A stretch of DNA of 64,000 nt, taken from contig CAMDTB010000008.1 of assembly GCA_945907245.1 (NCBI GenBank), forward strand, positions 1 to 64,000. Direction: 5' to 3'. Positions within the stretch are counted from its first letter, which is position 1; every line of letters starts with the position of its first letter. Below the pieces are notes generated by a model that saw only the letters and a list, made by a program, of their open reading frames with translations, had not been told where the DNA came from and did no database searches. The position numbers were made by a program, and so were the translations under genes. Positions 1 to 64,000 of the stretch are shown here, piece after piece. This DNA comes from Rhizobium sp. Q54. GTDB taxonomy: Bacteria; Pseudomonadota; Alphaproteobacteria; SMXS01.

Positions 1-1471
1 CTGTTCGAGCCCTATGCGGGACAGGAGACCTACCGCGCCGTGCTCAATCCGGTGCGCCAGCCGGCGTTCGAGACCTTCAACAGCATCGCCGGCGGGTTTG
101 CCGTGCTGTTCGGCCTGACTGGCTTCCTGGCGCTGCGGCTGCGGCGGCAGGCCGGATTCTGGTCGGGCCTGTCGGCGGCGGTGCCGGTGCTGATCCTGTT
201 CATCTCCTACTGGCGCTGGACCGAGTTCCGCTCCGATCCGGGCTGGGCGGCCATCGGCCTGGCGCTGGCCGGCCTCGCCACCTTCGCCGCCGAGCGCCGC
301 CAGCTGACGCCGGCCGCGCTGGGGGCCTATGCCACCGGCGCCGTCGCCGCGCTCAGTCTCGCGCTGGCCATGGTGCTACGCGAAGCCTGGCTGACGGCGG
401 CGCTGTCGCTGCAGCTGCCGGCCATCGCCTGGATCTCGCTACGGCTGAACCTGCCGTTCCTGCGCCGGGTGGCGCTGGCGGTGGCGGCGGTGGTGCTGGC
501 ACGGCTGCTGCTCAACCCGTCGCTGCTGGACTATCCGCTGGATGGCTGGCCGCTCCTCAACTGGGTGCTGTATGGCTACGGCATTCCGGCGGTCGCGTTC
601 TGGTACGCGGCGCGGCGCTTCCTGCCACAGCGCGACGGGGATCACCGTGAAGGTGCTGGAAGCCGGCGCCATCGCCTTCGTGACCCTGCTGGTGACCTTC
701 CAGATCCGGCAGCTGTTCGCCGGGAGCCTGGGCGCGCCCTACACGCGGCTGACCGAGACCAGCGTGCAGACCGCGGCCTGGCTCGCCATCGGCTACGGCC
801 TCTATGTCCGGCGCAATCTGGGCGACCGCAAGGTGCTGGACATCGCGGCCATGGTGCTGCGCGGCATCGGCCTGCTGCACCTGGTGTTCGTGCAGGTGCT
901 GTTCCAGAACCCGCTGTGGTGGCATGTGGACGTGGGCGCGCTGCCGGTGTTCAACACGCTGGCGCTGGCCTATCTGCTGCCCGCCGTGTTCGCCGCGCTC
1001 TATGCGTGGTCGGCGTCGGCGCGCGGCGACAGGATCACCTTCTACGTCTCGGCCGTCGCGGCGCTGGCGCTGACCGTGCTGTGGCTGAGCCTGGAGGTGC
1101 GCCACGCCTTCCACGGCCGCTTCCTCGACAGCGACATTGTCACCAACGCCGAGCAATACACCTACAGCGCCGTCTGGCTGCTGTTCGGCGCGGCGCTGTT
1201 CGCGGCGGGGCTGAAGCTGGGCAACCGGCCGCTGCGGATCGCGGCGCTCGCCATCTTCGCGCTCACAGTCGCCAAGGCGTTCCTGTTCGACATGTCGAAC
1301 ATGACCGGCCTGTTCCGGGCGCTGTCGTTCCTCGGCCTGGGCGCGGCGCTGCTGGGCGTCGGCTACCTCTACCAGCGCTTCGTGCTGAAGCCCGAGGAGG
1401 ATGAGGATGGAGGCGGCGGGGAGCCGCCAATGGAAGCGTCGCCGCCGGCCGAGTCGCCGCCCGTCCCATAA
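1..1471 (+). pseudogene. DUF2339 multi-pass membrane protein, 5'-truncated and frameshifted
   Basis: C-terminal part of a large multi-pass inner-membrane protein resembling the DUF2339 family; its biochemical role is unknown. Reading is open from base 1, so the start lies outside the window. The first half reads in frame 1 (helices such as FAVLFGLTGFLAL). The second half reads in frame 2 and resumes the family-like text ITVKVLEAGAIAF through to a Pro/Glu-rich hydrophilic tail. The switch falls in a run of four G at 637-640; removing one G would join RRFLPQRDG directly to ITVKV. Beyond the switch, frame 1 becomes Arg-rich nonsense. This is either a genuine pseudogene or a one-base assembly/sequencing error. 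Confidence 0.8.
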
Positions 1472-1478
1472 TCTTTCA

Positions 1479-1568
1479 TGTCATCCCCGCGCACGCGGGG
1501 ACCCATGTCCATGCCGGATACGGGGTGGCCTGCACGGCGATGGATCCCCGCGCAAGGCGGGGATGACA
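1479..1568. repeat. Imperfect palindromic intergenic repeat (REP/MITE-like)
   Basis: A 90-base element lies between convergent gene ends. It is bounded by perfect 12-base inverted arms, tgtcatccccgc and gcggggatgaca, with a second pair of C/G-rich inner arms (ccgcgcacgcgg and ccccgcgcaagg). Such 'CATCCCCGC...GCGGGGATG' palindromes are typical dispersed repeats in GC-rich Proteobacteria. It may also act as a bidirectional terminator for the two convergent genes. No second copy is visible in this window. Confidence 0.65.
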
Positions 1569-1590
1569 AAAATAGGGGGAGTGCTGTTCC

Positions 1591-2367
1591 CTACCGCCCC
1601 GTGAACACCGCCTTGCGCTTCTCGACGAAGGCGCGCATGGCCTCCTTCGAGTCCTCGGTCTTGCCAAGCTGGCCGGTCATGCCCTGCTCGAAGCGATAAC
1701 CGTCGCGCAGGCTCATTTCCTCGATCTGGTTGAGCGCGTGCTTGGCGAGGCGGCTGGCGATGGGGCTCTTCGACGCGATCTCGCGCGCCAGGCCCATGGC
1801 GACATCCATCAGGTTCTCGGGCGTGGTGCATTCCTCGACGATGCCGAGGCGGTAGAGCTCGGGGCCGTAGACGCGCAGGCCGGTCAGCATCATCCGGCGC
1901 AGCCGCGAATGGCCGAACAGCCGCTGGGCATGACGGCCGCCGCCGAGCAGGCCGACGTCGATCTCAGGCAGGCCGAGGCAGCCCTTCTCCGACGCGACCA
2001 GGATGTCGCAGGACGCGGCGATGGCGAGGCCGCCGCCCAGCGCCGGGCCGTTGATCGCGGCGATCACCGGCTTCTGGCATTCCATGATGCAGTGATAGGC
2101 CTCGCGGGCGCGCCGGCTGCCCTGCCAGTGGTCGCCGGGCTTGCGCTCGACGCCGACCCGCGACTTGATGTCGGCGCCGGCGCAGAACACCTTGCCGGCG
2201 CCGGTCAGCACGGCGACCCGCACCTCGTCGCGGTCGCTGAGCGTGTCGAACGTCCACATCAGCTCGTCGAGCACCTGGGTGCTGTGGGCGTTGACGGGCG
2301 GATTGTCGATGGTGACCAGCGCGATGTGGTCGTCGACGATCTCGGTCTTGATGAGCTGCGGTTCCAT
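1591..2367 (-). CDS. Enoyl-CoA hydratase/isomerase (crotonase) family protein
   Basis: A 258-residue crotonase-fold enzyme acting on an acyl-CoA thioester in the cytoplasm. The two oxyanion-hole segments are clear: CAGADI (about 62-67) and GPALGGG (about 107-113). Of the two catalytic glutamates of true hydratases, the one after GGG is replaced (GGGLAIA, Ala where rat hydratase has Glu144). The second survives in LPEIDVG (about Glu135). It may therefore be an isomerase, hydrolase or other crotonase rather than a classical hydratase. The start is the ATG behind a GGGGAGAG ribosome site; the longer ORF in the track lacks such a site. It is divergent from the threonine aldolase gene. Confidence 0.85.
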   Translation of the reverse strand: MEPQLIKTEIVDDHIALVTIDNPPVNAHSTQVLDELMWTFDTLSDRDEVRVAVLTGAGKVFCAGADIKSRVGVERKPGDHWQGSRRAREAYHCIMECQKPVIAAINGPALGGGLAIAASCDILVASEKGCLGLPEIDVGLLGGGRHAQRLFGHSRLRRMMLTGLRVYGPELYRLGIVEECTTPENLMDVAMGLAREIASKSPIASRLAKHALNQIEEMSLRDGYRFEQGMTGQLGKTEDSKEAMRAFVEKRKAVFTGR

Positions 2368-2469
2368 GATCTCTCCCCGGGGTTGCGGCGCGTTCTGTTC
2401 CGGCATCGGACTTGCGCCTTCATGCGTGATTGGTACGTTAGCCACCTCGTCCTGAAACGAGAAGAGGTC

Positions 2470-3504
2470 ATGAACATCAAAACGCGCAGCTTTCTCAGCG
2501 ACAACAGCGCCGGCATCTCGCCCGAGATCCTCGCCGCCATCGGCCGCGCCAACGAGGGTTCGGCGCCCGGCTATGGCGCCGATCCGCTGACCGTGTCGCT
2601 GACCGAAAAATTCTCGGCGCTGTTCGAGCGGGACGTCGAGGTGTTCCTGGTCGCGACGGGAACGGCGGCCAACGCGCTGTCGCTGGCCGCGTGCTGTCCG
2701 CCCTGGGGCGCGGTGCTATGCCACGAACACGCCCATGTCATCCGCGACGAATGCGGCGCGCCCGAGTTCTACTCGGCGGGCGCCAAGCTGTTCGGCGTCG
2801 CCAGCGCGCATGTCCTGCTGACCCTGGAGACGCTGGAGAAGGCCTACCGGAACTTCCGCCTTAACGACCAGCACCAGACCCAGCCCGGCGCGGTCAGCCT
2901 GTCGCAGGCGACCGAGGCCGGCACGGTCTATTCGGTCAGGGAGGTGGCCAACATCACGTCCTGGGCGCGCGAGCGCAAGATGCGGGTGCACATGGACGGC
3001 GCCCGTTTCGGCAACGCCGTCGCCAGCCTGGACTGCACGCCGGCCGAGATCACCTGGAAGGCGGGTGTCGACATCCTGTCGTTCGGCGCGACCAAGAACG
3101 GCGCGCTCGCCGCCGAGGCAGTGATCGTGTTCGATCCGGCGCTGGCGAAAGACATGGCCTATCGCCGCAAGCGCGCCGGCCAGCTGCTGTCCAAGTCGCG
3201 GTTCTTCTCGGCCCAGCTGCACGCCTATCTGGATGGCGATCTGTGGCTGAAGAACGCGGCGCATTCGAACCGCATGGCCTCGGCCCTGGCCGACGCCTTC
3301 GACGCGCTGGGCTTCGACCTGGCACATCCGGTCCACGCCAACGAACTGTTCGTGCGCATGCCCGACGAGGTCGCCATGCGGCTGCGCGACGCCGGGTTCC
3401 TGTTCCTCGACTGGCCGACCGCGGGACCGGACGGACGGCGGCTGGTGACCAGCCCGGCGACCTCGGAAGACGATGTGGAAGCGTTGATCGAGCTGGCCGC
3501 CTAA
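2470..3504 (+). CDS. ltaE: Low-specificity L-threonine aldolase
   Basis: A 344-residue fold-type I PLP enzyme that cleaves L-threonine or L-allo-threonine to glycine and acetaldehyde. Visible features are the N-terminal FLSDNSAGISPEIL and YGADPL segments, the PLP-nitrogen Asp in HMDGARF (about Asp176) and the Schiff-base lysine in SFGATKNG (about Lys209). Family length is about 340-350, so it looks intact. The start MNIKTRS follows a GAAGAGGTC ribosome site. The 588-residue ORF in the track reads backwards through the neighbouring crotonase gene and is rejected. Its end overlaps the convergent DMT transporter gene by four bases. The symbol rests on family resemblance. Confidence 0.88.
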   Translation: MNIKTRSFLSDNSAGISPEILAAIGRANEGSAPGYGADPLTVSLTEKFSALFERDVEVFLVATGTAANALSLAACCPPWGAVLCHEHAHVIRDECGAPEFYSAGAKLFGVASAHVLLTLETLEKAYRNFRLNDQHQTQPGAVSLSQATEAGTVYSVREVANITSWARERKMRVHMDGARFGNAVASLDCTPAEITWKAGVDILSFGATKNGALAAEAVIVFDPALAKDMAYRRKRAGQLLSKSRFFSAQLHAYLDGDLWLKNAAHSNRMASALADAFDALGFDLAHPVHANELFVRMPDEVAMRLRDAGFLFLDWPTAGPDGRRLVTSPATSEDDVEALIELAA

Positions 3505-4466
3505 AGGTCCAGGGGCGCGCCCTGGCGCGGGTGCAGCTTGCCTGCCCTGGCCAGCCGGGATTCCCGGTAGGTCAGGTAGACCGTGCTGGAGAAGATCACC
3601 GCACCGCCGATCCACACCCAGACGTCCGGCACCTGGCCGAATGCCAGGTAGCCGATCAGCGCCGCCCAGACCAGCTTGGTGAAGTCGAACGGCATGACGG
3701 CGCTGGCCTCGGCCAGTTTCATCGACTGGGCGACCGCCATGGTGCCGGCGGTGCCGAGCAATCCGGTCAGCGCCATCCAGGCGAACTGCTCGCCGTCGGG
3801 CGCCTTCCAGACCAGCAGCGCCGGTATGGCCGACAGCAGCGCCAGCATGATCGACGACCACAAGGTGATGTTGAGCGACGTGTCGGTGCGCGACTGGACC
3901 TTGATCACCATCAGCGCCAGGCCCCAGATTGCCGTGCCGCCGAGCACGATCAGGTTGCCCAGGTTCATGTCATCCGATCCGGGCCGGATGATCAGCAGCG
4001 CCCCGACCACGCCGATGCCGAGCGCCGTCAGCCGCCGGGAATGCAGCCGCTCCTTCAGCATGAAGGTGGCGTAGAGGGTCACGAACAGCGGCAAGGTGAA
4101 GCCCAGCGAGGCAACGCTGGCGAGCGGCGCGACCGTGACCGAATAGAAGAAGCACAGCATGGACACGACGTTGATCACGCCGCGCAGCAGGTGCAGGTCG
4201 AACCGGCTGGTGCGCATCACGCCGATGCCATAGCGCATGACCAGCGGCACCAGCACCAGGATGCCGAAGACGTTGCGGAAGAAGGCGATCTCGAAGGGAT
4301 GCAGGCCCAGGTCCGACACGTGCCGGATCACCGCGTTCATGGACTGGAACATCAACGCCGAGAAGATCATCAGGCAGACGGCCTTGGCCGTCGGCGGCAT
4401 CAGCGTGATGGCGGCCTGAAGCTTCTGCAGTCCGTTGGCGGGCGCGGCTGGCGGCTCGTCGGCCAT
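3501..4466 (-). CDS. EamA/DMT-superfamily transporter
   Basis: A 321-residue drug/metabolite transporter with about ten hydrophobic helices in two EamA-like halves, for example MIFSALMFQSMNAVIRH near the start and LVWAALIGYLAFGQ in the second half. It sits in the inner membrane and the substrate is unknown. The ATG begins one base after the stop of the upstream PPOX gene (TGAGATG), so translation is probably coupled. There is no strong ribosome site of its own. The gene ends four bases inside the convergent threonine aldolase gene. Confidence 0.88.
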   Translation of the reverse strand: MADEPPAAPANGLQKLQAAITLMPPTAKAVCLMIFSALMFQSMNAVIRHVSDLGLHPFEIAFFRNVFGILVLVPLVMRYGIGVMRTSRFDLHLLRGVINVVSMLCFFYSVTVAPLASVASLGFTLPLFVTLYATFMLKERLHSRRLTALGIGVVGALLIIRPGSDDMNLGNLIVLGGTAIWGLALMVIKVQSRTDTSLNITLWSSIMLALLSAIPALLVWKAPDGEQFAWMALTGLLGTAGTMAVAQSMKLAEASAVMPFDFTKLVWAALIGYLAFGQVPDVWVWIGGAVIFSSTVYLTYRESRLARAGKLHPRQGAPLDL

Positions 4467-4467
4467 C

Positions 4468-4878
4468 TCAGCGGATGACGCCGTAGACCTTTTCCGGATG
4501 GATGCGGAGGATGACGCGGTCCTGCTTGTCCAGCCAGCCCGGCAGATCCTCGGGCTCGGTCCAGCCGGTGCCCTCGATGTTGGCGAACACCTTCTTCGTC
4601 ATGGCAACGAGATTGTCCTTCTCCACCGTCGCCCGGCCCTCGACCGTCACGAAATTGAACGGCTCGCTGTTGGTGCAGCAGCAGACCGCGACGCGCGGGT
4701 CCCGCTCCAGCGACTTGCGCTTGAACGTGTAGCCGGGCGTGCTGATCACCAGCGTGTCGCCGTCGCGCGCATAGGCCACGAAGGTGCTCGACGGCGTGCC
4801 GCTCTTGCGCAGGGTGGTGACGACGGCCCAGCGATGGTCGGTGATGAATTGATCGAACTTCGGATCGTTCCCGATCAT
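4468..4878 (-). CDS. PPOX-class flavin-binding protein (pyridoxamine phosphate oxidase fold)
   Basis: A 136-residue split-barrel flavoprotein of the pyridoxamine 5'-phosphate oxidase superfamily, of the kind often annotated as a PPOX-class F420-dependent enzyme. Typical segments are HRWAVVTTLRKSGTPSST near the start, then FKRKSLERDPRVAVCCC and VTVEGRATVE. The cofactor (FMN or F420) and substrate cannot be decided from sequence. A nearby LLM-type oxidoreductase (31.9 kb) is compatible with F420 use but not proof. It is the first gene of a two-gene unit with the DMT transporter. The ribosome site is GGGGAATCAGC before the ATG. Confidence 0.82.
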   Translation of the reverse strand: MIGNDPKFDQFITDHRWAVVTTLRKSGTPSSTFVAYARDGDTLVISTPGYTFKRKSLERDPRVAVCCCTNSEPFNFVTVEGRATVEKDNLVAMTKKVFANIEGTGWTEPEDLPGWLDKQDRVILRIHPEKVYGVIR

Positions 4879-5075
4879 GCTGATTCCCCGGTTTTGTTAC
4901 CGGCGCAGACTAACCATTCATGCGTGCTGGAAAAAGTGAAAGTTCCGACATGCGCTGGCGCTGAAAAAACCAGAAAAAATTTATTGTCTCGAATACCGGG
5001 GGAGTCATACTGGCCCGACGGCGCGACGGGAAACGCGCCGCAGCCGAACCGGGACGTTGAAAGGAAGCTGGGGAA

Positions 5076-6365
5076 ATGAGCACCGCCGCCAAGGAGCCGT
5101 CGAGCGTCGACGACATCAACCTGTTCGATCCGGCCGTGCTGGTCGATCCGTGGGACGCCTATCAGCGGCTGCGCGACGATTCTCCGGTCCACTTCATGCC
5201 GGCCGCCAACATGCACGTCGTCACCCGCTACGACCTGCTGATGCAGGTGCTGCGCGACACCGACACCTATTCCAGCAATTTCGGGCCGTTCCTCAACGGC
5301 ACAAGGCAGCACTGGCTGGAGAACGCGGCCGCGCCGGTGCGCGAGAAATTCCTCGCGATCGCCAGCCAGATGCATCCGCCGGTCAATACCCTGCTGACCG
5401 CCGATCCGCCGACGCACCGGAAATACCGCTCGCAGGTGGACCGGGTGTTCACGGCCGGCAACGTGCGCAAGATGGAACCCTACATCCAGCAGATCATCGA
5501 CGAGACCATCGACAGCTTCATCGACAAGGGCGAAGTGGACTTCATGGAGGCCTTCGCCCTGCCCGTGCCGCTGCGGATCATCGCCGACCGGCTGGGCGTA
5601 GCGCCCGAGGACCGGCCATTCTTCTACGAGGGCGCGACCGTGGCCGCGTCGGGCCTGCGCCTCACCATGCATTCTGACGACGAGCTGCTGCGCCGGGCGC
5701 AGGTGATGGTGGATCTGCAGAACTTCATGGTCGGGCTGGTCGAAGCGCGCCGCAAGGACCCGCGCGACGACATGTGCACCATCCTGGGCGAGGTGCGGCT
5801 GGAGGACGAGGACCGGCCGCTGAACCCGGCCGAGACCTGGAGCATCCTCAACCAGTTCCTGGTCGCCGGCCACGAAACCACCACCAGCACCTTCGGCTGG
5901 GGCATGCTGCTGCTGTGCCAGAACCCGGAAATCCAGGAACAGCTGGTCGGCGACCCCAAGGCCGTGCGCACCTTCTGCGAAGAAGCACTGCGTCTCGAGG
6001 CGCCGGTGCAAGGCCTGCCCCGCGTGGTGACGAAGGACACCGAGCTGGGCGGCTACCCGCTCAAGGCCGGGTCCATGCTGATGCTGCGCTACGGCGCGGC
6101 GAACCGGGACGAGCGCCATTTCGAGTGCCCGGTGCAGGTGGACATCCACCGCAAGAACGCCGGCTCGCAGCTGGCCTTCGGCTCGGGCATCCATCACTGC
6201 GTCGGCGCGCCGCTCGCCCGGCAGGAGCTGAACCTGGGCTTCCCCGCGCTGCTGTCCCGGATGAAGAACTTCCACCTGACACCCGGACACCCGGAGCCCA
6301 AGGCCGAGCCCAGCGTCATCCTGCGCAGCCTGCCGGAGCTGTATGTGCAGTTCGACAAAAGGTGA
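5076..6365 (+). CDS. Cytochrome P450 monooxygenase
   Basis: A 429-residue soluble bacterial P450 with all hallmarks: I-helix oxygen-binding motif AGHETT (about 265-270), K-helix ExxR in EEALRLE, and the haem-ligand motif FGSGIHHCVG, whose Cys is near residue 374. No membrane anchor is present, consistent with a class I enzyme needing ferredoxin and ferredoxin reductase. Neither is encoded nearby. The substrate is unknown. The ATG follows GCTGGGGAA. The long antisense ORFs over this gene are GC-bias shadows. Confidence 0.93.
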   Translation: MSTAAKEPSSVDDINLFDPAVLVDPWDAYQRLRDDSPVHFMPAANMHVVTRYDLLMQVLRDTDTYSSNFGPFLNGTRQHWLENAAAPVREKFLAIASQMHPPVNTLLTADPPTHRKYRSQVDRVFTAGNVRKMEPYIQQIIDETIDSFIDKGEVDFMEAFALPVPLRIIADRLGVAPEDRPFFYEGATVAASGLRLTMHSDDELLRRAQVMVDLQNFMVGLVEARRKDPRDDMCTILGEVRLEDEDRPLNPAETWSILNQFLVAGHETTTSTFGWGMLLLCQNPEIQEQLVGDPKAVRTFCEEALRLEAPVQGLPRVVTKDTELGGYPLKAGSMLMLRYGAANRDERHFECPVQVDIHRKNAGSQLAFGSGIHHCVGAPLARQELNLGFPALLSRMKNFHLTPGHPEPKAEPSVILRSLPELYVQFDKR

Positions 6366-6532
6366 CGTCGGATAAAAACCCGGGTTGACCTCCGGTCACC
6401 GAGACATCGCGGCCGGCTGCCGGGATCACCGACAATTTTTACGTGGATTTAACGCTTCCGGCGCCGCTTTCCCATGGCGAGCTAACGCGCGATTACGGCA
6501 CGAGAGGGTTCTGTTCGAAAAGGACCTCGATC

Positions 6533-8437
6533 ATGCCAAACGAAGCTCCGGAATCCCGTTCGCGGTTTGCCGCCCTGACCCTCGGGGCCATCGGTGTCGT
6601 TTATGGCGACATCGGGACTAGCCCACTCTATGCATTCCGCGAAGCGCTTGGGCAGGCGGCCGCGGGCGGGATCACGCGCGGGGAAATCCTCGGCGTGCTG
6701 TCGCTGGCGCTTTGGGCGCTGATCATCGTCGTCACCATCAAATACGTGCTCTTCCTGACCCGGGCCGACAATCATGGCGAGGGCGGTGTGCTGTCGCTGA
6801 TGGCGCTGGCGAGCCGAGCCACCGGCGGCAGATGGACCATAGTGCTGGTGCTGGGCGGCATCGGCGCGGCCATGTTCTTCGGCGACGCCATCCTCACCCC
6901 GGCACTGTCGGTCCTTTCGGCGGTCGAGGGTCTGGGCACCGTACCCGGCCTTTCGGGCGTCATGTCCAGGCCACTCATCCTCGGGGTCACGGTCGGCATC
7001 CTGCTCGGCCTGTTCCTGATCCAGTACCGTGGCACGGAGAAGGTGGGGCGCCTGTTCGGGCCGGTCTGCGCCGTCTGGTTCGCCGTGATGGCAGGGCTCG
7101 GGCTTTGGCACATCGCCGATTCGCCCGATGTACTGCTGGCGATCAATCCGCTCCACGGCGTGCGCTTCCTGTCGGAACACGGCGTCACCGGCCTGTTCGT
7201 GCTCGGCGCGGTCTTCCTGACGGTGACCGGCGCCGAGGCGCTGATCGCCGACATGGGGCATTTCGGCCGCCGCCCGATCCAGCTCGGCTGGCTGGCCTTC
7301 GTCTGGCCGGCACTGACGCTCAATTATCTGGGCCAGGGCGCATTCGCGCTGTCGGCTCTGCACGCCGCGGAAGCGGCCGGACAGCCACTGGCCAACACCG
7401 ACTGGTTCTTCCTGATGGCGCCCGATGCGCTCCGCGCGCCGCTGGTGATCCTGGCAACCTTCGCCACGATCATCGCCAGCCAGGCGGTGATCACCGGCGC
7501 GTACTCGCTGGTTCAGCAGGCCATCGCGCTGGGCTTGCTGCCCAGACTCACCATCCTGCGGACCTCCGAGGACAAGATCGGTCAGATATACGTGCCCGCA
7601 GTGAACTGGCTGCTGCTCGCCGGTGTGCTGGCGCTGGTGTTCTCGTTCAAGAGCAGCTCGGCCATGGCTATCGCCTACGGCATCGCCGTCACCGGCACCA
7701 TGGTCGTCACCACCTGCCTCGCCTTCATCATTATCTGGCGGGTATGGAAGTGGCGCTTCGCATGGGCGGTGCTCTTCATCGTGCCGTTCCTGGTCATCGA
7801 CCTGATCTTCCTCGGCGCCAACCTGATGCGGATCGCCGAGGGCGGCTGGGTGCCGATGCTGGTGGCGGGCCTCGTCGGCGTGGTGATCTATGCCTGGATG
7901 CGGGGGCGACGGCTGGCGATGCGCGGCTTCACGCAGGGCGTGCCCATGGACGAATTCGCAGGCAACCTCGAGCGCCGCCCGCCGACGGTCATCCCGGGTG
8001 TCGCGGTCTTCCTCACCCAGGACCAGGCGAACGTACCGCCCGCGCTGCTCCATAACCTCAAGCACAACAAGGTGCTGCACGAAACCAACATCCTGCTCTC
8101 GGTGGTGACCGAGGAAGCGCCCCACGTGCCGGCGCCGGACCGGCTGCGGATAAGCGGCTCCGGTCAGCGCTTCATGCACGCCACGCTGCACTATGGCTAC
8201 ATGGACAAGGTTGACGTGCCGAGCGACCTGGCGCGCAATGAGACGTGGCTCGCCGCGCGGGGCGGCACCTCGTTCTTCGTCGGGCGGAATGCCATCCGCA
8301 GATCGGCACGGCCGGGATTGCCGAGATGGATGACCATGCTCTACACGTTCCTGCACCGCAACGCCGCCGACCCGACCGAATTCTTCGGCATCCCGGCCAA
8401 CCGCGTCGTGGAACTGGGGACCCAGGTGGAGATCTAG
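6533..8437 (+). CDS. kup: Low-affinity potassium transporter Kup
   Basis: A 634-residue inner-membrane K+/H+ symporter of the Kup/HAK/KT family. The signature VYGDIGTSPLYAF sits at about residues 24-36, followed by about twelve helices and a soluble C-terminal domain from about residue 460. The start MPNEAPES is chosen because AAGGACC precedes it and because homologues begin just before the RFAALTLGAIG helix; the track ORF adds 30 unlikely residues. Two bases separate it from the kinase gene, so kup and the two-component genes probably form one operon. Confidence 0.93.
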   Translation: MPNEAPESRSRFAALTLGAIGVVYGDIGTSPLYAFREALGQAAAGGITRGEILGVLSLALWALIIVVTIKYVLFLTRADNHGEGGVLSLMALASRATGGRWTIVLVLGGIGAAMFFGDAILTPALSVLSAVEGLGTVPGLSGVMSRPLILGVTVGILLGLFLIQYRGTEKVGRLFGPVCAVWFAVMAGLGLWHIADSPDVLLAINPLHGVRFLSEHGVTGLFVLGAVFLTVTGAEALIADMGHFGRRPIQLGWLAFVWPALTLNYLGQGAFALSALHAAEAAGQPLANTDWFFLMAPDALRAPLVILATFATIIASQAVITGAYSLVQQAIALGLLPRLTILRTSEDKIGQIYVPAVNWLLLAGVLALVFSFKSSSAMAIAYGIAVTGTMVVTTCLAFIIIWRVWKWRFAWAVLFIVPFLVIDLIFLGANLMRIAEGGWVPMLVAGLVGVVIYAWMRGRRLAMRGFTQGVPMDEFAGNLERRPPTVIPGVAVFLTQDQANVPPALLHNLKHNKVLHETNILLSVVTEEAPHVPAPDRLRISGSGQRFMHATLHYGYMDKVDVPSDLARNETWLAARGGTSFFVGRNAIRRSARPGLPRWMTMLYTFLHRNAADPTEFFGIPANRVVELGTQVEI

Positions 8438-8439
8438 CC

Positions 8440-9876
8440 ATGCGGCGCGCCGGCCTCCTGCGCGACTATGCCATCGCCGCCGCCACGGTGGCGGCGGTCA
8501 CCGTCGCGACCCTCCACTGGCCCGGCACGCTCGGCCTCCCGTCGGCGGCACTGCTGTTACTGCTCCCGGTACTGCTGGTATCCGCACGCGGCGGGATCGG
8601 GCCGAGCCTGTTCGCCGCCGCAGCAGCGGCCCTGGCCTATAATTTCTTCCTGCTCCCACCCCAGTTCACGCTTCGCATCCATGGCGCGGACAACGCGGTG
8701 AGCTTCATCGTCCTGTTCGCGGTCGCGCTCGTGACCAGCCGGCTTGCCACGGCGCTTAAGGCCCGCGAGCGCCAGGCGCAGCAGGAAGCGCAGGCCAGTG
8801 CCGAGACCGCCAAACTGGCGGCTCTCATGTCTGGCCAGGAGGATCTCAACGCCGCGCTCGCGAAGGGCCTCGTTTTCATCGAGGGCCGCCAAGGCGCAAC
8901 GCGCATTGTCTCGCGCGAGGCGATGCCAAAAGACGATCCAGCCTTCGGCCCGCTCGATCTTTCCGCCGCGGCCTGGGCGATCCACAATGGCGACATGGCA
9001 GGCCATGGCACCAACATCTTTCCCTCCGCCGACTGGACCTTCTTGCCGCTGGGACAGCGCGGCGCCGCCGATGTGGACGTGGTGGCTGTCGCGCGGCCGC
9101 TGCAGGGAACCCGGCCGCCGCCGGGTGCGTTGCGTGCCCAGGTGGCACTGCTCGCGCAAACGCGCGACCGCCTGATCCTGCAGGAGGAGCGGCGGGAGCG
9201 GCGGATGCTCGAAGAGCGCGACACGCTGCGGCGCACGTTGATCGCCTCGCTCGCCCACGACTTTCGCTCGCCTGTCACGGTGCTGCGCGGCGAGTTGGAG
9301 GCGCTGCGGCTGGAATCGCCCGCGGCAGATCGCGCGCTGGCGCAGGCCCAGCGGCTTTCGCGGAAGATGGACGACCTGATCGGGATCGCGCGCATCGAAG
9401 GCGGCGCGGTGAGGCCAGCGCCGGAGCCAGTCGACCTGGTCGATGTCGTCACCGGAGCGCTGGAAGCCAGCGGCGCGGCGACGGCGGAATTGCGGATCGC
9501 TCGCCACGTTGCCGCCGACCTGCCGCTGGTCAGCGCCGACCCCGTCCTGTTGCGGCACGTCCTCATCAACCTGATCGACAACGCGGCAAGGCACGCGCGC
9601 GCCATGATCGGCATCGCCGCCGATGAGGGTCGCGGCTCCGTCGTGTTGACCGTGACCGACGACGGGCCGGGCATCCCGGAAGGCGAAGAGGAAGCCATCT
9701 TCGACCGCTTCGTCCGGCTGGAGGGAAGCGACCGCAGCGGTGGAAGCGGGCTGGGGCTCGCCATCGTCAAGGGATTCTGCCAGGCGATGGACATCGATGT
9801 CCAGGCCAGCACGCGCGCGTCTGGCGGGGCATGCTTTACGCTTACCTTCCCCGTTTTCGGGGCAACGCCGTCATGA
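8440..9876 (+). CDS. KdpD-like sensor histidine kinase lacking the N-terminal KdpD domain
   Basis: A 478-residue membrane histidine kinase. The N-terminal 110 residues contain four close hydrophobic segments resembling the DUF4118 module of KdpD (AAALAYNFFLLPPQFTLRI). A variable sensor region follows, then the H-box SLAHDFRSPVTVLRGE (His about 273), N-box NLIDNAARH, and G-boxes DDGPGIP and GGSGLGLAIVKGF. E. coli KdpD is about 890 residues; the N-terminal KdpD and USP domains are absent here. The start is two bases after kup, and the stop overlaps the regulator start (ATGA). It likely reports K+ or osmotic status, with Kup as a plausible target. Confidence 0.87.
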   Translation: MRRAGLLRDYAIAAATVAAVTVATLHWPGTLGLPSAALLLLLPVLLVSARGGIGPSLFAAAAAALAYNFFLLPPQFTLRIHGADNAVSFIVLFAVALVTSRLATALKARERQAQQEAQASAETAKLAALMSGQEDLNAALAKGLVFIEGRQGATRIVSREAMPKDDPAFGPLDLSAAAWAIHNGDMAGHGTNIFPSADWTFLPLGQRGAADVDVVAVARPLQGTRPPPGALRAQVALLAQTRDRLILQEERRERRMLEERDTLRRTLIASLAHDFRSPVTVLRGELEALRLESPAADRALAQAQRLSRKMDDLIGIARIEGGAVRPAPEPVDLVDVVTGALEASGAATAELRIARHVAADLPLVSADPVLLRHVLINLIDNAARHARAMIGIAADEGRGSVVLTVTDDGPGIPEGEEEAIFDRFVRLEGSDRSGGSGLGLAIVKGFCQAMDIDVQASTRASGGACFTLTFPVFGATPS

Positions 9877-10550
9877 GCCGGATTCTCGTGGTCGATGACG
9901 AGCTGGCGATCCAGCGCCTTGTTTCGGCGGTCCTGGCGAGGGACGGTCACGCCGCCGTCGTCGTGGGAACGGCCCGCGCGGCTCTCGCCGAGATTGATCG
10001 GCTGGCGCCGGACGCCGCCATCATCGACCTCGGCCTGCCCGACAGGGACGGGCTGGAGCTGATCGCGGCCATGCGCTCGCGCTTGTCGATCCCCATGCTG
10101 GTGCTGAGCGCCCGGGACGCGACGAGCGAAAAGATCGCGGCGCTCGATCTCGGCGCGGATGACTACGTCACCAAACCGTTCGACGGAGACGAGCTCCTGG
10201 CGCGGCTGCGGTCCGCGTTGCGGCGCGCCGGCGCCGCGCCCGCAAGGGACGCGGTCGTGCGGCATAAGGGCATCGCGGTGGATCGGGGGCGCCATAAGGT
10301 GTCGATGGACGGACGCGACATCGCGCTGACACCGCGCGAATTCGCCGTTCTCGCGGCTTTGGTGGAAGCGGGCGGCCGGGTGCTGACACACGGGGCAATT
10401 CTCGAGCGCGTGTGGGGCCGCGCTCATGTCGGCGACGTGGAATACCTCCGCATCGTCATACGGGCGCTTCGGCTCAAGCTCGAAATCGACCCCTCCCAGC
10501 CGCTACTGATCCGGAACGAGCCCGGCATCGGCTACCGCATGGGCGGGTGA
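9873..10550 (+). CDS. kdpE: KdpE-like OmpR-family response regulator
   Basis: A 225-residue response regulator: receiver domain with acidic pair VVDDE, phospho-acceptor Asp52 in IIDLGLPD and conserved Lys101 in YVTKPF, then an OmpR-type winged-helix DNA-binding domain ending RNEPGIGYRM. It overlaps the kinase stop by four bases, so the two are made together. No kdpFABC genes are in the window, so its regulon here may be kup itself. The start MSRILVVDD is set by the overlap and by family alignment; the track ORF adds 14 spurious residues. Confidence 0.88.
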   Translation: MSRILVVDDELAIQRLVSAVLARDGHAAVVVGTARAALAEIDRLAPDAAIIDLGLPDRDGLELIAAMRSRLSIPMLVLSARDATSEKIAALDLGADDYVTKPFDGDELLARLRSALRRAGAAPARDAVVRHKGIAVDRGRHKVSMDGRDIALTPREFAVLAALVEAGGRVLTHGAILERVWGRAHVGDVEYLRIVIRALRLKLEIDPSQPLLIRNEPGIGYRMGG

Positions 10551-10584
10551 CGCACTGGTCACCGAGGCCAGCGGAGGCAAGCCA

Positions 10585-10692
10585 ATGCTCTGGACGCTAT
10601 GCGAGCAGAATGTTCCCGACGGCGAGGCGGTAGACGAGGACGTCACCGTGACATGCCCGGCTTGTCTGCATGAACTGCCCGTCGAACCCTGA
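10585..10692 (+). CDS. Short ORF, 35 residues, unknown
   Basis: Starts at an ATG with a well-placed GGAGG seven bases upstream, 34 bases after the kdpE-like stop. It encodes a 35-residue acidic peptide containing a CPAC motif and one earlier Cys. Too short for the ORF track. It could be a small zinc- or redox-binding peptide made with the kup operon, or chance. I recognise no family. Confidence 0.4.
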   Translation: MLWTLCEQNVPDGEAVDEDVTVTCPACLHELPVEP

Positions 10693-10761
10693 GCGTGGAT
10701 GCCCCCACGAACGGCTTCCGCTAATCTCGCCAATCATCCATTCGAAACGGGGGACTTAACG

Positions 10762-11193
10762 ATGGGATATGCGATCGGGACCATGGCGATGAACGTGCCG
10801 GCGGCGAAAGCGTGGGCGGCGATCGGCGACTTCGGCGGGCTGCTGACCTGGATGCCGCCGCTCGAAGGCTCGAGCCTGTCGACCACGGGCAGCGGCGTCG
10901 GCATGGTGCGCACCCTGTCGCTGCCGGGCCTGGGCGCGGGCGACGAGAGGCTCGACGCCAACGACCACGACAACATGATCCAGGTGCTGTCGATCACCAC
11001 CGGCGGCCCGTTCGGCGCCAGCCGCTACCAGGCGCGGCTGTCGGTGCGGCCCGAAGGCGCGGATGCCTGCACCTGCTTCTGGGAAGGCTTCTTCGACGCG
11101 CCGGCCGGTGTCGACGAGGGTGAAATCCGCACCCAGCTCCAGGGCGCCTACGCCTTTATGCTCGGCGGGCTGAAGGCCCATCTGGGCGGATAG
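10762..11193 (+). CDS. SRPBCC (START/Bet v1-like) family protein
   Basis: A 143-residue protein with the polyketide-cyclase/SRPBCC ligand-binding fold. It opens with a beta strand and the helix ending KAWAAIGDFGGLLTWMPPLEG, which matches the usual 'W..IGDF..L..W.P' pattern. It ends with a long C-terminal helix. The ligand is unknown. The start is chosen after a GGGGGAC site. It ends one base from the convergent lipoprotein gene. Confidence 0.8.
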   Translation: MGYAIGTMAMNVPAAKAWAAIGDFGGLLTWMPPLEGSSLSTTGSGVGMVRTLSLPGLGAGDERLDANDHDNMIQVLSITTGGPFGASRYQARLSVRPEGADACTCFWEGFFDAPAGVDEGEIRTQLQGAYAFMLGGLKAHLGG

Positions 11194-11194
11194 C

Positions 11195-11737
11195 CTACTC
11201 CGGCATCAGCCGCCAGCCGCGAACACCCGTGAGGAACGCGTCGCTGCGCAGTTCCACCGACTTGCAGATCGTCTGGGCCGGGTCCTTGGGATCGTTGACC
11301 CGCGCGTACTTGTATTTCTCCAGCGGGCAGAGGTTGCGCTGGAAGACGCCGACGAACTCCATGCGCTTGCGGTTGTAGGCCGGGGCCATCTTCATGAAGT
11401 CGGCGGGATAATCCATGCCGATCATGGCCCGGCCGCACGAGCCGACGTTCCGCGGGAACAGGTCGAAATAGAGATTGTTGTTGCGGGGCTCGATCAGCGC
11501 GATGCCCTGCACGCGCACTTCCTTGCCCTCATAGGTGGCCGGATTGCAGACCAGATCGTGCAGCGTCACCAGCGGCACGTCCGGGAACGGCGATCTGCCG
11601 TCTTCGACCGTCGCCGGGGCGCGGGCGTAATCCGACTTCTCGATCGCCTTGACGTCGTCCTTCACCGCCTGGCCGATACAGCCCGACAGCAGCATCCCGC
11701 CGGCCATCGCCGCCAGCAGCCCCCAAAGCTTCATCAT
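11195..11737 (-). CDS. Hypothetical lipoprotein
   Basis: A predicted lipoprotein of 180 residues. It has a signal peptide with lipobox LLSGC (lipidated Cys about residue 20 from the chosen start). The mature part includes TLHDLVCNPATYEGKEVRVQG, resembling the small OB-like domain found in proteins that start 'xPxxYxGKxVxVxG'. Function is unknown; it is probably envelope-located. The start at 11737 lies nine bases after GAGGTG and overlaps the NUDIX stop (ATGATGA). The track's GTG start at 11749 would sit on that ribosome site. Confidence 0.72.
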   Translation of the reverse strand: MMKLWGLLAAMAGGMLLSGCIGQAVKDDVKAIEKSDYARAPATVEDGRSPFPDVPLVTLHDLVCNPATYEGKEVRVQGIALIEPRNNNLYFDLFPRNVGSCGRAMIGMDYPADFMKMAPAYNRKRMEFVGVFQRNLCPLEKYKYARVNDPKDPAQTICKSVELRSDAFLTGVRGWRLMPE

Positions 11738-12309
11738 CGCGGTTGGCACCTCAGCCAGTAGAGAGCGATCAGCGTCTTGGAATCATGGAACTGCCCCTGG
11801 TCGAGCCAGGCATAGGCCTCGTCATGGGTCAGTTCCACGAGCCTGATGTCCTCGTCACCGTCGCCGGGCGCCTCGCCCGGCTCGCCATCGACGTCGATCA
11901 GGTAGAGGTGCATGCGCTCCTCGGTGTAACCCGGCGAGACGAAGTAGGAGGCGACGGGCGTCAGGGCGACGGCCTCGTAGCCGGTTTCCTCCTTCAGCTC
12001 GCGCACCATGGCCTCCTCGGCGCTCTCGCCGTCGTCCAGCTTGCCGGCGCAGATCTCGACGATCCAGCCGTCGGACTTGCCATGGGCGGCGATGCGGAAC
12101 TGCTCGACGAAGATCAGCGTGCCGCGGCCGCGGTGGCGGACCAGGCCAACGGCCGCGTCCTGCCGGCGCACGATGTCGCGGGTCACCGGCTCGCTCATGG
12201 CGCCGGAGAAGGTCTCGAACCGGTAAGTGAGCCGGTCGACCTTCAGCCAGCCGTCGGCGACGCGGCGGCTGCTCTCAAGCTCGAATCTGTGGGGGCGTTT
12301 CTCGGTCAT
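11734..12309 (-). CDS. NUDIX hydrolase (ADP-ribose pyrophosphatase-like)
   Basis: A 191-residue NUDIX enzyme hydrolysing a nucleoside diphosphate linked to another moiety. The NUDIX box is complete in GKLDDGESAEEAMVREL followed by KEETGY (G-x5-E-x7-RE-x2-EE-x-G). N-terminal strands and FVEQFRIAAHG resemble ADP-ribose/NDP-sugar pyrophosphatases, and a late SPGYTEERMHLY segment supports that. It is co-directional with the upstream aldo/keto reductase and overlaps the downstream lipoprotein start. Confidence 0.86.
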   Translation of the reverse strand: MTEKRPHRFELESSRRVADGWLKVDRLTYRFETFSGAMSEPVTRDIVRRQDAAVGLVRHRGRGTLIFVEQFRIAAHGKSDGWIVEICAGKLDDGESAEEAMVRELKEETGYEAVALTPVASYFVSPGYTEERMHLYLIDVDGEPGEAPGDGDEDIRLVELTHDEAYAWLDQGQFHDSKTLIALYWLRCQPR

Positions 12310-12366
12310 GCCAGAGGCTTAACATACCGGGAAACGCCGGACCACCATGACGCCAAAAGCCCGCGC

Positions 12367-13476
12367 CTAGCTCTTCTGCTGCTGCGCGGCCTTGTATTTC
12401 TCGATGTTGCTGATGGTCTCGCGGAAATTGTCGTGGGCCTGCTCCTTGCGGGGACGGCGGCGCAGCGACTTGTCGGTGATCTCGGGCGCCACATAGCCGT
12501 CATCGTCGTGGCTGATGTTGGAGCCCGGCGGCACGATGGCGTCGATGGCGTCGAGCGTCTCCTCCGACAGGATGACGTCGGCGCCAGCCAGCAGTCCTTC
12601 GAGCTGGTCGAAGGTGCGCGGGCCGATGATTGCCGAGGTCACCGCCGGATGCGCGGTGGTGAAGGCGAGCGCCATGTGCATCAGCGACATGCCGGCGTCC
12701 CCGGCGACCACGGCCAGCTTCTCGATCAGGTCCAGCTTGCGCTGGTTGTCGGCACGGTTCATGTCGTAGAGGTGCGGCTGCAGGTTCTGGCGCTGGGTGT
12801 CGTTCGGCGTGGCGCCGCGCCGCCATTTGCCGGTCAGCCAGCCCTGCGACAGCGGCGACCAGACGATGGCGCTCATGCCGTAGCGCTGGATGGTCGGCAG
12901 CACGTCGGCCTCGATGCGGCGGGCGAAGATCGAATAGGGCGGCTGCTCGGTGCGGAACCGCTCACGGCCCCGGTTCTCGGACACCCAGTGGCTCTCGACG
13001 ATCTGCTCGGCCGGGAACGTCGACGAGCCGATGTAGCGTACCTTGCCCTGGCGGATCAGGTCGGACAGCGCGCCCAGCGTCTCGTCGATGTCGGTGGCGC
13101 TGTCGGGCCGGTGCACCTGGTAAAGGTCGATGTAGTCGGTGCCGAGGCGGCGCAGGCTGTCCTCGACCGCCTTGATGATCCAGCGCCGGGAATTGCCCTT
13201 CATGTTCGGGTTGGCGCCGCCCATGGGCAGGCTGAACTTGGTGGCCAGCACGACGTCATCACGCTTCTTGCCGAGCGCCTTGCCGAGGATGGTCTCGGAT
13301 TCGCCGTGGGAATAGACGTCCGATGTATCGAAATAGTTGATGCCGGCGTCGAGCGCCCGGTCGACCATGCGGCTGCACTCGGCCTGGTCGCTGTTGCCGA
13401 AATAGCCGAACATGCCGGCGCCGAAGCAGAACTTGCTCACATGCATGCCGGTGCGGCCCAGAACCCGCATTTCCAT
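12367..13476 (-). CDS. Aldo/keto reductase
   Basis: A 369-residue NADPH-dependent AKR of the YghZ/Tas-like group. The catalytic tetrad is visible: Asp50 (YFDTSD), Tyr55 (DVYSHG), Lys80 (LATKF) and His122 (YQVHRPD). Late NADP-binding text includes TSAIIGPRTFDQLE. It carries a longer, charged C-terminal tail than most AKRs. The start MEMRVLG follows GGGGAGAG; the track ORF adds seven residues. A second AKR of the same broad type lies at 28.0 kb. Substrate unknown. Confidence 0.88.
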   Translation of the reverse strand: MEMRVLGRTGMHVSKFCFGAGMFGYFGNSDQAECSRMVDRALDAGINYFDTSDVYSHGESETILGKALGKKRDDVVLATKFSLPMGGANPNMKGNSRRWIIKAVEDSLRRLGTDYIDLYQVHRPDSATDIDETLGALSDLIRQGKVRYIGSSTFPAEQIVESHWVSENRGRERFRTEQPPYSIFARRIEADVLPTIQRYGMSAIVWSPLSQGWLTGKWRRGATPNDTQRQNLQPHLYDMNRADNQRKLDLIEKLAVVAGDAGMSLMHMALAFTTAHPAVTSAIIGPRTFDQLEGLLAGADVILSEETLDAIDAIVPPGSNISHDDDGYVAPEITDKSLRRRPRKEQAHDNFRETISNIEKYKAAQQQKS

Positions 13477-13632
13477 CGCGTCTCTCCCCTTGGTCATTCA
13501 CGCGTGATTGTGGGCGGGGATTAGAGCAGGTCGCGAACCGGCCCGCAATGGCCGCGACCGGTTCCCCTTGCCATTGGACAGGTGCAGGTCTCTAATTTCA
13601 CGGGTTCAACTCGGGTGGGGGACGAAAGTCAT

Positions 13633-14511
13633 ATGGACGCATTAAACGACGTGCCGGTGGCGGCGATCGTGCTGATCATCCTGCTGGTCATGCTGTCGTT
13701 CATGACCATCAAGATCGTGCCGCAGAGCGAGAAATACGTGGTCGAGCGGCTGGGCAAGCTGCACGCCATCCTGGGTCCGGGGCTCAACGTCATCGTGCCG
13801 TTCATCGATTCGGTGAAGCACAAGATCTCCATCTTGGAGCGCCAGCTTCCCAGCATCGAGCAGGATGCGATCAGCAAGGACAACGTGCTGATCAAGGCCT
13901 CGATCGTGGTGTTCTACCGGATCGTCTCGCCGGAAAACACGGTATACCGGATCAGCAACATCGACGCCGCGGTCGCCACCACCGTCGCCGGCATCGTCCG
14001 GTCGGAGCTGGGCAAGATCGACCTGGACGAGATGCAGTCGAACCGGGCGCCGCTGAACGCCTCCATCAAGGCGCAGCTCGGCGACGCCACCGACGACTGG
14101 GGCATCGAGGTGACCCGCGCCGAGGTGCTGGACATCAACCTGGACAGCCAGACGCTCGACGCCATGCTGCAGCAGCTGAACGCCGAGCGCGCCCGCCGCG
14201 CCGCCGTCGCCAAGGCGGAAGGCGAAAAGCGCGCCATGGAGCTGAAGGCCGAGGGCGAACTGTTCACCGCCCAGAAGGTCGCCGAGGCCAAGCGCATCCA
14301 GGCCGACGCCGACGCCTATGCCACCACCACCCTCGCCGCCGCCATCCGCGAAAGCGGCATGGAGGCGATCCAATTCGAGATCGCCAAGCGGCAGATCGAG
14401 GTGATGGGCCATATCGCCAGCGGCAACAACAGCCGCACCATCATCCTGCCCACCGACATTGCCGACGCCTTCAGCGCGGCGGCCAAGATGTTCGCCAAGA
14501 AGCCGTCATGA
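13633..14511 (+). CDS. SPFH-domain (stomatin/QmcA-like) membrane protein
   Basis: A 292-residue band-7 protein: one N-terminal membrane helix (VAAIVLIILLVMLSFM), SPFH domain from QSEKYVVERLGKLH onward, then a charged coiled coil (NAERARRAAVAKAEGEKRAMELKAEGE) that drives oligomer formation. It probably scaffolds the inner membrane or regulates FtsH-type proteolysis, as known for QmcA and HflK/C. It is followed with a four-base overlap by an NfeD-like gene, the classical partner of bacterial stomatins. Confidence 0.92.
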   Translation: MDALNDVPVAAIVLIILLVMLSFMTIKIVPQSEKYVVERLGKLHAILGPGLNVIVPFIDSVKHKISILERQLPSIEQDAISKDNVLIKASIVVFYRIVSPENTVYRISNIDAAVATTVAGIVRSELGKIDLDEMQSNRAPLNASIKAQLGDATDDWGIEVTRAEVLDINLDSQTLDAMLQQLNAERARRAAVAKAEGEKRAMELKAEGELFTAQKVAEAKRIQADADAYATTTLAAAIRESGMEAIQFEIAKRQIEVMGHIASGNNSRTIILPTDIADAFSAAAKMFAKKPS

Positions 14512-14810
14512 TCGAGAGCATCCTCAGCCGCGACTTCTTCCTGCACCCGGCGGCATGGCTGGCCATCGCCTTCGCCATGGGCGTCGTCGAACTGGTGATG
14601 CCCGGCTACCTGTTCCTGGGTTTCGCGACCGGGGCCATCGTGGTCGCGGGAGCGCTGTTTCTCGGACTGGAAGGATGGTTCACGGGCGCAACGGGCCTCG
14701 CCTACCTGGTGAGCTGGTTCGTGCTGCGCAGGGTGCTGAAGGCCGGCCCCAACATGCGCAAGGTGGACCGGGACATCAACGAGGACCCTTACAAGGGCGC
14801 GAAGGATTAG
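14508..14810 (+). CDS. Short NfeD-like membrane protein
   Basis: A 100-residue protein with three hydrophobic segments (AWLAIAFAMGVVELVMPGYLF and following), matching the membrane part of NfeD/YbbK-type partners of stomatins. Usual NfeD1b proteins are about 140-150 residues and end in an OB-fold. Here only a short hydrophilic tail (NMRKVDRDINEDPYKG) follows the helices, so the soluble domain is missing or replaced. Start overlaps the SPFH stop (ATGA), so the pair is translationally coupled. It ends inside the convergent hydrolase gene by four bases. Confidence 0.8.
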   Translation: MIESILSRDFFLHPAAWLAIAFAMGVVELVMPGYLFLGFATGAIVVAGALFLGLEGWFTGATGLAYLVSWFVLRRVLKAGPNMRKVDRDINEDPYKGAKD

Positions 14811-15685
14811 CTGAAGAAATCCCCGATCGCCTTCGCCGTCTCCTCGGGCGCTTCCTCCGGGCAGAAATGGCCGCCCGGGACAGCTTGGCCGCGCACGTCC
14901 GACGCCCAGCGTTTCCAGGTGCCGACCATGCGGTCCTCGTCCCATTTGCCGTCGCGGTCGCCCCACAGGATCAAGGTCGGGCAGCCGATCTTGTCGCCGG
15001 CCTTCCGGTTCGCCTCGTCGATGTCGCAGTCGACCGCCGGGCCCGCCCGGTAGCAGTCGCAGGTCGCGCGGATGGTCTCCGGATCGGAGAAGCAGCGGAT
15101 GTATTCCGCCATGGCCGCCGGATCGAAGCGGGCGTTCTGGCCCGCCCAGGTCTCCATGGAATGGCGCAGGTAGTATTCCGGATCGGACCCGATCAGCTTC
15201 TCCGGCAACGGCGTGGGGCTGGCGAGGAAGAACCAGTGATACATGCCCACCGCGACCTTGCGGTTCTTGCCCGCCGCCTCGTACTGCTCGATGGTCGGCA
15301 CCACGTCGAGGATGCACAGCTTCTCCACCCGCTCGGGATGATCGAACGCCATCCGGTAGGACACGCGGGCGCCCCGATCGTGGCCGGCGACGCACCACTT
15401 CTCGAAACCGAGCGAGCGCATCACCTGCACGTTGTCGCGCGCCATGGTGCGCTTGGCATAGGTCATCTCACCGCCCGAGGGCTTGGAGCTGTCGCCATAG
15501 CCGCGCAGGTCGGGCACCACGACGGTGAATTTCTCCGCCAGCACGGGCGCGACCAGGTGCCACATCACATGGGTCTGCGGGTAGCCGTGCAGCAGCAGCA
15601 CCGGCGGTCCGGAGCCACCGACGACCAGGTTGATCTCGGCGCCGTCGGTGGCGACGCGCTGCTTCTCGAATCCGGGGAAGAACAT
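14807..15685 (-). CDS. Haloacetate (fluoroacetate) dehalogenase-like alpha/beta hydrolase
   Basis: A 292-residue alpha/beta hydrolase. The nucleophile elbow is GHDRGAR with Asp (about 103) rather than Ser, as in dehalogenases and epoxide hydrolases. Every residue known to matter in fluoroacetate dehalogenase can be placed: Asp103, Arg104, Arg107, Asp127 (ILDVVPT), the halide-binding pair His150-Trp151 (MYHWFF), Tyr212 (CYRAG) and His273 (GGHFCPEE). That makes hydrolytic dehalogenation of a short haloacid the leading guess. The start overlaps the upstream VOC stop by one base (TGATG). Confidence 0.82.
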   Translation of the reverse strand: MFFPGFEKQRVATDGAEINLVVGGSGPPVLLLHGYPQTHVMWHLVAPVLAEKFTVVVPDLRGYGDSSKPSGGEMTYAKRTMARDNVQVMRSLGFEKWCVAGHDRGARVSYRMAFDHPERVEKLCILDVVPTIEQYEAAGKNRKVAVGMYHWFFLASPTPLPEKLIGSDPEYYLRHSMETWAGQNARFDPAAMAEYIRCFSDPETIRATCDCYRAGPAVDCDIDEANRKAGDKIGCPTLILWGDRDGKWDEDRMVGTWKRWASDVRGQAVPGGHFCPEEAPEETAKAIGDFFS

Positions 15686-16161
15686 CAGACGTTCAGGTAG
15701 AACGCGTGGTTCGGGTCCAGAATCTCCTGGAGCTCGATGACATTGCCTTCCGGGTCTCGCCCATAGGTCGCGCGGATGGAGCCGTGGCCCAGCTCTTCGC
15801 GGGTGGGCGGCGGGCAGTTGAAGGTCATGCCCAGCGTCTTCATGCGCTCGTATTCATAGTCGATGTCGGTGACGTCGACGCAGAAATGGGTGTAGCCGTG
15901 ATCGCTCACCGGCCGCCTGGGATCGACCGGCTTACCCACGGGCGTCTTGTACTCGAAGATCTCGATGTGGGTGTTGCCCGCCTTCATCATCACCTGCCGG
16001 CAGGACGAGTCCTTCAACCCGACGATGGTGTCGATGCGGGTCGAGCCCACTTCCCAGCCCATGGTGGCGACCACCTCGAAGCCGAAGCCTTCCTGGTAGA
16101 ACTTCACGAGACGGTCGATGTCGCTGGTGGCCAGCGCCACATGGTGGATGCCGCGAATCAT
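15685..16161 (-). CDS. VOC/glyoxalase-family protein
   Basis: A 158-residue single VOC module (vicinal oxygen chelate). Metal ligands are plausible at His in IRGIHHVALAT near the start, at His/Glu in AGNTHIEIFEY and at Glu in EGNVIELQE near the end. The text THFCVDVTDID is typical of glyoxalase-like proteins. The start MIRGIHHV follows AGGGGAG; the 179-residue track ORF is too long. It is the first gene of a coupled pair with the dehalogenase-like hydrolase, suggesting one small catabolic or detoxification step. Confidence 0.85.
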   Translation of the reverse strand: MIRGIHHVALATSDIDRLVKFYQEGFGFEVVATMGWEVGSTRIDTIVGLKDSSCRQVMMKAGNTHIEIFEYKTPVGKPVDPRRPVSDHGYTHFCVDVTDIDYEYERMKTLGMTFNCPPPTREELGHGSIRATYGRDPEGNVIELQEILDPNHAFYLNV

Positions 16162-16248
16162 TTTATGCTCCCCTGACGGAAATTCCGGTGGACAAGTCTT
16201 GGACGGGCGGCGGCGGCGGGTCAAGCCGGGTGTTGGCGGCTATGCCTC

Positions 16249-17571
16249 TCAGAAGATCAGCGTCCAGAACATCGCCAGCACAGCCACCGTCATGACTGCC
16301 GTCGCCAGCCAGCCCATGATCCGCAGATAGCGGGGCAACGTGAATCCTCCCATCACCGCCGGGCGGGCGCTCATGGCCATCATCACCGCCATGAGCGGCA
16401 CGGAAACCACGCCGTTGATGACCGCGGCCCAGAACAATCCCTTCATCGGATCGATCGGCAGCAGGTTGATACCGATGCCTAGCAATGTGGCCACCGCGAT
16501 GGTGCTGTAGAACGCCTTCGCCTCCCTGGGCTTGTAGCCAAGGCCGGTGGGCCATTGCCGCGCCTCGCCGACGGCATAGGCGGCGCTGCCGGCCAGCACC
16601 GGTATCGCCAGCATCCCGGTGCCGACGATGCCGAGCGCGAACACGGCCGACGCGAAGGGACCGGCGATCGGCCGCAGAGCCTCGGCCGCCTCGGCGGACG
16701 TCCCGATGTCGGTGATGCCGTGGACGTGCAGCGTCGACGCCGTGGTGACGAGGATGAAAAAGGCGATGAGGTGCGAATAGCCCATGCCCGCATAGGTGTC
16801 GATACGGATGCGGCGGAGTTCGTCTTCCGCGCCGTCGGCCGACTCGATCAGCGGCTTGGCGTCTGGATTGACCCGTTCGTCCTCGGCTTCCTCGGACGAT
16901 TGCCAGAAGAACATGTAAGGGCTGATGCTGGTGCCCAGCACCGCGACGAATCCGACGATGTAGGCCTGCTCCCAGGTGATGGTCGGTACCAGCGTATGAA
17001 AGGCGACCTGCCCCCAGGGTACATGCACCGCAAGGACGGTGGCGACGTAGGCCAGCAGGGAAAGCGTCGTCCATTTCAGGATGGCCACATAGCGGGCATA
17101 GCTGAGGAAAACTTCCAGCCAGACGCAGGTCACCGCGAACGCCACCACATAGACCAGCGCCGGACCGCCGATCAGCAGCTTCACCGCATCGGCCATGGCG
17201 GCCAGGTCGGCACCGATGTTGATGACGTTGGCGACCACTAGTAACCCGACGATCAATCTCAGGAGCGATGCCGGGTAGAACTGGCGGATGTTGCCGGCGA
17301 TGCCTTTACCGGTCACGCGCCCGATGCGGGCGCTGATCTCCTGAACCGCCGCCAGGAGCGGATAGCTGAACGGCAAGCTCCACGCCAGGCCGTAGCCATA
17401 CTGGGCGCCGACCTGGGAATAGGTGGCGATGCCGCTCGGATCGTCGTCCGACGCGCCGGTGATCAGGCCAGGACCGAGCAGCTGCCAGAAGCGGCGGGGT
17501 CGACGGACCGCGGGGTCGGGCCGCAGGTGCGCGGGATCCGCCGTCATCGGGTCGCGGGGTTTGTCGTCCAT
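16249..17571 (-). CDS. NRAMP-related divalent metal transporter with variant motifs
   Basis: A 440-residue membrane carrier of the NRAMP/SLC11 family with about eleven helices. The TM1 metal motif DPGN reads DPSG (ASDDDPSGIATYSQ). The TM6 metal motif, usually MPHN, reads SPYM (GTSISPYMFFWQSSE). So the Asn, Met and His used by Mn/Fe transporters are absent, as in NRAMP-related magnesium carriers and other divergent clades. Ion specificity is open: Mg or Mn are guesses. A hydrophilic loop EEAEDERVNPDAK follows TM6. It stands alone. Confidence 0.85.
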   Translation of the reverse strand: MDDKPRDPMTADPAHLRPDPAVRRPRRFWQLLGPGLITGASDDDPSGIATYSQVGAQYGYGLAWSLPFSYPLLAAVQEISARIGRVTGKGIAGNIRQFYPASLLRLIVGLLVVANVINIGADLAAMADAVKLLIGGPALVYVVAFAVTCVWLEVFLSYARYVAILKWTTLSLLAYVATVLAVHVPWGQVAFHTLVPTITWEQAYIVGFVAVLGTSISPYMFFWQSSEEAEDERVNPDAKPLIESADGAEDELRRIRIDTYAGMGYSHLIAFFILVTTASTLHVHGITDIGTSAEAAEALRPIAGPFASAVFALGIVGTGMLAIPVLAGSAAYAVGEARQWPTGLGYKPREAKAFYSTIAVATLLGIGINLLPIDPMKGLFWAAVINGVVSVPLMAVMMAMSARPAVMGGFTLPRYLRIMGWLATAVMTVAVLAMFWTLIF

Positions 17572-17667
17572 GTCCAGAATTATCCCTGCGCCCGAAAGGG
17601 CGGCAGGCAGAAGATCAACGCAGCAGCCGCCTAACGCAAGCAGCGATAGTTGCCTTGACGCATCGAC

Positions 17668-19041
17668 CTAGACCGGCGGCTTCTTTCGCCGGACGTTGCC
17701 CATGATCACCCAGACCGCGAAGCCCTTGATGACGATGGCGACGAGGAACATCACCGTATAGGACGTGGCCTCGGCGAGCGCGCCGCCCAGGATCGGGCCG
17801 GCGGCGAACATGGCCGAGGCGACCATGCTGGCCAGCGCGATCATCATCGGCTGGTCGTCGCGCGAGCCGTATTCCAGCAGCAGGTTCTGCCCCGCGATCT
17901 GCAGGCCGCCGATGCCCACGCCCAGGCCGCTGAACACGATGGCCAGCCAGAAGAGACTGGTCGGCGCGATCAGCAGGATCAGCAGGAATACCCCCCACAC
18001 GGCGATGGATCCGGCGAAGGTCCAGGAATTGCCGAAGCGGTCGCCGAGGATGCCCCAGATCGGCGCAACGAACGTGGGCAGGAGCATGAACGAGATGGTC
18101 AGCACGCCCAGGCCATATCCGCCCAGCACCTGCCCCGAAGCGTCGAGCTCGTGCTTGACGTGCAGGATGTAGAACGGCGCGGCGGCGATGGCGAGCGAGG
18201 CCAGCGTGCTGCCGACCAGGTAGCGCTGGAACCCCGGCGTGCGCGTTTGCCGCGGCAAATCCTTCAGCCTCTGCATCAGCGGCGCCGGCGCCTGCACGTT
18301 GGGCGGCTCGGGCTCGCGGATCTGCTTCAGGCCCAGGAGTCCGATGGCGGTGAGGATGAATGCCAGGAAGAAGGTGCTGGCATAGCCGTTCCCGAGCAGA
18401 TTGTGCTCGATGAAATAGCCGCCGCCCATATAGGCGACCGCGGCCGCGACGATGCCGGCGAAGAAATTGCGAAAGCCCATCAGCCGCCCTCGGACGGCGA
18501 CCGGAATCAGCTTCGACACGGTGAACTGGAACGCCACCGACTGCATGCCGTTGAACGCGCCGAACAGCAGCAGGCACAGGCCGATCGTCCACAGCGCGAA
18601 GGTCTCGTCGGGTACGAAGCTGGGCACCTTGTAACCGAACAACGTCAGCCCGGTCACGCCGAAGCCGGCGATGGCGATGCCGAGCACGGCGACGCGCATG
18701 GCGCCGCCCACCCACATGAAGATCGGCACCACCCTCTTGCGATGCGAGATCATGTTGCCGCCGGGCAGCGAGGCCAGCGTCGCGCCGATATGCTGGGCGG
18801 CCAGCACCAGGCCGACGGCGGTCGGTGAGTTCGACAGGACGAAGAGATAGGCGGGGAGGAAGGTGGGCGCCTGCAGCAGCCTGAAACCGGTCATGCCGAA
18901 GACACCGTGCAGCAACAGCGCGAAATAGTTTCGCTTGAGGTGCCGGTTTACCTCGACGTTGAAGGCCTCTTCCGCGGCGCGCTGAAGATCGGCGTCATCC
19001 GTGCCGGCCTGCACCTGCTCCTCGCCCCGTGACTCGAGCAC
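17668..19041 (-). CDS. MFS transporter
   Basis: A 457-residue major facilitator with about twelve helices. An N-terminal hydrophilic stretch of about 35 residues precedes the first helix (NYFALLLHGVFGMTGF). The inter-helix loop GNMISHRKRVVPIF stands where MFS proteins carry their signature loop. The substrate is unknown. The start is a GTG (VLESRGEE) nine bases after GGGAA; an internal start is possible because the first 30 residues are not membrane. It is divergent from the Bcr/CflA gene with a 90-base shared upstream region. Confidence 0.82.
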   Translation of the reverse strand: MLESRGEEQVQAGTDDADLQRAAEEAFNVEVNRHLKRNYFALLLHGVFGMTGFRLLQAPTFLPAYLFVLSNSPTAVGLVLAAQHIGATLASLPGGNMISHRKRVVPIFMWVGGAMRVAVLGIAIAGFGVTGLTLFGYKVPSFVPDETFALWTIGLCLLLFGAFNGMQSVAFQFTVSKLIPVAVRGRLMGFRNFFAGIVAAAVAYMGGGYFIEHNLLGNGYASTFFLAFILTAIGLLGLKQIREPEPPNVQAPAPLMQRLKDLPRQTRTPGFQRYLVGSTLASLAIAAAPFYILHVKHELDASGQVLGGYGLGVLTISFMLLPTFVAPIWGILGDRFGNSWTFAGSIAVWGVFLLILLIAPTSLFWLAIVFSGLGVGIGGLQIAGQNLLLEYGSRDDQPMMIALASMVASAMFAAGPILGGALAEATSYTVMFLVAIVIKGFAVWVIMGNVRRKKPPV

Positions 19042-19131
19042 CCGCGAAATTCCCGAACTGGCCGCCTTCGTTGTATGCAGCGGCTTATGGATCGCTTACT
19101 TATCGCACAAACCGTTCTCGAGTAAGCCTGA

Positions 19132-20358
19132 ATGTCCACCGAAACCGTCCCGGCAGCCCGGCGCCCTACGCCGGGCGTAAGGTTGACCTTGATGCTGGGG
19201 TCGCTGACCGCATTCGGTCCCATGGCGATCGACATGTACCTGCCGGCCATGCCGGCGATTGCCGCCGACCTGCACACCGATCCCGCCAGCGCGCAGCAGA
19301 CCATGTCCGTGTTCCTGATCGGCATGGCGCTTGGGCAGCTCCTTTATGGACCAATTTCCGACCGTGTCGGGCGACGGCCGCCGCTGATGATCGGCATCGC
19401 CGTGTTCATTGTCATGAGCATCGGCTGCGCCTTCGCCCAGACCATCGGCTCGCTGATCGTGATGCGGTTCCTGCAGGCACTGGGCGCCTGTGTCGGCCAG
19501 GTGCTGGCCCGCGCCGTGGTCACCGACGTCTACGACCGGCGCGAGGCGCCGCGGATGTTCTCGCTGCTGATGCTGGTGATGGGCCTGGCGCCGATCCTGG
19601 CGCCGATCGCCGGCGGCTGGGTGCTGGCGGTCGCCGACTGGCAGGCCATCTTCCTGGCGCTCGCCGTGTTCGGGGTGCTCGTCGGCGGGCTGGTGTTCTT
19701 CCGCCTGCCCGAATCCCGGTCCGAGCAGGTGGCCGCCCACGCCAGGACCGAGTCGCCGTTCCAGGGCATCACGGCGGTCGCCCGCAACCGGCACATCGTC
19801 GGCTATGCGATCGCCGGCGGCATGGGCACCGCGTCCATGTTCACCTACATCACCTGCGTGCCGGACCTGCTGATCGAGCACTACGGCATATCGCCCGAGC
19901 ACTTCGGCTGGTTCTTCGGCATCAATGCCGCCGGCCTGATCGCCGGGTCGCAGATCAACCGCCATCTGCTGAAGCGCCGCACCAGCCACGACCTGCTGAA
20001 GATTGCGCTCGCCATCGGCCTGGGACTGACGCTGATCCTGCTGGTATCGGCGCTGACCGGCATCGGCGGCCTGCCCGGCCTGCTGATCCCGCTGTTCCTG
20101 GTGATCACCTGCATGGGCTTCGTGCTGCCCAATGGCGGCGCCTCGGCCATGGTGATCGACCTGAAGCGCGCCGGTAGCACCTCGGCGTTCACCGGCAGCA
20201 TGTCATTCGCGCTGGGCGCCAGCGGCTCGGCCATCGCCGGCCTGCTCTACGACGGCTCGCCGATGCCCATGGCCGTGGTGATGACGGCCGCGCTCACCCT
20301 GGGCGTGCTGGTGCTGAAATTCGTGGTCGGCAAGCCGCCGGCGCTGTTGGCCGACTAA
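19132..20358 (+). CDS. Bcr/CflA-family multidrug efflux MFS transporter
   Basis: A 408-residue drug:H+ antiporter of the 12-helix DHA1 Bcr/CflA type. Recognisable text: FGPMAIDMYLPAMPAIAADL in TM1, the motif GQLLYGPISDRVGRRPPL between TM2 and TM3, and motif C-like GLAPILAPIAGGW in TM5. It sits in the inner membrane; chloramphenicol/bicyclomycin-type substrates are inferred only from the family. The start MSTETVP has a weak ribosome site. It ends four bases into the convergent VOC gene. Confidence 0.88.
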   Translation: MSTETVPAARRPTPGVRLTLMLGSLTAFGPMAIDMYLPAMPAIAADLHTDPASAQQTMSVFLIGMALGQLLYGPISDRVGRRPPLMIGIAVFIVMSIGCAFAQTIGSLIVMRFLQALGACVGQVLARAVVTDVYDRREAPRMFSLLMLVMGLAPILAPIAGGWVLAVADWQAIFLALAVFGVLVGGLVFFRLPESRSEQVAAHARTESPFQGITAVARNRHIVGYAIAGGMGTASMFTYITCVPDLLIEHYGISPEHFGWFFGINAAGLIAGSQINRHLLKRRTSHDLLKIALAIGLGLTLILLVSALTGIGGLPGLLIPLFLVITCMGFVLPNGGASAMVIDLKRAGSTSAFTGSMSFALGASGSAIAGLLYDGSPMPMAVVMTAALTLGVLVLKFVVGKPPALLAD

Positions 20359-20888
20359 CCGCGGCCCCACGACGGCGGGCGGACCGGATCGGTCTTGCCG
20401 TCCCATGTTTCCGACGCATTCTTGATGACATCGAACATCTCGATGTGCAGCGGATCGGTCGGCATCAGCTGGATCATCACGCCCGGCGCGTCGAGCAGGT
20501 CGATATAGGCGTGCGAATTGATGTAGCGGTGGCCAACCACATAGTTGACGCCGTCTTCCTTCAGCGACCTCAGCTTGCCGTCCACGTCGTCGCACCACAC
20601 GGCAAGATGCTGCAGGCCGCCTTCCGGGTTCTGCTTCAGGTAGTCGCCGTAGATGGTCGGGCCACAGTCGTCATAGGGCGCGATCAACTCGATCTGCTGG
20701 TCGCCCGAATAGGCGAAGGCCGCCTGGATGTGGCAGTCCATGCGCTCGCCGTAATGCTCGGCGGGCAGCTTGATGTCCTCGATCAGGTAGAAGGGGCCGA
20801 CGCCGCGCGCCAGCCAGTGTTCGATGCCCTTCTGCATGTCGGGCACCACGTAGCCCTGCTGCACCACAGGACCGAAGATCTTGCTCAT
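20355..20888 (-). CDS. VOC-family protein (paralogue A)
   Basis: A 177-residue single-chain VOC protein beginning MSKIFGPVVQQGYVVPDMQ. It shares length and most of its sequence with the VOC protein at 25.4 kb, including WLARGVGPFY, SGDQQIELIAP, NPEGG-QHLAVWCDDVD and GVMIQLMP. Similar proteins are often annotated as methylmalonyl-CoA epimerase-like or glyoxalase; the reaction is unknown. The start follows GGGGAGAG; the 188-residue track ORF is too long. Confidence 0.84.
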   Translation of the reverse strand: MSKIFGPVVQQGYVVPDMQKGIEHWLARGVGPFYLIEDIKLPAEHYGERMDCHIQAAFAYSGDQQIELIAPYDDCGPTIYGDYLKQNPEGGLQHLAVWCDDVDGKLRSLKEDGVNYVVGHRYINSHAYIDLLDAPGVMIQLMPTDPLHIEMFDVIKNASETWDGKTDPVRPPSWGRG

Positions 20889-20996
20889 GTCGCTCTCCCC
20901 GTTTGACGTGGGGTAAGCCAAGCACTTTCCGGGGACGCTGTCACGCGAGACTGTGGGCGAGCATTGAGCCCGTTTGTTTCATCAATGAAAACCGTC

Positions 20997-21089
20997 GTGA
21001 TTCTGCGAGCATCGCGAAGCAGTCCAGCCCAGCCGCTCCACACCCATCAACGGCACGGCTGGGCTGCTTCGCTTCGCTCGCAGAATCAC
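20997..21089. repeat. Palindromic intergenic repeat, family R, copy 1
   Basis: A 93-base element with long inverted arms, gattctgcgagc at the left and gctcgcagaatc at the right, plus a GCGAAGCAG / CTGCTTCGC inner stem. It belongs to the same family as 39801-39889 and 46501-46592. Core text of the 'gcgagc...cgaagc..tccag' type is a common dispersed repeat of Proteobacteria. It lies between two minus-strand genes and could fold into a very stable hairpin in the RNA. Confidence 0.8.
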
Positions 21090-21105
21090 CGAAGGAAAAG
21101 GAGAA

Positions 21106-24100
21106 CTAGGCCTGCCGCTGCATGGCCTCAAGCTGGCGCTCCACCGCGTGCGGCGAGCGGGTGTAGGGCGCCAGCAGCCGGTAGAACACCGGCACCACGA
21201 CCAGGGTCAGCACCGTCGAGACCAGCACGCCGGAGCAGATGACGATGCCCAGGGTGACGCGGCTTTCGGCGCCGGCGCCCGACGCCACCGCCAGCGGCAG
21301 CGCGCCGATGGCAAGCGCCAGGCTGGTCATGATGATCGGCCGCAGGCGGATGTGGCAGGCCTCGAGGATCGCCTCGTCGATGCTGCGGCCCTCGTCGCGG
21401 AGCTGGTTGGCGAATTCCACGATCAGGATGCCGTTCTTCGCCGCGATGCCGACCAGGATGATGATACCGACCTGGCTGTAGATGTTGAGCGTGCTGCCAA
21501 AAATCCATAGGCCCAGCACCGCGCCCAGGATGGCGAGCGGCACCGACAGCATGATCACGAAGGGGTGGATGAAGCTCTCGAACTGGGCGGCCAGCACCAG
21601 GAACACCACCAGCAGGGCGATGAAGAAGGTGAAGATCACCGCGCCCGAGGAGTCCTTGAATTCCAGCGACTCGCCCTTGTAGCCGATCCGCGCGGTGCCC
21701 GGCAGTTCGGTCCTGGCGGTGTTCTCCAGGAAGGTCAGCGCCTCGCCGAGCGGATAGCCCTGTACCAGGCTCGCCGAGATGGTGATGGCGCGCATGCGGT
21801 TGTAGCGGTTGAGCTCCTTGGCGTCGGCGCGCTCCTCGAGCCGGACAAGGTTGGACAGCGGGATCAGCGCGCCGGTGGTGCGTGACCGGACATAGATGTT
21901 CGACAGGTCCGTCGGGCTCTCTCGGTCCGACCGCTGGGCCTGGATGATGACGTAATACTCCTCGCCCTCGCGGGCGAAGGTGTTGACCTTGCGCGATCCG
22001 ATCATGCTTTCCAGCGTCGCGCCCACTTCCTCTGCCGGCACGCCCAGGTCGGCGGCGCGGTCGCGGTCGAGGATCACCTTCATCTGCGGCCGGGTTTCCT
22101 TGTAGTCGACATCGACGCCGATCAGGTTCGGGTTGGCGCGAATCTTCTCCAGCATGATCTCGCGGTAGCGGGCCAGTTCCTCGAAGGTGCTGGCGCCGAT
22201 CACGAACTGCACCGTCTGGCCGCGTGCGTTGCTGATGCCCTGGCGCATCATCAGGTAGAGCTGGATGCCCGGCATGGTGGCGGCGAACTTGCCGCGGATT
22301 TCGTTCATCACCTCGAAGGTGTCGCGGTCGCGGTCGGCCCAGTCGCTCAGCACCATCATGCCCGAGCCTGTGTCGAACGCCGTCAGACCGCCATAGGACG
22401 GCGCCCGCAGCATGACGCGCCGGCCCTCGCCGCTTTCCACATAGGGCAGCAGCTTGGCCTCGATCTTCTCCATCTGCGCCTTGCTGTAGTCGAATCCGGC
22501 GCCCTGCGGACCCTGGAACGTCAGATAGAACGCGCCCCGGTCTTCGGGCGGCACCAGCTCTTCCTTGACCTGGCTGCCGATGAGCACGATCAGCGCGAAC
22601 ACCGCGACGACCACGCCGCCGATGATCACCGGCAGCTTGATCGCCCGCTGGAGGAAGCTGGTGTAGCGGTCGGCGAGCCAATCCATCCTGTCATCGACGA
22701 AGGCCTGCAGCCTGCCTTTCTTCTCGCCCATGGGCTTCAGCAGCTTGGACGACAGCATGACGCTGAACGTCAGCGCGACCAGCGCCGAAAACGCCACCGC
22801 CGAGGCGACCGCAACACCCAGTTCGGCGAACAGGCGGCCCACATTGCCTTCGAGGAAGATGATCGGCACGAACACCGAGATCAGCACCGCCGTGGTCGCC
22901 AGCACGGCGAAACCCACCTGCCGGGCGCCCTTGTAGGCCGCGACCAGCGGCGACTCGCCTTTCTGCACCCGGCGATAGATGTTCTCTAGCACCACGATGG
23001 CGTCGTCGACGACGAGGCCGATGGAGAGCACCAGCGCCAGCAGGGTGAGCAGGTTGATCGAATAGCCGAACGCGTAGAGCACGCTGAAGCTGGCGATCAG
23101 GCTCACCGGCACGGTCACCGTCGGGATAATCGTCGCGCGGATACTGCCGAGGAACAGATAGATGACGCCGACCACCAGCAGCACGGCGATCGCCAGGGTC
23201 ACGTAGACCTCGTGAATCGCCTCCTTGATGAACACTGAGCCGTCATAGGTGTAATGCAGCGAGGTGCCGGCCGGCAGCGTCGGGTTGATCTGCTGGATCA
23301 TGGCGTTCGCCGCGTCGGCCACTTCCAGTGTGTTGGCCCGCGACTGGCGGACGACGCCGAGGCCGATCTGGGTCTCGCCATTGCCCTTGAAGAAGATTCG
23401 CGGCTCCTCGGAACTCAGCTCGATCCGCGCGACTTCGCCCAGACGGACCATGTGGCCATCCGAAGTCTTCGCGATCACCAGCTTGGCGAAGTCGGTTTCC
23501 GTGCTGTAGGCGCGTTCCAGCCGCAGCGTGTAGTCGCGGTCGGTTGATTCAAGCGCGCCGGCCGGCAACTCCAGGTTCTGCGTGCGCAGCGCCTTCTCGA
23601 TGTCCGCCGCGGTGAGTTGGCGGGCGGCCAGCGCCACCCGGTCGACCCAGATCCGCATGGCGTAGCGCTGCTCGCCGCCGATGATCACGCGGGCGACGCC
23701 GTCCACCGACGACAGCTGGTCGACGATGTAGCGGTCGGCATAGTCGGACATCTGGGTGACGTCCATGACCGTGCTGGACAGATTGTACCAGACGATCGGA
23801 TCCTCGTCGGAATCGACCTTGAAGATCTCCGGCGCGTCCACCTCGTCGGGCAGTTCCTCGACCACGCGGGAGACGCGGTCGCGCACGTCGTTGGCGGCCG
23901 CGTCCACGTCCCGGTCCAGGTCGAACTCCATGACCACCGTGGACATGCCGTCGTTGCTCTTGGACGAAACCCAGCGCACCCCCTCGATACCGGCGACCTG
24001 GTCCTCGATCAGCTTGGTGACGCGGGCCTCGACGGTGGCGGCCGACGCGCCCCTGTAGACGGTATTGACCGACACCACCGGCGGATCGATGTCCGGATAT

Positions 24101-24207
24101 TCGCGCACCGGCAGGCGCTCGATGGCCACCAGGCCGAACGACAGCAACAGCAAGCTGACCACGGTCGCGAAGACCGGCCGCTTGACCGAGATGTCGGACA
24201 GCATCAT
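21106..24207 (-). CDS. RND efflux pump inner-membrane subunit (HAE1 family)
   Basis: A 1033-residue RND permease, full length for AcrB/MexB-type pumps. It opens MMLSDISVKRPVFATVVSLLLL, has the two large periplasmic loops with PVREYPDIDPPVVSV, and carries the TM4 proton-relay aspartates in SIGLVVDDAIVVLENIYRR. It works as a trimer with a periplasmic adaptor and an outer-membrane TolC-like channel. The adaptor gene lies three bases upstream; no channel gene or TetR regulator is adjacent, so the pump likely borrows a TolC encoded elsewhere. Substrates unknown. Confidence 0.93.
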   Translation of the reverse strand: MMLSDISVKRPVFATVVSLLLLSFGLVAIERLPVREYPDIDPPVVSVNTVYRGASAATVEARVTKLIEDQVAGIEGVRWVSSKSNDGMSTVVMEFDLDRDVDAAANDVRDRVSRVVEELPDEVDAPEIFKVDSDEDPIVWYNLSSTVMDVTQMSDYADRYIVDQLSSVDGVARVIIGGEQRYAMRIWVDRVALAARQLTAADIEKALRTQNLELPAGALESTDRDYTLRLERAYSTETDFAKLVIAKTSDGHMVRLGEVARIELSSEEPRIFFKGNGETQIGLGVVRQSRANTLEVADAANAMIQQINPTLPAGTSLHYTYDGSVFIKEAIHEVYVTLAIAVLLVVGVIYLFLGSIRATIIPTVTVPVSLIASFSVLYAFGYSINLLTLLALVLSIGLVVDDAIVVLENIYRRVQKGESPLVAAYKGARQVGFAVLATTAVLISVFVPIIFLEGNVGRLFAELGVAVASAVAFSALVALTFSVMLSSKLLKPMGEKKGRLQAFVDDRMDWLADRYTSFLQRAIKLPVIIGGVVVAVFALIVLIGSQVKEELVPPEDRGAFYLTFQGPQGAGFDYSKAQMEKIEAKLLPYVESGEGRRVMLRAPSYGGLTAFDTGSGMMVLSDWADRDRDTFEVMNEIRGKFAATMPGIQLYLMMRQGISNARGQTVQFVIGASTFEELARYREIMLEKIRANPNLIGVDVDYKETRPQMKVILDRDRAADLGVPAEEVGATLESMIGSRKVNTFAREGEEYYVIIQAQRSDRESPTDLSNIYVRSRTTGALIPLSNLVRLEERADAKELNRYNRMRAITISASLVQGYPLGEALTFLENTARTELPGTARIGYKGESLEFKDSSGAVIFTFFIALLVVFLVLAAQFESFIHPFVIMLSVPLAILGAVLGLWIFGSTLNIYSQVGIIILVGIAAKNGILIVEFANQLRDEGRSIDEAILEACHIRLRPIIMTSLALAIGALPLAVASGAGAESRVTLGIVICSGVLVSTVLTLVVVPVFYRLLAPYTRSPHAVERQLEAMQRQA

Positions 24208-24210
24208 GGC

Positions 24211-25278
24211 TCAGGCGCCTCCGCTTTCGCCATCGGGCAGCTTGTGCTCGCCGATGCTCTGGACGGTGGCGCCGGGAATCATCCGGCCGACGCCCTCGAC
24301 CACCACCTTCTCGCCCTGCTGCAGGCCGGTCAGCACTTCCGCCGCGCCGGGACGCCGGCGGCCTATGGTCACCTCGCGCTGGACGACCGAGCCGCCTTGT
24401 TCGATCACCCAGACGAACTGACGCGTGTCGCGCGGCATCAGGGCGCCTTCCGGGACCAGCAGGACAGTGCTGCGCGACCGGATCACCTCGACGGTCGCCA
24501 GCATGCCGGGACGCAGAGCGCCATCCGGATTGGGGATCAGCGCGCGCACCGAAATGGCGCGGGAGATCGGATCGACCCGGGCGTCGATGGTCTCGACGGT
24601 GCCCTTGAACGCGCGGCCCGGGTAGGCGGCGGTGCGCGCATCGACGTCCTGGCCCGTCGAGACCGCGCCCAAGAACGTCTCGGGCACCGAAAAATCCAGC
24701 TTCACCGGATCGATGTCGTCGAGGGTCGCCACCACCGTTCCCGGCGTCACCAGCGTGCCGGGGCTGACCTGGCGGAACCCGAGCACGCCCGAGAACGGCG
24801 CCCGCAGCACCCTGTCGGACATGCGCGCCTCCACCGCCCGGGCGCGGGCGCGGGCGCTGTCGACGGCGCGCGCCTGCTCATCGAGTCGCGCCTTGGTGGC
24901 ATAGCCCTTGCCCGACAGCTCCTGCACCCGCTCGAGTTGCTGCTCGGCCTCGCGCTGGGTCGCGCGGGCTTCGGCGAGCATGGCACCCTCTTCCTCGTTG
25001 GTGAACTCGATCAGCACCTGGCCCTGGGTCGCCGCCTGGCCATCCTCGAAATGCACGCGGGCGACCTTTTCGGTCACCTTGGCCGACAGGGTGACGGATT
25101 CATTGGCGTGCAACGTGCCGATCGCCTCGATCCGCTCGACGAACTCGCCAGGCTGGATGGTGTAGGAGACAACGGGGACCGGCTGCGGCGCGGGCATCTT
25201 CTGCGATGCGGAATCGCAGGCGCCCAGCGTCAGGCACAGGCCCACCAACCACCACTTGCCTCTCACCGCATCCCCCAC
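24211..25278 (-). CDS. RND efflux periplasmic adaptor (membrane fusion) lipoprotein
   Basis: A 355-residue membrane fusion protein. The signal peptide ends in lipobox TLGAC (Cys about 21), so it is anchored to the inner membrane. Order: barrel/lipoyl half ESVTLSAKVTEKVARV with EDGQAATQGQVLIE, an alpha-hairpin (EAEQQLERVQELSGKG), the second lipoyl half APFSGVLGFRQVSPGTLV, then beta-barrel domains. It couples the RND permease to an outer-membrane channel. Cotranscribed with the permease three bases downstream. Confidence 0.92.
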   Translation of the reverse strand: MGDAVRGKWWLVGLCLTLGACDSASQKMPAPQPVPVVSYTIQPGEFVERIEAIGTLHANESVTLSAKVTEKVARVHFEDGQAATQGQVLIEFTNEEEGAMLAEARATQREAEQQLERVQELSGKGYATKARLDEQARAVDSARARARAVEARMSDRVLRAPFSGVLGFRQVSPGTLVTPGTVVATLDDIDPVKLDFSVPETFLGAVSTGQDVDARTAAYPGRAFKGTVETIDARVDPISRAISVRALIPNPDGALRPGMLATVEVIRSRSTVLLVPEGALMPRDTRQFVWVIEQGGSVVQREVTIGRRRPGAAEVLTGLQQGEKVVVEGVGRMIPGATVQSIGEHKLPDGESGGA

Positions 25279-25377
25279 CGGCCCGACGGCCGTGTTTACC
25301 AGACGGACAATTACCTGCGCCCGTGCATAATTAAGTCCATAAGGATTGCCGGTTGCAAGGACTTGGTGAAAACGTTG

Positions 25378-25929
25378 TCAGTGAGCGTCCACGTCGACCG
25401 GATGGGTCCAGTCCATCACGCGAATGGGGTCGGTCCTTCCGTCCCATTTGGCCGATGCCGCGACGCCATTGTTGTAGAGATCCAGGTAGCGCTGGATCGT
25501 CGGCATGAGCTGGATCATCACCCCGGGCGAACCGGCCACGTCCAGATAGGCATGCGAGCCGGGATAGCGCTGGGCGACCACGAAATCCACGCCCGCCGCC
25601 TCGAGTTCGGCCAGCTTGGCGTCGACGTCATCGCACCACGCCGCCAGGTGCTGCATGCCGCCTTCCGGATTGGCCGCGAGGTAATCGCTGTAGATGTTGG
25701 GACCCGAGCCCTCCAGCGGCGCGATCAGCTCGATCTGCTGGTCGCCCGAGCAGGCGAAGGCAGCGGTGATATGGCAGACAGTAGGCTTGCCGTAATGCAG
25801 TCCGTCGATGGTGACGGCCGGGATCACGTACCAGGGACCGACGCCGCGCGCCAGCCAGTGCGCCATGCCCGCCTGCAGGTCGGGCACGATATAGCCCTGC
25901 TGGATCATCGGTCCGTAGATCTTGCTCAT
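25378..25929 (-). CDS. VOC-family protein (paralogue B)
   Basis: A 183-residue VOC protein starting MSKIYGPMIQQGYIVPDLQ, a clear paralogue of the protein at 20.4 kb. Conserved shared blocks are HWLARGVGP, SGDQQIELIAP, NPEGGMQHLAAWCDDVD, SHAYLD and GVMIQLMP. Both copies end with a WDG-TDP(I/V)R tail. The reaction is unknown. The start is the ATG after AAGGAGA; the track ORF is 15 residues too long. It lies upstream of, and reads toward, the RND pair on the same strand. Confidence 0.84.
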   Translation of the reverse strand: MSKIYGPMIQQGYIVPDLQAGMAHWLARGVGPWYVIPAVTIDGLHYGKPTVCHITAAFACSGDQQIELIAPLEGSGPNIYSDYLAANPEGGMQHLAAWCDDVDAKLAELEAAGVDFVVAQRYPGSHAYLDVAGSPGVMIQLMPTIQRYLDLYNNGVAASAKWDGRTDPIRVMDWTHPVDVDAH

Positions 25930-25989
25930 GGCGGTTCTCCTTTTCCCCGGCGGCGAGCCTAGTCTCCGCCGCACCCGAGAGGCAACCGG

Positions 25990-26550
25990 TTACGGCACGA
26001 TCCAGGTGGCAGACAGTGCGCCCGCCCCGTCCCACTCGAATCGGGCCGAGACATTGCCGGTGTGCGCCAGACGCAGCCACTCCACCCGCCGGACGCCGAT
26101 GACGGCCACGAGGAAGTTCACGAAGCCCGGCTCGACATCGTTCACGGCGCCGGGCAAACCGTTGCCAGGCGCCTTGAGCGGCAGGCCTGGCCCGGGCGCG
26201 GACAGGTACGGTCGGCGCGTTACGGCCGGCGCGGCGTCCCAGTACGAACGCGCGACCGCATCGCCGGCGTGCAGCGCCGCCTCGCCCCAGGCACGGAGCT
26301 GGACGCCGCTCGCCGGATCGTAAAACACCATGCAGACCCGCGGATCGGCCCGCAATTGGGCCGCTTTCGCAGAGCGGGCGTCGGTGAAAACCGTCAGCGT
26401 CCTCGCCGTGGCATCGGCCGCGCGGAGCACGACCGTGCGCGCGTCTCCAGGGCCGCTGGCCAGCACCGGCGTACGCAGCGGTGAATCGCGTGAGTCCGGC
26501 GCCGCCACGAGCAGCCTCCAGCAGTCGGCGGCGAGGTCATGCAGATTCAT
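25990..26550 (-). CDS. Pyridoxamine 5'-phosphate oxidase-like FMN-binding protein (Alr4036-like)
   Basis: A 186-residue flavin split-barrel protein: LVAAPDSRDSPLRTPVLASG, VFTDARSAKAAQLRADPRVCMVFYDP and RPYLSAPGPGLPL resemble the N-terminal FMN-binding module of PNPOx-like proteins. It ends WLRLAHTGNVSARFEWD. True pyridoxine oxidase activity is not assured, because the substrate-binding C-terminal region of PdxH is not recognisable. It is divergent from the HNH gene and co-directional with the VOC gene downstream. Confidence 0.8.
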   Translation of the reverse strand: MNLHDLAADCWRLLVAAPDSRDSPLRTPVLASGPGDARTVVLRAADATARTLTVFTDARSAKAAQLRADPRVCMVFYDPASGVQLRAWGEAALHAGDAVARSYWDAAPAVTRRPYLSAPGPGLPLKAPGNGLPGAVNDVEPGFVNFLVAVIGVRRVEWLRLAHTGNVSARFEWDGAGALSATWIVP

Positions 26551-26600
26551 GGCGTGCGTCCGGTTGACGATGATCGGTGGCTCGACCCTAATATCTCGCG

Positions 26601-26891
26601 ATGGAGACCGGAACCGAGATCTGTCCTCTGTGCGCGCGCCCGCTTGGGCTCGGGCGCGAGCGGCATCATCTGGTGCCCCGCCTCAAAGGCGGCCGGCAGA
26701 CCGTACTGCTGCACCCGATCTGCCACCGCAAGATCCACAGCCTGTTCAGCGAGGCGCTGCTGGCGAGGTCCTACGCGACGGTCGATGCCCTGCGCGCACA
26801 TCCGGAAGTCGCACGGTTCACTGCCTGGCTCGCCGGCAAGCCGCCGGATTTTCATGTCTCGACCCGCGGCGCGCGAATCCAGCACCGCTGA
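26601..26891 (+). CDS. Small HNH-type nuclease-domain protein
   Basis: A 96-residue protein whose first half is a compact HNH zinc fold: CPLC near residue 9, RHHLVPRLKGG (the HH of the motif) and HPICHRKIH with the second Cys and His ligands. Catalysis would need the first His of HH. The C-terminal half (ARSYATVDALRAHPEVARFTAWLAGKPPDF) is the helical tail common in small stand-alone HNH proteins. Biological role unknown; no restriction or phage genes are nearby. Upstream ribosome site is weak. Confidence 0.75.
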   Translation: METGTEICPLCARPLGLGRERHHLVPRLKGGRQTVLLHPICHRKIHSLFSEALLARSYATVDALRAHPEVARFTAWLAGKPPDFHVSTRGARIQHR

Positions 26892-27021
26892 ACAGGCCCA
26901 TGCTATTTGCGCAGCACCGCCATACTTTTCCATGGGATGTCCGGATGTTGCAGTGCTGTTTCGACACGCCATATATAGCTCATCCGGAATAACTCTGTTA
27001 CGGCATGGGGCTACAGGAAAA

Positions 27022-27096
27022 ATGGCTAAGGCTTTCGGTCTGATCAACGCGTTCGCGCTGCTTGCTGGTGCAATGTCGCTGGTGCTCTGGGGCTAG
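27022..27096 (+). CDS. Short hydrophobic ORF, 24 residues
   Basis: An ATG six bases after AGGAAA opens a 24-residue peptide, MAKAFGLINAFALLAGAMS followed by LVLWG, which could form one membrane helix. It lies between the HNH gene and the convergent phzF-like gene, after an AT-richer stretch. Single-helix peptides like this are sometimes real, but nothing else supports it. Confidence 0.3.
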   Translation: MAKAFGLINAFALLAGAMSLVLWG

Positions 27097-27118
27097 CCGC
27101 CGTCCCTGCCCCCTTCCG

Positions 27119-27907
27119 CTAGAGCGGAACCACGATCGATCCCTCGAGATACAGAACGCAGTCGCCGGACACCCGTACGGCCCCGGGCAGCACCGTGCTG
27201 CGCAGCAGGCCGCCGCGCTTCGACGCCTGGCGGCAGGTCAGAGAGTCTCTGCCCAGCCTGCCGGCCCAAAAGGGCGCGGTGACGCATTGGGCGGAACCGG
27301 TGACCGGATCCTCGTCGACGCCGACGGCCGGCGCGAAGAAGCGCAGCACGAAATCGGTGCGCTCGCCGGGCGCGGTGGCGATGACGTAGGACCGATCGAA
27401 CCCCAGGAACGCCCTGATGTCGGGTTTCAGTGCCCGGATTTCGGCCTCGGTTTCGTAGACGGCGACATACTCACGCTCGCCCGCCAGCCACGCGGCTGGC
27501 ACGCCGCCCAGCGCCTCGGGCAGACCGGCGGGCGGCGTGACCGGATCCAGCGTCTTGCGCGGCAGGGTCATGGCAAAACCATCGCCCTCGGGCACCACCT
27601 TCAGCGGGCCGCTCAGCGTGTGGAACGTCACGGCCTCGCGCCCCGCCTCGAGCAGCGTGAGGATCACGAACGCGCTGGCGAGCGTGGCATGGCCGCACAG
27701 CGGCACCTCGGCGCCCGGCGTGAACCAGCGCAGCCGGTAGTCGCCGCCGTCGCGGACGAAGAAGGCGGTCTCCGACAGATTGTTCTCGGCCGCGATCGCC
27801 TGCAGCACCGGATCCGGCAGCCACGCGTCGAGCGGACAGACCGCCGCGGGATTGCCGCCGAACAGGGTCTCGGTGAACGCGTCCACCTGGAAAATCGGAA
27901 TTCTCAT
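27119..27907 (-). CDS. PhzF-family isomerase/epimerase
   Basis: A 262-residue protein of the PhzF/DapF-fold superfamily. Visible signatures are the N-terminal VDAFTETLFGGNPAAVC, the catalytic-site glutamate segment NNLSETAFF, GHATLASAFVI and DEDPVTGSAQCVTAPFW near the end. PhzF proper works in phenazine synthesis, but no other phz gene is here, so this is a generic homologue of unknown substrate. The start MRIPIFQV has GAGGCG upstream. A strong hairpin with a T-rich tail lies immediately before that site. Confidence 0.88.
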   Translation of the reverse strand: MRIPIFQVDAFTETLFGGNPAAVCPLDAWLPDPVLQAIAAENNLSETAFFVRDGGDYRLRWFTPGAEVPLCGHATLASAFVILTLLEAGREAVTFHTLSGPLKVVPEGDGFAMTLPRKTLDPVTPPAGLPEALGGVPAAWLAGEREYVAVYETEAEIRALKPDIRAFLGFDRSYVIATAPGERTDFVLRFFAPAVGVDEDPVTGSAQCVTAPFWAGRLGRDSLTCRQASKRGGLLRSTVLPGAVRVSGDCVLYLEGSIVVPL

Positions 27908-27918
27908 TATCGCCTCGC

Positions 27919-27988
27919 AAAAAACGAAAGGAGCCGCCCGCATATCCTCCATGGCCCCGAAGGACACTGGCGGATGGCGGACGGCTCC
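27919..27988 (-). terminator. Long hairpin with T-rich tail directly upstream of the phzF-like gene
   Basis: On the minus strand a 12-pair stem (ggagccgtccgc with gcgggcggctcc, one G-T pair) encloses about 35 bases that can continue pairing through ATCC/GGAT and end in a CC-TTCG-GG cap. It is followed by TTTCGTTTTTT. This has the form of an intrinsic terminator for the upstream aldo/keto reductase gene. Only about 11 bases separate the T run from the phzF start codon, so it could equally be a transcription attenuator controlling phzF. Confidence 0.7.
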
Positions 27989-27997
27989 CTGAAACGG

Positions 27998-28017
27998 TCG
28001 CCCGGCGAACCGGGCGA
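27998..28017 (-). terminator. Short GC-rich hairpin after the aldo/keto reductase gene
   Basis: Perfect eight-pair stem tcgcccgg / ccgggcga around a CGAA tetraloop, eight bases after the AKR stop codon. Only three T follow on the minus strand, so it is at best a weak terminator or an RNA-stabilising hairpin ahead of the larger one. Confidence 0.5.
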
Positions 28018-28025
28018 TTATTCGA

Positions 28026-29006
28026 TCAGAACGGCAGACCGCCCATCGGCTTGGTCATGTCGTTGAGCGCCTTCACGTCTTCCGCCGAGAGCTTGGCGCC
28101 GGCGGCGGCGACGTTCTGTTCGATCTGCGCCGGCTTGGTCGCGCCCGCCATCACCGAGGTCACGCCCGGCTGCGCGAGCAGCCACGCGACGGCGATTTCC
28201 AGCACCGACAGGTTCCGCTCCTTGCCGAACGCCTCGATCTTCTCGACCAGGTCGAAATTGCGGTCGTTCATTTCCAGGCCGCCCAGGCCGGCCATGTTGC
28301 TGCCCTCGCCGAAGCGGGTGCCGGCGGCCGGTTTCTCGCCGCGCTTGTACTTGCCGGTCAGCATGCCCGAGGCCAGCGGGAAGTAGGGCAGGAAGCCCAC
28401 GCCGACATATTTGGCGGCGGCGAGGCGCTCGTCCTCAACGTCGCGGCGCAGGATGTTGTAGAAGTTCTGCACCGAGATGAACTGCGGCACGCCCAGTTTC
28501 TGGGCGGTGCGCACGGCGTCGACCAGCACGTGGCCCTTGAAGTTGCAGCAGCCGATGTAGCGGACCTTGCCCTGCTGGACCAGGTCGCCCAGCGCCAGCA
28601 GCGTTTCCTCCAGCGGCGTCGACGCGTCGGGGAAGTGCATCTGGTAGAGATCGATGTAGTCGGTGCCCAGGCGCTTCAGGCTGGCCTCGACCGCGTTCAT
28701 GATGTAGCGGCGCGAGCCGCCGTTCATGTACGGGCCGGCGCCCATCGGCATGCCGAACTTGCTCGCCACGACGACATCCTTGCGGCGGGCGCCAAGCGCC
28801 TTGCCCAGGAATTCCTCGGACTTGCCCCACAGATGCGGATCGGTCGGATAGGCGTCGGCGGTGTCGAACATGGTGATGCCCTGTTCGAGCGCCTTGTCGA
28901 TGACGGCCTGGGTCTCGGCCATGTCGGTGCGGCCACCGAAATTGTTGGTGCCCAGGCTGATGGTCGAAATCTTCAGGCCGGAATTACCCAGATTACGGTA
29001 TTCCAT
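28026..29006 (-). CDS. Aldo/keto reductase
   Basis: A 326-residue AKR of the YajO/potassium-channel-beta-like group. The tetrad is present: Asp48 (TMFDTAD), Tyr53 (DAYPTD), Lys83 (VASKFG) and His124 (YQMHFPD). The NADP-binding end reads TSVMAGATKPAQIEQNV. It shares a general layout with the AKR at 12.4 kb but is shorter and has no charged tail. The start MEYRNLGNSG is set by GGGGAGA; the 373-residue track ORF is too long. Substrate unknown. Confidence 0.88.
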   Translation of the reverse strand: MEYRNLGNSGLKISTISLGTNNFGGRTDMAETQAVIDKALEQGITMFDTADAYPTDPHLWGKSEEFLGKALGARRKDVVVASKFGMPMGAGPYMNGGSRRYIMNAVEASLKRLGTDYIDLYQMHFPDASTPLEETLLALGDLVQQGKVRYIGCCNFKGHVLVDAVRTAQKLGVPQFISVQNFYNILRRDVEDERLAAAKYVGVGFLPYFPLASGMLTGKYKRGEKPAAGTRFGEGSNMAGLGGLEMNDRNFDLVEKIEAFGKERNLSVLEIAVAWLLAQPGVTSVMAGATKPAQIEQNVAAAGAKLSAEDVKALNDMTKPMGGLPF

Positions 29007-29103
29007 TGTGCGGTCTCCCCTGTTTGCGAAACGGTTGCGCGCACGATGCCACGCCCCCGGCGGGCTGTCCACCAGACAGCAAGCGTGCTGTTTTGTCTGG
29101 CCG

Positions 29104-29895
29104 CTAAGCCATGATGTTGTAGCCGGCGTCGACGTAGATCGTGCCACCGGTCATCCGCCTGGCCGCGTCCGAGGCAAGGAACGCGGTGACGGCGCCGACG
29201 TCCTCGATCCCCACCAGCTGCCGTGCCGGGGCGCGGGCGGCCGCCTGCTCCATCAGCGCATCGAAACGGTCGATGCCCGAGGCCGCGCGGGTGCGGATCG
29301 GGCCTGGCGAGATGGCGTGGACGCGGATGCCCTTCGGACCCAGCTCGGCAGCGAGGTAACGGACGGTGCTTTCGAGCGCCGCTTTCACCGGCCCCATCAC
29401 GTTGTAGTGGTCCACCACCCGCTCGGCGCCGTGATAGGTCATGGTGAACAGCGCGCCGCCATCGGCCATCAGCGGCTCGGCGAGGCGCGCCATGCGGATG
29501 AAGGTGTGGCACGAGATGTCCATCGCCATCAGGAAGCCGTCGCGGGAACAGTCGGTCAGCCGGCCCTGCAGGTCCTCGCGCGGCGCGAAGGCGACCGAGT
29601 GCAGGAGGAAGTCGAGCCGTCCCCAGCGCCGCGAGATCTCGTCGAACACCGCGTCGATCATGCCGTCGATCCGCAGGTCGCAGGGCAGGAACAACGCGGC
29701 GTCGAGCTCGTCGCGCAGCGGCTCGACGAACGGGCGCGCCTTCTCGTTCAGATAGGTCAGCGCCCGGTCCGCGCCCTGCGTCCGGAAAGCCCGGGCGCAG
29801 CCATAGGCGATTGAGCTGGCGTTGGCGATTCCGACCACCAGGCCCTTGCGGCCGTCGAGCCGGAATGACTGGCTGTCCTCAGCGCTGGTAGACAT
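29104..29895 (-). CDS. FabI-type enoyl-ACP reductase-like SDR
   Basis: A 263-residue reductase resembling FabI, which reduces enoyl-ACP in fatty-acid synthesis using NAD(P)H. It has the FabI-style nucleotide motif GIANASSIAYGCARAF and LLHSVAFAPREDLQG. The active-site pair Y-x6-K is in HYNVMGPVKAALES, and ISPGPIRTRAASGI is near the end (FabI usually AGPIRT). Its first 17 bases overlap the 3' end of phaC, so it is translated from the same message. It may be a second, pathway-specific enoyl reductase. The track ORF's extra 81 residues are antisense-like noise. Confidence 0.82.
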   Translation of the reverse strand: MSTSAEDSQSFRLDGRKGLVVGIANASSIAYGCARAFRTQGADRALTYLNEKARPFVEPLRDELDAALFLPCDLRIDGMIDAVFDEISRRWGRLDFLLHSVAFAPREDLQGRLTDCSRDGFLMAMDISCHTFIRMARLAEPLMADGGALFTMTYHGAERVVDHYNVMGPVKAALESTVRYLAAELGPKGIRVHAISPGPIRTRAASGIDRFDALMEQAAARAPARQLVGIEDVGAVTAFLASDAARRMTGGTIYVDAGYNIMA

Positions 29896-31720
29896 AGGTC
29901 CCCGGCGCGGCTTCACGAGGCGCCAGGCCTCTCTCGGGCGCGCCCATCGCCGGCGGGTCGGCCAGCTCGACCGAGCCGTGGGCGACGAGCCAGGCATGCC
30001 ACTCTTCCCACCACGATCCCTCCTGCGCCGGTGCGACAGACGCCCAGCTGTCCGGGTCGAGATAAGACTGGCCCGGAATACGTTCCATGATCTGGAAGTG
30101 GCGATGCGGATGACCCGGCTCGCTGACGATACCAGCATTGTGCCCGCCGCTGGTCAGAACGAAGGTCACCGGCGTATCGACGAACAGTGTGATCTTGTAG
30201 ACCGAACGCCAGGGAGCGATATGGTCCTTCGTAGTTCCGACAGCGAACACCGGGGCGCGAATATCTCCGAGGTGAATGACCCGCCCGTCCACGGCATAGC
30301 GCCCGGACGACAGGCGGTTCTCCAGGAACAGGCCGCGCAGATACTGGGCGTGCATCAGATAGGGCATGCGCGTCTGGTCCGCATTCCAGGCCATCAGGTC
30401 ATTGGGCGAGTCACGTTCGCCGAGCACATAGGTCTTGATGATCCGGGACCACACCAGATCATTGGAACGCAGCGCCTGGAACGCGCCCGACATCTGGGAT
30501 GCTTCCAGGTAGCCTCGCTCCCACATCATGTCTTCCATCAGCTTGACCTGTGACTCGTCGATGAACAGCATCAGGTCGCCTGCTTCCGTGAAGTCGGTCT
30601 GGGCAGCCAGCAGGCTGACGCTGGCGAGGCGGTCGTCACCGTCCCTCGCCATCGTCGCGGCGGCGATCGACAGGATCGTTCCCCCCAGACAATAGCCGCA
30701 GGCGTGGACGCGCCGTGCCGGCATGATCGCCGAGATCGTATCGAGCGCCGCCATCACACCGTCGCGGCGATAGTTGTCGATGGCGACGTCGCGGTCGGCG
30801 GCAGTCGGGTTCTTCCACGAGATCATGAACACGGTGTGTCCATGCTCGACGAGATAGCGCACCAGTGAATTCCGCTGCGACAGGTCGAGGATGTAATACT
30901 TCATGATCCAGGCGGGCACGATCAGGATCGGTTCGGCCAAGACCCTCGGGGTCTGCGGCTCGTACTGAATCACTTCCATCAGGTCATTGCGGTAGACGAC
31001 ACGTCCGGGGGTGACGGCGACGTTCTCGCCAACCCGGAACGCTTCGGTCCCCGCTGGCGGACGCTCATTCAGCATGCGGTCCAGATCGTCGAGCCAGTAG
31101 GAGAACCCGCGTGCAAGGTTCTCGCCCCGCTCGTTCATGGTTCGTTGCACGATCTCCGGATTCATCCACGGCACATTGGTCGGCGACATCATGTCGAGCA
31201 TCTGCCGGGTCAGTGACCAGACCTGCCGGGCGTGGGGAGGCGTGGTCCCCCTGGCGCCGAATATGGCGTCTTCCCACCAGCCTTCGGCAAGGCGAAAGCC
31301 CTGTTCCATGACATTGTATGGAAATCCTGACCATTCGCTGGCCGCGAACCGCTGGTCGGCGTCTTTCGCAGGCGCGATAGGGGCTGGCGCGCCGGCGGCG
31401 GCGGCCTTCGCCGCGTAGGACGCCAGCTTCAGGGCTCCGCGCGCGGCATCGGACGCGAGCGCCGCCTGGCGTCCGGGCGCCACGGAAAGGTGGAACGCCC
31501 AGTCGGCAAGCGCCGAGCCGACCGACCATGGCGATAGCCCGCTTGCCGCGCGACCGCGCATGGCCCGCAGCAGGCGATCGAGCGCCTCCAGCTTGGTCCC
31601 ATCCACATAGGGCTTCATTTCCGGGCGCGGATCGGTGTGGGAGTGTACCGCCGGAAAGGCACCGGGCGCTGGCGCGGAAGCCGCCGTGGGGACCGGCGGG
31701 ACGTTGACGATGTTGGGCAT
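29879..31720 (-). CDS. phaC: Poly(3-hydroxyalkanoate) synthase (class I-like)
   Basis: A 613-residue PHA polymerase that joins (R)-3-hydroxyacyl-CoA units into storage polyester at the granule surface. The lipase-like box GYCLGGT holds the catalytic Cys (about residue 344). The catalytic Asp and His are expected in later segments, with SGGHNAGI giving the His. Conserved PHA-synthase text includes SGFPYNVMEQGFRLAEGWW and PILIVPAWIMKYYILDL. A low-complexity Ala/Pro start is typical. I chose MPNIVNVPP; a TTG at 31804 is an alternative. Thiolase (59.4 kb) and phasin (51.7 kb) genes lie elsewhere. Confidence 0.9.
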   Translation of the reverse strand: MPNIVNVPPVPTAASAPAPGAFPAVHSHTDPRPEMKPYVDGTKLEALDRLLRAMRGRAASGLSPWSVGSALADWAFHLSVAPGRQAALASDAARGALKLASYAAKAAAAGAPAPIAPAKDADQRFAASEWSGFPYNVMEQGFRLAEGWWEDAIFGARGTTPPHARQVWSLTRQMLDMMSPTNVPWMNPEIVQRTMNERGENLARGFSYWLDDLDRMLNERPPAGTEAFRVGENVAVTPGRVVYRNDLMEVIQYEPQTPRVLAEPILIVPAWIMKYYILDLSQRNSLVRYLVEHGHTVFMISWKNPTAADRDVAIDNYRRDGVMAALDTISAIMPARRVHACGYCLGGTILSIAAATMARDGDDRLASVSLLAAQTDFTEAGDLMLFIDESQVKLMEDMMWERGYLEASQMSGAFQALRSNDLVWSRIIKTYVLGERDSPNDLMAWNADQTRMPYLMHAQYLRGLFLENRLSSGRYAVDGRVIHLGDIRAPVFAVGTTKDHIAPWRSVYKITLFVDTPVTFVLTSGGHNAGIVSEPGHPHRHFQIMERIPGQSYLDPDSWASVAPAQEGSWWEEWHAWLVAHGSVELADPPAMGAPERGLAPREAAPGTYVYQR

Positions 31721-31897
31721 GGACTGTCCGATCTCCGTGCAGGGCCAGACCGAGACGGACGCGTCCTTGTGTTCCTTGCGGAACGGGATGTCGCGCCAGC
31801 GCAACCGGGCCGAGGAGCACGGATACTATGAAAGTGGTGTTACGTTGGCGTGACGCGCCGGAAAAGCCTTTGCCATGAGCCGGAGCCTGCAGGCGCT

Positions 31898-32776
31898 TTA
31901 TCCGATCGCGTCCCTGAACCGGCGCAAATAGGCCAGGTGCTCGTCGGCCGTCTTCAGCCCCGCACCCATGGTGTGGATGGTGAGGTGCGTCGCGCCGGCC
32001 TGCTTCCATGCGGCGTGGTCGGCGGCGGCATCGTCGGGGGTGCGCACCGGCCCGCCCAGGGTGGCGCCGACGAAGATGATGTTGTCGATGCCGACGGCGT
32101 CAGGGTCGCGGCCGGCCTGCTTCACCAGCGCGCGCATCTCGGCCACCTTGTCGGCGGCCTGCGCCGCGGGCAGCACCGGGATCCAGCCGTCGCCGGTGCG
32201 GGCGACGCGGTCCATCGACGCCTGCGAGGCGCCGCCGAACCAGACCGGAATCGACTTTCGCACCGGCGCGGGATTGATGCCGGCGTCGGTCACCTTGTGG
32301 AAGCGGCCGTCATAGGAGATCGGCTTGCCGGTCCACAGCTTGCGCAGCAGGTCAACCTGCTCGTCGAGCCGCGCGCCGCGGGCCTGGAATGGCGTGCCCA
32401 GTGCCTCGTACTCGATCTGGTTCCAGCCGATGCCGAAGCCCAGCCGCAGCCGGCCGCCCGAAAACACGTCGGCATTGGCCGCCTGCTTGGCGAACAGCGT
32501 CGCCTGGCGCTGCGGCAGGATGATGATGCCGGACGCCAGCTCCAGCGTGGTCGTCACGCCGGCAAGGAAAGCGAACAGGGTGATCGGCTCGTGGAACGGC
32601 GTGTCGTGGTTGTAGGGCATCTTCCAGTCCGGCCGGCTGGCCAGGTTGGCGCCCATCACGTGGTCGTAGGCGATGACGTGGTCGAAGCCCATGCCCTCCA
32701 CCGCCTGAGCCCAATCCCGGATGACAGCCGGATCGGCGGCGATCTCGGTTTGCGGAAAAACGACACCCACGCGCAT
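31898..32776 (-). CDS. LLM-class (luciferase-like, probably F420- or FMN-dependent) oxidoreductase
   Basis: A 292-residue TIM-barrel oxidoreductase of the bacterial luciferase-like family. Features: MRVGVVFPQTEIAADP, GMGFDHVIAYDHV, the central FAFLAGVTTTLELASGIIILPQRQATLFAKQAA and GFGIGWNQIEYEALG. The text matches LLM proteins usually called F420-dependent, but the cofactor cannot be read from sequence. The start is the ATG after GGGGAGGATTGC; the track ORF adds 36 residues. It is divergent from the Rrf2 gene. Confidence 0.85.
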   Translation of the reverse strand: MRVGVVFPQTEIAADPAVIRDWAQAVEGMGFDHVIAYDHVMGANLASRPDWKMPYNHDTPFHEPITLFAFLAGVTTTLELASGIIILPQRQATLFAKQAANADVFSGGRLRLGFGIGWNQIEYEALGTPFQARGARLDEQVDLLRKLWTGKPISYDGRFHKVTDAGINPAPVRKSIPVWFGGASQASMDRVARTGDGWIPVLPAAQAADKVAEMRALVKQAGRDPDAVGIDNIIFVGATLGGPVRTPDDAAADHAAWKQAGATHLTIHTMGAGLKTADEHLAYLRRFRDAIG

Positions 32777-32938
32777 GCAATCCTCCCCAATTTTGATGCG
32801 TATTCCACTTTTCAGGTGAAATGCAGCCGTGTCAAGCCAACGCGGCCGAGACTCCGCAAAAAGAGTGACAAGCCGGATACGCAACCCTTGACGGCTGCGG
32901 CCTAGCGCCTATTCTCTAGTGATCCTATCGGGAAATAA

Positions 32939-33388
32939 ATGCTCTCGCAAAAAGCCAAATACGCCCTGAAGGCGCTGCTCGTCCTGTCCGAGCGGCCTGC
33001 GGGAATTCCCGTCCAGGTCGTCGAACTGGCGGAGCAGGGCAATATCCCGCGCAAGTTCCTCGAGTTGATCATGCTGGAGCTGAAAAAGCACGGCATCGTC
33101 TACAGCCAGCGCGGCAAGCATGGCGGCTACATGCTGGCCGCGTTGCCGTCGGAAATCACTTTCGGCCAGATCGTCCGCGCCATGGACGGTCCGCTCGCGC
33201 CGATCCCCTGTGCCAGCTTGACCGCCTACCGCAAATGCGCCGATTGCACGAACGAGAAGACGTGCGCCGTCCGGATCATGATGCGCCGGGTTCGCGACGC
33301 CGCGGCGGCGGTCCTCGACGGCACATACCTGTCGGATATGTCCTCGGAAGACATGGAAAGCCTTTCAGATCAGAAGCTTACCGCCTAG
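32939..33388 (+). CDS. Rrf2-family transcriptional regulator, probably Fe-S-binding
   Basis: A 149-residue winged-helix repressor of the Rrf2/IscR/CymR family. The helix-turn-helix spans roughly residues 25-60, with the wing text SQRGKHGGYMLA. Four cysteines follow at about 91, 100, 103 and 109 (CASLTAYRKCADCTNEKTC), suited to binding a [Fe-S] cluster as in IscR, NsrR and RirA. It sits just ahead of the sulfate-uptake genes on the same strand and may sense sulfur or cysteine status through the cluster. The ATG follows GGGAAATAA. Confidence 0.88.
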   Translation: MLSQKAKYALKALLVLSERPAGIPVQVVELAEQGNIPRKFLELIMLELKKHGIVYSQRGKHGGYMLAALPSEITFGQIVRAMDGPLAPIPCASLTAYRKCADCTNEKTCAVRIMMRRVRDAAAAVLDGTYLSDMSSEDMESLSDQKLTA

Positions 33389-33445
33389 CTATTTTTTTTG
33401 TTGCATAACACTACTATTTTGATAGGAATTATATGTCTACTTCTG
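33389..33445 (+). promoter_or_regulatory. AT-rich promoter/operator region of the sulfate-binding protein gene
   Basis: An abruptly AT-rich stretch in GC-rich surroundings. It opens with a run of eight T after the Rrf2 stop and includes the dyad CTATTTTGATAG (33414-33425). GATAGGA here is the reverse complement of TCCTATC, which occurs at 32923 just before the Rrf2 gene. It is a reasonable place for the sbp promoter and for Rrf2 binding; neither is proven. Confidence 0.45.
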
Positions 33446-33456
33446 AGGAGTCGCCC

Positions 33457-34467
33457 ATGAATATCCGTGCAACCGCCGTGGCCCTGGCCGTGGCCCTTGG
33501 CCTGGTCGCTTCGCCGGCGCTGGCCAAGAACATCAAGCTGCTCAACGTGTCCTATGATCCGACGCGTGAGCTCTACAAGGATTACAACGCCGAATTCGCC
33601 AAGATCTGGAAGGCGAAGACCGGCGACACCGTCACCATCGAGCAGTCGCATGGCGGCTCGGGCAAGCAGGCCCGCGCCGTGATCGACGGCCTCTCCGCCG
33701 ACGTGGTGACGCTGGCGCTCGAGGGCGACATCGACGAAATCGCCAAGGGCACCAGGAAGCTGCCGGCCAACTGGGTCCAGGCGCTGCCAAACCATTCCAG
33801 CCCCTATACCTCGACCATCGTGTTCCTGGTCCGCAAGGGCAACCCCAGGAAGATCAAGGACTGGGACGACCTGATCCGGCCCGGGATCGAGGTCATCACG
33901 CCGAACCCGAAGACCTCGGGCGGCGCCCGGTGGAACCTGCTGGCCGCCTATGCCTACGCGCAGAAGAAGTACGGCAGCGAAGCCGCGGCGAAGGACTTCG
34001 TCGGCAAGCTCTACCGCAATGTCCCGGTGCTCGATACCGGCGCCCGCGGTTCCACGACGACCTTTGTCCAGCGCGGCATCGGCCATGTGCTGCTGGCCTG
34101 GGAGAACGAGGCATTCCTGGCGATCGAGGAGCTGGGTCCTGACAAGTTCGAGATCGTCACGCCCACCCTGAGCATCCTTGCCGAGCCTAGCGTCGCGGTC
34201 GTCGAGGGCAACGCCAAGAGCCACGGCACCACCGCCGTCGCCAAGGCCTACCTGGAGAACCTCTACACCCCGGCGAGCCAGAAGCTGATCGCCGAACACT
34301 ATTACCGTCCCTCCAGGCCCGACACCGTCGATCCGGCGGTGCTCAAGCGCTTCGGCAAGCTGGAGCTGGTCAACATCCGCGACGACTTCGGCGGTTGGGC
34401 CAAGGCGCAGCCCAAGTTCTTCGGAGACGGCGGCATCTTCGACCAGATCTACAAACCCGGCCGCTAA
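33457..34467 (+). CDS. sbp: Sulfate ABC transporter periplasmic substrate-binding protein
   Basis: A 336-residue periplasmic sulfate/thiosulfate-binding protein (Sbp/CysP type). A signal peptide ends SPALA-KN at about residue 23. Family text includes [17 protein letters not shown] at the mature start, [17 protein letters not shown], which lines the anion site, and [19 protein letters not shown]. The ATG lies eight bases after GAGGAG; the track start eight codons earlier has no such site. It delivers sulfate to CysTWA encoded 1.7 kb downstream. The choice between sbp and cysP is not certain. Confidence 0.92.
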
Positions 34468-34475
34468 CACGATCC

Positions 34476-34504
34476 GGGGCGGCGGCCGAGGCCTCCGCCG
34501 CCCC
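34476..34504 (+). terminator. GC-rich hairpin between sbp and the porin gene
   Basis: Perfect ten-pair stem ggggcggcgg / ccgccgcccc with a nine-base loop, nine bases after the sbp stop. No T run follows, so it may partly terminate transcription or protect the sbp message from 3' decay, giving more binding protein than downstream products. Confidence 0.55.
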
Positions 34505-34586
34505 CAACGAAAAGGCCTCACCGGGAATCGCGTCGCCGTCTGCGCCCGCGCCTTATCCCCAAACGATGAACTCACGAGGAAACATC

Positions 34587-35966
34587 ATGAAACGCCCAGT
34601 CATTCTGGGCGGAGGGGTCGCTTTGGCTCTTGCCGCCCTGCCCACCATCGCCCTTGGACAGACATCCGAAGATCGGCTGCGCGCCCTCGAGGACCGTCTC
34701 ATCCAGGTGGAATCCGAACTGTCGGCCTACAAGGAAGCAGCCGTGCAGCAGCGCCTTGCGGAGCTCGACGCCGAGAAGAACAAGAAGCCCGGCGGTACGT
34801 TCACCTTGAGCCCCAGCCCGCGCTTCACCTCGGATGACAAGAAGTTCTCGTTCCGACTGCGCGGCCGCGCCGAGATGGACTTCGCCGCGTTCAACATCCG
34901 CAAGGGTCCGCGCGACTTCAACAGCGGCACCGAGCTGCGCCGCGCCCGCCTGGGCATGGAAGGCACCATGTTCGGCGACTGGGCCTATCGCCTCGAAGCC
35001 GACTTCGCCGGCGGCGGACGCGACGACAGCAACACCCAGGAAGTCGACATCAACGACGCCTATATCCGCTATGCGCCGAAGGATGCGAAGTACTTCGTCA
35101 CCGTCGGCCAGCACAAGACGCCCAATGGCCTCGACCAGCTGGCGTCCAGCCCGAATTTGACGTTCCTCGAACGCGCCAACGTGCTGGGCGCTTTCCTGGA
35201 CCGGCGCACCGGCGGCGGCGACCGCAAGTTCGGCCTGTCCTACGCCTACAACGCCGACCACTGGACGGCGAGCGTCGGCGTGTTCGGCCAGAACCTGGCG
35301 ATCACCGGCGCGCCGGTGGGCGCGACGCCGATCCCGGACGAAAGCTACGGCGTTCACGGGCGGTTTACCTATGCGCCGATCCAGGAGGAAACAAGCTGGG
35401 TCCATTTGGGCGTATCGGGCTTCTACCGGGAGACCGCCGGCCAGAAAGCCATCCGGTTCGGCGACCGTCCCGAGGTGCGCGTCGACAACGTCCGTACCAT
35501 CGACACCGGCAATGTCACCGCCGACAGCTACTATTTCGTCGGTGCGGAAGCCGCGGCGGCGTTCGGCGGCTTCAGCGTCCAGACGGAATACGCCAACACC
35601 TGGGTCAACCGGCCGACCGGCGGCAATGTCAGCTTCGACGGCGGCTACGTGGCCATCGCCTATGTGCTGACCGGAGAAACGGTGAGCTACAGGAATGGCG
35701 TGGTCGAGGGCATCAAACCGAAGGCCAATTTCTCGCCGTCCGGCGGCGGCTGGGGTGCCTGGCAGATCGCCGCGCGCTACAGCTTCATCGACCTCAACGA
35801 CCTGAACGTGCTGGGCGGCAAGGAAGAGAACATCACCGTCGGTCTCAACTGGTGGATCAATCCGAACCTGCGCACCTCGTTCAACTACATCCGCTTCGAC
35901 GCGAAGCGGCAGGGTGTCCAGACCGCCGGTGACGCGTTCGCCCTCCGTTTCGGCGTGAACTGGTAA
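34587..35966 (+). CDS. OprP/OprO-like outer-membrane porin
   Basis: A 459-residue outer-membrane beta-barrel protein. Signal peptide ends TIALG-QT at about residue 23. A short coiled coil follows (EDRLRALEDRLIQVESELSAY), then a 'phosphate-selective porin' barrel: FSFRLRGRAEMDFAAF, RRARLGMEGTMFGDWAYRLEADF, VTVGQHKTPNGLDQLASS, and a final aromatic FALRFGVNW suited to BAM recognition. Placed between sbp and cysTWA, it probably admits sulfate across the outer membrane. The ATG follows GAGGA; the track ORF runs back into sbp. Confidence 0.87.
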   Translation: MKRPVILGGGVALALAALPTIALGQTSEDRLRALEDRLIQVESELSAYKEAAVQQRLAELDAEKNKKPGGTFTLSPSPRFTSDDKKFSFRLRGRAEMDFAAFNIRKGPRDFNSGTELRRARLGMEGTMFGDWAYRLEADFAGGGRDDSNTQEVDINDAYIRYAPKDAKYFVTVGQHKTPNGLDQLASSPNLTFLERANVLGAFLDRRTGGGDRKFGLSYAYNADHWTASVGVFGQNLAITGAPVGATPIPDESYGVHGRFTYAPIQEETSWVHLGVSGFYRETAGQKAIRFGDRPEVRVDNVRTIDTGNVTADSYYFVGAEAAAAFGGFSVQTEYANTWVNRPTGGNVSFDGGYVAIAYVLTGETVSYRNGVVEGIKPKANFSPSGGGWGAWQIAARYSFIDLNDLNVLGGKEENITVGLNWWINPNLRTSFNYIRFDAKRQGVQTAGDAFALRFGVNW

Positions 35967-35980
35967 GGACGGACACATGA

Positions 35981-36029
35981 CGACGACCGGGCGGCCCTTC
36001 GACGCGCGAAGGCCGTCCGGTTCGTCGTT
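35981..36029 (+). terminator. Hairpin after the porin gene
   Basis: Extended near-perfect stem starting cgacgaccgg and closing ccggttcgtcg, loop acgcg, with one bulge and one mismatch, 14 bases after the porin stop. The following T content is low (ttatccg). A terminator-like structure separating porin from cysT. Confidence 0.55.
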
Positions 36030-36060
36030 ATCCGTCCGACCGCGGCGACGGGTCAGGGTA

Positions 36061-36130
36061 AAAAAACCGGCGACCTACGCATTTACCCCATTTTCCCTAT
36101 TAATCTTATAGTCTAAGTTCCTGTTCCACG
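36061..36130 (+). promoter_or_regulatory. AT-rich upstream region of cysTWA
   Basis: Local AT-rich stretch before cysT including an A7 run and CTATtaatcttATAG (36097-36111), a second CTAT...ATAG dyad like the one before sbp. It probably holds the cysT promoter. Shared operator use with sbp by the Rrf2 regulator is an inference from position and this short resemblance. Confidence 0.4.
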
Positions 36131-36170
36131 GGTTTCGGTCCAGGCAACCAGTCAGAAAGTTCTCACGCGC

Positions 36171-37013
36171 ATGGCGTCCGCCGGTTCAACGAACAGCAGA
36201 CGGGTCATTCCCGGGTTCGGGATCTCGATCGGCTTCACGATCGTCTATCTCGGCCTGATCGTGCTGATCCCGCTCGCCGGGCTGGTGCTCAAGAGCGCCG
36301 GACTGGGCTGGAGCGAGCTTTACCGGAGCGCCACCGACCTGCGTACCGTCAACGCCATCTGGCTCAGCGTGTGGACCGCGTTCATCGCCGCCGTCATCAA
36401 TGTGCCGTTCGGCGTGTTGGTCGCCTGGGTGATGGTGCGCTACCGGTTTCCCGGCCGGCGTATCCTCGACGCCGCCGTCGACCTGCCGTTCGCGCTGCCG
36501 ACGGCGGTCGCGGGCATCGCCCTGACGGCGCTCTATGCGCCGAACGGCTGGGTCGGCGCCTATCTGGAGGAATGGGGTATCAAGGCCGCCTACACGCCGC
36601 TGGGCATCGTCATCGCCCTCACTTTCATCGGTCTGCCGTTCGTGGTCCGCACCGTCCAGCCGCTGATGGAGGACATCGACAAGGAAGTCGAGGAGGCCGC
36701 CGCCACCCTGGGCGCGGGACGCTTCCAGACCGTGCGCCGGGTGATCCTGCCGGCGATCCTGCCCGCCGTGATCACCGGCTTCGCCCTCGCCTTCGCGCGC
36801 GCCATCGGCGAGTACGGCTCGGTGGTGTTCATCGCCGGCAACATCCCCTACGTGTCGGAGATCGCCCCGCTGCTGTTCATCATCCGGCTGGAGGAATACA
36901 ATTACGCGGGCGCCACCACCGTGGCGACGCTGATGCTGATGATATCGTTCACCCTGCTGATCTCGATCAACTGGATCCAGGCCATGACGCGGCGGAGATT
37001 CGGCAATGGCTAA
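36171..37013 (+). CDS. cysT: Sulfate ABC transporter permease CysT
   Basis: A 280-residue inner-membrane permease with about six helices. The coupling-helix EAA motif reads EEAAATLGAGRFQTVRRVILPAI, and the CysT/CysW family signature GEYGSVVFIAGN follows it. It pairs with CysW to form the sulfate channel. Its end overlaps cysW by eight bases. The ATG has only a weak ribosome site. Confidence 0.92.
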   Translation: MASAGSTNSRRVIPGFGISIGFTIVYLGLIVLIPLAGLVLKSAGLGWSELYRSATDLRTVNAIWLSVWTAFIAAVINVPFGVLVAWVMVRYRFPGRRILDAAVDLPFALPTAVAGIALTALYAPNGWVGAYLEEWGIKAAYTPLGIVIALTFIGLPFVVRTVQPLMEDIDKEVEEAAATLGAGRFQTVRRVILPAILPAVITGFALAFARAIGEYGSVVFIAGNIPYVSEIAPLLFIIRLEEYNYAGATTVATLMLMISFTLLISINWIQAMTRRRFGNG

Positions 37014-37878
37014 TCTGTTCGGCCGCGTTCCGATCGGACTGCGCAGCGCCGTCAACGAGGGCGCGTTCACCCGCCTGACGCTGATCCTGATCGCCGTCGT
37101 CTTCCTGGCGCTGTTCCTGATCATGCCCCTGATCCTGGTGTTCGTGGAGGCGTTGCGCCAGGGCGCCGGCGCGTATTTCGAGGCACTGAAGGATCCGGAC
37201 GCGCTGTCGGCCATGCGCCTGACGCTGACGGTCGCGGTCATCGCCGTACCGTTCAACATCGTGTTCGGCCTGGCCGCGTCCTGGGCCATCGCCAAGTTCG
37301 ATTTCCGCGGCAAGAACCTGCTGATCTCGCTGATCGACCTGCCGTTCTCGGTCTCGCCCGTGATCTCGGGCCTGGTCTGGGTGCTGCTGTTCGGCTCCCA
37401 TTCGGTGCTGAGCCCCTGGCTGCAGGCGCACGACATCCAGATTCTGTTCGCACTGCCCGGCCTGGTGCTCGCCACCATGTTCGTCACCTTCCCGTTCGTG
37501 GCCCGCGAACTGATCCCGCTGATGCAGGAGCAGGGCACCACCGACGAGGAAGCCGCGCTGAGCCTTGGCGCCAGCGGCCTGCAGACCTTCTGGCACGTCA
37601 CCCTGCCCAATGTGCGCTGGGCGCTGGTCTACGGCGTCCTGCTGTGCACGGCCCGCGCCATCGGCGAATTCGGCGCGGTTTCCGTCGTCTCCGGACACAT
37701 TCGCGGCCAGACCAACACCATGCCGCTCCATGTGGAGATCCTTTACAATGAGTACAGTTTCGTCGGCGCCTTCGCTGTCGCCTCGGTCCTTGCCCTCCTT
37801 GCTCTCGTCACACTCGGAATCAAGGCTGTCCTGGAGTGGCGCTACGGCAACCAGCTCGCCTCAGGCCACCGGCGCTAG
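37006..37878 (+). CDS. cysW: Sulfate ABC transporter permease CysW
   Basis: A 290-residue permease partner of CysT. Six helices, EAA motif [24 protein letters not shown], and the signature [19 protein letters not shown]. It starts inside the end of cysT and its stop codon lies within the ribosome site of cysA (ctAGGAG), showing a tightly coupled operon. Confidence 0.92.
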
Positions 37879-37888
37879 GAGTTCAAGC

Positions 37889-38965
37889 GTGCAGATATCG
37901 ATCAGGAACATCACCAAGCAGTTCGACCGGTTCCCCGCCTTGGGCGGCGTGTCGCTGGAAATCGGCTCGGGCGAACTGGTGGCGCTGCTTGGTCCCTCTG
38001 GATCCGGCAAGACCACACTGCTGCGGTCCATCGCCGGCCTGGAGCACCCATCCTCGGGGCAGATCCTGTTCGACGGCGAGGACGTGTCCAATCTGTCGGT
38101 GGGCGAGCGCCGCATCGGCTTCGCGTTCCAGTCCTATGCCCTGTTCCGCCACATGACGGTGCTGAACAATGTGGGGTTCGGCCTGAAGGTGCGGCCACGC
38201 AAGACCCGGCCGAGCCGCGCCGAAATCCGCGAACGCGCGCTCGAGCTGCTCGATCTGGTGCAGCTGGGCGGGCTGGAGAACCGGTTTCCGTCGCAGCTTT
38301 CAGGTGGCCAGCGTCAGCGCGTGGCGCTTGCCCGCGCGCTGGCCATCGAACCGCGCGTGCTGCTGCTCGACGAGCCGTTCGGCGCGCTCGACGCCAAGGT
38401 CCGCAAGGAGCTGCGCCGCTGGCTGCGGCAGCTGCACGACCGGCTGGGGCTGACCACCATCTTCGTCACCCACGACCAGGAAGAAGCGCTGGAGCTGGCC
38501 GACCGCGTCGTGGTGATGAACAAGGGCGAGATCGAGCAGGCGGGCCCGCCGGTGGAAGTCTATGACGATCCCGCGACCGCCTTCGTCAGCGAGTTCCTCG
38601 GAACCGTGAACACCTTCCAGACCACGCTCAGCGACGGCATCGCCGAAGTGCTGGGCACCGACTTCCCGGTTGCCGACGCCGACATCGGCGAAGGCCCGCA
38701 GCGCCGCCACGGCCCGGCCATCGCCTATGTCCGCACCCACGAGATCGAGCTGCTGTCGCGCGAGCGGGCCGAAGGCATCCCGGCAATCGTCCGGGCGGTG
38801 TTCCCGTTCGGTGGCTCCGTTCGCGTCGAGCTGGCAGTCGAGGGCTACGACACGCCGATCCAGGCCGAGGTGCCGCGCGCCTTCTTCGAGGCCGGCGAGG
38901 TGCGGGTCAATTCGGGCCTGTTCGTGCGCGCCACCAACGCCCGGGTGTTCCCGCAATACAACTAG
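37889..38965 (+). CDS. cysA: Sulfate ABC transporter ATP-binding protein CysA
   Basis: A 358-residue ATPase: Walker [10 protein letters not shown] (about 35-43), Q-loop AFQSYALF, signature LSGGQRQR, Walker [15 protein letters not shown]-loop VTHDQEEA, then a C-terminal TOBE-like regulatory domain. It powers sulfate/thiosulfate import through CysTW. The start is a GTG ([12 protein letters not shown]) seven bases after AGGAG; the 466-residue track ORF is an out-of-gene extension. Confidence 0.93.
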
Positions 38966-39027
38966 CGCGGGGGCATAGCCTCGTGCGCAAACGCTGCTAT
39001 CATCCGCCCTGAACAGGGAGGATCAGC

Positions 39028-39786
39028 ATGTCACTCAAGGGACGTGTCGCCATTGTCACGGGCGGCAACAGGGGAATCGGCAAGGGGATCGCGCTGGGTC
39101 TGGCGCAGGACGGCGCCGACCTCGCCATCAACTACCGCGGCAACGAGGACGAGGCGCGCAAGACGCTGGACGAGGTGCGCGCGCTGGGCGTGCGCGCCGA
39201 GATCTACCAGGCGGGCGTCGACGATTACGGCGCCGTGCGCGACATGGTGGCGAAGGTCGCCGCCGATTTCGGCCAGATCGACATCCTCGTCAACAACGCC
39301 GGCATCGCCAGCAAGGGCCGCTCGGTCGCCGATACCGACCCGGAGGAGTTCGAAAGGGTCGTGCGAACCCACGCCTTCGGCACCTTCTACGCCACCCACG
39401 AGGTGATCCCGCATCTGCGCAAGCGGCCGCGCGGCGACATCATCATGGTGTCCTCGGCCGCCACGCGCCGCTGGATGGCCAACGGCGCGCCCTACAATGT
39501 GGGCAAGGCCAGCATCGAGGCCCTCGCCTTCGGCGTCGCCAAGGAGGAACGCGCCAACAACATCCGCGTCAACGTGGTCGCGCCCGGCGTGGTCGAGACC
39601 GACATGGGCCGCCGCCTGCTGAAGGCCCGCGGTATCGCCGATCCGCGCGACGCCGACGCGACGGCGCCGTTCGGCCGCGTGTGCCAGCCCGAGGATTTGT
39701 CGAACGTGGTGCGGTGGCTTGTGTCGGAGCAGAACAGTTACGTCACCGGCGAGCGGATTTACGTGGATGGCTTGGCGGGGGTTTAA
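39028..39786 (+). CDS. SDR-family oxidoreductase
   Basis: A 252-residue classical short-chain dehydrogenase/reductase. Cofactor motif TGGNRGIGKG (about 11-20), NNAG (about 90), catalytic Ser in VSSAATRR and the YNVGK pair (Tyr and Lys), then a C-terminal GERIYVDGLAGV. The acidic/basic pattern after strand two (NYRGNEDEA) suggests NADP. FabG-like but outside any fatty-acid operon, so a catabolic alcohol/ketone substrate is likely. RBS is AGGGAGGATC. Confidence 0.88.
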   Translation: MSLKGRVAIVTGGNRGIGKGIALGLAQDGADLAINYRGNEDEARKTLDEVRALGVRAEIYQAGVDDYGAVRDMVAKVAADFGQIDILVNNAGIASKGRSVADTDPEEFERVVRTHAFGTFYATHEVIPHLRKRPRGDIIMVSSAATRRWMANGAPYNVGKASIEALAFGVAKEERANNIRVNVVAPGVVETDMGRRLLKARGIADPRDADATAPFGRVCQPEDLSNVVRWLVSEQNSYVTGERIYVDGLAGV

Positions 39787-39800
39787 ACCCGCTCAACCGT

Positions 39801-39889
39801 GATTTTGCGAGCGCAGCGAAGCAATCCAGCCCTTCCGCCACACAGCTGTCAACTGCGCGGCTGGATTGCTTCGCTGCGCTCGCAAAATC
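39801..39889. repeat. Palindromic intergenic repeat, family R, copy 2
   Basis: 89-base palindrome between convergent gene ends. Outer arms gattttgcgagcgcagcgaa and ttcgctgcgctcgcaaaatc are perfect reverse complements over 20 bases, followed by gcaatccag / ctggattgc. It is the most symmetric of the three copies. Same family as 20997-21089 and 46501-46592. It could terminate both flanking genes. Confidence 0.85.
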
Positions 39890-39912
39890 GGCATTGTTTC
39901 AGGACACAGGAT

Positions 39913-40503
39913 TCAGCGTTTCAGCGCCTCTTCCACGAAATCCAGCCGGTCCTGGCCCCAGAACATCTCGCCGTCGACGAAGAAGGTCGGTGCGCCGAAC
40001 GCGCCGCGGTCGGCGGCTTCCTGGACGTTGGCCTTCAGCTTGTCCTTGATGTCCTCGCGCGCGATGCCGGCCTGGTAGGCGGCCACGTCGAGGCCGGCCT
40101 CTTCGAGCAGCTGCGGCCAGACATCGTCGGCGCCGATGTTGAGGCTCTTGAGCCACATGCCCTCGAACATGGCTTTCGCATAGGCCTCGAACTCGCCCCG
40201 CTCCTGCGCCACCAGCGCGCCGCGCAGCGCCGGGACGATCTTCACCTCGGCCATGTGCGGGTTGGGGTTGAGCGTCACGCCGTAGCGGCGGGCGAATCGC
40301 TGCAAATCCATGCCGCCATACTTGCCCTTGTTGGGTACGGTCATCGGCGGCCGGTTGCCGGTAAGCTGGAACAGGCCGAGCGTCAGCATGGGCCGCCAGA
40401 CCACGGTGCAGCCGGTGCGCTCGACGATGCCGGGAATCCGCGTCCACGCCAGATAGGTGGGCGGGCTCATGAAGTCGAAGAAGAATTCGAGGGTCTTGCC
40501 CAT
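39913..40503 (-). CDS. 2-hydroxychromene-2-carboxylate isomerase/DsbA-family (GST-kappa-like) protein
   Basis: A 196-residue thioredoxin-fold protein of the HCCA isomerase group, glutathione-dependent isomerases of aromatic degradation. It opens LEFFFDFMSPPTYLAW, with the Ser of the SPxxY active site. It continues with RPMLTLGLFQLTGNRPP and ends GAFGAPTFFVDGEMFWGQDRLDFV, typical of the family. No CxxC is present, so it is not a disulfide enzyme. Last gene of a three-gene operon; the start overlaps the SDR stop by one base. Confidence 0.85.
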   Translation of the reverse strand: MGKTLEFFFDFMSPPTYLAWTRIPGIVERTGCTVVWRPMLTLGLFQLTGNRPPMTVPNKGKYGGMDLQRFARRYGVTLNPNPHMAEVKIVPALRGALVAQERGEFEAYAKAMFEGMWLKSLNIGADDVWPQLLEEAGLDVAAYQAGIAREDIKDKLKANVQEAADRGAFGAPTFFVDGEMFWGQDRLDFVEEALKR

Positions 40504-41225
40504 TACCAGGGTTCCTTCCAGGGACGCAGCTCGGTCTCGTGGGTCCAGGCGCTGCGGTGCTGCGAGTGGATGGCGAAATAGGTGTCGGCGATGGCCTCGG
40601 GCGCGAGCACGCCGTCGGCCGGCCGCTCCTCGAACACCTTCGGCATCATCTTGCGGATCAGCGGTGTGTCGATGGGGCCGTCGATGATGACATGCGCGAC
40701 GTGGATGTTCTTCGGGAACAGCTCGCGCGCCATGGACTGGGCCAGCGCCCGGAGCGCGTGCTTGGAGCCCGAGAACGCCGCCAGGTTGGCCTTGCCCCGC
40801 AGCGCCGACGTGGCGCCGGTGAACAGGATCGTGCCCTTCTCGCGCGGTTCCATCACCTTGGCCACCTCGCGGCCCATCAGGAACGCGCCGAAGGCGTTGA
40901 CCCGCCAGACCCGTTCGTAATCCGCCGCGGAATGCTGGGCGATGGGCGAATGGGTGCCGATCGCCGCGTTGTAGACCGCCACCTCGATGGGGCCGACCTC
41001 GCGCTCGATATGGGCGACCATGTCGACCATCTGGGCCTCGTCGGTCGAATCGACGCCGTAGGCATGGGCGGTGCCGCCCTCGGCGACGATCTCGCCGACC
41101 AGGTGGTTCAGCTTGTCCTCGTTGCGCCGGGCGACGCAGGCTGTATAGCCGGCGCGGGCGAAGCGTTTGGCGATGGCGCCGCCGGTGGCGACGCCCGCGC
41201 CGACGACGAGCACGACGGGCTTCAT
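40503..41225 (-). CDS. Divergent SDR-family protein lacking the catalytic Tyr
   Basis: A 240-residue Rossmann protein with nucleotide loop VVGAGVATGGAIAKRF in place of the usual GxxxGxG, and NAAIGTH in place of NNAG. In the position of Y-x3-K it reads FSGSK, so the proton-donating Tyr is Phe. The C-terminal AWTHETELRPWKEPW is a feature I associate with one widespread SDR clade. The start MKPVVLVV overlaps the upstream gene (ATGA). Whether it is a reductase at all is open. Confidence 0.83.
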   Translation of the reverse strand: MKPVVLVVGAGVATGGAIAKRFARAGYTACVARRNEDKLNHLVGEIVAEGGTAHAYGVDSTDEAQMVDMVAHIEREVGPIEVAVYNAAIGTHSPIAQHSAADYERVWRVNAFGAFLMGREVAKVMEPREKGTILFTGATSALRGKANLAAFSGSKHALRALAQSMARELFPKNIHVAHVIIDGPIDTPLIRKMMPKVFEERPADGVLAPEAIADTYFAIHSQHRSAWTHETELRPWKEPW

Positions 41226-41650
41226 GACGGGATCCGGTCGCCGTAGAGTTCCAGCAGGCCGCGCGGGTCGCAGTAGTCGACCCATTTGCGGATCTTGCCG
41301 CCCTTCAGGGTGAACACGCTGCACACCGGGAGCCTCAACACCTCGGCGCCGCTTTTGTCGCGGTAGCTGTCGACATGCTCGACGAACACCAGGTCGTCCA
41401 TGGCTTCCTGGGTGCCGAGCTTGGGGACGATCTTCACCACCGGCGCGTTGCCGCCGATATCGCTGAACAGGATCTCCTTGACCTGCGCCTTGGTCATGGT
41501 CGGGAAGCCGGTCAGGCTGTAGCTGCCTTCCTCGGACAGGTAGAGGTCATAGCCGTCCCAGACATGCTGGCGCGTGCCGCCCTCGAACGCCTTGTACAGC
41601 GCGATGATGATGCGAAGGTTGGTAAGGGCTTTCGGATCCCTTGGTGGCAT
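41222..41650 (-). CDS. NTF2/SnoaL-like (limonene-epoxide-hydrolase-like) protein
   Basis: A 142-residue cone-shaped NTF2-fold protein: an N-terminal helix LRIIIALYKAFEGGT, WDGYDLYLSEEGSYSLTGF, VFVEHVDSYRDKSGAEVLRLPVCSVFTLKGGKIRKWVDYCD. The last block with D-Y-x-D resembles limonene-1,2-epoxide hydrolases and SnoaL-like isomerases. It could act on an epoxide, enoyl or steroid-like substrate together with the next two genes. The start MPPRDPK is set by AGGAGAG; the track ORF has 46 extra residues. Confidence 0.78.
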   Translation of the reverse strand: MPPRDPKALTNLRIIIALYKAFEGGTRQHVWDGYDLYLSEEGSYSLTGFPTMTKAQVKEILFSDIGGNAPVVKIVPKLGTQEAMDDLVFVEHVDSYRDKSGAEVLRLPVCSVFTLKGGKIRKWVDYCDPRGLLELYGDRIPS

Positions 41651-41771
41651 GGGTCTCTCCTGCTGATTGCCGGCGGGACCACGGCTCTCCCCTTCCCGTC
41701 CGGCGAATGAGCGGGCATGATAGGAAGGGTCTGGACCGCAAGTCCAGCGGGGCCGACGGAGGAAACGACGA

Positions 41772-42137
41772 ATGTCACGACTGGCCATGTGCTGCGCGCT
41801 GGCCGTGCTGCTGCCCGCGACCGCCTGGGCCGGCAGCTACCGCGCCGGGCCGCTGGGCGCCTGGGACCAGAACGGCGAGTTTTCCTGCGAGGGCGGCGAC
41901 CTGCTGGTGTTCCCCGGCGGCGACTACGCCGTGGTTCCGCATGAGACCGACGAGATGACCTTTGCCCTGATCGACAGCCGCACCGGCCGCGCCAAGGTGG
42001 GCGGCTCCGCCGCCGCCGACCTGGAGAAGCTGAGGGCCGATCCCGCCCTCTGCGCCGGTCCCGTCGACTGCGAGGACTGGGACGCGGTCGGCAACGCCAT
42101 CAGGCAGTGCTGGCAGGACGACGGCCCGCTCAACTAG
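41772..42137 (+). CDS. Small exported cysteine-containing protein, unknown
   Basis: A 121-residue protein with a clean signal peptide (MSRLAMCCALAVLLPATAWA-GS, cleavage about residue 21). The mature part is acidic and has Cys at about 39, 94, 100 and 112 (EFSCEGG, ALCAGPVDCEDW, RQCW), enough for two disulfides in the periplasm. I recognise no family. Divergent from the NTF2/SDR/isomerase operon and convergent with gdx. Confidence 0.68.
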   Translation: MSRLAMCCALAVLLPATAWAGSYRAGPLGAWDQNGEFSCEGGDLLVFPGGDYAVVPHETDEMTFALIDSRTGRAKVGGSAAADLEKLRADPALCAGPVDCEDWDAVGNAIRQCWQDDGPLN

Positions 42138-42177
42138 AGCAGCCTGCGTTCACTTGAACGCAGATAAGCTGCTCTAG
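42134..42177. repeat. 44-base near-perfect palindrome at the gene end
   Basis: Outer arms ctagagcagc / gctgctctag (ten bases, perfect) and inner arms ctgcgttca / tgaacgcag (nine bases, perfect). The left arm contains the stop codon of the upstream gene. The shape is that of a dispersed palindromic repeat or bidirectional terminator; no other copy is visible here. Confidence 0.7.
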
Positions 42178-42198
42178 CACTTTAGAATCGATAGAATC

Positions 42199-42246
42199 GA
42201 TCATCTTGTCTGCCCTCAGGTGAGACCGCCTGAGGGCAGGATGATC
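42199..42246. terminator. Bidirectional terminator-like hairpin between convergent genes
   Basis: Perfect 11-pair stem ctgccctcagg / cctgagggcag, eight-base loop, extended by gatcatc / gatgatc outside a short internal loop. It ends at the gdx stop codon. No long T run, so termination strength is uncertain. Confidence 0.6.
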
Positions 42247-42563
42247 TAGGTAGATAGCAGCTTGAGCCCGGCGATTCCCGCCGCGATCAGCCCGATGCAG
42301 CCCAACCGCAGCGCCGTCGCCGGCTCGCCGAACAGCACTACGCCCGCGACCACAGTGCCGACGATGCCGATACCGCTCCACACCGCATAGGCGGTGCCCA
42401 GCGGCACATGCCGCAGCGCCAGCCCCAGCAACCCCAGGCTGATGACGATGCTGGCCACCGTGAACACCGACGGCCACAGCCGGGTGAAGCCGTGCGACTG
42501 CTTCAGCCCGAGCGCCCAGCCGATCTCGAACAGCCCCGCAAGGCCCAGATACACCCATCCCAT
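42246..42563 (-). CDS. gdx: Guanidinium exporter Gdx (SugE-type SMR transporter)
   Basis: A 105-residue four-helix small multidrug resistance protein of the Gdx/SugE branch. The essential Glu is in LAGLFEIGWALGLKQSHGFT (about residue 13), followed by GFTRLWPS and GTAYAVWSGIGIVGT, which match Gdx rather than EmrE. It works as a dual-topology dimer exchanging guanidinium for protons. The start MGWVYLG is set by AAGAGG seven bases upstream; the 131-residue track ORF reads through the riboswitch. The upstream RNA makes the guanidinium assignment strong. Confidence 0.9.
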   Translation of the reverse strand: MGWVYLGLAGLFEIGWALGLKQSHGFTRLWPSVFTVASIVISLGLLGLALRHVPLGTAYAVWSGIGIVGTVVAGVVLFGEPATALRLGCIGLIAAGIAGLKLLST

Positions 42564-42583
42564 CGCAGACCTCTTCGGTCGTA

Positions 42584-42629
42584 GCGGGGCCGTCCCCACG
42601 ATGTCGATGAAACGCCGGGTCGTCCCGGC
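42584..42629 (-). promoter_or_regulatory. Guanidine-II (mini-ykkC) riboswitch
   Basis: On the minus strand, two six-pair GC-rich hairpins are each capped by an ACGR tetraloop. The first is gccggg-ACGA-cccggc (42629-42614). The second is gtgggg-ACGG-ccccgc (42599-42584). A 14-base linker separates them, and the second ends 20 bases before the gdx ATG, just upstream of the ribosome site. This is the guanidine-II consensus: paired ACGR hairpins whose loops dimerise around guanidinium and free the ribosome site. It lies before a gdx gene, its usual target. Confidence 0.9.
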
Positions 42630-42662
42630 CATCCTGAACATAGGCGGGAGCCCGGCGCCGGT

Positions 42663-43664
42663 CTATTGGCCGGGCGGAATATCCGCCATGCGCTGGCACA
42701 CGAGCGCAGCACGCCGGAACCGGTCGTCCCAGTCGCCACCCTCGATGGTCTCGAACCGGAAGCCATGGTCCCGAAGCAGCCGCTCGCAGAACCCGTGAAA
42801 CCTCAAACGCTCGCGCATGTCGCCGAAATAGCGCGTGCCGTCGTTCACCCAGGCGACCTCCGGCGACAGCAGCAGGTAGAGATCGGGTCTGTCCATGGTA
42901 TCGAGGATCGCCTGCAACGCCGGATCGATCTCATCCATCAGCATCAGCGACCAGACGGCGGTCTGCAGCGGATCGGTATCCTCGAAGAACAACGGGCCGG
43001 CGCTGCTCGCCAGCGCCTTGCGCATGGCCATGTGCGTCACCGCCAGATCGACGAAATGCCGCAGCTCCCAGCCGCTGCCCTGACGGTAATGGACATCGTA
43101 GGCTCTGCCATATTCAGGCATGCAACGAGTCGAGAAGTGCGCCGCGAGCCGGGCGGCGAGTGTCGATTTGCCGGTACTTTCCGCCCCGGCCAGGCAGATG
43201 CGCTTCTGGAAATAGGGCCGCACCGGGCCGGGAATCATGTCCCAGTGACGCACCGGATCGGCCCGCACCGCGGTTCCCGATATCGGGAATATCTCACGCT
43301 CGGGATCGATCAGTATCGGGCTGGCCTCCAGCGCCGCCGCGAGCCGGAACACATAGGGCTCCGATCCGTAGACCTCGTCGATCGGTTCGGGATGGAATTC
43401 CCGGATGGCGGCGCGCCATATGGCCCAGAAGTCGGGATGGTCCGCCGGCTCCTGCGGAATCTCGCGGTGCATGTGCAGAACGCGGCACCCGGGCAGCAGA
43501 TCGGCCATCCAAGCAGCGCGAAGAACCCCGGAAACGGGCTCGGCATCGATCGAGCAGACCAGAACGGTCAACTGGTCGCACAGGTGCGCCGCCGTCTCGC
43601 ACATGAAGACGTGCCCGGCATGCGGCGGCAGGAACTTGCCCAGCAGGAAGCCGCGTTTCGTCAT
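42663..43664 (-). CDS. nadR: NadR-like bifunctional NMN adenylyltransferase/ribosylnicotinamide kinase
   Basis: A 333-residue two-domain enzyme. The N-terminal nucleotidyltransferase has GKFLPPHAGH (about 9-18) and ISGTAVRADP. The C-terminal kinase has Walker A AGAESTGKSTLA and VNDGTRYF near the end. It phosphorylates nicotinamide riboside and adenylates NMN to NAD. The helix-turn-helix repressor domain of enteric NadR is absent. The start overlaps the pnuC stop (ATGA), so transporter and enzyme are co-made. The 555-residue track ORF includes a false extension across pnuC. Confidence 0.9.
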   Translation of the reverse strand: MTKRGFLLGKFLPPHAGHVFMCETAAHLCDQLTVLVCSIDAEPVSGVLRAAWMADLLPGCRVLHMHREIPQEPADHPDFWAIWRAAIREFHPEPIDEVYGSEPYVFRLAAALEASPILIDPEREIFPISGTAVRADPVRHWDMIPGPVRPYFQKRICLAGAESTGKSTLAARLAAHFSTRCMPEYGRAYDVHYRQGSGWELRHFVDLAVTHMAMRKALASSAGPLFFEDTDPLQTAVWSLMLMDEIDPALQAILDTMDRPDLYLLLSPEVAWVNDGTRYFGDMRERLRFHGFCERLLRDHGFRFETIEGGDWDDRFRRAALVCQRMADIPPGQ

Positions 43665-44245
43665 GCGGCTGCCCCGCCGCCGGCAGCACGCCGCCAGGAC
43701 CGCAGCCCCAGCAGGCAAAGCGCGAGGAAGATGCCGTAGAGCACGGCGGTGGGCACCAGCCCCTTGACGACGAACAGGGAGATGGCCAGCACATCGACCA
43801 CGATCCAGAAATACCAGCTTTCGAGATAGCGGCGCGATTGCAGGTACTGGGCGATCACGCTCAGCACGGCGACCGAGCCGTCCCAGAACGGATAGGCGGC
43901 ATCGGTGAAACTGTGCATCAGGGTGCCCCAGACGGCGATGCCGACCAGCCCGCCGGTCAGCCACCCCGCGACGGCCGGCGACGAAAGACGCGCGACCAGG
44001 ACCAGTCCACGGTGATCCTGCCGGTGGCGCCAGTGCCACCAGCCGTAGAGTTGGATGGCGAAGAAATAGACTTGCAGGAGCGCGTCGCTGTAGAGCTTCT
44101 CGCCGAAGAACACCCAGGCGTAGAGCGCGACCATGAGCAGCCCGAACGGGTAGTTCCAGATCGACCGCCTGACCACCAGCGCCACGTTGACTAGCCCGAG
44201 CAAAGCCGCGACGATCTCGATGGTTCGGCTCCCAAGCATGTCCAT
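43661..44245 (-). CDS. pnuC: Nicotinamide riboside transporter PnuC
   Basis: A 194-residue membrane protein with about seven helices. PnuC signatures are NYPFGLLMVALYAWVFFGEKLYSD, LQVYFFAIQLYGWWHWRH and YLESWYFWIVVDVLAI. It imports nicotinamide riboside by facilitated diffusion, with trapping by the NadR kinase encoded next. The start is ambiguous: MDMLGSRTIE at 44245 fits family length; a GTG at 44305 would add 20 residues. Ends in a short basic tail. Confidence 0.9.
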   Translation of the reverse strand: MDMLGSRTIEIVAALLGLVNVALVVRRSIWNYPFGLLMVALYAWVFFGEKLYSDALLQVYFFAIQLYGWWHWRHRQDHRGLVLVARLSSPAVAGWLTGGLVGIAVWGTLMHSFTDAAYPFWDGSVAVLSVIAQYLQSRRYLESWYFWIVVDVLAISLFVVKGLVPTAVLYGIFLALCLLGLRSWRRAAGGGAAA

Positions 44246-44434
44246 CAGAAATCCCAGGGCCGTCTCCCTCGCCTCGTCTACCAAACCGTGCGACGATAGT
44301 TGCACAGGCGATGCTGATTGAAATCAGCATTATGACCTCGGCCGCCGTGCCACTCGCCGCTTGACTTGCCGGCTTCCGGCGCTATGGTCGCGCCCTTCAA
44401 ATCGATGCGCCTTGCGCAACCAGGAGTCGTTACC

Positions 44435-44602
44435 ATGGCGAAGCCGACCACCATCAAGATCCGGCTGGAGAGCACCGCGGACACCGGCTACTTCTATGTC
44501 ACCAAGAAAAATCCTCGGACCATGACCGAGAAGATGAAGGTAAAGAAGTATGATCCGGTCGTGCGCAAGCATGTCGAGTTCAAGGAAGGCAAGATTAAGT
44601 AA
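44435..44602 (+). CDS. rpmG: 50S ribosomal protein L33
   Basis: A 55-residue L33: [20 protein letters not shown] then [27 protein letters not shown]. The zinc-binding cysteines of C+ forms are absent, so this is the C-minus type. The start is the ATG after CAGGAGTCGTTACC; the track ORF adds 23 residues upstream. It is divergent from pnuC. Confidence 0.95.
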
Positions 44603-44650
44603 TCTTGCCTCCTGCGCCCGCCGGGGCGTGAACCCGGCCATTTTCCACCG

Positions 44651-44929
44651 ATGAACACCGACCGCGCCGAAACCATCGCCCTGCAGGCTCTTGCCTTCCT
44701 GGCGGCGGATGACGAGGCGCTGGGCGGCTTTCTGCATTTCACCGGCCTTGGCATGGACGAGCTGCGTTCGGCCGCGTCCAATCCCGAAATCCTCGCCGGC
44801 GTGCTCGACTATGTCCTGCAGGACGAGGCCATGCTGCTGGCGTTCTGCAAGGCGGCGGACATCCGCCCGGACGAACCCATTCATGCCCGCGCCTACTTGC
44901 CGGGCGGCGACGTTCCCCACTATACCTGA
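44651..44929 (+). CDS. DUF3572 family protein
   Basis: A 92-residue protein typical of Alphaproteobacteria: AETIALQALAFLAADDEALGGFL, TGLGMDELRSAASNPEILAGVLDYVLQDEAMLLAFC. All-helical, no catalytic motif, function unknown. Five bases upstream of the HAD gene, a common pairing in this class. Confidence 0.85.
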   Translation: MNTDRAETIALQALAFLAADDEALGGFLHFTGLGMDELRSAASNPEILAGVLDYVLQDEAMLLAFCKAADIRPDEPIHARAYLPGGDVPHYT

Positions 44930-44933
44930 CGTC

Positions 44934-45599
44934 ATGACCGTTCATCCCGATGTGCTCGCACAGGCCGACCGGATCGCTATCGATCCGCGCAGGCCCCTGA
45001 TCCTTTCCGACGCCGACGAGGTGATCGTGCAGTTCGCCAGCGTGCTGGAGGAGTTCCTGCACGAGAACGAGCTGTACCTCGACCTGGTGAGCTTCGCGCT
45101 GACCGGCAACATCAGGCGCAAGTCCGACGACGTGGCGATCGCCGCCGAGGAAGTGACGGCGCTGATCGGCCAGTTCTTCGTCGAGAAGACCGAGCACCAG
45201 CCCGCCGTTCCCGGCGCGCCGGAGGCGCTGAGGGCGCTGTCGGCGAAGGCGCAGATCGTCATCGTCACCAACGTGCCGCTGCAGCAGCGCGAGGCGCGCG
45301 TGCGCTCGCTGGAGAAGCTGGGCATGGGCTATCCGCTGATCGCCAATATCGGCCTGAAGGGCGCGGTGGTGAAGCACCTGGCCGACAAGGTCGAGGCGCC
45401 GGTCTATTTCATCGACGACATCCCGCCCAACATCGCCTCGGTCGCCAAGGCCTGCGAGCGGGTGCACTGCCTGCACTTCGTCCACGACGTGCGGCTCGGC
45501 AGCCTGCTGGGCCCGGCAGAGAACAGCCGCCACCGGGCCGACAACTGGCCCGACGCCGCCGCCTGGCTGTCGGCGCACATGGCCGAACAGGGCTACTGA
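44934..45599 (+). CDS. HAD-superfamily hydrolase
   Basis: A 221-residue HAD-like phosphatase. Motif I reads LSDADEVIVQF (two aspartates), motif II Thr in VIVTNVPL, and motif III/IV in KLGMGYPL...KGAVVKHL...YFIDDIPPNIASV (the DD). Substrate unknown. It follows the DUF3572 gene by four bases and precedes the ROK kinase gene by five, forming one operon. The 302-residue track ORF starts inside DUF3572 in another frame. Confidence 0.85.
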   Translation: MTVHPDVLAQADRIAIDPRRPLILSDADEVIVQFASVLEEFLHENELYLDLVSFALTGNIRRKSDDVAIAAEEVTALIGQFFVEKTEHQPAVPGAPEALRALSAKAQIVIVTNVPLQQREARVRSLEKLGMGYPLIANIGLKGAVVKHLADKVEAPVYFIDDIPPNIASVAKACERVHCLHFVHDVRLGSLLGPAENSRHRADNWPDAAAWLSAHMAEQGY

Positions 45600-45604
45600 T
45601 TTCC

Positions 45605-46492
45605 ATGCTGCGCCTGGGCGTCGATCTGGGGGGCACCAAGATCGAGGCAGTCGTGTTGGGCGACGATGGCGAGGTGCTGTTCCGCAAGCGGGTGCGGACG
45701 CCGTCCCACTACGATGACCGGCTGGGCGCCATCGCGGCGCTGGTCGCCGACGGCGAACAGGCCGTCGGGCGGTCCTGCACGGTCGGAGTCGGCACGCCGG
45801 GCTCGATCTCGCCGCACACCAGGCTGATGCAGAACGCCGAGAACCTGGAAGGCAGGCCGCTGCGCGAGGATCTGGCGGCGACGCTGAAGCGCGAGATCCG
45901 CATGGCCAACGACGCCGACTGCCTTGCCCTGTCCGAGGCCAGCGACGGCGCGGGCTCCGGGCATGAGGTGGTGTTCGCCGCCATCCTCGGCACCGGCGTC
46001 GGCGCCGGCATCGTCGCCCATGGCCGCCTGCTGCACCGGGGCCCCAACGCGACCACCGGCGAATGGGGCCACAATCCGCTGCCCGCCCCGGAGGACCACG
46101 AGCGGCCGGGCCCCGCCTGCTATTGCGGGCGGACCGGCTGCATCGAGACCTTCATCAACGGCCGCGGCCTGGCGCTCGCCTACCGCGAGGTGACCGGCGA
46201 GGACGCCGCGCCCGAGAACATCGCGCTGGGCGATTCGCTGGCGCGCGTCATAGCGCTCGACCGCTACGCCCTGCGGCTGGCCAAGTCGCTGGCGACGGTG
46301 ATCAACATCCTCGACCCGGACGTGATCGTGCTGGGCGGCGGCCTGTCGAACGTGGCGCGGCTCTACGATTCGGTGCCGCCGCTGCTGCCGCGCTTCGTGT
46401 TCTCGGACGGGGTGAAGACGCCCATCGTGAAGGCAAAGCACGGTGATTCAAGTGGTGTCAGGGGTGCGGCGCGGTTGTGGGACGCGGGCTAA
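45605..46492 (+). CDS. ROK-family sugar kinase
   Basis: A 295-residue sugar kinase of the ROK group. ATP-binding LGVDLGGTKIEAVVLG (about 3-18), substrate/zinc block TTGEWGHNPLP with CYCGRTGCIETFINGRG (Cys ligands), catalytic Asp in ANDADCLALSE. Phosphorylates a hexose such as fructose, glucose or N-acetylglucosamine; the exact sugar is not decided. Its strong end is followed by a family-R repeat. Confidence 0.87.
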   Translation: MLRLGVDLGGTKIEAVVLGDDGEVLFRKRVRTPSHYDDRLGAIAALVADGEQAVGRSCTVGVGTPGSISPHTRLMQNAENLEGRPLREDLAATLKREIRMANDADCLALSEASDGAGSGHEVVFAAILGTGVGAGIVAHGRLLHRGPNATTGEWGHNPLPAPEDHERPGPACYCGRTGCIETFINGRGLALAYREVTGEDAAPENIALGDSLARVIALDRYALRLAKSLATVINILDPDVIVLGGGLSNVARLYDSVPPLLPRFVFSDGVKTPIVKAKHGDSSGVRGAARLWDAG

Positions 46493-46500
46493 AGCTCCTG

Positions 46501-46592
46501 TGATTTCGCGAGCAACGCGAAGCGATCCAGCCAGGCCGGCACGCAACCATCAACGGCACGGCTGGGCTGCTTCGCTTCGCTCGCAGAAACAC
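46501..46592. repeat. Palindromic intergenic repeat, family R, copy 3
   Basis: 92-base element between convergent gene ends. Left arm tgatttcgcgagc...gcgaagc, right arm ctgcttcgcttcgctcgcag. Its right half is nearly identical over about 45 bases to the right half of copy 1 (20997-21089), while the left half has diverged, which suggests a fairly recent shared origin. Confidence 0.8.
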
Positions 46593-46606
46593 ATCGGGAC
46601 AAGAAA

Positions 46607-47014
46607 CTACCCCGCAAAACTCTTCACCGCGATCAACACCAGCAGCGCGATCTGCACGCCGTAGAACATGAAGCGCAGATAGACCGCCGGGATGCTGGTC
46701 GAGGCCATGTGCACCATGGACTGGAAGATGCGGGCGTACAGGATCCACAGGGCATAGCGGTCGGCCATGGCGCTGTTGCCGGCCAGGATGGCGACCAGCA
46801 GCACCGCGATGACGATGGGCAGGTTCTCGTAGCAGTTGGCGTGCGCCCGGGCGAGCCGGCGGGAAAAGCCGCCGACATCCTCGCCGGTGGGCGAGAAGTC
46901 GTTGGCCGCGCGTTTCCCGCGCATGACAAAAACGGTGCGCGTCATGGCGATGGTGACGCTGAGCAGCAGCGTCCACATGGCGAAGCCCAGAATGGCCATC
47001 AGCGACGGCGTCAT
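46607..47014 (-). CDS. MAPEG-family membrane protein
   Basis: A 135-residue protein with four helices of the MAPEG group (membrane-associated eicosanoid/glutathione metabolism-like). The helix-two region ARAHANCYENLPIVIAVLL carries the N-x-x-E-N-L pattern of the family. Bacterial members may have glutathione transferase activity; here the substrate is unknown. The ATG follows AGGGGAACGATTC. Confidence 0.82.
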   Translation of the reverse strand: MTPSLMAILGFAMWTLLLSVTIAMTRTVFVMRGKRAANDFSPTGEDVGGFSRRLARAHANCYENLPIVIAVLLVAILAGNSAMADRYALWILYARIFQSMVHMASTSIPAVYLRFMFYGVQIALLVLIAVKSFAG

Positions 47015-47125
47015 GAATCGTTCCCCTCGTCATTCACCCCGGCGCAGCATAGCCGTGAACGCACCCCGCTTGGAACGGCGATCCGCTCTGTTACACTCGT
47101 GGCCCGAAACAGGCAGGAGACCTTC

Positions 47126-47593
47126 ATGAGCGGACGGATCGCGGCGCGGCTTCAGGAACTGGGTATCGAGCTGGCCGAGGCGCCCAAGCCCGTCGCCGCC
47201 TATGTGCCGTTCGTCGTCACCGGCGGGCTGATCTTCGTGTCGGGCCAGGTCTCGGCGGTGCCGAGCGGCGTGCGCTATGCCGGCAAGGTCGGCTTCGACC
47301 TCACCGTCGAGCAGGGCCACCAGGCGGCGCGGCTGTGCGGCCTCAACATCCTGGCGCAGCTCAATGCCGCGCTCGACGGCGACCTGGACCGCCTCACCCG
47401 GATCGTCAAGCTGACCGGCTTCGTCAACTGCGCCGACGGCTTTACCCAGCAGCCGCAGGTGATCAACGGCGCCTCCGAGCTGATGGTCGACGTGTTCGGC
47501 GACGCCGGCCGCCACGCCCGCGCGGCGCTGGGCGCCAATGCGCTGCCGCTGGGCATGGCGGTCGAAGTGGACGCGGTCGCGGCCTTCACGTGA
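47126..47593 (+). CDS. RidA/YjgF-family protein
   Basis: A 155-residue RidA-like protein (enamine/imine deaminase superfamily): FVVTGGLIFVSGQVS, then INGASELMVDVFGDAGRHARAALGANALPLGMAVEVDAVA. The position of the catalytic Arg in RidA (usually 'R-x-A...VG') is filled by GRHARAALG. It likely belongs to one of the non-archetypal Rid groups. The start is after AGGCAGGAGACC. The 295-residue track ORF is false upstream. Confidence 0.84.
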   Translation: MSGRIAARLQELGIELAEAPKPVAAYVPFVVTGGLIFVSGQVSAVPSGVRYAGKVGFDLTVEQGHQAARLCGLNILAQLNAALDGDLDRLTRIVKLTGFVNCADGFTQQPQVINGASELMVDVFGDAGRHARAALGANALPLGMAVEVDAVAAFT

Positions 47594-47603
47594 GATCTGC
47601 CTC

Positions 47604-48776
47604 GTGAGCGCCCCGGTCACCGCATCCGCGATCCCGTCGCTTGCCGCCGTCAAGGCGGCGGACTGGGACGCCTGCGCCGGAACGGAGAATCCGTTCGTCT
47701 CCTACGCCTTCCTGTCGGCGATGGAGGACAGCGGCTGCGTCGGCCCGGGCACCGGCTGGACGCCGACCCACATTGTCATCGAAAAAGCCGGCGGCGGGCC
47801 AGATGGCGGGGGATTGGCCGGCTGCGTGCCCATGTACCTGAAGTCCCATTCCCAGGGCGAATACGTGTTCGACCACAGCTGGGCGCACGCCTGGGAGCGC
47901 GCCGGCGGCGACTATTACCCCAAGCTGCAGGTATCGGTGCCGTTCTCGCCAGTGACCGGCCCGCGCCTGCTGGCGTCCGACGAGGGCACGCGTGGCCTGC
48001 TGCTTAACGCCTGCGTCCAGGCCGCCGACAAGATGGGCGTGTCGTCGCTGCACATCACCTTTCCCACCTTCGAGCAGTGGAGCGAGATGGGCGACGCCGG
48101 CCTGCTGCTGCGCAAGGACCAGCAGTTCATCTGGCGCAATGACGGCTACGCGACCTTCGACGACTTCCTTGCAGCGCTGAGCTCGCGCAAGCGCAAGAAC
48201 ATCCGCAAGGAGCGCGCCCAGGCGGTCTCGCCCGGCATCGACATCGAGGTGCTGACCGGCAAGGATCTGCGCGAGGAGCACTGGGACGCGTTCTACCGGT
48301 TCTACGTCGACACCTCGTCGCGCAAATGGGGCAGGCCCTATCTCAACCGGACATTCTTCTCGCTGATCGGCGAGCGCATGCCGGAGAAGATCGTGCTGGT
48401 GCTGTGCAAGCGCGCCGGCCGCTACATCGCCGGCGCCATCAATCTGCTGGGCTCCGACGCGCTGTTCGGCCGCAACTGGGGCTGCGTCGAGGACCATCCC
48501 TGCCTGCATTTCGAGGCGTGCTACTACCAGGCCATCGAGTTCGCCATCACCCACGGCCTCAGCCGTGTCGAGGCCGGCGCGCAGGGCCAGCACAAGCTGG
48601 CGCGCGGCTACCTGCCGCAATTCACCTGCTCCGCCCACTGGATCGCCGACCCGGGATTCAGGCAGGCCGTCGCCCGTTTCCTCAAGGAGGAAGGCGCCTA
48701 TGTGGAACACGACCAGGAAGTGCTGGCGGCGCATGGGCCGTTCAAGCGGGTTCCGCAGGCCGACGGCGAGGAATAG
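47604..48776 (+). CDS. GNAT-like N-acetyltransferase family protein (DUF482/COG3146)
   Basis: A 390-residue protein of the peptidoglycan/FemAB-like GNAT group: FVSYAFLSAMEDSGC early, KSHSQGEYVFDHSWAHAWERAG, SSRKRKNIRKERAQA, FYVDTSSRKWGRPYLNRTFF and ARGYLPQFTCSAHWI. The activity is not established. The start is a GTG ten bases after the RidA-like stop. It ends ahead of a strong bidirectional terminator. Confidence 0.82.
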   Translation: MSAPVTASAIPSLAAVKAADWDACAGTENPFVSYAFLSAMEDSGCVGPGTGWTPTHIVIEKAGGGPDGGGLAGCVPMYLKSHSQGEYVFDHSWAHAWERAGGDYYPKLQVSVPFSPVTGPRLLASDEGTRGLLLNACVQAADKMGVSSLHITFPTFEQWSEMGDAGLLLRKDQQFIWRNDGYATFDDFLAALSSRKRKNIRKERAQAVSPGIDIEVLTGKDLREEHWDAFYRFYVDTSSRKWGRPYLNRTFFSLIGERMPEKIVLVLCKRAGRYIAGAINLLGSDALFGRNWGCVEDHPCLHFEACYYQAIEFAITHGLSRVEAGAQGQHKLARGYLPQFTCSAHWIADPGFRQAVARFLKEEGAYVEHDQEVLAAHGPFKRVPQADGEE

Positions 48777-48815
48777 AGGCCGCGCGCTCGTCCTCCCGCG
48801 CAAGTCACAAACGAA

Positions 48816-48841
48816 AAGGGCCGGTGTCTCCACCGGCCCTT
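48816..48841. terminator. Bidirectional intrinsic terminator
   Basis: Perfect 11-pair stem aagggccggtg / caccggccctt with a TCTC loop, flanked by AAAA on the left and by T-richer sequence on the right. It lies in the 88-base gap between the convergent GNAT-like and clpA genes and can serve both. Confidence 0.8.
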
Positions 48842-48864
48842 CCGTTAACCCATAATCGAAAGCC

Positions 48865-51180
48865 TCAGTCGGCCAGCGCCGGCTCGTCGGTTTCCTTGTT
48901 GGTGGACGAGCGCGGGGTCACGGCCAGCGGGGTGATGTCGAACTTCAACTCGTCGTCCTTCACCTTCACCTTGATGTGGCCGCCCTTGGCCAGCTTGCCG
49001 AACAGCAGTTCGTCGGCCAGCGGCTTCTTGATGTATTCCTGGATGGTGCGGCCCATGGGGCGCGCGCCGTACAGGCGGTCGTAGCCCTTGGTCACCAGCC
49101 AGTCGATGGCCTCCTGGGTCAGCTCGAACGTCACATGACGGTCGCTGAGCTGGGCCTCCAGCTGCATGATGAACTTCTCCACAACGCGGCTGACGATCTC
49201 GGTACTGAGGTGACCGAAGGCGATGGTCGCATCCAGCCGGTTGCGGAACTCTGGCGTAAACATCTTCTTGATCGCGTCGTCGTCCGCGTCGTCCTTTGTG
49301 CCGCGCCCGAAGCCGATCGAACTCTGGCTGAGCTCGGCCGCGCCGGCGTTGGTCGTCATGATCAGGATGGCGTTGCGGAAGTCGACCGACTTACCCGAAT
49401 GATCCGTCAGCTTGCCGTGATCCATGATCTGGAGCAGCACGTTGAACACATCCGGATGGGCCTTCTCGATCTCGTCGAGCAACAGCACGCAGTGCGGATG
49501 CTGGTCGACCGCGTCGGTCAGCAGACCGCCCTGGTCGAAGCCGACATAGCCGGGCGGTGCGCCGATCAGCCGCGAGACCGAATGCCGCTCCATGTATTCG
49601 GACATGTCGAACCGCACGAGCTCGATGCCCATGATGATGGACAGCTGGCGCGCCGCCTCGGTCTTGCCGACGCCGGTCGGACCCGAGAACAGGTAGGAGC
49701 CGATCGGCTTCTCCGCCTCTCGCAGGCCGGCGCGGGCCAGCTTGATGGCCGACGACAGCGCCTCGATGGCCCGGTCCTGGCCGTAGACGACCTGCTTCAG
49801 GTCGCCGGACAGGTTGGCAAGCGCCGCCCGGTCGTCCCGCGACACGGACTTCGGGGGAATGCGGGCGATCTTCGCCACCACTTCCTCGATCTCGCGCACG
49901 CCTATGGTCTTGCGGCGGCGGCTTTCCGGAAGCAGCATCTGCGCCGCGCCGACCTCGTCGATGACGTCGATCGCCTTGTCGGGCAGCTTGCGGTCGTTGA
50001 TGTACTTGGCCGCCAGCTCCACCGCCGTCTTGATGGCGTCGTTGGTGTAGCGGACCTTGTGGTGCTCCTCGAAATAGGGCTTCAGGCCCTTCATGATCTT
50101 GATCGCGTCCTCGACCGACGGCTCGTTGACGTCGATCTTCTGGAAGCGGCGCAGCAGGGCCCGGTCCTTCTCGAAGTAGGAACGGAATTCCTTGTAGGTG
50201 GTCGAGCCGATGCAGCGCAGCCCGCCCGACTGAAGCGCCGGCTTCAGCAGGTTGGACGCGTCCATGGCACCGCCGCTGGTGGCGCCGGCGCCGATCACGG
50301 TGTGGATCTCGTCGATGAACAGGATCGCATTGTCGTGTTCCTCGATCTCCTTCACCACGGCCTTCAACCGCTCCTCGAAGTCGCCGCGATAGCGGGTGCC
50401 GGCCAGCAGCGCGCCCATGTCGAGCGAGAAGATGGTGGCGCTCTGCAGGATTTCGGGCACCTCGTGGCGGATGATCTTGCGGGCCAGGCCTTCGGCGATG
50501 GCGGTCTTGCCGACACCGGGGTCGCCGACCAGCAGCGGGTTGTTCTTCTGGCGCCGGCACAGGATCTGGATCACCCGGTCGACCTCGTCATGGCGGCCGA
50601 TCAGCGGGTCGATCTTGCCGTCGCGGGCCTTCTTGTTGAGGTTGACGCAGTAGGTCGACAGCGCCTCGCCGCCCTTGGCCGCGGGCGCGGACTCGGTTTC
50701 TTCCTCGGCGCCGCGCGGGGTGCGCGTCTCGGTGCGCGAGGCCGCCTTGGCGATGCCGTGCGAGATGTAGTTCACCGCGTCGAGCCGGGTCATGTCCTGC
50801 TCCTGCAGGAAGAACGCGGCGTGCGATTCACGCTCGGAATAGATCGCGACCAGCACGTTGGCGCCGGTGACTTCCTCGCGGCCCGAGCTCTGCACGTGGA
50901 TGATGGCGCGCTGGATGGCGCGCTGGAAACCGGCGGTCGGCTTGGCGTCCACCTTGTCGGAGACACGGATGCCGGCGAGTTCGCGCTCGAAATAATCCAG
51001 GATGGTCTGGCGCAGCTTGTCGAGATCGACGCTGCAGGCGCGCATCACGGCGATGGCGTCGGGATCGTCGGTCAGCTTGAACAGAAGGTGCTCCAGGGTC
51101 GCGTATTCGTGGTGGTGCTCGTTGGCGAGAGCCAGGGCACCGTGAAGAGTCTTTTCCAGATTCTGCGATATGGCTGGCAC
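48865..51180 (-). CDS. clpA: ATP-dependent Clp protease ATP-binding subunit ClpA
   Basis: A 771-residue AAA+ unfoldase. An N-terminal Clp-N double repeat binds ClpS. AAA module 1 has [15 protein letters not shown], and module 2 has [15 protein letters not shown] with [11 protein letters not shown]. The ClpP-docking loop IGF is in [12 protein letters not shown]. It feeds proteins, including N-end-rule substrates brought by ClpS, into ClpP. The start is a GTG after AGAGGAACAGACC, 15 bases from clpS. clpP is not in the window. Confidence 0.95.
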
Positions 51181-51195
51181 GGTCTGTTCCTCTTT

Positions 51196-51522
51196 CTACT
51201 CTTTTTCGAGAGTGCACTGCAGCGGATGTTCGTGCCGCCGCGCGTAGTCGATGACCTGGGTCACCTTGGTTTCCGCAACTTCGAACGTGTAAACGCCGCA
51301 GACACCGATGCCCTTCTGATGGACCATCAACATGATATGGGTCGCTTCTTCGCGGTTCTTATTGAAAAAGCGTTCCAGCACATGGACGACGAATTCCATC
51401 GGGGTGTAGTCGTCGTTCAGCAGCAGGACCTTGTAGAGGGACGGCTTCTTGGTCTTGGGCTTGGTCTTGGTGACCACACCCGTGCCGGTGCCCCCATTCC
51501 CGCCTTCGTTCTCGTTGCTCAT
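51196..51522 (-). CDS. clpS: ATP-dependent Clp protease adaptor ClpS
   Basis: A 108-residue N-recognin adaptor. A flexible Gly/Lys-rich N-terminus (about 25 residues) is followed by the core: [21 protein letters not shown] with the Asn-Asp pair that grips the substrate alpha-amino group, [23 protein letters not shown] with the conserved His. It hands proteins with bulky N-terminal residues to ClpA. Cotranscribed with clpA. Confidence 0.95.
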
Positions 51523-51662
51523 ACAGACCGTATCCGCTCATGGTGCCGCCGCGCCCGGGTTGGGGCTGCTGAGCGCAGCGGTCGACGGACCTATTAAATA
51601 GGGAATTACGGTCGGTTTCAAAGGCCATTTTATCTGGGTGCTGCCAGGCGTTCCTCCAACTA

Positions 51663-51700
51663 AAAAGGCCCGGTACATTCTCTGCACCGGGCCCTTTCTT
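51663..51700 (-). terminator. Intrinsic terminator of the phasin gene
   Basis: On the minus strand, aaaGGGCCCGGT...ACCGGGCC followed by TTTTTA, a stem of at least eight GC-rich pairs with a T-rich tail, about 20 bases after the phasin stop codon. Confidence 0.78.
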
Positions 51701-51719
51701 CATCTCGTCGCTCCGCGCT

Positions 51720-52586
51720 CTAGAGCGCGAGAGGCTTTGAGAGCTTTTCCATCGCCGCGCTTAGCCGGCTCTGGATCGGGGCCATGGCGTCCTTGGAATA
51801 TTCGCCCAGCATCTCGCCGATCTTGGTGGTGTCGGAAACCATGTGGTCCAACGACATCTTCATCAGGTCGGACTGCAGCTCGAAATATTCCTTGGGGCTT
51901 TTGGCGGCGGCCAGCGCCTTCACGGCCGCGACACTGTCTTCCAGGTTGCGCTTGGAGATGGCGGCGATCTCGGCGTTCACCGCCTCGATGCCCTTGGCGA
52001 ATACGGTGCCGGCGCTGACGACGGCATCCATGTTTTCCCGCCCGACGGCGGAGATGTCGCTGAAGCTCTGCATGACTGTCTCGTACTTCTCTTTGCTGGT
52101 TGAGAACGCTTGCTCGAAGGTCTTGGTGATCTTCTCGGTGCCTGCCTTGACAGCCTTCTCGGCGGTCTTCTTGCCGGCTTTCGCGGCATTCTCGACCGAC
52201 TTCAGGCTGGTCTCCGCGGCCTTCACCGCCTTGACCGCAGTCGCCTTGACGGTCGAGGCCGTCTTCTCGGCGACGTCGGCAACCGGCTCGACAGCGGCTT
52301 CAACGAGGTCGACGGCGGCTTCCACGAGGGGAGGCGCTTCAGCCGTCGTCGTCTCGATGAAATCGGCGGTCGCCTCGGCAGCCTCGGGGGCTGCCTCGAT
52401 CACCGCCGGAACGGTCGCGACAGAGGTCACCGGCTCCGCGGGGACCGGCTTCACCGCCTTCGCCCTGGGCTTGCTGGCGGGCGCCTTCGCGGCCTTGGGG
52501 GCCGGCGCGGCGTCGGCGGTCGCGGCGGGGGGAACCGCTTTCGCCTTTACAGCAGGCTTGGGCTTGGTGGTGCGGGTCGTGGCCAT
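51720..52586 (-). CDS. Phasin with a long Ala/Lys/Pro-rich N-terminal extension
   Basis: A 288-residue granule-coat protein. Roughly the first 140 residues are low-complexity Ala/Lys/Pro/Val (KPKPAVKAKAVPPAAT...), like histone-H1/PhaF tails. The last 120 form a helical phasin domain: TFEQAFSTSKEKYETVMQSF, AVNAEIAAISKRNLEDSVAAVKALAAAKSPKEYFELQSDLMKMSLD. It would coat PHA granules made by PhaC, and the basic tail might also bind DNA. The start MATTRTTKPK follows GAGGAAGCAA. Confidence 0.88.
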   Translation of the reverse strand: MATTRTTKPKPAVKAKAVPPAATADAAPAPKAAKAPASKPRAKAVKPVPAEPVTSVATVPAVIEAAPEAAEATADFIETTTAEAPPLVEAAVDLVEAAVEPVADVAEKTASTVKATAVKAVKAAETSLKSVENAAKAGKKTAEKAVKAGTEKITKTFEQAFSTSKEKYETVMQSFSDISAVGRENMDAVVSAGTVFAKGIEAVNAEIAAISKRNLEDSVAAVKALAAAKSPKEYFELQSDLMKMSLDHMVSDTTKIGEMLGEYSKDAMAPIQSRLSAAMEKLSKPLAL

Positions 52587-52713
52587 TTGCTTCCTCATTT
52601 CGTAACCAAGTCACTCGCGGCGCCGCTGGGAGAGGTTTAACCGGGAGAGGGTTATTGCAGCGCAGCGTAACCAGAGTATGGGAAGGCGTGGTTGGACCGT
52701 CAAGGAGATTTTT

Positions 52714-52744
52714 GTGCACTGCAACAAGGAATGTTGCGGTGCAC
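52714..52744. promoter_or_regulatory. Inverted repeat upstream of the phasin gene (operator candidate)
   Basis: A 31-base dyad: gtgcac-t-gcaaca, five-base centre, tgttgc-g-gtgcac. Each outer hexamer is itself palindromic. It sits 128 bases before the phasin start in a gap of 286 bases. The TGC/GCA-rich content resembles the sites reported for PhaR-type repressors of phasin genes, so a PhaR operator is a reasonable guess. TTGCAGCGCA nearby (52653) recurs near 56553 upstream of galU. Confidence 0.5.
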
Positions 52745-52872
52745 TTATAAAACCGTTTTACGCCAATGTCTTGGATATTGACGAAAAGTTCAGCGCCCAA
52801 GCACCGCCGACACACCCGCACCGCCGGCGATGGCGGGGACTGCCCGGCGGATCGGCACCAACGGCCTGAAAC

Positions 52873-54252
52873 CTAGAGGGAATCCGGCGGTTGAATGCCG
52901 CTCTGCCGCAGCTGCGACACCAGCTGGTCCTTGAGCCGGCCAAGCCCTGCCTCGGTGCCGGATTCGCAGCGCGCGACCAGCACGTCCTGGGTGTTGGAGG
53001 CACGCAGCAGCCACCAGCCGTCACTATTGGTGACCCGCACGCCGTCGATGTCGTTGACGTCGTCGCCGGAGCCGGCCAACCGGGCGCGGATTTCACCGGG
53101 AACCGCGAATTTGCGGTCCTCGGGGCACGGAAAGCGCAGCTCGGGCGTGTTCATCATGCTGGGCAGGCTGGCGCGCAGTTCGTCGAGGCTCTTGCCCGAG
53201 CTGGCGATGGCGCCAAGCAGGCGGACCGCCGCGTAGATGGCGTCGTCGAAGCCGTACCATTTGTGCGCGAAGAAGATGTGGCCGCTCATCTCGCCGGCGA
53301 GCGGCGCGCCGGTCTCGGCCATCTTCTGCTTGATCAGCGAATGGCCGGTGCGCCACATCAGCGGCTTGCCGCCGTGGGCGGCCACGTCGTCGAACAGCAC
53401 CTGGCTCGACTTGACGTCGGCGACGATGGTGGCGCCGGGCACGTCCTTGAGCACGTCGCGGGCGAGCAGCGCGAGGAGCTGGTCGCCCCAGATGATGTTG
53501 CCCTTGCCGTCGAGCGCGCCGATGCGGTCGCCGTCGCCGTCGAAGCCGAGCCCCAGGTCGAGGCCGTTGTCGAGCGTGGCGGCGCGGAGCTGGTGCAGCG
53601 TCTCCGGATCGGTCGGATCGGGATGATGGTTCGGGAAGGTGCCGTCCACCTCGGCATTGATCACCACCTGCCGCCCGCCGATGCGCTTGGTGAGCGCCTC
53701 GATCACCGGGCCGGCGGCACCGTTGCCGGTATCCCAGGCGGCGTTGAGCGTGCCGCCGGTCCAGTCCTTCAGCAGCCTGTCGATATACGCGTCGAACACC
53801 GGCGCGTCCTCGGCCGAACCCGAACCGGACTCGTAGTCGCCCGCCGCGGCGATGCGGCCCAGATGCAGGATCTGCTCGCCGAAGAACGGCTTCTTGCCGA
53901 TCATCATCTTGAAGCCGTTGTAGTCGGGCGGGTTGTGCGATCCGGTCAGCATCACGCCGCCGTCGGCGTCGTGATGATACACCGAGAAGTACAGCATGGG
54001 CGTCGGACCGAGGCCGACGCGCTTGACCGCCAGCCCGCAGTCCTTCAGGCCCTCGACCAGCGCCGCCTCCAGCGTCGGCGAACTGACCCTGCCGTCGTAG
54101 CCGGTGCACGCGGTCTTTCCGCCATTGCGCCGGACGAGCGTGCCGAAGCCGCGGCCGACAGCATAGGCGTCGGCCTCCGACAGCGTCTTGCCGACGATGC
54201 CGCGGATGTCGTATTCGCGCAGCACGGTAGGATCGAATGTATGAGCGGTCAT
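52873..54252 (-). CDS. Phosphomannomutase/phosphoglucomutase
   Basis: A 459-residue alpha-D-phosphohexomutase interconverting hexose 1- and 6-phosphates. Conserved sites: phosphoserine loop [14 protein letters not shown], magnesium loop [11 protein letters not shown], sugar-binding GEMSGHIFF, and phosphate-binding [15 protein letters not shown] near the end. N-terminal [16 protein letters not shown] is the family start. It supplies glucose-1-P or mannose-1-P for envelope polysaccharide. The start overlaps the UDP-glucose dehydrogenase stop (ATGA); the track ORF is 49 residues too long. Confidence 0.92.
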
Positions 54253-55574
54253 CTCGCGGCTCCCCGGCCGATGGAGTGATAGGCGAATCCGGTCCCGTCG
54301 AGTTCCTCGGGCCGGTAGATGTTGCGCAGGTCGACCATCACCGGCTGCTTCAGCAGCGCGCGGGCGCGGTCCAGGTCGAGCGCCCGGAACTGGTTCCATT
54401 CGGTGATGATCACTACCGCATCGGCACCGTCCATGGCGTCATAGGCGTCGGCGCAGAACGTGACATCATCGAGCAGCCTGGCGGCCTCCTTCATGCCTTC
54501 CGGATCATAGGCCCGGATGGTGGCGCCGGCATTCTGCAGCGCGGGCACGATGTCGAGACTGGGACTGTCGCGCATGTCGTCGGTGTTCGGCTTGAAGGTC
54601 AGGCCGAGCACGGCGATGGTCTTGCCTTCGACCGAGCCGCCGCAGGCGGCGATGATACGCCGCGACATGACCCGCTTGCGCCGGTCGTTGGAGGACACCG
54701 CCGCGTTCACGATCCCCAGCGGCACGTCGGCCTCCTCGGCTGTCGCCAGCAGGGCGCGGGTGTCCTTCGGAAAGCAGCTTCCGCCGTAGCCGGGGCCCGG
54801 ATGCAGGAACTTCCCGCCGATCCGCTGGTCGAGGCCGATGCCATGCGCCAGATCCTGGACGTCGGCGCCGACCTGCTCGCAGAGGTCGGCCATCTCGTTG
54901 ATGAAGGTGATCTTGGTGGCGAGGAAGGCATTGGCCGCGTACTTGATCAGCTCGGCCGTCTCGATCGAGGTGAACAGCATGGGCGTCTCGCGGAGCGACA
55001 GCGGCCGGTAGAGACGCTGCATCACCGTGCGCGCCTGCCCGTTGTCGATGCCGCAGACCACGCGGTTCGGCCGCATGAAGTCGTCGATCGCCGAGCCTTC
55101 GCGCAGGAATTCCGGATTGGACGCCACGTCGAAGGTGGCCGCCGAGCCGATCTCCTTCAGCCGGTCGCCGACGACCTGCTGGACCCGGGCCCCGGTTCCC
55201 ACCGGAACCGTCGACTTGGTGACGATCAACGCATGGCCCTGGAGCGCGTCGGCGACCTCGCGCGCGGCGGCGAACACATAGGTCAGGTCGGCGTGGCCGT
55301 CGCCGCGCCGCGACGGCGTGCCGACGGCGATGAACACGGCGTCGGAGCCGGGAACGGCCTTTGCAAGATCGGTGGTGAAGGTCAGCCGCCCCGCCGCCAT
55401 GTTGCGGGCGACCAGGTCGTCGAGGCCCGGCTCGTAGATCGGAATCTCGCCCTTCTCCAGGGCGCCGATCTTGGCCGGGTCCTTGTCGACACAAACCACG
55501 TCATGGCCGAATTCCGAGAAGCATGCTCCGGAAACGAGGCCCACATACCCGCTTCCGATCATCGTGATACGCAT
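54249..55574 (-). CDS. UDP-glucose 6-dehydrogenase
   Basis: A 441-residue NAD-dependent enzyme turning UDP-glucose into UDP-glucuronate. N-terminal Rossmann [20 protein letters not shown], the catalytic Cys in [14 protein letters not shown], central helix [16 protein letters not shown], and a C-terminal UDP-binding domain with [16 protein letters not shown]. It is the middle gene of galU - dehydrogenase - phosphohexomutase, a unit supplying glucuronate for exopolysaccharide or lipid A/glycolipid. Fifteen bases follow galU. Confidence 0.94.
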
Positions 55575-55589
55575 TCACCCGTCCTGGTG

Positions 55590-56462
55590 CTAGAGGCCCA
55601 ACTTCTTGATAAAGGCGATGACGCCGTCGCGCAGGTCCGGACGCTCGAGCGCGAAGGCCAGATTGGCCTCGAAGAAGCCGACCTTGTCGCCGCAGTCGAA
55701 GCGGGTGCCCTCGAACCTGTAGCCATGGAAGGGTGCGCCGCCGATCATCTGGGCGAGCGCGTCGGTCAGCTGGATTTCACCGCCGGCGCCTTTCTGCTGC
55801 CCGGCGAGATGCTTGAACACCTCGGGCTGCAGGATATAGCGGCCGACGACGGCCTGATCGGACGGCGCGTCGGCCGGTTTCGGCTTCTCGACAAGCCCGG
55901 TCACCTCGGTCAGCCGGCCGCTCACCGCGCCCGGCGCGATGATGCCGTAGCGTGAAGTATGGTCGTGCGGCACGTCCATCAGGGCGATCATGTTGCCGCC
56001 GGTTTCCGCGTGGGCGTCGACCATCTGCTTCAGGCAAGACACGTCCGCCTTGATCAGGTCGTCGGCGAGCAGCACGGCGAACGGCTCGTCGCCGACCAGA
56101 TAGCGTGCGCACCATACCGCGTGGCCCAGGCCGAGCGGATCCATCTGCCTCGTGTAGGAAACCTGGCCCGGCTGGGGAATGGAGCCGAGCAGTTCCTTGA
56201 GCGTGTCGCCCTTCGCCTTCTCGGCGAGCAGCGCCTCGAGCTCGGTGGACCGGTCGAAGTGATTCTCGATGGCCGACTTGCCGCGGCCGGTAACGAAAAT
56301 GAACTCTTCGATGCCGGCGGCCTGCGCCTCTTCGACCGCGTACTGGATCAGCGGCTTGTCGACGACGGGCAGCATTTCCTTGGGCATGGCCTTGGTGGCG
56401 GGCAGGAAGCGGGTCCCCATACCGCCGACGGGGAATACGGCTTTGCGAACAGGTTTGATCAT
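55590..56462 (-). CDS. galU: UTP--glucose-1-phosphate uridylyltransferase
   Basis: A 290-residue nucleotidyltransferase making UDP-glucose. It begins KAVFPVGGMGTRFLPATKAMPKEMLPVVDKP (here MIKPVRKAV...), with YAVEEAQAAGIEEFIFVTGRGKSAIENHFD, LLADDLI metal site and GYRFEGTRFDCGDKVGF near the end. Two ATG starts are possible, 56462 (family-like) and 56474 (MPEIMIK); neither has a strong ribosome site. First gene of the UDP-glucuronate operon. Confidence 0.92.
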   Translation of the reverse strand: MIKPVRKAVFPVGGMGTRFLPATKAMPKEMLPVVDKPLIQYAVEEAQAAGIEEFIFVTGRGKSAIENHFDRSTELEALLAEKAKGDTLKELLGSIPQPGQVSYTRQMDPLGLGHAVWCARYLVGDEPFAVLLADDLIKADVSCLKQMVDAHAETGGNMIALMDVPHDHTSRYGIIAPGAVSGRLTEVTGLVEKPKPADAPSDQAVVGRYILQPEVFKHLAGQQKGAGGEIQLTDALAQMIGGAPFHGYRFEGTRFDCGDKVGFFEANLAFALERPDLRDGVIAFIKKLGL

Positions 56463-56591
56463 GATCTCGGGCATCAGTTGGAAGGAGTTTTCGGGTGGTA
56501 AGTCTATGCCGGAAGCGGCGCGGCTGTATATGCGGCAACCTAGGCGGAAGTGTGTTGCAGCGCACACTTGGCCGGCGGCCCCCCGGACGCG

Positions 56592-57275
56592 TCAGGTCTT
56601 CAATAGCAGGTCCTTGGCTTGATTGATGCGAGCGGCAAAGTAGTTCGTGCCGCCCTGGTCTGGATGGAATTTCTTCATCAGGCGATGGTGAGCCGCCTTG
56701 ATATCGGACTGTGTCGCACCTTCCGCAAGGCCCAGGATCTCGAAAGCCTCCTCTCGGGTCATCGGTCCGCGGTCCGACTGGGCGGCGGCCGCCACATCTT
56801 CCTGCCAGTCTCCCGGGAACGCCCGTGCCAGATAGGCGTCGAGCAGCCGGGCGCCTTCCGGATCCTCCCGGCTCAGTTCGTCGTAAAGCGCGGTCAACTC
56901 CTCGCGGGTCATTTCGCCAAGCCGCCGGCCGGCGAAATCGCCCACCAGCACCTCGCCGTCCATGTCGCCGGTATCGTGGTTCAGCGTGACCCGGAGACAG
57001 GGCGTCTCCACTTCGGATTGCTGTTTCGCGGACTTGCGCCCACCGCCCAGCATGGTGAGCCTGCGGCGCGACGCCAGCACAACCGCGGCGGTGACCAGCG
57101 CCAGCGCCACGCCAGCCTGCCCGCGCGCGAACAGAAAGAGCGCGAGCGCCCCAACGAGGAACGCCCCGAAATAGCGCATGGCACGCCGCACGGTAGCGCG
57201 ATCGGCCTTGGCGGCCCAGTTCACCAGCAGCAGGACAAGGACGACGATGATCGCCCCAAAGAACAGCCAAGGCAC
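56592..57275 (-). CDS. Membrane-anchored DnaJ-domain protein
   Basis: A 227-residue protein with two or three N-terminal helices (WLFFGAIIVVLVLLLVN, YFGAFLVGALALFLFARGQ). A soluble middle follows (TREELTALYDELSREDPEGARLLDAYL). The C-terminal J domain reads TREEAFEILGLAEGATQSDIKAAHHRLMKKFHPDQGG. The HPD is intact, so it can stimulate a DnaK-type Hsp70. Such TM-DnaJ proteins are common in Alphaproteobacteria. The start is uncertain: GTG at 57275 (VPWLFFG), eight bases after AGGG; the track ORF adds 21 residues. Confidence 0.83.
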   Translation of the reverse strand: MPWLFFGAIIVVLVLLLVNWAAKADRATVRRAMRYFGAFLVGALALFLFARGQAGVALALVTAAVVLASRRRLTMLGGGRKSAKQQSEVETPCLRVTLNHDTGDMDGEVLVGDFAGRRLGEMTREELTALYDELSREDPEGARLLDAYLARAFPGDWQEDVAAAAQSDRGPMTREEAFEILGLAEGATQSDIKAAHHRLMKKFHPDQGGTNYFAARINQAKDLLLKT

Positions 57276-57359
57276 CCGGTTTACCCTATTGTTGTCGGTT
57301 CGGCGGTCATCATGGCCCAGCTTGGCGGCGCAGGCCATAGCCGATGGCGCAACAGCACA

Positions 57360-58064
57360 TCACGCGCCCGGCAGCAAGCGCGCCAACTGCAGCACGTGGC
57401 CGCCCTTGCGGGCGCCATGATCCGCCAGCGCCTTGCGGCCGCCGGCGGCAAAGATGGCCACCGCGGCCAGCAGATCGCGGAGTTGGCCGGCGCTTCCCAG
57501 GTCGAAACCGCACCAGGCGCCACCCGACAGCCGGGTAACCTCGCGGAACACGGATTCGGCATAGGGATCGCCGCCTTCCTGGAACATGAAGGCCGGTACG
57601 CCGGCCAGCCCAAGCTCGCCCGCGACAGCGCAGACGGCGTCGATCTCCTCCTCGCAGCTGTCGCCCACATAGACAAGGGCGTTGACCTTCCCCTCCCGCG
57701 CCTCCTTGACGGCGCGCTTCAGCACCCGTTCGATCTGGGTGTATCCACCCTGGCAGGCGATCGACGTCATGGCGCGGGTCAGCGGCTCGGACCGGGCGTA
57801 CCAGCGGCTCGCCTTGCATTCCCGGTAACCGCGGAAGAACACCAGCTTGATGTCGAGGCCGCCGACCGCCTCGGCCTCGCGGAACATGTCGGCCTGGATG
57901 TGGCAGGCACGGTCCCAGGTGGGCTGCCGGCTGAGGGTCGCGTCGAGCGCGAAGATCAGCCTGCCGCGCCCGGCCGAGGCCGGCGCAGGCGTGAGGGCCA
58001 GATTGCGCAGGAAGGCGTCGACCTCGCCCGAGCCGCCGACAATTTTTGGTGTCTTGCCCACCAT
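57360..58064 (-). CDS. VWA-domain-like protein of unknown function
   Basis: A 234-residue protein with the layout of a von Willebrand factor A domain. RLIFALDATLSRQPTWD supplies a D-x-T-x-S metal (MIDAS-like) site, VFFRGYRECKASRWYARSEPL a central strand and NALVYVGDSCEEEIDAVC a later acidic strand. The end is Gly/Ala rich. Function unknown. The start MVGKTPK lies only 19 bases from the divergent panC start and has no ribosome site; the longer track ORF runs into panC. Confidence 0.75.
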   Translation of the reverse strand: MVGKTPKIVGGSGEVDAFLRNLALTPAPASAGRGRLIFALDATLSRQPTWDRACHIQADMFREAEAVGGLDIKLVFFRGYRECKASRWYARSEPLTRAMTSIACQGGYTQIERVLKRAVKEAREGKVNALVYVGDSCEEEIDAVCAVAGELGLAGVPAFMFQEGGDPYAESVFREVTRLSGGAWCGFDLGSAGQLRDLLAAVAIFAAGGRKALADHGARKGGHVLQLARLLPGA

Positions 58065-58083
58065 GCTTGAGTATCGTCCCGTC

Positions 58084-58935
58084 ATGCCGAATGAACCCGT
58101 CATTCTACGTGGCGTCGCCGACCTCCGCGGACAAGTGGAAGATTGGCGAAAGGCCGGACAAACTGTTGCCCTGGTGCCGACCATGGGCGCGCTGCACGAG
58201 GGTCATCTGTCCCTCATGACGCTGGCCGCGACCCAGGCCGAGCGGGTGATCGCCAGCATTTTCGTCAACCCGGCCCAGTTCGGCCCGGGCGAGGACTACG
58301 AGCGCTATCCCCGCACCGAGGCCGAGGACGTGGCCAAGCTGGCCACCGTCGGCGTGGATGCCGCCTTCGTGCCCACCGCGCGCGAAATGTATCCCGAGGG
58401 CTTCGCCACCAGGGTGCATGTCGACCGGCTCGGCGACGTGCTGTGCGGCGCCCACCGCCCGGGCCATTTCGACGGCATGGCGCTGGTGGTGGTCAAGCTG
58501 CTGACCTCGGCGCTGCCGGACGTGGCGATCTTCGGCGAGAAGGACTACCAGCAGCTCCAGATTATCCGCCGGTTCACCGCTGACCTGAACATCCCGGTGC
58601 GGATCATGGGCGGCGCTATCGAGCGCGAGCCCGACGGCCTCGCCCTGTCGTCGCGCAACCGGTATCTGAGCCCGGAACAGCGGCAAATCGCCGTCGCCCT
58701 GTCCGGGGCGCTGAAGGCGGTGCGTGATACGGTGAACGCGGGCGGCGACCCGTCCGAGGCGTCCGCCAAGGCCCGCGAAGACATTGTGAAGGCCGGCTTC
58801 GACAGTGTCGATTACGTGGAAGTCCGCGATCCGTCGTCGCTGGAGCTGGTTACGGAGCCCGGCAAGCCCGCGAGGGTGTTCGGCGCGGCGCGGCTGGGGA
58901 CGACGCGGCTGATCGATAACTGGCCGGTGAATTAA
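58084..58935 (+). CDS. panC: Pantoate--beta-alanine ligase
   Basis: A 283-residue pantothenate synthetase joining pantoate and beta-alanine with ATP. Family sites: VALVPTMGALHEGHLSL (the HIGH-like motif, about 31-46), SIFVNPAQFGPGEDYERYPRT, GEKDYQQLQIIRRF and LALSSRNRYLSPEQR (the KMSKS-like loop). Ends VFGAARLGTTRLIDNWPVN. The start is 20 bases from the divergent VWA start, with no ribosome site, so the message could be leaderless. panB and panD are not in the window. Confidence 0.94.
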   Translation: MPNEPVILRGVADLRGQVEDWRKAGQTVALVPTMGALHEGHLSLMTLAATQAERVIASIFVNPAQFGPGEDYERYPRTEAEDVAKLATVGVDAAFVPTAREMYPEGFATRVHVDRLGDVLCGAHRPGHFDGMALVVVKLLTSALPDVAIFGEKDYQQLQIIRRFTADLNIPVRIMGGAIEREPDGLALSSRNRYLSPEQRQIAVALSGALKAVRDTVNAGGDPSEASAKAREDIVKAGFDSVDYVEVRDPSSLELVTEPGKPARVFGAARLGTTRLIDNWPVN

Positions 58936-58941
58936 GTCCGG

Positions 58942-59349
58942 CTAAAGCAGCCCCAGCTCCCGCAACTCCGCAATCATTTCCGGCGGCATGTCGCCGGTGT
59001 CGCCTTCCCGCAGGTCCGGCGGCGCGTCCTCGGGCTTGAGGTAGCGCCAGCCCTGGTGCGGGCGGCGCGGCCAGGGATGCACCGGCACCACAGTGCCGTC
59101 CAGGTAGATGCGGCAAAAGGCGCGGCCATTGTCGTCCTCAAGGCGCTCGATGGACGTAAGCAGCTGCCGCGCCAGGATCTTGCGGGTGATGATCCAGTAA
59201 ACCGAGCCGCCCTCGAGCAGCTCGTCGGCGCGCTTGGGGATGTTGCGCGTATGGATGCAGCGTTCGTCGCCGCGCGCCTGCATCACCTGCCGCAGGTGGT
59301 CGAGGTCGGAGACCCCGACCGCCGGGCGCAGCAGGTGAATCGACGCCAC
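58942..59349 (-). CDS. DUF1489 family protein
   Basis: A 135-residue protein of the alphaproteobacterial DUF1489 family: ASIHLLRPAVGVSDLDHLRQVMQARG, TRNIPKRADELLEGGSVYWIITRKILARQ, FCRIYLDGTVVPVHPWPRRPHQGWRYL, and EMIAELRELGLL at the end. Function unknown. The start is the GTG at 59349 (VASIHLL), 18 bases after the thiolase stop; the longer track ORF reads thiolase in the wrong frame. It lies seven bases from the convergent panC end. Confidence 0.84.
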   Translation of the reverse strand: MASIHLLRPAVGVSDLDHLRQVMQARGDERCIHTRNIPKRADELLEGGSVYWIITRKILARQLLTSIERLEDDNGRAFCRIYLDGTVVPVHPWPRRPHQGWRYLKPEDAPPDLREGDTGDMPPEMIAELRELGLL

Positions 59350-59366
59350 GCGAGTTCCAGCCCCGC

Positions 59367-60548
59367 TCAGACCAGCTCGATGGCCAGCGCCGTGGCCTCG
59401 CCGCCGCCCAGGCAAATGGCCGCGACGCCGCGCTTCAGGCCATGCTTCTCCAGCGCGTTGATCAGGGTGACGATGATCCGGGCGCCCGACGCGCCGACCG
59501 GATGGCCCAGCGCGCAGGCGCCGCCATGAATGTTCATGATGTCGTGGCCGACGCCGAGGTCGCGCATCACCGCCATGGGCACCACGGCGAAGGCCTCGTT
59601 GATCTCGAACAGGTCCACATCCGACATTTTCCAGCCGACGCGGTCCAGCACCTTCTTCACCGCGCCGACCGGCGCCGTGGTGAACCATTCCGGCTCCTGT
59701 GCGAACGTCGCCTGGCCGACGATGCGCGCGAGCGGCTTGACGCCCCGCTTGTCGGCATTGCCGCGGGTCATCAGCACCACGGCGGCGGCACCGTCCGAGA
59801 TCGAGCTGGAATTGGCCGGCGTCACCGTGCCGTCCTTGGCGAAGGCCGGCTTGAGGTTCGGGATCTTCGAGTGGTCGGCGGTGCGGGGCTGCTCGTCCGA
59901 GTCGATCACCGCCTCGCCCTTGCGGGTCTTGACCGTCACCGACGCCATCTCACGGCGGAAGGTGCCGTCCACATTGGCGGTCTGGGCGCGGTTCAGCGAT
60001 GCCACGGCGAAGGCGTCCTGCTCCTCTCGGGTGAACTGGTACCGCTGGGCGGTCGCCTCGGCATAGGTGCCCATCAGGCGGCCATGGCGGAAATCCTCCA
60101 GGCCGTCGGTGAACATGTGGTCCTTCACCTCGCCATGGCCCATGCGCAGGCCCTGGCGCACCTTGGGCAGCAGGTAGGGCGCGTTGGTCATGCTCTCGAG
60201 GCCACCGGCGATGACGATGTCGGCGGCGCCGGCCAGGATCATGTCGTTGCCCTGCATGATCGCCTTCATGCCCGAGCCGCACATCTTGTTGACCGTGGTG
60301 GCGCCGACGGTATCGGGAATGCCCGCGCCCAGGCTGGCCTGGCGGGCCGGCGCCTGGCCGAGACCGGCCGGCAGCACGCAGCCCATGATGGTCTCGTCGT
60401 AATCGACGACCGGAATGCCGGTCTCGGCGACGGCCTTGGCGATGGCGGCAGCGCCGAGCTGGGGGGCGGTCAGAGACGCCAGCTCGCCCTGGAACGTGGC
60501 CATCGGCGTACGGCCGATACCGGTGATGACGATCGAATTCTCGGACAT
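59367..60548 (-). CDS. Acetyl-CoA acetyltransferase (thiolase)
   Basis: A 393-residue thiolase II condensing two acetyl-CoA to acetoacetyl-CoA or running in reverse. The acyl-accepting Cys is in VNKMCGSGMK (about 86), the His in GGACALGHPVGASGARI and the second Cys in AAICLGGGEATALAIE. The reaction feeds PHA (with a 3-ketoacyl-CoA reductase, not visible here) or fatty-acid breakdown. The start MSENSIVI follows AAGGAAC; the track ORF adds nine residues. Confidence 0.92.
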   Translation of the reverse strand: MSENSIVITGIGRTPMATFQGELASLTAPQLGAAAIAKAVAETGIPVVDYDETIMGCVLPAGLGQAPARQASLGAGIPDTVGATTVNKMCGSGMKAIMQGNDMILAGAADIVIAGGLESMTNAPYLLPKVRQGLRMGHGEVKDHMFTDGLEDFRHGRLMGTYAEATAQRYQFTREEQDAFAVASLNRAQTANVDGTFRREMASVTVKTRKGEAVIDSDEQPRTADHSKIPNLKPAFAKDGTVTPANSSSISDGAAAVVLMTRGNADKRGVKPLARIVGQATFAQEPEWFTTAPVGAVKKVLDRVGWKMSDVDLFEINEAFAVVPMAVMRDLGVGHDIMNIHGGACALGHPVGASGARIIVTLINALEKHGLKRGVAAICLGGGEATALAIELV

Positions 60549-60663
60549 GGAAGTTCCTTCGTTGCAGAGCGCCACGGCAGTGGCGTGATGTCAGTGTTTT
60601 GTTTTGACAGGGTGCCGGGAGTCAACCCGGAATGGGAACCGGATGGGCCGCCCTGCGGCAAAT

Positions 60664-62064
60664 TCACATCAGGATCAGTGCGGCGAGGCCAAGGAAGGCG
60701 AAGAACCCGACCACGTCGGTGACGGTCGTCACGAACACGCTGGAGGCGATGGCCGGGTCGACACCGGCGCGCGACAGGCCGAGCGGGATGAGCACCCCGG
60801 CGAACGCCGCGACCACCAGGTTGATCACCATGGCGCTGCCGATGACGCCGCCCAGCATCCAGTTGCCGAAGAAGAGGCCGACCAGCACACCGATCAGCAG
60901 CGCCATGCTGACGCCGTTCAGCAGGCCCACGGCGCCTTCGCGAATGATGGTGCGCATGGCGTTGCTCGAGGTCAGTTCCTTCATGCCCAGGGCGCGCACC
61001 GCCACCGCCAGCGCCTGGGTGCCCGCGTTGCCGCCCATGCTGGCGACGATGGGCATCAGCACCGCCAGCGCCACCATCTGCTCGATGGTTGCGTCGAACT
61101 GCTTGATCACCGTGGCGGCCAGGATCGCGGTCAGCAGGTTGACCATCAGCCACGGCAGGCGGGTGCGAACGGTCCACAGGATCGACTCGTGCATCGACGC
61201 ATCGGACACGCCGGACAGCAGCAGGATGTCCTCCTGCGCCTCGTCATGGATGACGTCGACCACGTCGTCGACCATGATCACGCCGAGCAGGCGGTTATCG
61301 TCGTTGACCACCAGCGCCGAGATCAGATTGTATTGCTGGAACAGGAAGGCGACTTCCTCCTGGTCGGTCTGCGCCTTGATGAGGACTGGCTCGTCCTCCA
61401 TGATCTCCTCGACCCTCACCGGCCGCTTGGCGCGCAGCAGGCGGTTGAGCGGCAGCGAGCCGATCGGCTTCAGCTTGGCATCGACGACGAAGATTTCATA
61501 GAAATCGTCCGGCAGGTCCTCGCTTTCGCGCATGTAGTCGATGGTCTGGCCGACGGTCCAGTACGCCGGCACCGCGATGAAGTCGCGCTGCATCAGGCGG
61601 CCGGCGGACTCCTCGGGATAGGACAGCGCCGCCTCGACGTCGGCGCGCTCCTCGACGGGCATGGCGTCGAGCACCTCGCGGCGGTCAGCGTCGTCCAGGT
61701 CCTGGATCAGGTAGGCCGCGTCGTCCGCCTCCAGCTCGCTCATGGCGGCGGCGATCTCGCGCGGCTCCAGCAGGTCGATGATTTCGTCGCGGACCGTTTC
61801 CTCGAGCTCGGTCAGCGCCTCGGGCTCGATCCGGTCGCGGGCGACCTCGATCAGCCGCCGCCGGTTCTTCGACGACAGCTGCTCGATCAGGTCAGCCTGG
61901 TCGGCGGCGTGATAGTCTTCCAGCAGGGCGTGGATGAACGCGATGTCGTCGTTCTTGAGGGCCTCGGCGACCTGCGCGACTTCCTCCTCGGAAACACGGT
62001 AGGGCGAGTTTTCAGGTGCCTCGGCGACGGGGCGGCCTTCCAGTTCCGTCTCTTCGTTCTGCAT
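60664..62064 (-). CDS. mgtE: Magnesium transporter MgtE
   Basis: A 466-residue Mg2+ channel. A cytosolic N domain of helical repeats (ALKNDDIAFIHALLEDYHAADQADLIEQL, TVRDEIIDLLEPREIAAAMSELEADDAA) is followed by tandem CBS domains (MQRDFIAVPAYWTVGQTIDYM, LVVNDDNRLLGVIMVDDVVDVI). A C-terminal five-helix pore contains VASMGGNAGTQALAVAVR. Mg2+ binding to the CBS/N domains gates the pore. The start MQNEETE follows AGGGGGTGCCG, only about 33 bases beyond the tRNA-Leu terminator. Confidence 0.93.
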   Translation of the reverse strand: MQNEETELEGRPVAEAPENSPYRVSEEEVAQVAEALKNDDIAFIHALLEDYHAADQADLIEQLSSKNRRRLIEVARDRIEPEALTELEETVRDEIIDLLEPREIAAAMSELEADDAAYLIQDLDDADRREVLDAMPVEERADVEAALSYPEESAGRLMQRDFIAVPAYWTVGQTIDYMRESEDLPDDFYEIFVVDAKLKPIGSLPLNRLLRAKRPVRVEEIMEDEPVLIKAQTDQEEVAFLFQQYNLISALVVNDDNRLLGVIMVDDVVDVIHDEAQEDILLLSGVSDASMHESILWTVRTRLPWLMVNLLTAILAATVIKQFDATIEQMVALAVLMPIVASMGGNAGTQALAVAVRALGMKELTSSNAMRTIIREGAVGLLNGVSMALLIGVLVGLFFGNWMLGGVIGSAMVINLVVAAFAGVLIPLGLSRAGVDPAIASSVFVTTVTDVVGFFAFLGLAALILM

Positions 62065-62096
62065 CGGCACCCCCTGTCTGGACAGGTTCGCAGAAG

Positions 62097-62134
62097 AAAA
62101 AAGACCTGCAGGCAAACTCGGTTACCTGCAGGTC
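62097..62134 (-). terminator. Intrinsic terminator after tRNA-Leu
   Basis: On the minus strand, gacctgcagg and cctgcaggtc form a perfect ten-pair stem with a 12-base loop, followed by TTTTTT. It ends the tRNA-Leu transcript about seven bases after the CCA. About 33 bases separate it from the mgtE start codon. Confidence 0.85.
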
Positions 62135-62141
62135 CTTAAAC

Positions 62142-62228
62142 TGGTGCGGTCGAGAAGACTCGAACTTCCACGAGCTTGCGCCCACAGCGACCTCAACGCT
62201 GCGCGTCTACCAATTCCGCCACGACCGC
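62142..62228 (-). tRNA. tRNA-Leu (GAG)
   Basis: An 87-base leucine tRNA with encoded CCA. The acceptor arms pair GCGGTCG with CGACCGC, the D-arm has AATTGGTAGACG, the anticodon loop TTGAGGT gives anticodon GAG, a long variable arm follows (TGGGCGCAAGCTCGTG) and the T-arm reads AAGTTCGAGTCTT. The extra arm and GAG anticodon identify leucine (CUY codons). Confidence 0.95.
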
Positions 62229-62327
62229 AGTGAGGCGCTCAAGTAGCAAAATCGGATGCGGGCCGCAAGGAAAGAACGGGCACGAAAAGGGATTAGAGTC
62301 CGGCGCGGTCCACGGGCCCGCCGAAAC

Positions 62328-63050
62328 TCAGATATTCTCGGCCACGTGGATGCCGCACTCGGTCTTGTCGGTGCCCGCCCAGCGGCCGGCACGGTAGTCC
62401 TGGCCGGCCTCGACGCGCTTGGTGCAGGGCATGCAGCCGATCGACAGGTAACCGTCCTCGACCAGCGGATGGCGCGGCAGATCCTTCTCGTTGGCGACGC
62501 GCTGGAGATCCTCCAGGCTGAAATTGGCCAGCGGGTTGATCTTGATACGTCCCTCGCTCTCCTCGATCAGCGGCAAAGCGGCGCGGGTGCCGGTCTGGAA
62601 CCGCTTGCGGCCGGTGATCCAGGCGTCGAAGCCCTGCAGCGCCTTGTCGAGCGGACGCGTCTTGCGCAGGTCGCAGCAGGCGTCCAGGTTGCGGGTCCAG
62701 AGCAGGCCGTTCTTGTCCTCTGCCTTCAGCTCCTCGGCATCCGGCTTCAGGGTGCGGATGTCGCTAAGGCCGAAGCGGCTCTGCAGCGTGTCGCGGTAGC
62801 GCAGCGTCTCGCCGAACAGCTTGCCGGTATTGAGGAACAGGATCGGGGTTGCCGTGTCGATCTGGGACACCATGTCGACCAGCACCGCGGATTCCGAGCC
62901 GAACGACGACACCAGCGCGATGCGGCCGGGGAAGACCTCCTTGATCATGACCTCGAGCAGGTCCTTGCCGTCGAGATGGCCATAGCGCTCGTTCAGCCAT
63001 GCCACGTCGGGCAGCCGGTTTTCCTGCTTCACTTGCAACGCCGCAGTCAT
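62328..63050 (-). CDS. cysH: Adenylyl-sulfate (APS) reductase, [4Fe-4S] type
   Basis: A 240-residue assimilatory sulfonucleotide reductase. PAPS/APS-reductase fold with LVSSFGSESAVLVDM (P-loop-like), two [4Fe-4S] cluster cysteine pairs, Cys125-Cys126 (LDACCDLRK) and Cys206-x2-Cys209 (IGCMPCT), and the catalytic Cys232 in KTECGIH. The cluster cysteines point to APS rather than PAPS use. Product sulfite goes to sulfite reductase. The start MTAALQVK overlaps the Met8-like stop (ATGA), so both are made together. Confidence 0.92.
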   Translation of the reverse strand: MTAALQVKQENRLPDVAWLNERYGHLDGKDLLEVMIKEVFPGRIALVSSFGSESAVLVDMVSQIDTATPILFLNTGKLFGETLRYRDTLQSRFGLSDIRTLKPDAEELKAEDKNGLLWTRNLDACCDLRKTRPLDKALQGFDAWITGRKRFQTGTRAALPLIEESEGRIKINPLANFSLEDLQRVANEKDLPRHPLVEDGYLSIGCMPCTKRVEAGQDYRAGRWAGTDKTECGIHVAENI

Positions 63051-63607
63051 TTCAACCACTCGCTCTTCTCGATCATGGCGTCGGTGCGCTCGGCGACCGT
63101 TGCCATATCGGCGCCTTCCTCGATCCACTTCCGGCGCTGCGCCGACAGCACCTGAAGCCGCTCGGCCCATTCGGGCCCGAATGCCTCTTCCAGGTGGCGG
63201 CGCAACCTGCGCGCCAGACCCGGGCTTGCCCCGCCGGTGCCGACGGCGATCAGCAGATCGCCGCGCCGGACCGACCCGGGCACGTGGAAGTCGCACAGTT
63301 CGCGGACGTCTTCCACGTTCACCAGCACGTTGTGGTCGCGTGCCATCAGCGCCAGGCTGAACGAAGCGTCGTCGTCGAGTCCGGCGACGTAGAGCAGATC
63401 CACGCCCGACAGGTCGGCGACTTCAGGCAGCCGGTCATGGACCGCGCCATCGGTCAGCGCCGCGAACCGTTCCGTCTCGCCGGGGGCGAACACCGCCACG
63501 GCCCTCGCGCCGCCCTCCCGGGCCTGCCGCACACGGCGTTCCGCCGCCTGGCCGTTTCCCGCCACCACGATGGTCACCCGCTCCGGGTCGATCATGATCG
63601 GGATCAT
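63047..63607 (-). CDS. Precorrin-2 dehydrogenase/sirohydrochlorin ferrochelatase (Met8/CysG N-terminal type)
   Basis: A 186-residue siroheme-synthesis enzyme resembling the N-terminal half of CysG: MIDPERVTIVVAGNGQAAERRVRQAREGGARAVAV (NAD site), YVAGLDDDASFSLALMA, VNVEDVRELCDFHVPGSVRRGDLLIAVGTGGASPGLARRLR. It oxidises precorrin-2 and inserts iron to give siroheme for sulfite reductase. The uroporphyrinogen methyltransferase half of CysG is absent and may be encoded elsewhere. The ATG at 63607 is preferred; the track's start is TTG. Overlaps cysH by four bases. Confidence 0.88.
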   Translation of the reverse strand: MIPIMIDPERVTIVVAGNGQAAERRVRQAREGGARAVAVFAPGETERFAALTDGAVHDRLPEVADLSGVDLLYVAGLDDDASFSLALMARDHNVLVNVEDVRELCDFHVPGSVRRGDLLIAVGTGGASPGLARRLRRHLEEAFGPEWAERLQVLSAQRRKWIEEGADMATVAERTDAMIEKSEWLK

Positions 63608-63832
63608 GGGGCTTCCGCTCCCGGCAGTTGCACCGGTTTCCAATTGACAGTGTATATTAGGGGTATTCGGAAAAATCTCAAGTGAGCATGTAAAACCGAA
63701 AATAATACATAAAAACTATGTTGATTTAATTCCCGTCGACCGATACCGACGTTGTTGTGGAACTCTCCAGATCGCGTGCCTATGCTGGCGGTCCTTCTTG
63801 GGAGAGACCTAGCGGCATAAAGGGGAGCCAGC

Positions 63833-64000
63833 ATGTCGGATTCCGTGCAGTACGTGGCCGATCGCATCGCGTTGATGGACGTGATGCTGAAATACACCAA
63901 GGGCGTCGACAACCGCGACCTGGAGCTTTACCGCTCCGTGTTCACCGACGACGTGGAAGTCGTCGGCTTCGGCGCGAACTCCTATCATGGCGGCGATGCA
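63833..64000 (+). CDS. SnoaL/NTF2-like protein, 5' part
   Basis: A gene running off the right edge; 56 codons are present. It starts MSDSVQYVADRIALMDVMLKY after AAGGGGAGCCAGC and continues KGVDNRDLELYRSVFTDDVEVVGFGANSYHGG, matching the first helices and the D-x2-Y-x3-F-x-D-D segment of SnoaL_4/NTF2-like proteins (dehydratase/isomerase-like folds). The three-domain organisation cannot be seen. Not in the ORF track because no stop is reached. Divergent from the siroheme gene. Confidence 0.75.
   Translation, partial: MSDSVQYVADRIALMDVMLKYTKGVDNRDLELYRSVFTDDVEVVGFGANSYHGGDA

Follow-up and report, generated by a model that had tools for sequence, protein, structure and literature searches.

Each of the three proteins considered here belongs to a fold family that is already known, and the second of them, an SDR with Phe at the position of the catalytic Tyr, has a solved relative. 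Among SDRs, CDD holds a subgroup, cd05373, in which Phe replaces Tyr and the Gly motif is incomplete. The closest solved relative of the SDR encoded in the 64,000-nucleotide stretch of Rhizobium sp. Q54 DNA analysed here (the window) is 3h7a from Rhodopseudomonas palustris, both by sequence (8.6e-53) and by fold; it shares the Phe at the Tyr position and a GATA..RG motif, but is only 39% identical to the window protein. The third protein resembles NahD and the kappa-class GSTs (2imd, 3fz5, 1r4w) in its DsbA fold, the Ser of an F-x-F-x-S-P motif, and the GN, KG and GxPT motifs. Enzymes of this kappa/HCCA type (NahD, kappa GST) add the glutathione thiolate to electrophilic substrates. In isopiperitenone reductase, another SDR whose Tyr is replaced, Glu takes that position and the enzyme carries out C=C reduction and no longer ketoreduction (PMC4988501). 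An SDR and a glutathione enzyme also occur together in isoprene degraders, where IsoI (a GST) forms an adduct that IsoH (an SDR) oxidises (PMC10057887). Finally, in limonene epoxide hydrolase (LEH), Asp132, Arg99 and Asp101 form the triad while Tyr53 and Asn55 hold the water (PMC3734700).

In the window, the three genes lie head to tail on the reverse strand: an LEH/NTF2-fold gene comes first (41222..41650, 142 aa), followed by the Phe-type SDR gene (40503..41225, 240 aa) and a kappa-GST/2-hydroxychromene-2-carboxylate isomerase-like gene of DsbA fold (39913..40503, 196 aa; hereafter HCCA-like). The first two overlap by four bases (ATGA, 41222..41225) and the last two by one (position 40503), as the first-pass annotation had stated in proposing a single operon; both overlaps are found again in a related genome, and the gene order is kept within the family. 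Between species of the genus the trio has a dN/dS of 0.02-0.23, and the three are therefore real, constrained genes; together with synteny, these low values rule out spurious open reading frames or a chance overlap. The trio is a real, conserved operon layout. A candidate sigma-70-like promoter (TGGACT-18-TATCAT, 41717..41746, reverse strand), weak and recognised by consensus match only, lies upstream of the operon. Further upstream, and divergent from it, is a gene for a small protein with a signal-peptide-like start (41772-42137, 121 aa), which matched no Pfam family; it is kept at its place in the genus and evolves faster (dN/dS 0.27-0.53).

The SDR assignment itself is clear (adh_short, PF00106, 137.9 bits against a cut-off of 26.6; model pLDDT 92, best fold match 3h7a), but its active site departs from the classical one. 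The tetrad positions read N110-A138-F151-K155, i.e., Ser and Tyr are both replaced while Asn and Lys are present; Phe lies in the motif AAF151SGSK155, two arginines (R33-R34) follow strand 2, and the Gly-rich loop is GAGVATGG, not TGxxxGxG. Both the Phe (FSGSK) and the odd nucleotide loop reported at first pass are thus in place, and the loss of the catalytic Ser, now Ala138, is an addition to that description. Conservation of the Phe, proposed there as a check, was assessed in the best-scoring 30 homologues of each search, with no random draw. Phe occupies the Tyr position in 55 of the 56 top homologues, which span the Pseudomonadota, and Ala the catalytic Ser position in all 56; Lys is retained in 55/56 and Asn lost in 50/56, so that the family of the window, which retains N110, is unlike most of the Phe clade in this respect. 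Most clade members have the cofactor loop GAG(V/D)ATGG, and Ala takes the place of the middle Gly in 25 of 27. In the tree, the window family forms its own branch inside the Phe clade, apart from the classical SDR encoded convergently to the trio. Judged by these alignments, Phe is clade-defining and no oddity of the Q54 genome, and its conservation throughout the clade shows that neither a misread base nor the decay of a single copy accounts for it.

The third protein meets the DSBA profile (PF01323, 152.3 bits) and has a GQDR motif besides Ser13 and a cis-Pro motif (GAPT), both of which are kept in all five aligned kappa-type sequences; the catalytic Ser of FxFxSP aligns with that of 2imd and 3fz5. 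It is nevertheless distant from NahD (E 1e-17), and naphthalene degradation by NahD proper was rejected as a role, given this low similarity and the fact that no such genes were recognised adjacent to the trio. Homologues of gshA and gshB are encoded in the genome, and glutathione can therefore be made in Q54.

The SDR and HCCA-like genes belong together well beyond this genome. Close homologues of the SDR are found in 156 of 385 alphaproteobacterial genomes (profile search, E <= 1e-45), and in a sample of the phylum 46 of 399 genomes have one at E <= 1e-60, including 16 that are not alphaproteobacterial. Outside the family, an HCCA-like gene follows directly downstream on the same strand at 43 of the 51 best-scoring SDR loci, with gaps of 2-187 bases, and lies within 1.5 kb at 46; since up to nine DSBA-domain genes occur in a 3.3-Mb genome, chance adjacency can be roughly estimated at well under 1%. 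This makes the SDR-HCCA pair the ancient core of the trio. It is carried, for instance, by Tistrella mobilis (where the second protein is named a DsbA family protein), by Cupriavidus metallidurans and, outside the Pseudomonadota, by Trichlorobacter lovleyi (2-hydroxychromene-2-carboxylate isomerase), while the SDR of Bradyrhizobium, Pseudosulfitobacter and Paraburkholderia has a GST gene next to it in place of the HCCA-like gene. In some alphaproteobacteria (L046, L052, L057, L044) a second Phe-type SDR follows the pair, making a different trio.

The clade is large, and the named records examined mostly read just "SDR family oxidoreductase"; its members have lost Ser and Tyr, yet they remain strictly conserved, and a glutathione enzyme almost always adjoins. 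The lost residues, Asn in most members among them, and the adjoining enzyme could be taken to mean that the SDR does no catalysis and only binds NADP(H), as a partner or sensor of the kappa-type enzyme, leaving the chemistry to the HCCA-like protein alone, perhaps with the LEH-like one. The SDR could indeed be catalytically dead and serve in binding or as a scaffold; however, Lys155, the glycines of the cofactor loop, R143, F151, D182, W227 and E230 are near-invariant, which suggests a working pocket, and close SDR homologues persist with no HCCA gene nearby at 5 of the 51 loci. We consider the partner or sensor role unlikely.

The pair's neighbours at several loci include HxlR regulators, enoyl-CoA hydratase, thioesterase, acyl-CoA dehydrogenases and CoA ligases; they differ between lineages and indicate no single pathway. 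An enoyl-CoA hydratase gene even lies between the SDR and HCCA-like genes at one locus (L074), and thioesterase, CoA ligase, acyl-CoA dehydrogenase and thiolase genes near clade members are what would be expected if the pair helped to degrade unusual unsaturated or branched acyl-CoAs, e.g., by cis-trans isomerisation and a 2,4-dienoyl-type reduction. Such a side role in acyl-CoA metabolism is rather improbable, as many loci have unrelated neighbours and no acyl-CoA genes were recognised beside the trio in the Q54 genome. The trio had been put forward as a catabolic or detoxification unit belonging to no well-known pathway. The second part is borne out by the literature search, which covered mainly freely accessible papers and returned no description of pair or trio (nor anything relevant on SDR_c10/cd05373, or on HxlR with glutathione and SDR), and NCBIfam has no specific name for the trio proteins; the first part fits the pair's neighbours elsewhere, and the role itself is still a prediction. 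The pair and the trio thus appear to be undescribed, and their reaction appears not to have been worked out by anyone.

In contrast with the wide distribution of the pair, the full NTF2-SDR-HCCA order is found in nine genomes of three genera, all in one alphaproteobacterial family: all seven of the genus (G000-G006), plus one of each of two other genera (G007 and G008). In a further genome (G009) only a distant relative of the LEH-like gene was detected, with no SDR and HCCA-like genes beside it. Relatives of the LEH-like protein (E <= 1e-12) turned up in no more than 9 of the 385 genomes of the class and, in a phylum sample of 299, in the window's own genome only, and the gene is missing beside every one of the 51 SDR loci from other families. 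The expectation that the trio would recur across genomes therefore holds within the family, whereas beyond it the SDR-HCCA pair is what recurs widely; the LEH-like gene is a family-specific addition to that pair. In G007 and G008 an extra small SnoaL-like gene precedes the operon (L032, 6800-7213; L034, 8060-8449); it is absent ahead of the operon in the window genus.

This first protein barely passes the LEH profile (PF07858, 24.9 bits, cut-off 24), but its model (pLDDT 88) finds LEH structures as best fold matches (1nww, 9gol), the nearest solved relative being the limonene epoxide hydrolase 9gol; the window protein is about 20% identical to limonene-1,2-epoxide hydrolase. Tyr53, Asp101 and Asp132 are kept as Y44, D94 and D125, while in the window genus two of the five catalytic residues are changed, Asn55 to L46 and Arg99 to H92. 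All five are intact in the G007 and G008 homologues. "Epoxide-hydrolase-like", as the gene had been called, therefore describes the fold and not the active site of the genus. Because the Asn and Arg positions are altered, the product, although constrained, is on sequence grounds unlikely to be an ordinary epoxide hydrolase. A relative with an intact active site occurs in another family (L139, 6942-10487), clustered with thioesterase, P450 and Rieske oxygenase genes.

The same substitutions weigh on a further possibility, an isoprene/styrene-type pathway in which glutathione opens an epoxide and the SDR oxidises the adduct before a CoA transferase acts. An epoxide-hydrolase fold beside a glutathione-type enzyme and an SDR would suit it, the IsoI/IsoH system is a precedent (PMC10057887), and GST and CoA-transferase genes adjoin one clade member. 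However, IsoH is reported to be a working NAD-dependent alcohol dehydrogenase, while the window SDR lacks both Ser and Tyr; Asn55 and Arg99 are missing from the LEH-like protein, and the immediate neighbours examined include no recognisable gene for a monooxygenase or a CoA transferase. We regard such a pathway as very improbable. Membership of the iso cluster as such was rejected, the motif of the functional dehydrogenase IsoH being near-classical (PMC10057887).

The reading we prefer, at a probability of roughly 40%, is that the products of the locus work as one module, with glutathione and NADP(H), on electrophiles, probably alpha,beta-unsaturated carbonyl or acyl compounds, and that the hydride transfer by the SDR is non-canonical, of the ene type; the substrate, the direction and every catalytic step are what we infer. 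The trio would act as one transcriptional unit built on the ancient module of Phe-type SDR and kappa-GST/HCCA-like protein. In the kappa-type protein, a glutathione thiolate activated by Ser13 would add reversibly to the unsaturated carbonyl or acyl electrophile, thereby isomerising or conjugating it. The SDR would bind NADP(H) and substrate and, because the Tyr/Ser proton relay is missing, would not carry out the usual carbonyl reduction; more likely it moves hydride to or from a conjugated C=C bond or acts on the glutathione adduct. The LEH-fold protein would have joined in front in this family; with the water-holding Asn and the bridging Arg both gone in the genus, it probably serves in proton transfer, isomerisation or binding rather than in epoxide hydrolysis. 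Overall, the module would carry out one step in detoxifying or catabolising reactive unsaturated compounds. An unsaturated carbonyl or acyl module is favoured by the C=C-reducing precedent of isopiperitenone reductase and by the pair's neighbours elsewhere. That reductase has Glu, a possible acid/base, where the clade has Phe; Phe is unable to donate a proton, and the Glu is therefore only a loose precedent. Broader, and on balance doubtful, is the proposal that the pair is an undescribed widespread glutathione-coupled system with SDR hydride transfer independent of a Ser-Tyr relay, the family's LEH-fold protein having become a non-hydrolase that serves the same pathway. Solving the reaction would give a function to many genes, in the Pseudomonadota and elsewhere, and might show that an enzyme superfamily ranking among the largest has a different mode of catalysis.

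The operon also bears signs of recent movement. Between two genomes of the genus (G000 and G005; L030), the stretch at about 39435-41685 is mostly 95-100% identical per 150-base step, as compared with 79-91% for most flanking steps, and dS is 0.10-0.13 for the trio against 0.39-0.50 for the flanking genes; in this one genome pair, silent-site divergence of the block (about 39.4-41.7 kb) is thus 3-4 times below that of its flanks. On these values, the trio seems to have been recently exchanged between lineages as a single unit, likely by a recombination or transfer tract matching the operon. A plasmid search with the LEH-like protein gave no match. For testing, concrete mutants and comparisons are provided by the changes in the LEH active site and by the trio's apparent exchange.

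A classical SDR with Ser, Tyr and Lys kept is encoded on the forward strand (39028..39786), convergent to the trio. Its position is conserved across the genus and in G007, at 77-98% identity, and it adjoins the trio in six of the eight other trio genomes; in G003 the contig is too short to tell, and in G008 it was not seen. Since it is kept in place, it may belong to the same pathway. The two convergent units are separated by a perfect 31-bp inverted repeat (39801..39889), whose 23-bp core occurs eight times in the genome with at most one mismatch, as opposed to none for a reversed control. The intergenic stretch between the convergent genes aligns in G005, and not in G001 or G004; the repeat is possibly a bidirectional terminator or a dispersed palindromic element.
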